DNA of 29,004 bases, from IMG/VR virus record IMGVR_UViG_3300025309_000235, positions 1-29,004 of that record. One strand, written 5' to 3'. Shown here piece after piece: positions 1 through 29,004 of the stretch (positions are counted from its first letter, which is position 1; every line of letters starts with the position of its first letter). The position numbers were made by a program, and so were the translations under genes. Origin of the DNA: a virus. Below the pieces are notes generated by a model that saw only the letters and a list, made by a program, of their open reading frames with translations, did no database searches and was not told the origin of the DNA.

Positions 1-1
1 G

Positions 2-259
2 TTAATCCTTCTTTAGTAATTCTTCTAATTCTGCTCTGTCAAATTGACCTTTAAGCAAATAACCTATAATCATTGCATTTATTAAAATATCTTTTTGTGA
101 AAATAGAGGACATCTTGAGGTTATTTTGTATATAACTCCAGAATAATCATTTATAATTTTTAAAGTAGATAGATCAAGTCTTTCAGTAAATATATTTCTC
201 ATTGTTTCTGGATTACTAAGACTTTCAAAAAATTTTTCTGCTGCTTTAACTTTATTCAT
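2..259 (-). CDS. hypothetical protein, distal early operon
   Basis: An 85-residue soluble, charged protein of unknown function. It starts with ATG at 259 and its stop lies at bases 2-4, so it is complete. It overlaps the upstream gene (252-458) by 8 bases, which suggests translational coupling in the leftward early operon. The C-terminal part (GYLLKGQFDRAELEELLKKD) is predicted helical. I see no catalytic motif, membrane segment or Cys/His cluster. The operon probably continues left of the window. Confidence 0.65.
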   Translation of the reverse strand: MNKVKAAEKFFESLSNPETMRNIFTERLDLSTLKIINDYSGVIYKITSRCPLFSQKDILINAMIIGYLLKGQFDRAELEELLKKD

Positions 260-458
260 TACCCTTTTTACTCCAAATTACTTTAGTTTTAGCTTTTCTG
301 ATTTCATCAATAAAAATTAAATATGACATTGCTTCATCTTTTGTTTTGAATTTTTTTCTATAAATTTCAAGATTATTTGAGTTTTCTTTTAGAAATAAAG
401 CGTTTAAAATTTTTAAAATAATCTCGTCAACTTTAATCTGTTTAAGTGTTTCCTCCAT
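252..458 (-). CDS. hypothetical small helical protein
   Basis: A 68-residue basic, mostly helical protein of unknown function. It overlaps the end of the LuxR-type regulator gene upstream by 17 bases and the next gene by 8, a compact phage arrangement that supports both being real. The AGGG of TTAGGG about 7 bases before the ATG can serve as ribosome binding site; the closer GGGAG directly abuts the start codon. Codons for LKQIK contain an imperfect copy (433-444) of the leader motif described elsewhere, probably by chance. Confidence 0.6.
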   Translation of the reverse strand: MEETLKQIKVDEIILKILNALFLKENSNNLEIYRKKFKTKDEAMSYLIFIDEIRKAKTKVIWSKKGNE

Positions 459-675
459 CTCCCTGCCCTAATAAATTGTATTTATGCGTATAATCTACTA
501 ATTGCGCTCTGGGGTTGTTTTTTCTATCGACACCTAAAACTTTTTCGTACATATTGTTTACATGCGCTGATATTGTACTTTTCGATATAAACAAACGTTG
601 AGCTATTTCTAAGTTGGTTAATCCGGCGCATATAAGACCTAAAACTTGTTTTTCTCTAACAGTTATTTTTTTCAT
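442..675 (-). CDS. LuxR/GerE-type HTH transcriptional regulator (HTH only)
   Basis: A 77-residue DNA-binding protein consisting almost entirely of a GerE (LuxR C-terminal) helix-turn-helix. It opens TVREKQVLGLICAGLTNLEI and continues with ISKSTISAHVNNMYEKVLGV, the usual LuxR-type layout. There is no receiver or autoinducer domain. An AGGGGA Shine-Dalgarno sits just before the ATG. It lies downstream of a second GerE-type gene (685-1080) in the early operon. Proteins of this size bind palindromes as dimers, and I infer a role in timing later phage transcription; a lux-box-like palindrome precedes the late operon at 28720-28739. The family call is strong, the target is inference. Confidence 0.88.
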   Translation of the reverse strand: MKKITVREKQVLGLICAGLTNLEIAQRLFISKSTISAHVNNMYEKVLGVDRKNNPRAQLVDYTHKYNLLGQGDGGNT

Positions 676-684
676 AAATTCCCC

Positions 685-1080
685 TTAAATTTCTAATTTA
701 TTAAAGAAACTTTGCAAAATATCCCTAACTTCTAAAGGTGATAATTTCACGCAATCACTTATTTGGTAAAGATTAAGACCTATAGAAAATCTTTGTAAAA
801 CATCTTTTTCGATGTCTGTTAAATATTCTTTTAAAAAAATTCTTGGTTTTTCTGAAAGAATATTTTTATAGTGATTAACAATTAAACTTGCTCTATTGCT
901 TACATCAAGCTTAACGAATAGGTGATTAACGTGTGTTTTTACTGTAGTCGGGGATATAATAAGCTCTTTTGCTATTTCGTTATACTCAAATCCATTTACA
1001 AGCAATTCTTTAACTTTTAATTCTGTTGGAGTCAGCTTATTAATTAATAAATAATTTCTTTCTCTTGTCCTCATGACCAT
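685..1080 (-). CDS. LuxR/GerE-type regulator with an internal HTH repeat
   Basis: A 131-residue regulator. Residues 16-60 form a canonical GerE helix-turn-helix (LTPTELKVKELLVNG, then EIAKELIISPTTVKTHVNHL). Residues 87-131 align to it without gaps over 45 positions, with about 12 identities (LT..E..V, G, I, SP..V, F.KL), so the C terminus looks like a diverged second copy of the same fold. No sensory domain is present. The start overlaps the Cys-rich gene upstream by 10 bases; ATG codons at residues 1 and 3 are both possible. It probably acts with the adjacent regulator at 442-675. Confidence 0.85.
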   Translation of the reverse strand: MVMRTRERNYLLINKLTPTELKVKELLVNGFEYNEIAKELIISPTTVKTHVNHLFVKLDVSNRASLIVNHYKNILSEKPRIFLKEYLTDIEKDVLQRFSIGLNLYQISDCVKLSPLEVRDILQSFFNKLEI

Positions 1081-1361
1081 TTACCCATCGGACATACTGA
1101 TCTTAAAAACTGAACTTTAAGACTTAAAAGACAACCACTTTTTGAGCAATGACTTTTGAAAACTCTATATTCGCATTCAGAGCAGATTTCAAGCCTTACA
1201 TCCTGAATACTTTTAGAAACTTTTATTAAATTTCCTGTTAAAAAATCTTTGATAATATCAATAATTGTGTAAGGCGCAAATATTACTTTTTTACTAAATA
1301 ATTCGTTTAATATTTTATTTCTTTCAATTTTAGGTAGTATATTTTTTGTACAATCGCACAT
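1071..1361 (-). CDS. Cys-rich, probably zinc-binding phage protein
   Basis: A 96-residue protein whose C-terminal half has the pattern C-x2-C (ICSEC), then HCSKSGC and a final VCPMGKW. This resembles small metal-binding phage proteins ending in CPxGKW. The N terminus also has Cys residues (MCDC). A zinc site is inferred from Cys spacing; the function is unknown. It is the first gene after the minus-strand terminator at 1401-1442 and is preceded by a copy of the AACAGATTAGAC leader motif (1383-1395) and a TGAGG ribosome binding site, so it probably starts a new transcript or translation unit containing the two GerE regulators. Confidence 0.7.
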   Translation of the reverse strand: MCDCTKNILPKIERNKILNELFSKKVIFAPYTIIDIIKDFLTGNLIKVSKSIQDVRLEICSECEYRVFKSHCSKSGCLLSLKVQFLRSVCPMGKWS

Positions 1362-1382
1362 TTTCCCAATTCCTCAATAAAT

Positions 1383-1395
1383 GTCTAATCTGTTA
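1383..1395 (-). repeat. early leader motif, copy 1
   Basis: Minus-strand sequence TAACAGATTAGAC, lying between the terminator at 1401-1442 and the start codon at 1361. It shares ACAGATTAGAC with four other leaders in the early operon. Confidence 0.65.
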
Positions 1396-1400
1396 TTCTT

Positions 1401-1442
1401 AAAAAAAACAAAGGGAAGGTATTTGGAGGACAACCCTCCCTT
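1401..1442 (-). terminator. Rho-independent terminator after the Sak4-like gene
   Basis: On the minus strand a long stem (AAGGGAGGG pairing with CCTTCCCTT, one mismatch) is followed closely by a run of eight T. It lies 12 bases after the stop codon of the 1454-2620 gene. It would separate the recombination genes from the GerE regulator cluster unless there is read-through or antitermination. Confidence 0.8.
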
Positions 1443-1453
1443 AGAGGTAAGAA

Positions 1454-2620
1454 TTAAGCTACCTTTGCTTGTTTCTCTGTAATAAATTCTCTTATTGCTA
1501 TTTCTAGCTTGTCAGGTGTTTCATAAAGCCATTGCGCCATATATTCCGGCTCTTCGGATTTAAATCCATATTCTTTGCCAAAAGCTGCAAAATCATCAAA
1601 AGTTTTTAATCCTATTTTTTTACCAAAATCAAGAAAAGCTTTTCTTATTTCTGCCGGATCAGTAGGGATTTTTGTTTCAGTTGTTGCAGGTTCAAGACTT
1701 TCAAAAATTTCTTCTGTTGAATTTTTCGATGGAGTTGTTTCTATTTCACCGTTTACACCTGTTTCATTCTCTGCAAAATCTTTATTTGGGTCTTCATCAG
1801 GTAAATCATTAGCTGTTTTATTGATTTTTTCCTGAGATAATTCTTTTTTAATTTCCTTTTTAGGAGCTTTTTCGATTTTTTTAATTCCTTTTTCTAATAT
1901 TTTAGGAATATCAGCCCAAACAGGATTTATCATTTTTTCAGGAAGAGCAACTCCAAAATGTCTATGTCCGGCATCAAGTAAAACATTCGGCTGAGTGTAT
2001 AAAGTTGTTTCCATTTTGCCATTAGTTGTTTTTGCAGTTAAATGAAGAATCATATCAACAGAGCCGCCAATTAAACCACCAAGTTTTCCGGGCAAAGCGA
2101 TTACTTTTTTTGGGTCGTCTTCTGTTCTTTTTGTATGTGCGGTAAAGAAAACGTTTAATCCCAAATCTCTGAACATATTATATGTTTTTTGATATTTTTC
2201 ATACATCGGGACATAATCCTGTAACTCGATGCTTGTTTGTGTTGGTCTTGGTTTTTGCCCCGGCAATCCTGCTTGTATCTGAGGCAAATAATCATCCCAA
2301 ATAATATCCCAGAGTGCATCTGCTGTATCAAAAACTATATTTTTATAATTATGACCGCCTGCTTTAAGTGAAATATAAAGTTTTCTTAAATCTGACATTT
2401 TACAAGCTTTTTCTTTGCCGGGATAAATTCTTAAATTTTCTGTTTCTTGAATAAAAGCTAAACCTTTTTCAAGGTTCAACATTATTGTTTTTTCTTCAGG
2501 AGTTGCTGAACTTGCTGCAAAAGTTGATTTGCCTGTTTTGGGATCGCCTAAAACAAGTACAGCGTAATTGCTTAATTTTGGCGGCTCTATTTCTCCTAAT
2601 AATTCATCTATATTTGACAT
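1454..2620 (-). CDS. Sak4-like RecA-fold ATPase (phage single-strand annealing/recombination)
   Basis: A 388-residue protein with an N-terminal P-loop ATPase domain of the AAA_24/Sak4 type. Walker A is GDPKTGKS (residues 25-32), followed by the acidic NIVFDTADALWD strand (Walker B-like) and the FFTAHTKR sensor-like strand typical of Sak4. The last about 130 residues are a Lys/Glu-rich linker plus a helical tail. Sak4 proteins stimulate annealing of homologous single strands together with an SSB, and an SSB-like gene lies immediately upstream (2762-3316), followed further upstream by a helicase. The leader contains one copy of the repeated motif and an AGAGGA ribosome binding site. Confidence 0.85.
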   Translation of the reverse strand: MSNIDELLGEIEPPKLSNYAVLVLGDPKTGKSTFAASSATPEEKTIMLNLEKGLAFIQETENLRIYPGKEKACKMSDLRKLYISLKAGGHNYKNIVFDTADALWDIIWDDYLPQIQAGLPGQKPRPTQTSIELQDYVPMYEKYQKTYNMFRDLGLNVFFTAHTKRTEDDPKKVIALPGKLGGLIGGSVDMILHLTAKTTNGKMETTLYTQPNVLLDAGHRHFGVALPEKMINPVWADIPKILEKGIKKIEKAPKKEIKKELSQEKINKTANDLPDEDPNKDFAENETGVNGEIETTPSKNSTEEIFESLEPATTETKIPTDPAEIRKAFLDFGKKIGLKTFDDFAAFGKEYGFKSEEPEYMAQWLYETPDKLEIAIREFITEKQAKVA

Positions 2621-2761
2621 TTTTATTTAAAATCCTCTTTTTTGTCTAATCTGTTTAATTTAACCTCTTTCGAGGTGTAGGCTTTCCACCCACTTGCTCC
2701 GTTTATACGTATCCTGAAATTATCTCAGTTTCAAGAGCCAAGGAGTAATCTCTTAAGCTTT
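2621..2761 (-). other. gene-free leader with hairpins before the Sak4-like gene
   Basis: This 141-base interval has no convincing ORF on either strand. Minus-strand RNA can form an ACCTC-GAAA-GAGGT hairpin (2663-2676) directly before the leader motif, a possible CTTGgCTC/GAGCAAG pairing further upstream, and a small TGAAA/TTTCA stem. A weak promoter cannot be excluded. I see no known riboswitch. Confidence 0.45.
2644..2657 (-). repeat. early leader motif, copy 2
   Basis: Minus-strand TAAACAGATTAGAC, about 25 bases before the ATG at 2620 and directly after the GAAA-tetraloop hairpin. It shares GTTAAA-N2-TAAACAGATTAGACAA-like context with copy 3. Confidence 0.7.
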
Positions 2762-3316
2762 TTAGAAAGGGATTTCGTTTTCTCCGATAAGTTCATCACC
2801 TTGCGGAACTGTATTGTTTTGCTGTGTTGTTTCTTCTTGTTTATAGATTGGACAATCAAAAAGTTCTGAATCCATAATTTCCATATAATCATCAGCCGGG
2901 AAATAACCTGCAAAGTCTATTTTTGCTTGATAAGATTTTCTTAGAATTCCGTCATCACCTGTAAATTCATTTAATTTCGGTACAACATCAATCATTATCA
3001 TTTGTCCGAGCAAATCTTCTGTTTTTGGGGTGAATTTTGAATTAGCTTTTTCTTCACCGTGAATAGATTTATATATTTTTTTAACTTTACCGAGAAGTTT
3101 TTTTGTGGCATTTTCATCTTTGCCCTTAAAGACTAAATAATCTTTAATAATCTTGCCTTTATGTTTTCCTGCCATTATTTTAAGATCACATTCAAACATA
3201 TCAGTATTTTTGCTTGATTTTTTTTCCTTAACTTCATGATAAATAGCAAGGTATTTGCCACATTGCAGACCCGCTGCTTTTGCTTCTTTTACTTCTGAAA
3301 AATTAATCGGTTGCAT
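2762..3316 (-). CDS. phage single-stranded DNA-binding protein (DUF669/SSB-like)
   Basis: A 184-residue protein with a beta-rich N-terminal region (GKYLAIYHEVKEKKSSKN, CDLKIMAGKHKGKII) resembling phage OB-fold ssDNA-binding proteins of the DUF669 type. Its C terminus is acidic and ends GENEIPF, matching the terminal D/E-x-IPF tip by which bacterial SSB recruits partners. That tail, together with its position between a UvrD-like helicase and a Sak4-like annealase, supports an SSB role in phage replication and recombination. An AAAGGAGAAAA ribosome binding site precedes the ATG. The exact family is inferred from fold and tail, not from a search. Confidence 0.75.
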   Translation of the reverse strand: MQPINFSEVKEAKAAGLQCGKYLAIYHEVKEKKSSKNTDMFECDLKIMAGKHKGKIIKDYLVFKGKDENATKKLLGKVKKIYKSIHGEEKANSKFTPKTEDLLGQMIMIDVVPKLNEFTGDDGILRKSYQAKIDFAGYFPADDYMEIMDSELFDCPIYKQEETTQQNNTVPQGDELIGENEIPF

Positions 3317-3345
3317 TAAAAATTTTCTCCTTTTCTAAAATTCTT

Positions 3346-4863
3346 CTAAACTGCTAATTTTTGTTGTTTATTCTCTAAAAGTTCTTTTACAACATTAGAT
3401 TCTATTATTATTTTTCCTTTGCTTCTTGTTACAGCTACATAGAGCAAATTTAATTCTTCTACAGTGTCGGTACTCCAATCATCATCAGAAATTAAAACGC
3501 TATCCCACTCAAGCCCTTTAGCTCTATGGGCTGTAATTAAGTTATAAGATACTTCTGGGTCTTCAATCGTTCCTGAATCTCTTAATTGAATAAGTTTTTC
3601 AATGATTTTGTATTCATTGTTAGTGAAAAAATTAAAATATCTTGAAATTTCATTATCAAAAATACAATTATTTCTAGCCTGCGCATGAAGATATGACCTT
3701 AAAGAACTTCTTTCTTTTTTAGCGATATTTTGCATTTTAGTTATTTTTGTTGATAATTTTGCAAAATAAAAATTCTGATTTAATCCGGCTAAAAGTTCTT
3801 TTTTGCCTTCTTCTTCTGCAATAGCTTTAATTAAGCTTAAAAAATCGTGATAAATTTCTGTAAATTCATTGCTTTGTTTATTATTTGCAAAACCTTGGAA
3901 AGTTAATTTTGTTTTTGAGTTTTCATCAAGTTTTTTAAGCCCATATTCAATCATAGAAGCATTTGTTCTAAATAAAACTGTTGTTGGTGAATCTTCAGAA
4001 GTCGGACAAACTCCCGAGCCGGAAATTAAGCCTTTAAAAGAAGGCTTGTAACTTAAAATTTCGTTAGCAATTCCGGCTATTTCATTACCGAACCTAAAAC
4101 TGCTGCTTAAATTATAAATTGCAGCGTTTTCAACCTTTTCCATTGCGTTAATAGCTCCACGCCATCCATAAATTGACTGATGCGTATCTCCTACAAAATA
4201 TCTTTTTTTACAATTAATTTTTCTTGCTATTTCTAACATCCACGGGTCGGCATCTTGCGCTTCATCAAATAACAGATAATCATAACCGTTTATAATGTCT
4301 GTATTCATAGCGTATTCTTTAAGATATAAACCGTGTGTATAGGTGTAGTTCTCAATTAAGTAGTAATATAGTCTTTCAAAAGTTTCTATTTCAACCATAG
4401 AAAAGTTATCTTTGCTTCTTAATCCTAAAGAAGCTTTTTCTTTTTCTGTTTCAACAAAAGATTTTATTTTTTGATAACTTAAACAATAATTTTCAAGAAG
4501 TTTATTAACTTTGATAAAACTGCAAAATTCTTGAGGTTTAATCTGCTCATAGATGGAATAATCAATAAATCCGGCAACATTAATCTGTTGTTTTTTTCTG
4601 AATTGACTTAAAGCGAAACTGTGAGCTGTTCTACATTCAACATCTAACCAGTTTTGTTGAAATTTAAATCTTGCTTCATCTGCCATACTTGAGTTAAAAA
4701 CTACATATAAAACTTTTGCTTCAGTTTCTTTTTCAAGTATTGCTTTTGTTAATTCAATTAATGTTGTAGTTTTACCGCTTCCTGCATAAGCATTGATAAC
4801 AATGTTTTCATCAGGTGAATTAATTGAATCTGTTATTTTTATTTGTTCTTCCGTGAGTATCAT
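3346..4863 (-). CDS. SF1 helicase, UvrD/Rep-like
   Basis: A 505-residue superfamily 1A DNA helicase with all main motifs in order: Walker A AYAGSGKTTT (residues 25-34), motif II LLFDEAQD, motif III VGDTHQSIYGWRG, the SSSFRFG motif, motif V TAHRAKGLEWD and motif VI LLYVAVTRSKG. It is shorter than chromosomal UvrD/Rep (over 650 residues), typical of phage-encoded versions. It would unwind duplex DNA 3' to 5' during replication or recombination. Translation starts at an ATG with AAGAGGTAA upstream. A leader-motif copy lies in the short gap before it and overlaps the stop codon of the preceding gene. Confidence 0.92.
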   Translation of the reverse strand: MILTEEQIKITDSINSPDENIVINAYAGSGKTTTLIELTKAILEKETEAKVLYVVFNSSMADEARFKFQQNWLDVECRTAHSFALSQFRKKQQINVAGFIDYSIYEQIKPQEFCSFIKVNKLLENYCLSYQKIKSFVETEKEKASLGLRSKDNFSMVEIETFERLYYYLIENYTYTHGLYLKEYAMNTDIINGYDYLLFDEAQDADPWMLEIARKINCKKRYFVGDTHQSIYGWRGAINAMEKVENAAIYNLSSSFRFGNEIAGIANEILSYKPSFKGLISGSGVCPTSEDSPTTVLFRTNASMIEYGLKKLDENSKTKLTFQGFANNKQSNEFTEIYHDFLSLIKAIAEEEGKKELLAGLNQNFYFAKLSTKITKMQNIAKKERSSLRSYLHAQARNNCIFDNEISRYFNFFTNNEYKIIEKLIQLRDSGTIEDPEVSYNLITAHRAKGLEWDSVLISDDDWSTDTVEELNLLYVAVTRSKGKIIIESNVVKELLENKQQKLAV

Positions 4864-4884
4864 TTCTCTTTACCTCTTAAAATT

Positions 4885-4898
4885 GTCTAATCTGTTTA
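4885..4898 (-). repeat. early leader motif, copy 3
   Basis: Minus-strand TAAACAGATTAGAC. Its first TAA is the stop codon of the 4896-5201 gene. It lies about 22 bases before the helicase ATG, between that stop and the helicase Shine-Dalgarno. Confidence 0.7.
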
Positions 4899-5201
4899 TT
4901 TAACTCTGTGGTTTTTACAAAATTCTTCAAAAGAAATTTTTGGCTCTATGAAACTATTGGTAGCACTCCAAGCTTGTCTTAATATTTCATCCGGATTAGA
5001 ACTCATATCGCAATACATCTCTGTGAAAGAATCTTGTATCCACGCACCTGTTGTTCTCATTTCGAGTTCATATAATGACTTACCAGTGTTTTCTATTGGT
5101 TGTGCATAATCTTTACTTACTTCTAAAAGGAAATTACCTAATTCCTGTTCTATTTCGCTATTTGATACCATTAAAAAAGCGTTATTATTGAGTTTAAACA
5201 T
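4896..5201 (-). CDS. hypothetical early protein
   Basis: A 101-residue soluble protein, acidic in the middle, of unknown function. The ATG at 5201 has AGAGG about 14 bases upstream, a long spacing; a second Met at residue 11 lacks a ribosome binding site, so the longer form is kept. No motif, membrane span or signal peptide is seen. It lies directly upstream of the helicase and downstream of the frameshifted gene 5244-5451. Confidence 0.6.
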   Translation of the reverse strand: MFKLNNNAFLMVSNSEIEQELGNFLLEVSKDYAQPIENTGKSLYELEMRTTGAWIQDSFTEMYCDMSSNPDEILRQAWSATNSFIEPKISFEEFCKNHRVK

Positions 5202-5243
5202 TATTTGTTTATTTTTCCTCTTAATTATTATTTTTTTAATTTT

Positions 5244-5451
5244 TTATTGATTTTGTTGTAATAATTTTTTGCAATACTCAAAAGCCATCTGACATTTTGT
5301 ATATTCAAATTCGTTGTTACAATGTTCTGTATATTTTTTATTAGCAAAAATATCTTCCCATTCTGCTGCTGTACAAGTTTGTCTTATTTAGCATTTCTAA
5401 AATTTCAACCATTGGAATATTTTTTATTTTTTTTAATAATTCTTTGTCCAT
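5244..5451 (-). pseudogene. small Cys-containing early gene split by a +1 frameshift
   Basis: Translation from ATG at 5451, with a perfect GGAGG site, gives MDKELLKKIKNIPMVEILEM... and stops after 36 residues at 5341-5343. In the +1 frame a second open stretch (5387 to stop 5244-5246) has protein-like composition with four Cys (TCTAAEWEDIF, EHCNNEFEYTKCQMAFEYCK). Dropping one A in the run AAATAAG near 5385-5390 would join both halves into one protein of about 68 residues. This could be a recent one-base insertion, an assembly error or a programmed +1 shift. Function unknown. Confidence 0.6.
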
Positions 5452-5453
5452 TT

Positions 5454-5588
5454 TTAGTCCTCCAATGGATATTTTTTGTTAAGTTCTTCTCGAATTTGAC
5501 CAATTCTTAAATTGCCGTAATCGTAATTTTTTCTAAATTCTTTTTCTTCTTCCGGTGTTACAAGATGACCGTTAAAATGCATTGTCAT
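5454..5588 (-). CDS. small hypothetical protein (44 aa)
   Basis: A 44-residue charged protein that starts MTMHFNGHLVTPEEEKEF and ends NKKYPLED. It begins 3 bases after the stop of the 5592-5819 gene; a second in-frame ATG lies at 5582. Its last codons carry the GGAGG ribosome binding site of the next gene, so the two are tightly packed and probably coupled. Function unknown. Codon use fits its neighbours, which together with the packing supports it as a real gene. Confidence 0.6.
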   Translation of the reverse strand: MTMHFNGHLVTPEEEKEFRKNYDYGNLRIGQIREELNKKYPLED

Positions 5589-5591
5589 TAA

Positions 5592-5819
5592 CTAGACCCC
5601 CATTGAAGGAATTAAGCCTAGAATCTGAGAAGGTTTTGATTTTCTTGTCATTTTTTCCGCATAAAGAGCGTTCGCGGTTTCATTGATTTTTTTAATTTCA
5701 TCAACGTTTAAATGAAACTCTAAAGCTTCTCTATGAGAGAATAAATGCTCTGTTTCAACAATTCTTAGCCCGAAGTTGTAAAGAATTCTGTTAATAATGC
5801 TATTTCTGTTAATTTTCAT
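5592..5819 (-). CDS. hypothetical early protein
   Basis: A 75-residue basic protein of unknown function (NSIINRILYNFGLRIVETEH at the N terminus). It is the first gene after a long structured leader (5820-5970) carrying two leader-motif copies and three hairpins. The ribosome binding site is AAGAGGTAA, the same form as before the helicase gene. No recognisable domain. Confidence 0.6.
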   Translation of the reverse strand: MKINRNSIINRILYNFGLRIVETEHLFSHREALEFHLNVDEIKKINETANALYAEKMTRKSKPSQILGLIPSMGV

Positions 5820-5909
5820 GTTTTCTTACCTCTTAAATTTGTGCTAAAATCTCCCCCTTAAAAGGGGTGTCTGTTTTGTGTTATAATTTCTTGAGATCCT
5901 TTTTTAAGG

Positions 5910-5921
5910 GTCTAATCTGTA
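5910..5921 (-). repeat. early leader motif, copy 4
   Basis: Minus-strand TACAGATTAGAC, between two hairpins of the early leader. Confidence 0.6.
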
Positions 5922-5951
5922 TTACTGAGAGCTTAACCGCTCTCTTTTTTT

Positions 5952-5964
5952 GCCTAATCTGTTT
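5952..5964 (-). repeat. early leader motif, copy 5
   Basis: Minus-strand AAACAGATTAGGC, one base different from the consensus. It lies about 50 bases after the stop codon of the RHH gene and just before the first leader hairpin. Confidence 0.55.
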
Positions 5965-6013
5965 GTTGTTTAACTAATTGTTGTGGCAATTTATCTATAA
6001 ACAATGTTTTTGT

Positions 6014-6157
6014 TTAAATAGACAATAGTTTTTCGTATTTTTTAATATGTTTTAAAACTATTTCTCTGAGAAACTTAGACTGGTCAGAGCCTTGAAGCTT
6101 AAGAATAGCCTGAAACTTTCTTGTTTTCTCATCAGGTGCGTTAAAATGAATCTGCAC
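6014..6157 (-). CDS. ribbon-helix-helix (CopG/Arc-like) regulator, Cro-analogue candidate
   Basis: A 47-residue protein read from GTG at 6157. An in-frame TAA two codons upstream leaves no other start, and AAAGGAG lies 12 bases before it. The sequence has the RHH layout: a short beta strand (VQIHFNAP), helix A (DEKTRKFQAILKLQ), turn (GSDQS) and helix B (KFLREIVLKHIKKYEK). RHH proteins bind operators as dimers. It is the first gene of the leftward early operon, directly downstream of the divergent promoter facing the XRE repressor, the position of Cro in lambdoid phages. Its role as anti-repressor or early autoregulator is inferred. Confidence 0.72.
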   Translation of the reverse strand: MQIHFNAPDEKTRKFQAILKLQGSDQSKFLREIVLKHIKKYEKLLSI

Positions 6158-6243
6158 TTGTTATATTTGCTCCTTTCGTTTAAAATCTCTTTTAGTATTA
6201 TGTTTAAACTTTAATTTAAACTTTTGTTTAATATCTTAATTAG

Positions 6244-6294
6244 AATATCTCACATTTTCTCACCTTTGTCAACACTTTGTGAGAAATAAATATT
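6244..6294. promoter_or_regulatory. divergent early/repressor promoters with operator repeats
   Basis: On the minus strand TTGACA (6272-6267), a 17-base spacer and GATATT (6249-6244) form a good promoter for the early operon. On the plus strand TTGTCA (6266-6271) with an AT-rich -10 region (TAAATA/AATATT, 6287-6294) would serve the repressor gene. The two -35 boxes overlap on opposite strands. Operator half-sites TCTCAC (6248-6253), TTCTCAC (6257-6263) and the inverted GTGAGAA (6279-6285) lie across both promoters, so the repressor at 6312 or the RHH protein probably binds here. Confidence 0.65.
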
Positions 6295-6311
6295 TAAAAG
6301 GTTATAACTAA

Positions 6312-6671
6312 ATGTATGGTAAAATTTTAAAAACAATCAGAAAGAATAAAGGTTTAACTCAGCAAAAAATTGCTGATATTTTGGATGTAACAAGATCAAA
6401 TATTTCTAAAATAGAAGCTGGCGAACATTCTCTTTCTGAAACAGATAGAAAAAAAATAGAAGCCGACTTAAAAATTAACTTTGATGATTATTCAATGGAT
6501 GAATATAATTTAAAACTTAAAGAAAATGCTGAAAAATTAAAAATTGCTCCTAAAGTATTAAATGAAATTTTATCAGTAGCTATAAAAGACCCAGAACTTT
6601 TAAGTTATGCTGTAAAAGCGATTAAAGGTGATAAAGAAGCCAGAGAAAGATTTATTAAATTAACGGAGTAA
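6312..6671 (+). CDS. XRE-family repressor (CI-like)
   Basis: A 119-residue DNA-binding protein with a classic Cro/CI helix-turn-helix in residues 1-60 (KTIRKNKGLTQQKIADILDV, TRSNISKIEAGEHSLS). The C-terminal half is helical and lacks the Ser/Lys peptidase of self-cleaving CI/LexA repressors, so induction would need another route (antirepressor or promoter competition). It is transcribed rightwards, away from the early operon, next to the TCTCAC operator repeats. It is probably the lysogeny repressor and shares a transcript with the two TRL-like genes that follow (4-base gap to the first). Confidence 0.85.
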   Translation: MYGKILKTIRKNKGLTQQKIADILDVTRSNISKIEAGEHSLSETDRKKIEADLKINFDDYSMDEYNLKLKENAEKLKIAPKVLNEILSVAIKDPELLSYAVKAIKGDKEARERFIKLTE

Positions 6672-6675
6672 AGAT

Positions 6676-7068
6676 ATGCGTAGATTTTTAATTATTTTAA
6701 TTTTATGTTTTTTTGTAACACCTGCTTTTGCTATTGGACATGGCAGAGGTTTCAAATATTATGATAAAGGTTGGTTTCATACTGATATTAGTTTACCTGT
6801 TGATGTTGCTAAAAATGTTAACTTGCAAGAAAACAACATTATCAATATTTCAGACAAAAAAATTGATTTAGAAAAATTAAAAAAAGGTTCTGCATCAGTT
6901 TATAATGTATTAAATTTAGTAGAGTGGGGAGAAGGAGGTATATTTGAGGCAGCACAAGACGGCAATATCACAAAAATACTTTATGTAAGTATTAGTAAAG
7001 AAAAAATCAGATACGGGTCTTTTACACCTTATTTTACGAAATATACAACAACAGTTTATGGCGAATAG
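6676..7068 (+). CDS. secreted TRL-like protein 1
   Basis: A 130-residue protein with a Sec signal peptide (MRRFLIILILCFFVTPAFA, cleavage after AFA). The mature part carries the hallmarks of the TRL-like family: LKKGSASVYNVLNLVEWGEG, a central AAQDGNITKI stretch and the C-terminal TTTVYGE. No lipobox Cys is seen, so a soluble periplasmic or secreted protein is likely. TRL-like proteins are small exported proteins of unknown function. It lies 4 bases after the repressor gene and next to a shorter paralogue, so it is probably expressed in the lysogen and may alter the host surface. Mature-form function is unknown. Confidence 0.7.
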   Translation: MRRFLIILILCFFVTPAFAIGHGRGFKYYDKGWFHTDISLPVDVAKNVNLQENNIINISDKKIDLEKLKKGSASVYNVLNLVEWGEGGIFEAAQDGNITKILYVSISKEKIRYGSFTPYFTKYTTTVYGE

Positions 7069-7080
7069 GAGAAATCAAAA

Positions 7081-7404
7081 ATGAAAAAAATTTTTATTGT
7101 ATTAATCTTTGTATCTATTTTGTTTATAACAATTAATACCAGCGCTAACGCAACTGGTTTGTTTTATACAAATGCCAAATATCCAGTTACGGCAACAGGA
7201 ATAACAACAGGATACGAACTAGCTAGTTTGAAACAAGGGAGAGCAAGCGCATTAAACGTGCTTTACTTTGTTGAAATTGGCGATGCAAGTGCATATGAAG
7301 CCGCGAGAAAAGGGCATATATCAAAAGTTAGTTTTGTTGATATTAACGAAAAAACAGTTTTTCTCTTTTTTAGAAGAATTACAACTATTGTATATGGTGA
7401 ATAA
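7081..7404 (+). CDS. secreted TRL-like protein 2
   Basis: A 107-residue paralogue of the preceding gene. It has a signal peptide (hydrophobic residues 4-20, likely cleavage after SANA) and a close match to the TRL-like family core: PVTATGITTGYELASLKQGR, ASALNVLYFVEIGDASAYEA, then KVSFVDI and the final TTIVYGE. Compared with paralogue 1 it lacks an insert of about 20 residues and is nearer the family consensus. GGAG lies before the ATG. It sits in one operon with the repressor and is followed by terminator hairpins. Confidence 0.78.
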   Translation: MKKIFIVLIFVSILFITINTSANATGLFYTNAKYPVTATGITTGYELASLKQGRASALNVLYFVEIGDASAYEAARKGHISKVSFVDINEKTVFLFFRRITTIVYGE

Positions 7405-7435
7405 TAAACATTTTTATTTCTAATAATTTAAGCAA

Positions 7436-7467
7436 CTCAAGTTTTTTGAGATTATTTTTATTTTTTT
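7436..7467 (+). terminator. terminator of the repressor/TRL operon
   Basis: A CTCAA-GTTTT-TTGAG stem is followed by a T-rich tract (7451-7467), 30 bases after the stop of the second TRL gene. The stem is short. A further small hairpin AGCG/CGCT follows at 7481-7493. Confidence 0.5.
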
Positions 7468-7583
7468 GTACTCGAATTTTAGCGGAATTCGCTTTATTTA
7501 TATCTTTCATTTTTTTTAAAACCTTTATAAACTAACAACATTTATAAAGATTAAATAGATTAAAACATGAGAAAATAGCATTA

Positions 7584-7624
7584 AAAAACACCCTTATAAA
7601 AAAGAATAGGAGAGGGTGTTTTTA
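7584..7624. terminator. bidirectional terminator
   Basis: An AAAAACACCCT/AGGGTGTTTTT inverted repeat (7584-7594 and 7613-7623) has T-runs on both strands. It can end both the rightward repressor operon and the leftward small-peptide transcript at 7639-7740, whose stop codon lies 15 bases away. Confidence 0.8.
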
Positions 7625-7638
7625 GTTATAAGTATATT

Positions 7639-7740
7639 TTATGCAATCCATTCCTTGATTAAACCGGCAAAAATTATGCCTCTTAGTCTTGTTAAAAATC
7701 CTATTACAAATTTTTCAAATAATAATACTGATACGACCAT
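7639..7740 (-). CDS. 33-residue hydrophobic peptide, type I toxin-like
   Basis: A short minus-strand ORF starting ATG at 7740 with GGAG 9 bases upstream and ending 15 bases before a strong terminator, so it looks like a stand-alone transcript. The peptide starts MVVSVLLFEKFVIGFLTRLR and ends with AGLIKEWIA: one hydrophobic segment with basic residues and a Trp near the end. Size, composition and isolated transcription resemble Ldr/Fst/TisB-class membrane toxins, without clear homology to any. An AT-rich -10-like TATATA lies at 7790-7795, but I see no convincing -35. No antisense RNA promoter has been identified. The ORF is reasonably supported; toxicity is inference. Confidence 0.5.
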   Translation of the reverse strand: MVVSVLLFEKFVIGFLTRLRGIIFAGLIKEWIA

Positions 7741-7879
7741 TATTTTAATCTCCGACTTATACAAAACTACGAATTTTCTTATCGTGTTATATATAAAACA
7801 AGTGAATATAAAAAATTGCCAAAATCAGCAAAAACTTATTTACAATTTGTAATGTCAATTTCTGTTTTTAGAAGCGTTA

Positions 7880-7885
7880 TATAAT
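7880..7885 (+). promoter_or_regulatory. -10 box of the FTG-motif gene
   Basis: A perfect TATAAT lies 29 bases before the ATG at 7914, followed by an AAGGA ribosome binding site. No good -35 lies at 16-18 bases, so an activator may be needed or the promoter is weak. Confidence 0.45.
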
Positions 7886-7913
7886 TAAGACAAACAAAAT
7901 AAGGATTTTAAAA

Positions 7914-8165
7914 ATGATTAGAAATGTTAGTTTTACTGGCATCCAACAAGTAAAAGATTTAAAAAGCGCAATAAAACATCAGGAAACCGCTAGACTTGTC
8001 AGAAATTGCAGAATCGGGATGTTCGACGGAATAACTCTAGAAGAAATTAATTCTAAAGAAATTCAGGAAGAACTTATTAAAGCTAAAGCAAAAGAAATTT
8101 TTGACGGCGGGAAAAAAGCCTATGATACTGCAATAAACCTTTTAAAAGAAAAGCTTAAAGTTTAG
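7914..8165 (+). CDS. small helical protein with N-terminal VSFTG motif
   Basis: An 83-residue, mostly helical basic protein. The N terminus MIRNVSFTGIQQ carries a short 'xSFTG' motif that I recall as common at the start of otherwise unrelated Gastranaerophilales proteins. This is a recollection, not a search result. No signal peptide or membrane span is seen. It has its own -10 box and AAGGA ribosome binding site, and its 3' end overlaps tail to tail by 11 bases with the minus-strand gene 8155-8949. It may be a host-derived accessory gene or a lysogen-expressed gene; its function is unknown. Confidence 0.65.
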   Translation: MIRNVSFTGIQQVKDLKSAIKHQETARLVRNCRIGMFDGITLEEINSKEIQEELIKAKAKEIFDGGKKAYDTAINLLKEKLKV

Positions 8166-8949
8166 AATTTATTTTTTCAGAAAGTTTTCCACCTGTCATA
8201 ATACCTAAACCCATAAGTACCATTTCAACTATTTTGCCGTAGTGTCTGCCTACACATCCAAACAAGGCAGATAATCCCATTATTGATACAATTTTAATTC
8301 CTGACTTTAAAGCTTCTTTTGGCTTATCCCTTGCTTTAAAGATGTTAGGTGATTCCATAGCTGCAAAAAGCGCAGCTCCTAAGACTGGTATCCTCAAAGC
8401 AGCACCGCCCAACACTTTAGAAATTGCAGAGCCTTCGAGTTTATAAAGATTATTTTCTGTTACTTCATATCCCGTCATGCCTGATTTTTGCAAGATTTTT
8501 TTTATAAAAGTATAACCAAAAAGTGTCTTGTCATAATTAACTAAAAATTTACCAATTTTAGTTTTTTCAATCAAAGAACCTTGCACTGCCCAGAAAGGAT
8601 GCTGCTTATCATAATCCTTGACCTGATGAAGTCCGGGAATTAAAGCCGACTTAATATCGCTAAAATCTTCTTTAATTTCATTAATCCCCCGAAAAAGCAT
8701 CCCGCCAGCATAAGCCAAATTTCCCGAGTCATTGCCTTCAAATGCGCTTATAACTTTCCTTGCTGGCGGACAAAGCCTTAAAGCCGTTTCTGTATCTTTA
8801 TTAAAAATGTTTTCTTGATGTTTTTTCCAAAGTTCAGGCTCTAGCCGTCTATCGATGCCGGAACGATTATCAACCTCGATATGTTTTTGAGCCTGTCGCC
8901 TATCTATTCCGCTTCTTTGAATAAAATTTGTTTTTATATCCAATCCCAT
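8155..8949 (-). CDS. membrane-associated protein with RSGIDRR repeats
   Basis: A protein of about 264 residues. The N terminus contains two copies of RSGIDRR (in IQRSGIDRRQ and NRSGIDRRLE). The middle has mixed charged segments, and the C-terminal quarter has hydrophobic stretches (ALRIPVLGAALFAAM; IVSIMGLSALFGCVG; VEMVLMGLGIMTGG) that look membrane-inserted. AGGAG lies only 2 bases before the ATG at 8949, but 7 bases before an in-frame TTG at 8943 (LDIKTNF...), so TTG may be the true start. An ATG at 8973 is also in frame but has no ribosome binding site. It is flanked by a terminator and lies between phage modules. Probably an accessory gene; function unknown. Confidence 0.6.
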   Translation of the reverse strand: MGLDIKTNFIQRSGIDRRQAQKHIEVDNRSGIDRRLEPELWKKHQENIFNKDTETALRLCPPARKVISAFEGNDSGNLAYAGGMLFRGINEIKEDFSDIKSALIPGLHQVKDYDKQHPFWAVQGSLIEKTKIGKFLVNYDKTLFGYTFIKKILQKSGMTGYEVTENNLYKLEGSAISKVLGGAALRIPVLGAALFAAMESPNIFKARDKPKEALKSGIKIVSIMGLSALFGCVGRHYGKIVEMVLMGLGIMTGGKLSEKINSKL

Positions 8950-8993
8950 TCTCCTATATAAATATAAAAACATCTAAAGGTGAAAAATTGCGC

Positions 8994-9018
8994 AAAAAAA
9001 TACCGCTTAAAAAGCGGT
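8994..9018 (-). terminator. Rho-independent terminator
   Basis: An ACCGCTT-loop-AAGCGGT stem (9002-9018) is followed on the minus strand by ATTTTTTT (9000-8994). It is a second leftward terminator about 230 bases beyond the end-of-late-operon terminator, so some transcript probably starts between them. Confidence 0.75.
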
Positions 9019-9240
9019 TTCATGTTTTGTTATTTAATCTCTATAATATTTGTTTCGTCATTCTTTTTAAAAAACTTTAACGATTTCTTTATATTGTTAC
9101 AACATCTTTACAATCAATTTTAAGCCACGTTTATTATTACTAATATTGTTTGTATAGTAATCACACTTAAACTTTTAATTCTGGGCTTTGTGGCTTCGCT
9201 AATCGTATATAAATTTATAATTATTACAAGATATTTACAA
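9019..9240. other. gene-free interval between two leftward terminators
   Basis: No credible ORF is present on either strand. It contains a distant inverted repeat AAGCCAC (9122-9128)/GTGGCTT (9190-9196) and AT-rich -10-like sequences near 9200-9235 on the minus strand. A small RNA transcribed leftwards and ending at the 8994-9018 terminator is possible but unproven. Confidence 0.3.
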
Positions 9241-9241
9241 T

Positions 9242-9274
9242 AAAAAACCCCTCAATGAAAAATCAAAGAGGGGT
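9242..9274 (-). terminator. terminator of the late operon
   Basis: An ACCCCTC/GAGGGGT stem (9247-9253 and 9268-9274) is followed on the minus strand by a T run (9246-9242), 37 bases after the stop of the last late gene. Confidence 0.85.
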
Positions 9275-9310
9275 AAAATAAACACAAATTCAAGAAAGGA
9301 TATTTAAAAA

Positions 9311-9538
9311 TTATCTTTGTAGAAGCATTTCATAAATTTGATCAATTTTAGATTTAATTTCTTTAAATTCAGCTTTCATATCTTCAACCATATTTATGGA
9401 AGCAAACTTTTTGTAAGATTCTTCCATAATTTCTCTGTGTTTTTTTTCAAGCTCAACAGGTCTAACAAACATGCCGAACTGAATACAAAAGCCGACAACT
9501 GCAATAATTACACCGGCATAAGGCAAAAAATCATTCAT
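9311..9538 (-). CDS. membrane-anchored coiled-coil protein, possible holin/lysis accessory
   Basis: A 75-residue protein with one N-terminal transmembrane segment (LPYAGVIIAVVGFCIQFGMFV, residues 5-25) and a charged helical tail (KKHREIMEESYKKF, KAEFKEIKSKIDQIYEML) likely to form a coiled coil. It starts at TAATG, sharing one base with the stop of the 1224-residue ejection gene. It is the last gene of the late operon. One membrane segment plus a coiled coil recalls XhlA-type holin accessory proteins, though with the order reversed. A role in lysis or DNA ejection is inference. Confidence 0.55.
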   Translation of the reverse strand: MNDFLPYAGVIIAVVGFCIQFGMFVRPVELEKKHREIMEESYKKFASINMVEDMKAEFKEIKSKIDQIYEMLLQR

Positions 9539-12500
9539 TATTTTATCCCCATTATTCTTTTATAATCTATAGTCGGTTTTTCTTTTTTCTTTCCTGAGCG
9601 TCCTGCACCTGCCATAATGAGCATATAACTTGCAAGGTCTTTATTTCCTTCTGAAATAAGTTTTTGAGTTGATTTAGCACCAAAAGGCATAGGGGAAACA
9701 GAATCACCAACACCAGAAATATAATTACCCGATTTTTGCAAAAAGTTTAAATTTTTACCTTTTCCGAAATTAATTATATCTCCACCAGTATTTGTTACTT
9801 TTTGTCCAAAATAATTTCTTCCGGTTGCAGCAGTCATAAGTCCTCTTAAGAATGGTGAGCCTTTACCGCCTACAAATTCTCCGACTCCGCTAACTCCGTT
9901 TTCCTGAACTCTACTTCCTAGTTTCATTGCATCACCTATAGCGCCACGAAACAAAGAAACATAAACACCTGGTCTTACTTCAATTTCAAATTCGTATCCT
10001 TTAGGGTTTTTGTCGGTAAAATGACCTGTAAAAAGATAGCTTAAGCCTTCTGTTAGTATTCCTGCGCCGAGTAAAGCAGTTGTATAATGTTGTCGGGCTA
10101 TTGTTCCACCCGGTGTTTTCTGAACTGCTATTTTTGCAAGCTCTATATTTGAATATGTCCAGTCAGGCGCAAGTAAAAATAATTGTCCGATTCTTTTAAT
10201 AGAAGGAGAAACACCGAGAGCTTCCCAGTTTAAACCTCCATAAGCTGCGTTTACTTCTCTGGCAATACTTCTTTTTGCATCTATAAGTTGAGCGTCAGAT
10301 TTCCAGTTATTTTTTTGCATATATTGAGTAACTTTTTTATTATAATCAGTTACTTTTAGCCATCTTTGCATTTTCCCGAAAAGAAAATTAGCGTTTTTTT
10401 CATTAAGATGTAAAAACTGTTTTAATCCTGGAGTATCTAAAGCTTTTTGTAAAAAATCATTATCAACCGATAATTTTCTTAAAACGTCAATATTTTGGTC
10501 AACTTTAGAAGTTATTCCGCCATTTTCAGTAAAATCAACCTCCATTTTATTAAATTCAGGATGTTCTAATAAACCGTCAACGTTTTTAACAATAGAACCG
10601 ATGTCTTTTACTGTTCCAAAAGAAAATTTATTTTGATATAAAGATTGCATTACAAAAGTGAAATGGTGAAAGAAAGACATAGAAAGGTCAATCGTTTTAA
10701 CAAAACCTTGATATTTATGTATTGCTCTTAATTCATCAACTTTATTTAAAAAATTAGGCTCTGAAATTGATTTTAAGCCTTTTTCTAACCAGTCTGGTAC
10801 TGCGAAAATTTCACGATTTACGATCTGATTCCCGTTTTTATCAAAGATAGGTTCTTTTATTTCAGTAATTGCCTGTTTTGTAGAAACAACCTGATTAGGA
10901 TTAGCATCGGAATATACAGGGTTTTGTTTTACTTCTATTCCTGTTCTTTGCGTTTGTGGGATATTTCTTTCAATATTTGCAAGTTGTTTATCACCGACAA
11001 AAGCACCTTTTGAGCCTGTCCAATCTCCTAAACCTGCCTCTTCTAAAGCAGTTACAAGCTTATTATTTGCCAATGTTTTTGAAAACTCTGCACCGTGAAT
11101 TGATAATAAATCAGCACTATCAAGAGTAGCGGGTTTTTGAAAATTATCTATAGCATCAATAATAGTTTCAAAATTCCTTTGTTTTATATGTCCGTTTACT
11201 CTATCTATAGTTGCGATAGCTTTTCCAGTTGCAGGGGATTGTCTTTCGTAAACCCTGTTTATATAGTTACTTCTTAAATCTTTTAAAAATCCTTCTGAAA
11301 GTCCTGCTTTACCGGTTTCATTGTAATATTTTTCCAGTAAAGTATTTGCTTCTTGAACATGAGAATATTTAGCAGGATTTTCAGCCATATCAATTGCAGA
11401 ATCAATGGCAGGTTTATAAGGCTCGAATCTCCAATCACCATCAGTAGCTTTTAATTTGCTTACATCTCCGCCAACATCTCTTAAAAGAGTTAATCCCTGC
11501 CTTTGTATCGGGTCAGGGATTAAGTTTCTTATTTTATCTGAAAGCTGATTTATTTTTACTACTTGTGAGTTTTTAAAACCGCTGGAAGCTTGCCTTATAT
11601 CGTTTATTGATTCTTTTTGATTGCCGGCAATGGTTGTATCGTTTTTTAAATTTATACCATGTTCGTGTACAAATTCATTAGGTTGATTTTCCTGAATCCC
11701 TATATTTAACTGTTTATTGCCTTGCGGTGTTGTTATAACTTCATTGTTTAAAGGAACATTTTCTTGTCCACCTATTGGATGTTCTGCATTTTGGAAAGCA
11801 TTATATACATCAAATGGGTCTACTCCGTTTGTTTTTCCTAAATACAAAGTCTTTTCTAGTGGTAAATCTCCTGAATGAACAATAAATCTATTTGGTGATT
11901 GTCCTAAATTTTCTTTTACAAGCTCTTTTGGGATTGCATATACATGCCCCTGTCCGTGGTTGCCTAAAACTTTTTCTGACATCCACACAACAGGCTCGTT
12001 TAATTTTCCTGATTGAAAAGCCGGAATCTTGCCAATCTGTTTTCTGTCGGAAATATGATAATAAAAATCATCGTAAGGATGATTGCCTGTTTCATCAAGT
12101 ATATTTTTTATATCATTTTTGCTTAAACCTTTTACAGTATTTTTAGCAATATTAGGAATTTCTTTATTAAAAGGCTTAAAATCTATTTGAGAAACTTCAT
12201 TACCTGTTTTTAAAATTTTATCTCCATAAGGTGTACTAATTTCTCTCGAAGTTTCATTAAGTTTTGAAATTATTTGATTATGCTTGTCTTGAGTTATTCT
12301 TAATTCATCGGCACTTGGGAAAGAAGTATTTGATTTTAAATGATTTTTTATAGCCTTGTAAACTCTATTTCCTGTTGTATTAATTGAATCATCTGACATT
12401 TCCCAGTAAGGGTCAATATTATTTGAAATTTCTGATGCAGTTTTATGTATTTTAAAATCAGGACTGTTTAATATTGCAGCTTCAGCATAATTAGCTTTTG

Positions 12501-13212
12501 GCATTTCTGCTAAAGGTTTAAGCTCTCCGGCTTTTTTAGAAAGTTTTGAAATAAAACTATCTCCTAAATTTTCAGCACCTTGTACAACTTTATTTCCAAG
12601 ATATTCAACACCTTTAGTGATAGGTTTTCCGGCAGCTGTAGCAAATTTTTTCAAAAAAGGCAAAGCAGCACCAATAGTGCCACCTGTCAATGTTCCACCT
12701 ACGACATTACCAACTACATCGGTTTCTTTACCTTGTAACGCATTAATACCTGAATCAAGAAGTCCAACAGTACCACCTTGCAAAGCCATTCTTGCAGGTA
12801 AAGCCCATTTTGCCGGACCAACTAAAGGCACTGCTGAAAGACCTGCAAATTTATACATTTCTGGGGTTAAGTCAACAGTTTTTCCTTCATCTAAACCTTG
12901 CTGTTTAGCAAATTCAATGTTTTTTTGTATTCTTGTTTGATATTCAGGGCTGTTTAAATAATCTTCTGAAAAAGTTTGAACTGGGTAATTACCAAATTTA
13001 CTTTTTTTTACTTCACCTGTTAAAGCAGGTTTTATAGTTTCAGGAATATTATTAACAATCTCAGTTTTTGGCTGAGATAATACAGGTGTTTCAATCATAT
13101 CTTGATATTGAGGATATTTCTGAATAACTTTTTGAGCCAATTCATTATCTTCAATATCGTTATATTCAGGGTGTTTAGCTCTTATTTTTGAAACAAAATC
13201 TTTTAAAGACAT
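9538..13212 (-). CDS. giant ejection/internal virion protein (1224 aa)
   Basis: The largest gene in the window, placed after the fibre genes with two other ejection-like proteins, as in P22 (gp7, gp20, gp16) and other podoviruses. The N terminus (residues 1-40, AKHPEYNDIEDNELAQKVIQ) matches a short helical domain frequent at the start of giant virion proteins. Residues 120-200 are glycine-rich and hydrophobic, suited to membrane insertion. Residues about 365-470 (YYHISDRKQIGKI, then GHVYAIP, FIVHSG) look like a separate globular domain, possibly ADP-ribosyltransferase-like. The remainder is helical, with another hydrophobic patch at TTALLGAGILTEGLSYLF. It probably enters the cell with the DNA. 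No lysozyme motif was found. Confidence 0.7.
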   Translation of the reverse strand: MSLKDFVSKIRAKHPEYNDIEDNELAQKVIQKYPQYQDMIETPVLSQPKTEIVNNIPETIKPALTGEVKKSKFGNYPVQTFSEDYLNSPEYQTRIQKNIEFAKQQGLDEGKTVDLTPEMYKFAGLSAVPLVGPAKWALPARMALQGGTVGLLDSGINALQGKETDVVGNVVGGTLTGGTIGAALPFLKKFATAAGKPITKGVEYLGNKVVQGAENLGDSFISKLSKKAGELKPLAEMPKANYAEAAILNSPDFKIHKTASEISNNIDPYWEMSDDSINTTGNRVYKAIKNHLKSNTSFPSADELRITQDKHNQIISKLNETSREISTPYGDKILKTGNEVSQIDFKPFNKEIPNIAKNTVKGLSKNDIKNILDETGNHPYDDFYYHISDRKQIGKIPAFQSGKLNEPVVWMSEKVLGNHGQGHVYAIPKELVKENLGQSPNRFIVHSGDLPLEKTLYLGKTNGVDPFDVYNAFQNAEHPIGGQENVPLNNEVITTPQGNKQLNIGIQENQPNEFVHEHGINLKNDTTIAGNQKESINDIRQASSGFKNSQVVKINQLSDKIRNLIPDPIQRQGLTLLRDVGGDVSKLKATDGDWRFEPYKPAIDSAIDMAENPAKYSHVQEANTLLEKYYNETGKAGLSEGFLKDLRSNYINRVYERQSPATGKAIATIDRVNGHIKQRNFETIIDAIDNFQKPATLDSADLLSIHGAEFSKTLANNKLVTALEEAGLGDWTGSKGAFVGDKQLANIERNIPQTQRTGIEVKQNPVYSDANPNQVVSTKQAITEIKEPIFDKNGNQIVNREIFAVPDWLEKGLKSISEPNFLNKVDELRAIHKYQGFVKTIDLSMSFFHHFTFVMQSLYQNKFSFGTVKDIGSIVKNVDGLLEHPEFNKMEVDFTENGGITSKVDQNIDVLRKLSVDNDFLQKALDTPGLKQFLHLNEKNANFLFGKMQRWLKVTDYNKKVTQYMQKNNWKSDAQLIDAKRSIAREVNAAYGGLNWEALGVSPSIKRIGQLFLLAPDWTYSNIELAKIAVQKTPGGTIARQHYTTALLGAGILTEGLSYLFTGHFTDKNPKGYEFEIEVRPGVYVSLFRGAIGDAMKLGSRVQENGVSGVGEFVGGKGSPFLRGLMTAATGRNYFGQKVTNTGGDIINFGKGKNLNFLQKSGNYISGVGDSVSPMPFGAKSTQKLISEGNKDLASYMLIMAGAGRSGKKKEKPTIDYKRIMGIK

Positions 13213-13224
13213 TTTTAAAAATCC

Positions 13225-14556
13225 TTATCTAATTCCGAGAGGGTCATTATTCTGATTAGAATTACTGCCCCATCCATTATTTTTCATTTTTTGAAGTGTT
13301 AAAATAGCTTCTGCTCTACCGCCTTTAAATCCTAAAGCTTTATAATCTTCATCAGTTCCAGGTTGATCATGACCAAAGAAATCTTTATTTTTATTTTCAA
13401 GAGAATAAACAGCGTCATTTAAATATTTATAATTGTTATAATTTGTAAGTTGTTCTCTTTCTGCTTTGTCTTGCGCTTGTTCCATTTGCCATTGTTGATA
13501 AGGCGTAAGATGTCCTTGATTTGGATTAAAATAAGGTCTATTTAAATCATATTGCTGTTTTAAAGGGAAGTATTTATTTTCTTGTTGTTTATGTGTTAAT
13601 TCTTCCTGTTTTAAGAAAGGTAAAAATTTATTCTCAATCCTTGTTTGTACAGCAGAAGGGTTTAAAGCGCTGTATTCAACAAGTTTTTTTTGAGCATCGG
13701 AATTATAGCCAGGCGCATTCCATAAATTATATAAGTTAGGTTGTCCACCTTGCCATTGTTGCGTTTCAACTCCACCATTTAAACCATTTGGTTGAAGGAA
13801 TTTAAGTCCGGTAGAAGGTACTGTAAAACTGGAATTAAATTCTTGAGGAACTGGCAGAGGATTATTAACAGGTTGTTGAGGTGTTTTATTTTTCAAAAAG
13901 CTTAAAGCAGTTTGAAAGTTACCTTTATTATGAGCATCTTTTAAAAGTTCTATCTGGTCATTAGCTATATTATTTACTGAGGAGTCGCTTATATAGCCTT
14001 GGTTAAAGTTTACGGTTCCGTTATCAAGTCTATTTTGTTGTACATCAGCAGTATTTAAGCCGGAACGCACTTTTTGATATTCAGGACTATAAGTTTTTGT
14101 ATAATCATCATAATAATCAGTATCATAAACTTTTTGCAAATCAGCAGCGGAGGCATCAGGTTTATCATTAACAAGATGATTAAGCTCATTAGCCATTTTA
14201 TACTTAGCATCTAACTCATTAATAGTTTGCTCATAAGCTGAATTATTAGCTTCAGCTCTTTTATAACCATCATAACCCATTTTTGCAGATGTAACCGCTG
14301 CTAAAAACGGATCACCTGTCATAGCTCCTACCCCAATACCATAAGTAGCATTAGCAAGTCCTCTTAAAAAAGAGTTTTGTTGGTCATAATTTCTTACTTT
14401 ATTGTTTACTGTTGTTCTTACTTCTGGTGTTTGTGCATCTTGTTGCTGTAAAAATTTTAAAGGGTGAAAAACAGGATTGATATTTTCACCCATGGATTGA
14501 TTATTATTTTTCTCATCAGTATTTGGTTTTTTGCGAAAATTGTCTAAAAATCCCAT
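13225..14556 (-). CDS. ejection/internal virion protein (P22 gp20-like position)
   Basis: A 443-residue, Asn/Gln-rich, low-hydrophobicity protein. A small glycine/alanine-rich patch (LANATYGIGVGAMTGDPFLA) could touch membranes; the C terminus is helical and Gln-rich (QQWQMEQAQDKAEREQL). It sits between the 250- and 1224-residue proteins, the usual position of the second DNA-injection protein in P22-like phages. The assignment rests on position, composition and size; I recognise no catalytic domain. Confidence 0.6.
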   Translation of the reverse strand: MGFLDNFRKKPNTDEKNNNQSMGENINPVFHPLKFLQQQDAQTPEVRTTVNNKVRNYDQQNSFLRGLANATYGIGVGAMTGDPFLAAVTSAKMGYDGYKRAEANNSAYEQTINELDAKYKMANELNHLVNDKPDASAADLQKVYDTDYYDDYTKTYSPEYQKVRSGLNTADVQQNRLDNGTVNFNQGYISDSSVNNIANDQIELLKDAHNKGNFQTALSFLKNKTPQQPVNNPLPVPQEFNSSFTVPSTGLKFLQPNGLNGGVETQQWQGGQPNLYNLWNAPGYNSDAQKKLVEYSALNPSAVQTRIENKFLPFLKQEELTHKQQENKYFPLKQQYDLNRPYFNPNQGHLTPYQQWQMEQAQDKAEREQLTNYNNYKYLNDAVYSLENKNKDFFGHDQPGTDEDYKALGFKGGRAEAILTLQKMKNNGWGSNSNQNNDPLGIR

Positions 14557-14583
14557 TTTTAAATAACCTCATATCTTTTTGGA

Positions 14584-15336
14584 TTAAGCAGCAGAAGAAG
14601 AACTACCGCCACTAACGCCACCAATTATAGCTGTGTATATAGCTCTTTTTGTAGCACTTGAGTTATTTCTATCATTCATATAATTGCTCATTAATGAATT
14701 ATATAGGTTCATTCCATAGCTTGTAGCAGCAGCGTTATTTTGAAGACTTAAATTAGTTCCGTATTGACTGCCTGCCATTGACTGCTGACCTGTCTGTCCT
14801 GCAAGTGTTGCATAAGCACCTAAATCACCGCTGATAGCAGCTATTTGTTTATAAAGTTCATTATCATAATTACTTAAATAATTCTGTTTATTTAATTCTG
14901 CATTTTGAGCTATATCAGACATCCCGTAACTTCTAGCTTTGTCAATTTCTGCCAGAGCATCTCTGAATATAGAATTATTAAGACTTCCAAATCTTGATGC
15001 GTTATCTTCTCTGGTTCTTCTTATAGTCGGGTCAAATTGTTGATTGAATGTATTTGATGCTTGATTAACAAAAGTATCTCTGTATTGATTTGCTGCGTCT
15101 ACTTGGTCAGTTGTTCTATTTCCAAGAGCTGAATAAAGTTTTGTTAAAGAAGCCTGATTAGCTTGCTCTCTGGCTAAAGCTTCAGGGTCGCTAAGATATT
15201 CTGTAATTATCTCACCAGTTGCAGCATCTTTATAAGTTTTACCTACAATTTTACCGTCTTGTTTAATTGTAGATGGCGAAAACTCTGCTGGCGTTGGCGC
15301 AGGTGGTGGAGTAGGTTGATCATTTCCTCTACCCAT
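14584..15336 (-). CDS. ejection/internal virion protein (P22 gp7-like position)
   Basis: A 250-residue protein opening with a Pro-rich segment (QPTPPPAPTPAEFSPS), then an Ala/Asn/Gln-rich helical body and a Gly/Ser-rich tail (GGVSGGSSSSAA). Such composition is common for podoviral DNA-injection proteins. It overlaps the GNAT gene upstream by 8 bases and is followed by two larger ejection proteins. The functional call is by synteny. Confidence 0.6.
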   Translation of the reverse strand: MGRGNDQPTPPPAPTPAEFSPSTIKQDGKIVGKTYKDAATGEIITEYLSDPEALAREQANQASLTKLYSALGNRTTDQVDAANQYRDTFVNQASNTFNQQFDPTIRRTREDNASRFGSLNNSIFRDALAEIDKARSYGMSDIAQNAELNKQNYLSNYDNELYKQIAAISGDLGAYATLAGQTGQQSMAGSQYGTNLSLQNNAAATSYGMNLYNSLMSNYMNDRNNSSATKRAIYTAIIGGVSGGSSSSAA

Positions 15337-15868
15337 TATTAAATTCCTCCTTTATTAAACTAAAAAGTATATGATTTAAAGGTTTATTGTTTTTAAAAGT
15401 TGCGTGTCTTACGATTCCTTCTTTTTTAAAACCCATTTGATAAGCGTAAATCTGAGCAGGTCTGTTAAAATCAGGAATTTCCATTTGTATTCTTTCAAGA
15501 TTTAAAGAATTAAAAAGATAATTAAAAAGCTGATTACTTGCTTCTTTTACAGGTGTTCCCCAATATTTCTTTTCAAATACTGCATGAATCTGGCAAGAAT
15601 GATATTTTGTTTTGTTTCCGTGCCAGTGTGAAATAAAAGTAACTCCTATCGGTTCATTTTCAGGGTTTAAAATAATTAAAAACCAAGGATATAAACTGTT
15701 TATTTCATTTAAAAGAAAATAAACGAGTTCTTCTTGGTTCTTTGGGTAATAATCATCAGTTAATAAATCTTTATATTCATTAAAAAGATTCATAACAAAA
15801 GGCAAATACTCGAAATTTTCGTATTTGTCTTTTGTTTTATTTGCAATTATAGGTAAAAATTTATACAT
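15329..15868 (-). CDS. GNAT-family N-acetyltransferase in the late operon
   Basis: A 179-residue protein with a GNAT fold. A beta strand PWFLIILNPENEPIGVTFIS is followed by the acetyl-CoA-binding region around QIHAVFEKKYWGTPVKEASN, the NLERIQMEIPDFNRPAQIYA strand-helix and YQMGFKKEGIVRHATF near the end, as in RimJ/RimL-type enzymes. It would transfer acetyl from acetyl-CoA to an amine; the substrate is unknown. It lies between the receptor-binding/fibre genes and the ejection proteins and overlaps the latter by 8 bases, so it is co-translated with virion genes. It may modify a virion or host protein. Confidence 0.75.
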   Translation of the reverse strand: MYKFLPIIANKTKDKYENFEYLPFVMNLFNEYKDLLTDDYYPKNQEELVYFLLNEINSLYPWFLIILNPENEPIGVTFISHWHGNKTKYHSCQIHAVFEKKYWGTPVKEASNQLFNYLFNSLNLERIQMEIPDFNRPAQIYAYQMGFKKEGIVRHATFKNNKPLNHILFSLIKEEFNNG

Positions 15869-15877
15869 TTTATTCTC

Positions 15878-16792
15878 TTAATAAGCTATGATTCCACCTT
15901 CTAAAGTATCAACCCTGAATATATCAGCGTGTTCAACTTTGAATGTACCTGTTCCTGCATCTGTAATAGCTATAAGCCCTGTAGCTCCCCCTGCTATTGC
16001 ATTAGCATAGGTATCATAAAATTTAATATTATCTGCATCAATTTTATTAACGTAATAGATTGTTCCTAATGTAAGTCCTGTAGGTAAAACCTCACCTGTA
16101 TCAGGAGCTACAGTTACAGCATCACCTGTAATGAATGGAGTTGCTACATTTTTTATTTTTGAGAGGTCAAGAGGAAGTATTGAGATATCCCCCATGTAGT
16201 ATGTTGTATCATCTGCTTGTCCTATCCCTTCTGCATTAATAATAATATTATCAGCCATACCGATAGGGAAGTTACAACTAAAACTCACTTCTTGGTCGTT
16301 AGTATAGATAGCGTGGAATATATTTACAGTATCTAAAACTTCAGTACCAAGCCTTATTTGTACATTACCAGATGTAACCATTGTATTTCCCCAAGGGGAT
16401 TTTGATTTAAGTTTAAAACCTCCTATACTTTGCGTTGGAAAACCAAAGGCTATGGAGTTACGAAGCCCTGTAGCTGAAAAATATGTTGCAGAATCGCCAT
16501 CCCTTAACTTCCAAGCATTTGTACCATAAGTAGAGCTTGCAGTGTACCCCACAGGGAGATTAGCAGCGGTCATATTGTTTGTTGAGGGAGTTGCAGAGGT
16601 ATTAAAAGTACCAGTATAACCAAACTGTAAACCTATAGCATTAAATTTAGCAGGGTTAGCAGCTCTGTTGAAAGTTGAACCATCTCTAGCCTGAAGACCT
16701 GTAGCTCTTGCTAAAATCCCATTATCTGTAAAAGCTGTTTTTATGGGGATTAATAAGCCCCCACCTGACCCATGAAATATACCTTTTGCCAT
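15878..16792 (-). CDS. tail fibre/receptor-binding protein
   Basis: A 304-residue, Gly/Thr/Ala-rich beta protein. The middle part (NAWKLRDGDSATYFSATG, IAFGFPTQSIGGFKLKS) resembles a carbohydrate-binding jelly-roll. Residues about 220-295 carry a fibre module in which TGDAVTV, LPTGLTLGTIYYVNKID and DAGTGTFKVE are recognisable, a repeat type common in tail fibres. It starts at TAATG overlapping the upstream gene by one base. It probably binds the host surface; its sugar or protein target is unknown. Confidence 0.65.
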   Translation of the reverse strand: MAKGIFHGSGGGLLIPIKTAFTDNGILARATGLQARDGSTFNRAANPAKFNAIGLQFGYTGTFNTSATPSTNNMTAANLPVGYTASSTYGTNAWKLRDGDSATYFSATGLRNSIAFGFPTQSIGGFKLKSKSPWGNTMVTSGNVQIRLGTEVLDTVNIFHAIYTNDQEVSFSCNFPIGMADNIIINAEGIGQADDTTYYMGDISILPLDLSKIKNVATPFITGDAVTVAPDTGEVLPTGLTLGTIYYVNKIDADNIKFYDTYANAIAGGATGLIAITDAGTGTFKVEHADIFRVDTLEGGIIAY

Positions 16793-17214
16793 TATACTTT
16801 CTCCGTAATATTCAAAGTTACACCTATATTTCCAGTAGGTTGATTTTTAGCATAAACTTTTACGCTTCCGGCTGAAGAGTCAGTTTCATTAACTATTTGC
16901 GCAGCAGTTACAATATCCATATAAGCTTTTTCAGGAATAATACCTACAATGCTGTTTACAGTAATATTTTCATCTGCTAAATCATACTCATAAAACCCTG
17001 ATACTAAAGTCCAACCATCTGACGCAAGGGTTAAATCTGGAACTTGAATTGTTAAATCTGCTTTACCGCTTTCAAGATTATTAATTCTTATTGATTGGCT
17101 TGTTACTTCTGCATCTGTAGCATTATGAGCTGTTTTTATTGCTTGATAATTTGCATTATGGGGATTAGAATAAGCAATACCGTTTATATTTTGTAAACTT
17201 CCGATTTGTGTCAT
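16792..17214 (-). CDS. fibre-like/tail-needle-like protein
   Basis: A 140-residue protein with a helical N-terminal third (residues about 20-50, SQSIRINNLESGKADL) and a beta C-terminal domain (GWTLVSGFYEYDLADENI, then SAGSVKVYAKNQPTG). This trimeric-coil-plus-globular-tip arrangement and the sequence style resemble phage head or tail fibre tips. It lies between the gp10-like stabiliser and the receptor-binding protein, where P22 has its tail needle (gp26). Exact role uncertain. Confidence 0.5.
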   Translation of the reverse strand: MTQIGSLQNINGIAYSNPHNANYQAIKTAHNATDAEVTSQSIRINNLESGKADLTIQVPDLTLASDGWTLVSGFYEYDLADENITVNSIVGIIPEKAYMDIVTAAQIVNETDSSAGSVKVYAKNQPTGNIGVTLNITEKV

Positions 17215-17217
17215 TTT

Positions 17218-18714
17218 TTATTCCTCCGAAATTATATCGGTAAACACTAAGCCCAAAAGGGCTATATCATCATCTAATTCAGTCAATTCTATGTGAAGCT
17301 GAAGAGATAAAAACTTTCCTGGTATTTTTTTCTTTTTAGTTCTCAAAGGTATATTATCAGCGTAAACTAAACCGCTGTCGTATTCTTCGCCTGAGTCATA
17401 GTCTAAAACATTGGTATTATTAATAATTATTTCTTTTGTATTAGTTACTTTATTTCTGTCATAATTTTTTCTGAAAAAATATTTAAATTTATTTAATCTT
17501 TCACCTGAACAACTGAAAAATAATTTGTCGGCAGATTTTAAAAACTCAGGCATTCCAAAATGAAACCAAGGGGAATCCCAAAAAGCAGGAAGAGGCGCAC
17601 CGTTTAAAGTAGCTCCAAAATCTTCTTGTAAAATCTTTCCGTCAGAAGTTCCGGTTAAAATAATATTATCAACAACGGTCGCGCACGTTACAGGAAGTGC
17701 AACCCTTTTCATCCACGCTATATTTTTTTTATCAATTTTATGCAGAATCCAACAAACAGATAAATCATCAGTATTTTGATAAGGCATAAAAAACCAAACT
17801 TGATTTTTTATTGGATGCTCTAAAATGGTTATATCTGTTAGCTTTGAAGTATCTATATTACTAAAATCTTTGCTTATCATTAAACTGATTTCATCATCAA
17901 GTTTAATTTGACCTAAAGAATTATGTGTAAGCGGATAAATAGAAGCATTCTCAGAGTAATAAAGCTGCATATTTAAAGCATTATTAACAGCAAATTGACT
18001 TACTGCTGCTTTATCTCCAAAAGGTGTTACCTCGAAAGTTTCGGGAGAATTACCCGTTAATAAATAGACATTACCTGATTTTTTATGAATTGCTAAATAT
18101 TCACCGTAAGATTTTAAAGCTGTAACTTCTGAATAATCGTTCCAAATATCCTCAATTACTCCGGCATCATTAGCAGTAGTCCAGTCATTGTATTTTCCTA
18201 AAGCTGAATAACCAAGACCGCTTAATGTTTTTACAAATAATCTGCCTTTATGTAGACAAAGAGGTTTTCCTCTGTGCGTTGACGGTGTATTGCATTGGCT
18301 TATTGCAGGTGTAACGTTATATTCATAAAAAACAGGGTCATTAACTCCGTCATTTACAATACATCCATCAAAAGCGTTAACATAAGTACATCTTTCAATA
18401 AGACTGAATCCTGAATGAAGTTCTGTAAAAACACCGCTTCCGGTATCAAAATTATATAATTTACCTTCAGAAGCGTTAACTAAACAAAAATGTGTTCCTG
18501 ATTTATGATAATAATCTTGTATTCCTAGTATTTTTTGACCTGTTAATTGTCCTAACTCAATATTTCCAAGCATTTTAATAATACTGCCTGTTTTATTTAT
18601 TTCTATATTCTGAGCATCAAACCATGAACATTTAGTTTTTGATTGTTCCATGGTCACTTCAGAATGCAAAAAATCTATCCCACCGGATAGATTGTATAAA
18701 GGTATATTAAGCAT
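17218..18714 (-). CDS. packaged-DNA stabilisation protein (P22 gp10-like tail hub)
   Basis: A 498-residue protein with repeated beta-propeller-like strands (KILGIQDYYHKSGTHFCLVN, KLYNFDTGSG, KKSGNVYLLTGNSPETFEVT). It follows the gp4-like adaptor, matching the P22 order coat, gp4, gp10. Such proteins plug the portal and bind tail fibres. The Gly-rich start (NLSGGIDFLHSE) and the early NIEINKTGSIIKMLG strand are typical. The call is by order, size and strand pattern. Confidence 0.65.
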   Translation of the reverse strand: MLNIPLYNLSGGIDFLHSEVTMEQSKTKCSWFDAQNIEINKTGSIIKMLGNIELGQLTGQKILGIQDYYHKSGTHFCLVNASEGKLYNFDTGSGVFTELHSGFSLIERCTYVNAFDGCIVNDGVNDPVFYEYNVTPAISQCNTPSTHRGKPLCLHKGRLFVKTLSGLGYSALGKYNDWTTANDAGVIEDIWNDYSEVTALKSYGEYLAIHKKSGNVYLLTGNSPETFEVTPFGDKAAVSQFAVNNALNMQLYYSENASIYPLTHNSLGQIKLDDEISLMISKDFSNIDTSKLTDITILEHPIKNQVWFFMPYQNTDDLSVCWILHKIDKKNIAWMKRVALPVTCATVVDNIILTGTSDGKILQEDFGATLNGAPLPAFWDSPWFHFGMPEFLKSADKLFFSCSGERLNKFKYFFRKNYDRNKVTNTKEIIINNTNVLDYDSGEEYDSGLVYADNIPLRTKKKKIPGKFLSLQLHIELTELDDDIALLGLVFTDIISEE

Positions 18715-18720
18715 AATTTA

Positions 18721-19425
18721 TTACTTTCTTGGGTCAAAAAAGTCTTGAATAATATCTTGTGGTCTTTCGCCAAAAACAACGCGTTTGTAATCGTTAACAG
18801 AGTTTTTGCAAGCATTTTCAAAATCTGTCATTAATTGTTCAAATCTTGCTTGCCATAATATTGATTTTTCTCTTGATGGCTTTTTATAATGCTCTATACA
18901 AGCCCCATAAATAAGAATATCGTGCAAATGTACCGGAATTATTGAATAATCCGTTCCATTAGCAAGGCTTGAAGTGTCAACAATTTCTGAAGATTCATTT
19001 ATACTTTTAGCAAAATAATTTGTATAATAATATGCTGTAACTGTTTTAACTTCTGTCGGTGTAGGATATAAAATTAATTTATCAGCATAAAATGAATAAT
19101 TATAAGGTGTTCCGGTTTGAGGATAATCAATTATATAATCATAATGAATCTCACCAAGCGGAGTTACTTGCCCTTCGTGTTTCATTTTCCATATTTTGCC
19201 GAAAGGTTTTGTATATTCATCTTCAGCAATTACAGTCTGAAAAGTTGTTTTTGCTTCTCGAAAATTCCAGTCATTACTGTTACAGATAGAATTATTGACA
19301 GAATTAATAGACAAAATTATATCAGCAGCTTCTTCGTCTTCGAAAAAATCGTCAAAAGTAGCGTCAGTATCTAATGGGTCTTCGTTTTGAATTTTTATTG
19401 CTTTACAAAGGTCAAAAAGATTCAT
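18721..19425 (-). CDS. head-tail adaptor (P22 gp4-like)
   Basis: A 234-residue acidic protein with a helical N terminus (MNLFDLCKAIKIQNEDPL) and beta segments (YSFYADKLILYPTPTEVKTV, then AYYYTNYFAKS), then a helical C terminus (ILIYGACIEHYKKPSREKSI). This matches podoviral adaptor proteins with a central 'YP.P' strand. It lies between coat and gp10-like genes. The likely role is to extend the portal ring for tail attachment. Confidence 0.6.
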   Translation of the reverse strand: MNLFDLCKAIKIQNEDPLDTDATFDDFFEDEEAADIILSINSVNNSICNSNDWNFREAKTTFQTVIAEDEYTKPFGKIWKMKHEGQVTPLGEIHYDYIIDYPQTGTPYNYSFYADKLILYPTPTEVKTVTAYYYTNYFAKSINESSEIVDTSSLANGTDYSIIPVHLHDILIYGACIEHYKKPSREKSILWQARFEQLMTDFENACKNSVNDYKRVVFGERPQDIIQDFFDPRK

Positions 19426-19433
19426 TTTTTCAC

Positions 19434-19760
19434 CTATAAAAATATATGGTCAAATACTAAAACATAGTTTTTAGGATAAATTATTAAGCTGTGCGCCTGC
19501 TCTCCGTTAACATCGCTAACAGTTTCATTATTCAGGTTACAACAAGTCCATACAGCTTCTTTAGAGTATCTTTTGTCTTTAGGAACTTTATTAAGAGCAG
19601 TTATTTTTATAGGTTCGTGGTTTTTTTTCTGCTCAAGATTATTCATCATATTTTCAAGCTGTTTTTTTCTCAGTTTATCAAAATCAACTTTTTTTTCTTC
19701 TGAAGGGATAACTTTACTGTTTTGCTCATCAGTTAGTTTTTTTTCAAATTCATCAGACAT
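19434..19760 (-). CDS. hypothetical virion-region protein
   Basis: A 108-residue protein with a highly charged helical N-terminal half (SEEKKVDFDKLRKKQLENMM) and a beta C-terminal part (EAVWTCCNLNNETVSDVNGE, VLVFDHIFL). It follows the coat gene after a terminator-like hairpin and has the AGAGGTAA ribosome binding site. Function unknown; its location suggests a head completion or capsid-associated role. Confidence 0.5.
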   Translation of the reverse strand: MSDEFEKKLTDEQNSKVIPSEEKKVDFDKLRKKQLENMMNNLEQKKNHEPIKITALNKVPKDKRYSKEAVWTCCNLNNETVSDVNGEQAHSLIIYPKNYVLVFDHIFL

Positions 19761-19780
19761 ATATTTACCTCTTTTAAAAT

Positions 19781-19822
19781 AATAAAAATTTCATAGAGTG
19801 AGTAAAAACCCACCCTATGAAA
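19781..19822 (-). terminator. terminator/attenuator after the coat gene
   Basis: Minus-strand RNA forms a 15-base-pair stem (19808-19822 with 19789-19803), complete if two G-U pairs are allowed, followed by a U-rich stretch (19788-19781). It lies 22 bases after the coat stop codon. Genes downstream continue the late operon, so it probably gives partial termination and higher coat than tail expression. Confidence 0.75.
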
Positions 19823-19844
19823 CAAAAAATGAAAGGAAATTATA

Positions 19845-20687
19845 TTATGAAACAGTACAGATTAGTTTTGCTAAAGCAGCATCCTGAACTGTTTTAGCGC
19901 CATAGACATATAAACCCCTGACAGCGGTGTCAAAAGAATCATGCAGCCTTAAAGATTCAATTTCCACAACCTGAGAAGCAAAAGTAACCGCATCGTTAGT
20001 ACCTGCAAGCACATAATATTTTCCTGCCGTAGCTTCAAAATTAGTACAAACAAGAACGTCAAGACCTGCTATTCTTCCTATAGAACCTTCTTTTAAGGTT
20101 TTATCCCCTGTCTGATTAGCCTGAATAAATTCGGGCGCTTGAATCAAAAGAGCTTCAATGTCAGGATTAATAACAATCCATGGTTTTTGTCCGCTAGCGG
20201 TAGCGTTAGCTTTTTTAAGAGCTTTAGCAACAGCCACAAAGTTTGTGTAAATATTGTCTTTTGTAAGTGCAATAGGAGTTTCAACAGTTCCCACGGTACT
20301 AGCAGCAGGAACATCAACATGCTTTCCAAGTAGGAAAGAATCTTTTGCTAAATCAATCGCCACTTTTGCTCTTTCTATATAGCCTGCCATAATGTCGGTA
20401 TTTGACTGAGCTTTAGAAATATCGTCAACTTTAAAAGCAAAATATTTTTTCTGATCAATTACTAAAGTATTTTTAGGAGATGTAAGGTCATCATAGGTTA
20501 TTTGACCTTCATAGTCTTTAACAGTAACATCACCGAAACTTCTTATATGGACTGTGTCGCCTTCGGATTTTATTTGTCCTTCATAGTTTCTGTTGACGCA
20601 TTGCATCATAACACCGGATTTGTCTAAAAGCGCGGTTAATTTTTGTGACCACACTTCAGAAATAAAATTTGATAAATCTTGAGCCAT
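19845..20687 (-). CDS. major capsid protein, HK97-fold (P22 coat-like)
   Basis: A 280-residue coat protein. The N-terminal arm is MAQDLSNFISEVWSQKLTAL. It continues with GDTVHIRSFGDVTVKDYEGQ and ITYDDLTS, a long helix (YIERAKVAIDLAKDSFLLGK), the KPWIVINPDIEALLIQAPEF strand-helix of P22-type coat proteins, and the IGRIAGLDVLVCTNF strand. It lies after the scaffold gene. About 415 identical copies would form a T=7 shell; the triangulation number is inferred from the family. The N-terminal arm is mimicked by a small ORF at 27171-27311. Confidence 0.85.
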   Translation of the reverse strand: MAQDLSNFISEVWSQKLTALLDKSGVMMQCVNRNYEGQIKSEGDTVHIRSFGDVTVKDYEGQITYDDLTSPKNTLVIDQKKYFAFKVDDISKAQSNTDIMAGYIERAKVAIDLAKDSFLLGKHVDVPAASTVGTVETPIALTKDNIYTNFVAVAKALKKANATASGQKPWIVINPDIEALLIQAPEFIQANQTGDKTLKEGSIGRIAGLDVLVCTNFEATAGKYYVLAGTNDAVTFASQVVEIESLRLHDSFDTAVRGLYVYGAKTVQDAALAKLICTVS

Positions 20688-20736
20688 AATTGATTAAAAC
20701 CTCATATTTTTAACTAATAAACTGAATTTCTGAATT

Positions 20737-21159
20737 TTATAAAGCTGTCATAAGTCCGGCAGCTCTTAATTTTCCTGATGTAAGCGGTGCATCTGTTATG
20801 TTGTAATGAATAGGAACTGCTGAATCTGTATTATTAACAATAGCTGTACCAAAAGCAGGAGTAAGACAATCATGCGCTGCGTCAAGTCCTGTTATTGCGG
20901 TTGTGTCAAGAATGTTATCGGGGTCAGTTGTAACGCTGTCTGTACCGATTGCTACTGATGCGCCTGTTCCGACAAGAGGGTCTTCTTTTACTGAGCCGGT
21001 CGCGTAAGGTTGAAATACTGATTGTGGCGGAATAGAAAATCTTGATGGATGAATTCCGACTGTTCCGAGGTCATAACCATCAGTAATATTGATATTCATT
21101 TCAACTACTTCAGAGGTTTTCTTTTCCCATAAAGGATTAGCGTGTGCTTGGTCGGACAT
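20737..21159 (-). CDS. putative capsid decoration/head protein
   Basis: A 140-residue Ala/Gly/Thr/Asp-rich beta protein with no Cys cluster and no membrane segment (DGYDLGTVGIHPSRFSIPPQ; GTGASVAIGTDSVTTDPDNI). It lies between the scaffold and coat genes, as head decoration or stabilisation proteins often do. The call is by position and composition; I do not recognise a family. GGAG precedes the ATG. Confidence 0.5.
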   Translation of the reverse strand: MSDQAHANPLWEKKTSEVVEMNINITDGYDLGTVGIHPSRFSIPPQSVFQPYATGSVKEDPLVGTGASVAIGTDSVTTDPDNILDTTAITGLDAAHDCLTPAFGTAIVNNTDSAVPIHYNITDAPLTSGKLRAAGLMTAL

Positions 21160-21197
21160 TTTAATTTCTCCTTTTGTTTTTAACTAATAAAATACTG

Positions 21198-22148
21198 TTA
21201 TTTTTTGTTGTAATAACCTTTTGACATTGCTTGTGTAACTATTTCGTCTACTTTTGAATATTCTTCTTTTGTCATATTTCTTATCTCTTCAATAGTTGGA
21301 GGTTTTTCAGCGGTATAAACCTTGCCTGTGCTACCGTCTATTGTCGACTGCATTCTTCCTGTCTGTGCTTCATTTGCTTTAGCCAGTTGTCCGGCTTTAT
21401 AACCTTCATCAAAGATTTTTTTGATATTGTTTTTATAATCAGTCAATACTTCATAATTTAAAGGCTGATTATTAAGTATTAAATCTTGTACAACAAGGTC
21501 AACCATATCTTTTACAACAGGTATAGAAAGGTCTTGAGCATTAATTTTTTCAAATTCTTTTTTAATAGCTTCACTTTGCGTTTTTACAGATTCTTCTTTT
21601 AGCTTTTCAGCAGGCGCATCAAGTTTTTTAAGCTCAGAATCATAATCAGAATCAAGTTTCGCAACTTCTTTTATAAGCTGTACTTTTAAAGCATCAGGAA
21701 GAGCTTTTAAAAAATCTGCCTCAGTATCAGCATTTACAGCGTTCGGGTCTGTCAAAAATGGAATATATTTGTTATAAGTATTTAATTTACTTTCAGCGTG
21801 TTTTTTATTAAGGTTATCTTTGCTTTGAGCTATTTCTTGATGCGTTTGCTGTATTTTTTCTTGTGATTCCTGTCTTTGCTTATTAAGATTTATCTCAGAC
21901 TGTTGTTTTTCGATAATCTTAAAAGCATCTTCTATGGTTGCAGGTTTCTGGGCTTGTCCTTCAACTTTTTGAGTTTGTTCTACTATTGTTCCTTCAGAAG
22001 AAATTTTAGTCTGTTCCTGCCCTTCTGGTGGTGGTGGTGTTGAAATATCAGCAGTATTAGAAACAGGTGTATTTTGTTCTTGCCCTGTTGGCAGTGTGTT
22101 GCTTCCTGTTGTTAAATCTGGTGTCAAATTAGTGTTTTCCAGTTCCAT
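21198..22148 (-). CDS. scaffolding protein
   Basis: A 316-residue, highly charged, mostly helical protein with a disordered Pro/Thr/Gln-rich N terminus and a coiled-coil region (IIEKQQSEINLNKQRQESQE). The C terminus is helical. Position between portal and coat and this composition are characteristic of internal scaffolds, which direct coat assembly and leave the procapsid. No protease is seen in the late operon, so the scaffold is presumably released intact as in P22. Confidence 0.7.
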   Translation of the reverse strand: MELENTNLTPDLTTGSNTLPTGQEQNTPVSNTADISTPPPPEGQEQTKISSEGTIVEQTQKVEGQAQKPATIEDAFKIIEKQQSEINLNKQRQESQEKIQQTHQEIAQSKDNLNKKHAESKLNTYNKYIPFLTDPNAVNADTEADFLKALPDALKVQLIKEVAKLDSDYDSELKKLDAPAEKLKEESVKTQSEAIKKEFEKINAQDLSIPVVKDMVDLVVQDLILNNQPLNYEVLTDYKNNIKKIFDEGYKAGQLAKANEAQTGRMQSTIDGSTGKVYTAEKPPTIEEIRNMTKEEYSKVDEIVTQAMSKGYYNKK

Positions 22149-22151
22149 AAA

Positions 22152-22328
22152 TTAATTTTCTCCTTTAAATTCTTTTATAATTCTTTCAGGGTATTCAATT
22201 ACTGATTTAATCCCTGCTAAAAATCCGCAATCTTGCGGACTCATATCTTTATTTTGACTTTCGTAAACTTCTGTTTTGAGTTTTTCTTTAAGTTCTTGGA
22301 ATTCTGGGCATTGTTCCAACCTCAACAT
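22152..22328 (-). CDS. small conserved-type protein downstream of portal
   Basis: A 58-residue helical protein (MLRLEQCPEFQELKEKLKTE at the start; the CGFLAGIKSVIEYPERIIKE helix resembles small genes that follow portal in many podoviruses). The ATG at 22328 is preceded by GGAGAAA. Its start lies 41 bases inside the 3' end of the portal gene in another frame, so the two are translationally coupled. A longer version from 22382 is possible but lacks a ribosome binding site. Confidence 0.55.
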   Translation of the reverse strand: MLRLEQCPEFQELKEKLKTEVYESQNKDMSPQDCGFLAGIKSVIEYPERIIKEFKGEN

Positions 22329-24189
22329 TTTCTCCGCCCATTGCTTGCGGTTGTGTTCTCCCAGTATTTGGTTGACTTCCACTAGCTTGAAACTCCTGTA
22401 TTTTTTGAGTAACTAAATTTGCTAACATTTGTTTTACCGGTTCTCGTTCTTCTTGAGGAATTTGGTTTAAAATTTCCTGAAGCGGATCCGATTCAAGAAA
22501 ATCTTTCGGGTCTTCAAGTTCAAAAGCCAGACAAACAATATTCCAAATCTTTTCACCGCTGAATTTAACACCTAAAATTTGTTGTAAATCTTTCATAATC
22601 GGGAAAAGTTGAGGTAATTTGTTTTTAAGCTCTAAAATAACACCGGAATTACCGATAGAATACTCATAGTCTTCTGACCGGATTTCTTTTGTTATCATTT
22701 GCCATTCATCAGAGCCGTCTTCATCAAGCTTGACAGGTTCGTTTTCATCCATAAAATGCGCCATATAAAAAGCCATTTTTTGTATTGTAGGGATGATACC
22801 CTGCTCACTTATAAGCCATACCCACATAGCCGTTTTAATATTTTGTCCTGAAAGAATTGTTCCGGCTTCTGTAGCTGTTCTTGTCATTGCTCCGGTATCT
22901 CCGGCAGCGTATTTATTTAATGTTACAGACTCCATTTTCTTTTCAAGGAATTGCATGAAAGGATCAGCTGTTAATGCATCCCTAAATTCCATCTGACGAG
23001 GAGGAGGGGCTTTGCTTAGAGCGTTATTAGCTCCGTATTCAATAACTTTACCGGCGACAATTTTTATTGTGTTATTCACAGCTCCTATAAAGCCGCTTCC
23101 TTTCGGAGTTAACCAAGGAGGGTTTAAGATAAGCTTTAAAGCTTCGTGCATTATTTCAAAGATACTTGAAGCCCTGTTATTAAGCCCTAAGATATTAACT
23201 AAAGGTCCATAACCTCTTTTTGTTTTTGGGTCTTCATAATAATGGCAATATACAAAAGGCTGAATAACCCATGGGTTTTCTTCAAATCTTATAACGTGTT
23301 TACCGCCTGCAATGGCGATAATCATATTTTTATAAAACTTTTTATCAATCTTTATATCGCCCCAGTATTCAAGTATTTGAATCTGATCGCCTGAAACTGC
23401 TTTTTGTTTGTCTTTTTCTGCTTCTGATGTATTTTTGTTTTTTGTATCTGATGTTAAGTTTTCAATTTCTTCTATTGTTTTTTCATTTTTAAGACATTCT
23501 TTGTAAATTTCATTATCAATAATTTCTTGAGATGTAGCCCACGAACGATAAATTTTAGCGCATTTATTTGTATCAAAATCTTTTTTCTTGGATACATCAA
23601 AAACAAAATCTTCCGGTATCACCGGAAGAACTTTAGGACCTTTATATTTAAGAATTTCTTTATTTTGATAACTAAAAGATTTAGAAGGGTTTCCATTATT
23701 GTCAACAATTTCATTCTCTTGTACTTCTCTTGACCAAGTTTTAAACTCTTCCCAAGTAACATAAAGAATAAATTCGCCTTTAACAATCCAATTTTCAAGA
23801 GCTTTAAAATTGGTATTTTGTACCCCTGCTTTTTTATGCGCTTTTAAAAGCGCTGTTTTTTGTATAGCAGCATAATTTTTTTGAGCTTCAGCCATTTGAA
23901 AAGGTAAATTTATAGAGAATGTGCTTGCAGGTACTTTAAAAGCACTATTCCAGTAATGCGCTTTATAAGCGTCTTTTGTTTCAAGTAAATTCGGTAAATA
24001 CTTGTCAAAAGTTTCTACAGAATTAAAATATACCTGCTCTTCGACTTTTTTATTAACTTCAAGTATTTTGTTACGTGCTTCATCCCATTTTTTAAACTTT
24101 TCAGGTATAGCAGCAACTAATTTTGTACTGATTTCATCAGTTAGTTTTATTTTAGGATTAGGCTTTTCTTTTGTTAAAATCATTAGCAT
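22288..24189 (-). CDS. portal protein
   Basis: A protein of about 633 residues encoded directly after the large terminase, as in P22-like phages, matching the usual 600-700-residue P22 portal size. Features include the ENPWVIQPFVYCHYYEDPKT strand, YGPLVNILGLNNRASSIFEI (portal helix), KAPPPRQMEFRDALTADPFM and the TRTATEAGTILSGQ loop characteristic of P22-type portals. The start is taken at ATG 24189 with GGGAG 4 bases upstream (ATG 24183, spacing 10, is an alternative). Either start overlaps the terminase end. It forms the dodecameric DNA channel at one vertex. Confidence 0.85.
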   Translation of the reverse strand: MLMILTKEKPNPKIKLTDEISTKLVAAIPEKFKKWDEARNKILEVNKKVEEQVYFNSVETFDKYLPNLLETKDAYKAHYWNSAFKVPASTFSINLPFQMAEAQKNYAAIQKTALLKAHKKAGVQNTNFKALENWIVKGEFILYVTWEEFKTWSREVQENEIVDNNGNPSKSFSYQNKEILKYKGPKVLPVIPEDFVFDVSKKKDFDTNKCAKIYRSWATSQEIIDNEIYKECLKNEKTIEEIENLTSDTKNKNTSEAEKDKQKAVSGDQIQILEYWGDIKIDKKFYKNMIIAIAGGKHVIRFEENPWVIQPFVYCHYYEDPKTKRGYGPLVNILGLNNRASSIFEIMHEALKLILNPPWLTPKGSGFIGAVNNTIKIVAGKVIEYGANNALSKAPPPRQMEFRDALTADPFMQFLEKKMESVTLNKYAAGDTGAMTRTATEAGTILSGQNIKTAMWVWLISEQGIIPTIQKMAFYMAHFMDENEPVKLDEDGSDEWQMITKEIRSEDYEYSIGNSGVILELKNKLPQLFPIMKDLQQILGVKFSGEKIWNIVCLAFELEDPKDFLESDPLQEILNQIPQEEREPVKQMLANLVTQKIQEFQASGSQPNTGRTQPQAMGGENVEVGTMPRIPRT

Positions 24190-25567
24190 ATTTCTCCCAG
24201 ACGGATTCGGGTTCTTTTTCCGGTGTCTGTTCATCATCTACAGGTAAAATAGGGAAATAATAATCTACAGGGTAACTAGCAGCATCTAGAGGATGTACAA
24301 GAAATTTTAAACTCTTATCATCTTTAATTTTTCTGTGAGCAGGAACATCAATAATTGAAGAACCTGGCTTATATTTAACGTTTTCGCAATTTTCAATAAG
24401 TCTTGGACAATTAGGACTAATAAGTATGCTTATTTCGCCTAAAGCGTTTCTCGTTTTTGCATTCCAGGCAGCAAGCCTGTTTTTAATAGGAGGGTTGAAG
24501 TCTTTTATTTCAAACTCAACGTTTTTATAACCAAATTCTTTAAGTTTGTTAAGCATAATGATGTAATTGGTGTATTCTGAAGCTGTATTCCTGTTGTCAC
24601 CTGATGCATCACCATTTATTATAATAGGTCCTTTGTGGTCAGAATATCGGCTTAAAAATTCTGTTATAGTTTCTTCAGTTGTAGTATTTTCTAGAACAAT
24701 TTCATCAAAAAAATAGATTTTTTCAGCTTCATGGTCAATATGAGCAAGAACCCAGCACATCGGGTCCACGTTAAAATCGCAGCAAATATGAAGAGTTAAA
24801 TCAGAATTGTATTTTAAAGGTCTGACATTGCTATTGCTTGAATATTGCCATTTTCCGCTAGGAAGTTTTGTACAATCGTTAATAAAACCTTTTGTAACAA
24901 GCCCTTTTGTGTAATCCCCAAAGTTCCCCATAACGTTAATATTGAAATATTCAGAGTCATAAGCATTTCTAAGGTTTTCAACAAATCCTTCAGGAAGATG
25001 TATATTTTGAGAAGTCGGGGCAATAATAATTCTGTAATTATGTTTTTTCTTCTGAACAAAAGTTTTATAAATCCAACCTTTAGAAAATTCTGGATTCGTA
25101 TGTCCAAAAATCCTATATCTATCAATATTTTTCTGACGTAAACGACCTAAAAGCATATTAAAAGTTGCTTCAGGAACATCAGACATTTCTTCAATTTCAA
25201 CAAATCCGAGATTTAGAGATTTTAGCTTGGTTGGTTCTTCAAAATGCCGGAAAAGTATTTCAGAGCCGTTTTTAAACTTTAATTTTGCATCACCCTTGTA
25301 ATACTTATATTCTCTACCCTCTTTATAGCCAAGAGCGTCTAAATGTTCAAAATAACTGACAAGTGTTGTATCTCTGACAAGCTTAAAAGTCTGCGCTCCC
25401 ACAAGCCCTCTTATGCCTGGAATATTCAAACATAATAAAATACCCAAAAGGGAACCACTCCAAGTTTTACCGCTTCCATAACCGCCTTGATATAAAGCTA
25501 CATCAAGATTATAATTATGGGGTATCTCAAGAAATTCCCTTTGGGCTTCTAATAATTCATACTCCAT
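24158..25567 (-). CDS. terminase large subunit (TerL)
   Basis: A 469-residue packaging ATPase/nuclease. Walker A is GGYGSGKT (residues 28-35) and Walker B is LGFVEIEE (121-128), with the coupling GHTNP motif near 156-160. The RNase H-like nuclease domain has CCDFNVDP (D265), INGDASGD (D321) and HPLDAASY late in the protein as its acidic triad. It cleaves concatemeric DNA and pumps it through the portal. The C terminus overlaps the portal gene start, and its start shares one base with the stop of the upstream gene. Confidence 0.95.
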   Translation of the reverse strand: MEYELLEAQREFLEIPHNYNLDVALYQGGYGSGKTWSGSLLGILLCLNIPGIRGLVGAQTFKLVRDTTLVSYFEHLDALGYKEGREYKYYKGDAKLKFKNGSEILFRHFEEPTKLKSLNLGFVEIEEMSDVPEATFNMLLGRLRQKNIDRYRIFGHTNPEFSKGWIYKTFVQKKKHNYRIIIAPTSQNIHLPEGFVENLRNAYDSEYFNINVMGNFGDYTKGLVTKGFINDCTKLPSGKWQYSSNSNVRPLKYNSDLTLHICCDFNVDPMCWVLAHIDHEAEKIYFFDEIVLENTTTEETITEFLSRYSDHKGPIIINGDASGDNRNTASEYTNYIIMLNKLKEFGYKNVEFEIKDFNPPIKNRLAAWNAKTRNALGEISILISPNCPRLIENCENVKYKPGSSIIDVPAHRKIKDDKSLKFLVHPLDAASYPVDYYFPILPVDDEQTPEKEPESVWEKYANDFNKRKA

Positions 25568-25797
25568 TAGGATTTCTTAAAAAAGCCTGTTCTATTCAGT
25601 ATATAAACAATTCCGTCAATAATCATACTGAATACTTGTTTTTCAATACCGTCACCAAATGGAGTATTAACCAGTTTTGCAGCTATATCAAGGACAAATT
25701 CTTTTTTGTTCTCAATTTCACCGCTTTGTTTTTTTTGTTCTGCATCAAGAACAGCGTCAACAATTTCAGGAAGAATATTTTTAAATTTTTCTAACAT
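25567..25797 (-). CDS. small lysis-cassette protein, holin (LLH)-like without membrane span
   Basis: A 76-residue amphipathic helical protein. The stretch IENKKEFVLDIAAKLVN through MIIDGIVYILNRTG resembles the soluble region of LLH-type phage holins. No N-terminal membrane helix is seen, so it may be a truncated holin or a partner. It lies between the endolysin and TerL genes, starts 3 bases after the amidase stop and shares one base with TerL. A lysis role is by position and weak similarity. Confidence 0.45.
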   Translation of the reverse strand: MLEKFKNILPEIVDAVLDAEQKKQSGEIENKKEFVLDIAAKLVNTPFGDGIEKQVFSMIIDGIVYILNRTGFFKKS

Positions 25798-25800
25798 AGT

Positions 25801-26310
25801 CTAACCTCTTTTTTCTTGTAATTTTTTAATATACCAATTAGTTTTAGCTCTTATAAAATCGCCCACTTCATCAGGTTTAATAGTTGGATAAGCAGGCAAG
25901 AAAGAAATATCAATCTTTCCGGCACTTGAAGTATCAGGATGTAAGTCGCCAAACTCTTTATGAGTCATTAAATTATCAAGAGTAGCTTCGTTCCAACCTT
26001 CATCTAAAAGCATTTTTGCGTTAAGAGCAAAGAGTTTTTCTATTTGGATTTTTGAAAGTTTTCTATTGCCTTGCTTTTTAGCAGAAACAAAACCTTTCAT
26101 CCCACATACAGCAATGCCTATTCTGTTTGTGTTACCGCCTCCGCAATGCGCTGCATATTCTCCATCTTTACAATTATCGTTAGCTTTTACAGAAAAAACA
26201 CCGGGTATTACTCTGCCGCCAACATCAATTAAAAAATGGTAATGAAATAAGTCATCAGCGCAAGGGGTGAAGTTTCCGGCTGTCCAATGATTAATAATGC
26301 GTCTTTTCAT
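25801..26310 (-). CDS. endolysin: N-acetylmuramoyl-L-alanine amidase (Amidase_2)
   Basis: A 169-residue cell-wall amidase. Zinc ligand candidates are H8 (NHWTAG), H117 (THKEFG) and D134 (GKID), with K132 in the catalytic-lysine position and the family motif YHFLIDVGGRV near 24-34. AAHCGGGNTNRIGIAVCG (residues 53-70) is the typical core. It cuts the bond between MurNAc and L-Ala of peptidoglycan. There is no signal peptide, so export would need a holin; the adjacent 25567 and 26623 genes are candidates. Confidence 0.88.
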   Translation of the reverse strand: MKRRIINHWTAGNFTPCADDLFHYHFLIDVGGRVIPGVFSVKANDNCKDGEYAAHCGGGNTNRIGIAVCGMKGFVSAKKQGNRKLSKIQIEKLFALNAKMLLDEGWNEATLDNLMTHKEFGDLHPDTSSAGKIDISFLPAYPTIKPDEVGDFIRAKTNWYIKKLQEKRG

Positions 26311-26322
26311 TCATAAAATCTC

Positions 26323-26622
26323 TTATGTTTCTAATGCCATTAATCTGGTTGCAAGTTCTTCCATGATGCTTGTTGCCGAGCCACTTGCGACTATGCCATC
26401 TATCTGTAAAGTTGTTAATTTGTTAATTTCTGCTATATTAGTGTGAACATCCTTAAGGTCTTGATTTGTTACTGTTGCATCATCAAGAATATTGATTTCT
26501 TCTGCTGATGCAGTAACACCGACAACACCTAAAGCACTTGCTATAGCTGCATTAACTCTATCAACTAATTTTTTAAAAGAGCCTGGCGCACCATCTAATA
26601 AACCTTCACTTGAAATTGTCAT
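26323..26622 (-). CDS. small fibre-like/head-fibre protein
   Basis: A 99-residue protein with helical N terminus (FKKLVDRVNAAIASALG) and the phrase GVTASAEEINILDDATVTNQ, which closely resembles the repeat in phage fibre proteins ('ASAAEINILDG'). Its ATG directly follows the stop of 26623-26826 (TAAATG), with the ribosome binding site inside that gene's end. It probably belongs to a fibre or whisker. Lying far from the other fibre genes, it may have been moved here or act on the head. Confidence 0.55.
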   Translation of the reverse strand: MTISSEGLLDGAPGSFKKLVDRVNAAIASALGVVGVTASAEEINILDDATVTNQDLKDVHTNIAEINKLTTLQIDGIVASGSATSIMEELATRLMALET

Positions 26623-26826
26623 TTAATTTTCTCCTTTTTTGTAAAATAAATTATTTAAACTTTTAACTAAAGCTGTATTATCAGGCTTATCTTTCTTTAT
26701 TTTTCTTGTTATTAATGTAAAATCTTTAATTTCATTGTTATGAATAAAAATTTGTACAATTCCAAAAAAGAAAATTGTCGGCATAATAGCCGACAAGAAA
26801 GCAAATACAGTTTTAAATTTCTTCAT
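26623..26826 (-). CDS. small single-span membrane protein, holin candidate
   Basis: A 67-residue protein with one hydrophobic segment (FAFLSAIMPTIFFFGIVQIF, residues about 8-27) and a basic C-terminal tail. Size, one span and position upstream of the amidase make a holin or pinholin plausible. The coding sequence contains a terminator-like hairpin (26764-26796) near codons 10-17. Confidence 0.5.
   Translation of the reverse strand: MKKFKTVFAFLSAIMPTIFFFGIVQIFIHNNEIKDFTLITRKIKKDKPDNTALVKSLNNLFYKKGEN
26764..26796 (-). terminator. intragenic terminator-like hairpin
   Basis: A perfect 8-base-pair stem TTGTCGGC/GCCGACAA (26775-26782 with 26789-26796) is followed on the minus strand by TTTTCTTTTTT. 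It lies inside the 26623-26826 coding sequence, encoding part of its membrane segment. It could attenuate late transcription, or arise from codons for Phe-rich sequence. Confidence 0.4.
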
Positions 26827-26828
26827 AT

Positions 26829-26966
26829 TTAAGCCTCTATGTTTAATTTGCCTTTATACTTTATTACAGGCTGATATTGTAAGCTTTTATTTTCTTTTCT
26901 TCTATCAGGAAGAATATTTTTAATTGGTGGTACTGGATAAAGTTTTAAATTATTTAATATTTGCAT
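26829..26966 (-). CDS. small hypothetical protein (45 aa)
   Basis: A 45-residue basic protein (MQILNNLKLYPVPPIKNILP at the start, ending LNIEA). It begins 5 bases after the stop of the 26971-27195 gene, whose last codons carry AAGGA as ribosome binding site, and ends 3 bases before the next ATG. The close packing and matching codon use support it being real. Function unknown. Confidence 0.6.
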   Translation of the reverse strand: MQILNNLKLYPVPPIKNILPDRRKENKSLQYQPVIKYKGKLNIEA

Positions 26967-26970
26967 TTAA

Positions 26971-27195
26971 TTATTGTTCCTTTGTTAGTTCATCAGGGTT
27001 GCTTGGCAGTTTTTTTAATACTTCAACAGCTTCAGGATGTAAATGATAAGCCCATTTATTCCCATTCACTAAAACATAACAATGGTCATCAACTATAAAA
27101 TGACTAAAACCATTATTAAAAGATGCAACTGCTGTATCTGTATAAGTTGAACCGTTTTCGCGTTCAATGGTTATTTCTTGTTTTTTAAATTCCAT
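26971..27195 (-). CDS. hypothetical protein
   Basis: A 74-residue, mostly beta protein of unknown function (EITIERENGSTYTDTAVASF, HFIVDDHCYVLVNGNKWAYH). GAGG lies before the ATG. It overlaps the preceding coat-mimic ORF by 25 bases. No membrane span or catalytic motif is seen. Confidence 0.55.
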   Translation of the reverse strand: MEFKKQEITIERENGSTYTDTAVASFNNGFSHFIVDDHCYVLVNGNKWAYHLHPEAVEVLKKLPSNPDELTKEQ

Positions 27196-27311
27196 GTTAA
27201 AACCTCATTATTTTTATTAGAAATATTGGAATCTGGCTTATATATAAATAAAAATTCTTTTAGCTTGTTTTTCCACGATTCTAAAATAAAATTGCTTAAA
27301 TCTTGTGTCAT
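27171..27311 (-). CDS. 46-residue ORF with coat-protein N-terminal sequence
   Basis: A short ORF whose first 17 residues (MTQDLSNFILESWKNKL) match the start of the major capsid protein at 20687 (MAQDLSNFISEVWSQKL) at 12 positions without gaps. The similarity is also visible at DNA level, then ends. The remainder is unrelated and runs 25 bases into the next gene. The ribosome binding site is weak. It may be a duplicated fragment of the coat gene, or a peptide that binds the scaffold or portal in place of the coat arm. Confidence 0.45.
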   Translation of the reverse strand: MTQDLSNFILESWKNKLKEFLFIYKPDSNISNKNNEVLTWNLKNKK

Positions 27312-27319
27312 TACAGAAC

Positions 27320-27604
27320 TTAACAATCTATAGCATTGGAAAACTCAGGCAAAGTTTTAATTTTGCTATAAGCATCTTGAACGATATTAGAATCAACTGA
27401 AAAAATAAAGTCATCACCGTTAAAATTAAAAAATCTTGATTCTATGGGTTGACAGCCTGTATCTCTTGCTTCTTTTGAATAATAACCGAACATTGTTACA
27501 CCGGATCCGCGCGTATGCCAATCAATATTTGTTTCCACTATTTTCCAATAACCTGCATCTGCTTGTATTCCATAAGGTGTATTAAATTCTTTTTGTAATG
27601 CCAT
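27320..27604 (-). CDS. hypothetical phage protein
   Basis: A 94-residue protein starting at ATG 27604 (MALQKEFNTPYGIQADAGYW) with GGAG 6 bases upstream; an in-frame GTG at 27616 would overlap the Shine-Dalgarno and is less likely. The pattern 'YGI.A.YWKIVETNIDW' occurs in small phage proteins of unknown role. It is mixed alpha/beta with no membrane span. It lies between the TerS-like gene and the coat-mimic ORF. Confidence 0.6.
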   Translation of the reverse strand: MALQKEFNTPYGIQADAGYWKIVETNIDWHTRGSGVTMFGYYSKEARDTGCQPIESRFFNFNGDDFIFSVDSNIVQDAYSKIKTLPEFSNAIDC

Positions 27605-27623
27605 TTTATTCTCCACAAATTAT

Positions 27624-28022
27624 TTATAAAAATTTCTTTTTATCTAAGTTACTGATAATTAACGGTTTTTTGATTTCTTCATCAGGGCTTTCAAAGTCGC
27701 TATTACTTAATACTCTTCTTTCTTCAGGTGTACATATAAGCTTATACAATGCTATTTGCACTGTAGGATTATTGCTGTCGTACCATTTAGCCCGTAATCC
27801 CTGTTTTCTGAAAACTTTAATGTCTTCAATTGTTTGTTTTATTTCAGGATTTTCATGAAGTTTATATTTATAAAAAGTTTGCCTTGAAAAAGGCAAGAAA
27901 CTAACAAGTTCAGTTATAAATAAAACGCTGAATTTCTTTGCAGTTTCAATACATTGGTCAACTAACTCGTCATATTCAGTTTTAACAACAATTTCTTGTA
28001 CTGGTTTATCTTCGTTTTGCAC
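27624..28022 (-). CDS. terminase small subunit-like DNA-binding protein
   Basis: A 132-residue protein with a helical DNA-binding region (FITELVSFLPFSRQTFYKYK) and the characteristic LRAKWYDSNNPTVQIALYKL stretch seen in TerS-like phage proteins, followed by EERRVLS. TerS recognises packaging sites and recruits TerL, which here lies about 2 kb downstream. The start is GTG at 28022, with AGG 9 bases upstream; no in-frame ATG is available nearby. Confidence 0.65.
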   Translation of the reverse strand: MQNEDKPVQEIVVKTEYDELVDQCIETAKKFSVLFITELVSFLPFSRQTFYKYKLHENPEIKQTIEDIKVFRKQGLRAKWYDSNNPTVQIALYKLICTPEERRVLSNSDFESPDEEIKKPLIISNLDKKKFL

Positions 28023-28070
28023 ATTTTAAAACCTGACTTTTAATACTTATATTCAAAATTTTGATTAATC

Positions 28071-28110
28071 AAATAAAAAGCTAATACTCTGAAATAATCT
28101 TTGTATTAGC
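28071..28110 (-). terminator. terminator between the zinc-ribbon gene and TerS-like gene
   Basis: A perfect GCTAATAC/GTATTAGC stem (28080-28087 with 28103-28110) is followed on the minus strand by TTTTTATTT. It lies 30 bases after the 28140-28568 stop. A possible promoter for the next genes follows (TTGATT, 15-base spacer, TATAAG, around 28050-28072). Confidence 0.75.
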
Positions 28111-28139
28111 AAAATAAAAAGGGAGGGTCTTTGAGGGTA

Positions 28140-28568
28140 TTAACATCCCACTTGTGTGGGTAAATTATTCATAAAATGTTTAAGACTTTTGTCTTCAAAT
28201 AATCCGAGTTTTAATGTTGATAAATTAGCAAAGCATTTTTGCTTTTGTCCGTAAACATTGCAATAAAGAAAAAATCTGCTGCTTTTACTTCCTTCAGTTG
28301 CTACTTTAGGAAGTTTTTTAAATTTGTCTATTGCATGTAATAAATATTTGTTTATTCTTGAGTCTTTAACCTTCCCATACTTAAGATACTTTCCTTCAAG
28401 GGTTAAAGCTCTTTTTTCTGCCTTCTTCCCCCCACAGCCTTTACATTTTTCAATTACAAGAATGAAAAAACGATATATTGATAAATCTTTTACTTCTGAA
28501 GGAATACGAACTTCGTAAACATCAGCATCTTGAACAGTTAAACATCTATTACACTCAATTTTTGACAA
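28140..28568 (-). CDS. zinc-ribbon protein, first gene of the late region
   Basis: A 142-residue protein with two CxxC pairs (CNRC at residues 5-8 and KCKGCGGKK near 41-49), suggesting a four-Cys zinc ribbon. The rest is basic (KKLPKVATEGSKSSRFFLYC). It starts at TTG 28568 with AAGGGGG 6 bases upstream. It is the first gene downstream of the putative late promoter but is followed by a strong terminator, so it may be made early in late expression or act on termination. Function unknown. Confidence 0.6.
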   Translation of the reverse strand: MSKIECNRCLTVQDADVYEVRIPSEVKDLSIYRFFILVIEKCKGCGGKKAEKRALTLEGKYLKYGKVKDSRINKYLLHAIDKFKKLPKVATEGSKSSRFFLYCNVYGQKQKCFANLSTLKLGLFEDKSLKHFMNNLPTQVGC

Positions 28569-28686
28569 TCCTATCCCCCTTCTTGTGAATGAAGCTCGCA
28601 GCGGAAGTTTTGAAACTCTGGCGTTAAAGTCTTTTCCTCACGCTTCATCTGGAAGTAGAATCCAGTCAATTAAATTAATGAAGCTA
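28569..28686 (-). promoter_or_regulatory. structured leader of the late operon
   Basis: From the inferred start near 28686 the minus-strand RNA can form a CTGGA/TCCAG hairpin (28661-28665 with 28649-28653) and a long stem ATGAAGC/GCTTCAT (28642-28648 with 28589-28595) enclosing smaller stems. No riboswitch family is recognised. Confidence 0.4.
28571..28648 (-). CDS. possible 25-residue leader peptide
   Basis: An ATG at 28648 opens a 25-residue frame (MKREEKTLTPEFQNFRCELH...) that ends 3 bases before the TTG start of the zinc-ribbon gene. No ribosome binding site is seen, so expression is doubtful; if translated it would cover the leader hairpins. Confidence 0.2.
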   Translation of the reverse strand: MKREEKTLTPEFQNFRCELHSQEGG

Positions 28687-28692
28687 TTTTTT

Positions 28693-28739
28693 ATTATAAT
28701 TGCCCAACTAACTAATTTTAACTGTATATATATACAGTT
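28693..28739 (-). promoter_or_regulatory. late promoter with lux-box/LexA-like palindrome
   Basis: A perfect -10 TATAAT lies on the minus strand at 28698-28693, with only a weak -35 (TTAAAA region). Immediately upstream is the perfect 20-base palindrome AACTGTATATATATACAGTT (28720-28739), whose centre is about 43.5 bases before the expected start. Its core CTGTA-N6-TACAG has lux-box spacing and equals the enterobacterial LexA core. A weak -35 with an adjacent palindrome at this distance suggests an activator site (class II), perhaps for the phage GerE proteins. Confidence 0.6.
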
Positions 28740-28752
28740 TTTTAAAAAAATC

Positions 28753-28771
28753 TTGTGACCGATTTGTGACC
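28753..28771. repeat. TTGTGACC direct repeats
   Basis: Two identical TTGTGACC copies (28753-28760 and 28764-28771) are spaced by 11 bases, one helical turn. They lie between the palindrome and the half tRNA. They could be integrase arm sites or an activator site. Confidence 0.5.
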
Positions 28772-28875
28772 AAAATTGTTATTTTTGATTAGTTTTAATT
28801 ATTTTTAGCAATTATCTAAAACATTGTCATTGTTAATAAAATTAGTAATTATTAAAAATAATTAAAAGCGTTTTA
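28772..28875. other. AT-rich stretch between direct repeats and half tRNA
   Basis: AT-rich sequence with no gene seen on either strand. It is the expected position of integration-host-factor or integrase sites, but I recognise no specific one. Confidence 0.3.
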
Positions 28876-28877
28876 TT

Positions 28878-28919
28878 ACCTTAGGAGGGTGACGTTCTAT
28901 CCTGCTGAACTACGTGGAC
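28878..28919 (-). tRNA. 5' half of tRNA-Arg(CCU), probable att junction
   Basis: On the minus strand from 28919 a tRNA 5' half is clear: acceptor GTCCACG, TA, D-arm GTTC/GAAC with loop AGCAGGATA, G26, anticodon stem TCACC and loop CTCCTAA with anticodon CCT (28885-28883), then GGT. After that the sequence departs from tRNA: the expected stem GGTGA reads GGTAA, and no T-arm or acceptor 3' strand follows in the next several hundred bases. tRNA-Arg(CCU) is a common integration target. This is best read as a prophage attachment-site junction; it could also be the attP of a free phage genome. Confidence 0.75.
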
Positions 28920-29004
28920 ACAAAGTTATATAATATATAATATTATAAAAATTCTATTAAAAAACTTAAAATTAATTATTGCCCAAAATTTTTCAAAATT
29001 TGGA
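28920..29004 (-). promoter_or_regulatory. upstream region of the tRNA-Arg, probably chromosomal
   Basis: AT-rich sequence with a minus-strand TATAAT-like -10 box in front of the tRNA 5' end. If the junction is right this is host DNA. No gene is seen. Confidence 0.35.

Follow-up and report, generated by a model that had tools for sequence, protein, structure and literature searches.

A candidate operator for small LuxR-type regulators in front of the late region in a Gastranaerophilales phage

In Q-type control of phage late genes, a small regulatory gene heads the late region, and a terminator-like element separates it from the late genes themselves. The virus sequence described here, a 29 kb record that we analyzed over its full 29,004 nucleotides (the window), presents a zinc-ribbon-like gene that we call Z, a terminator-like hairpin, and the late genes in that same order. 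Unlike the regulators of that type, however, Z matched no family in Pfam or PHROG, and a search of the PDB and viral structures with an AlphaFold model of moderate confidence (pLDDT 75) returned no fold match at E<0.001; a role of Z in antitermination would be hypothetical.

The locus also resembles the lux box with its LuxR class II activator. Lux boxes are palindromes of ~20 bp with CTGT half-sites, a description that fits AACTGTATATATATACAGTT, and they are centered near -42.5 of the transcription start. In the window this CTGTA-type palindrome lies by a weak -35 at about -43 of a predicted start, with GerE-domain proteins as candidate activators. These candidate binders differ from LuxR in being HTH-only, with neither an autoinducer nor a receiver domain, and the relatives of the window use entirely different half-sites. 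Phage-encoded LuxR-type receptors are known to bind host autoinducers (PMC6456758), and while both cases involve LuxR-type HTH genes on phages, the GerE proteins of the window have no sensor domain and are proposed to serve an internal early-to-late switch. The palindrome, whose core the initial annotation had recognized as that of the E. coli LexA consensus, also agrees with this consensus, CTG(TA)5CAG (PMC3091678), at 16 of 16 positions, but the box of the host order differs and no host regulon with the motif was seen. Against this background, the control proposed here would vary a known theme, and it points to a broader system.

The proposed operator and its promoter comprise the following features:
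28720..28739, no strand assigned: proposed operator, the perfect 20-bp palindrome AACTGTATATATATACAGTT, read directly from the sequence
28716..28721, minus strand: weak -35 hexamer TTAAAA, from a consensus scan only, sharing 2 bases with the end of the palindrome
28693..28698, minus strand: -10 hexamer TATAAT, from a consensus scan only, with the start predicted near 28686
28753..28771, plus strand: direct repeat TTGTGACC-N3-TTGTGACC with an 11-bp period, upstream of the palindrome

Direct reading and the promoter scan bear out the initial description of this site as a perfect 20-base palindrome with a CTGTA-N6-TACAG core, centered about 43.5 bases before the start predicted from a TATAAT -10 with a poor -35. 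On the minus strand the palindrome is followed by TTAAAA (28721-28716), 17 nt, and TATAAT (28698-28693), which is the top-scoring sigma-70-like site within 27000-29004, a stretch where 17 such sites were found versus 10.1 expected; if the start is taken 7 nt past the -10, the center of the palindrome falls at -43.5. No other zero-mismatch CTGTA-N6-TACAG occurs in the window, whose longest perfect palindrome it also is (20 bp, with a runner-up of 16 bp). Length alone is nevertheless weak evidence: when the whole window is simulated as Markov copies, 7-14% of them hold a perfect palindrome of 20 bp or more somewhere. Within the 309-nt region 28569-28877, the interval between Z and a tRNA fragment, one that long appears in 0.25% of Markov copies, and it is position, not length alone, that makes the palindrome notable. 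An Rfam search of the promoter region gave no match. TTGTGAC occurs three times in the window, two of these within the direct repeat, which could bind a second regulator or serve as an arm site for an integrase.

Downstream of this promoter, on the same strand, lie:
28140..28568, minus strand: gene Z, encoding a 142-aa zinc-ribbon-like protein, with a TTG start and a strong Shine-Dalgarno sequence; the first gene after the promoter
28070..28110, minus strand: terminator-like hairpin GCTAATAC-N15-GTATTAGC followed by TTTTTATTT, between Z and the terminase genes
27624..28022, minus strand: small-terminase-like gene with a weak match to DNA-packaging gp3, which begins the packaging and structural genes

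Late promoter is a name that we infer from the region: the first gene that the promoter reaches is no structural gene but the zinc-ribbon, regulator-like Z, and the terminase and structural genes lie beyond a terminator-like hairpin. The hairpin is present in both the minimum free energy and centroid structures (fold z -0.98 over 123 nt), the sequence after it is T-rich, and in relatives an intrinsic terminator also follows Z, usually a far stronger one (e.g. GGGCGGATTACCCGCCCTTTTTT). Because Z, the hairpin, and the terminase genes come in this order, the proposed operator is expected to act directly on Z only, and the late operon would be reached from it only by a cascade or by read-through, so a second step would be needed. 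Homologs of Z head the late region in the clusters of host relatives described below and in another phage with different structural genes (L257), where the Z homolog shares 37% identity.

The candidate binders are encoded in the early operon:
442..675, minus strand: GerE1, a 77-aa LuxR-type HTH protein without a sensor domain (PF00196, 5.8e-15)
685..1080, minus strand: GerE2, a 131-aa LuxR-type HTH protein (PF00196, 1.5e-18)

These Pfam matches confirm the two early, sensor-less GerE proteins of the initial annotation. A quorum-sensing-type LuxR receptor is excluded, as both proteins match HTH-type families only. GerE2 has a second, weak GerE-like HTH domain at aa 87-130, and we speculate that it could be a one-chain pseudo-dimer, in which one chain might fill both half-sites. 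The window has two GerE copies, and they do not adjoin Z but are found at the opposite end of the record, which speaks against their role at the Z promoter. The right end of the record carries a fragment that bears on the host:
28878..28920, minus strand: 5' half of a tRNA-Arg(CCU), 43/43 identical to a Candidatus Galligastranaerophilus tRNA

A 42-mer of this tRNA half is exact in 6 of 286 sampled Gastranaerophilales genomes, and the terminase relatives of the window are located in genomes of this order as well; from these relatives and the tRNA attachment half-site we take the host order to be Gastranaerophilales. Positions 28878-28920 read as a prophage attachment junction, past which (beyond 28920) host or attachment-site DNA would follow. 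No integrase was found in the window, and the record is therefore probably truncated on the left. The early operon leads leftward out of the record at this end and the Z promoter adjoins the right junction, so that on the excised circle the promoter would share one side with the GerE end of this operon. In the lysogen, a host tRNA promoter, if present rightward, would be directed at the Z promoter.

The TerL relatives that we annotated in full (in G002, G005, and G006) are not whole prophages. Each genome has a block of ~10 kb set between housekeeping genes (loci L083, L091, and L103, with upstream L182-L184) that encodes, naming genes from their sequences and by analogy, Z, GerE, an amidase, tail and coat proteins, a small terminase, an acetyltransferase (GNAT), the portal, TerL, and a holin-like protein; no integrase or replication genes were recognized in these three blocks. 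TerL is present in 179 of the 286 sampled Gastranaerophilales genomes, mostly as a single copy. Close pairs have dN/dS values of 0.01-0.05 in TerL and of 0.02-0.13 in the coat gene, with synonymous sites near saturation in several pairs. An iterated HMM located the small GerE gene at 46 sites, and GerE is the only HTH regulator recognized in these clusters. We consider the block a candidate gene transfer agent (GTA) of Gastranaerophilales, as yet undescribed; the open-access part of the literature yielded nothing on GTAs in Melainabacteria or on GerE late activators of phages. Viral contigs queried with the portal alone and with Z alone returned no relatives.

The lead promoter of the Z/GerE/late cluster in relatives carries palindromes of three classes:
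Class A operator: AATTACT-N2-AGTAATT, centered 37 nt before the -10
Class B operator: CCATG-N4-CATGG, centered 58-59 nt before the -10
Class C operator, distal: TACGTAA-N2-TTACGTA, centered 58-59 nt before the -10
Class C operator, proximal: CGTA-N8-TACG, centered 33 nt before the -10 (L090, L092, and L093)

The center of the window palindrome lies 31 nt before its -10, versus 33 nt for the proximal class C operator, and the operator-to--10 distance thus differs among classes (31, 33, 37, and 58-59 nt), which counts against a shared GerE mechanism. The recognition helix of the neighboring GerE gene also falls into three classes, and these pair with the operator classes: in 32 of 32 loci typable for both (10 A, 16 B, and 6 C), with both sets of classes defined after seeing the data, there is no mismatch. 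In a weakly resolved TerL tree, class A forms one clade and classes B and C are each split over two positions, so this agreement represents only a handful of independent changes. On these sequences, the operator and the GerE recognition helix seem to change together, through few independent changes. Ten class A clusters are without Z and have kept both operator and GerE, which makes GerE, not Z, the constant partner of the operator. There is one copy of the operator per cluster. Across the whole genomes of four class B carriers, one or two copies were counted in each, the two extra ones inside genes, and this distribution is consistent with a dedicated regulator rather than a host-wide regulon. 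An exact AACTGTATATATATACAGTT was found at the equivalent place in none of ~160 relatives, the closest of which has a TerL of 67% identity; exact 24-mer matches do exist in viral contigs.

The best explanation of the palindrome is that it may serve as the operator of a phage GerE (LuxR-type HTH) regulator at the Z promoter, a reading that we hold to be about evenly poised between right and wrong. The operators of relatives, the complete class agreement, and the one-off operator per cluster support GerE control, and to this extent they favor the original proposal that GerE may switch on the late operon; what changes is its immediate target, as the promoter belongs to Z and a hairpin follows. 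If induction leads the early operon to make GerE1 and GerE2, then a GerE dimer on the palindrome, just upstream of the poor -35, could recruit RNA polymerase in a class II-like activation. Z would then be made, and either Z or read-through of the terminator-like hairpin would open the way to the terminase and structural genes. The steps that we infer are binding, the sense of the control (activation and not repression), which of the two GerE proteins acts, and the role of Z. More tentatively, it is possible that a single circuit, consisting of a small sensor-less GerE and a co-evolving palindromic operator at the late region, runs particle genes both in Gastranaerophilales phages and in the GTA-like cluster that is widespread among their hosts and passed on vertically, with the window palindrome as the phage version.

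If this is how the locus works, a minimal GerE acting as a dedicated early-to-late switch would represent a distinct, non-sensing phage use of the LuxR-type fold, and operators and recognition helices that seemingly change together would be natural material for learning how LuxR-type proteins choose their DNA sites. This cassette also points to a cluster of particle genes resembling an undescribed GTA of gut Melainabacteria, and makes the regulation of this GTA-like cluster directly testable.

The initial annotation had named LexA as the rival, in which case host LexA would bind the palindrome, repress the promoter, and tie the late region to DNA damage. The agreement with the E. coli consensus speaks for this, and a LexA-like protein occurs in about one third of the sampled Gastranaerophilales genomes, including G010, which has an exact tRNA match, but in several genomes with such a match only the C-terminal LexA/UmuD part was seen. 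The boxes before lexA in this order have another form, TTAT(GT/AG/GA)AC-N4-GT..ATAA, built from a half TTATGTAC, TTATAGAC, or TTATGAAC, the spacer N4, and the mirrored half, apart from minor variation. The palindrome is without their AC-N4-GT core and scores -34 on a weight matrix built from 24 Gastranaerophilales boxes, versus 22-30 bits for the lexA boxes themselves. Under LexA control the same palindrome would also be expected in front of host SOS genes; the lexA boxes differ from it, CTGTA-N6-TACAG is at background level in ten host genomes, and 7 of 7 inspected copies are within coding sequence. LexA control is therefore disfavored and, as judged from these boxes, unlikely to a high degree unless the true host falls outside the box pattern of its order. 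Upstream of lexA in L229-L256, the half-sites are GTAC, AGAC, and GAAC, always as AC-N4-GT.

A repressor of the phage itself could instead bind here and silence Z in the lysogen, and the window offers one candidate:
6312..6671, plus strand: XRE-type repressor-like gene
6256-6286, upstream of the XRE gene: inverted repeat TTTCTCAC-N15-GTGAGAAA, unlike AACTGTATATATATACAGTT

A temperate phage needs silent late genes, and TTGTGA is common to the TTGTGACC repeats beside the palindrome and the inverted repeat of the XRE gene. However, that inverted repeat does not resemble CTGTA-N6-TACAG, a motif that is absent at the XRE gene, and relatives keep their operators in clusters with no recognized XRE gene inside, so we regard XRE repression as unlikely. 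Some other phage or host regulator, for example one encoded to the left of the probably truncated end, is a somewhat weaker candidate, given that GerE alone accompanies the operator in all typed relatives. The palindrome might also act on rightward transcripts as a hairpin or intrinsic terminator that shields the tRNA side against antisense transcription: its plus strand folds into a hairpin of 8 bp (-6.6 kcal/mol, z -2.9), with TTTTTT after it. Despite this U run, the stem has only 2 G-C pairs where an intrinsic terminator has a G+C-rich one, no upstream plus-strand gene is there to be ended, and T runs do not as a rule follow the operators of relatives, which leaves this reading improbable. 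The same low probability attaches to a chance AT-rich palindrome with no function; a GC content of 32% and the whole-window Markov frequency would accommodate it, but the frequency in the 309-nt promoter region and the palindromes at the equivalent promoter positions of relatives argue against it.

Between the promoter and Z, 24 GTA-like clusters carry a common leader RNA made up of three short helices (alignment A2, with L103:1327-1394 and 23 others; consensus GUGGUUAAGGUUCACGCCC..GAUGGCAAAAUCGUUUACCAC), with compensatory changes in 7 of 11 pairs. A covariance model matched two more clusters, and the RNA is absent from the leader of the window, where the best match (14.9 bits) lies elsewhere. 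A scan of two carrier loci against Rfam gave no match, and on the basis of these two loci the covarying leader appears to be an undescribed RNA. Just past the Z terminator and upstream of GerE, a further sequence, GGAAATATTATTAA, is conserved (L121:1834-1970 and other Z-GerE gaps); it is kept in operator classes B and C alike, is followed ~22 nt later by a -10-like TAATAT, and is possibly the site of a second conserved regulator.
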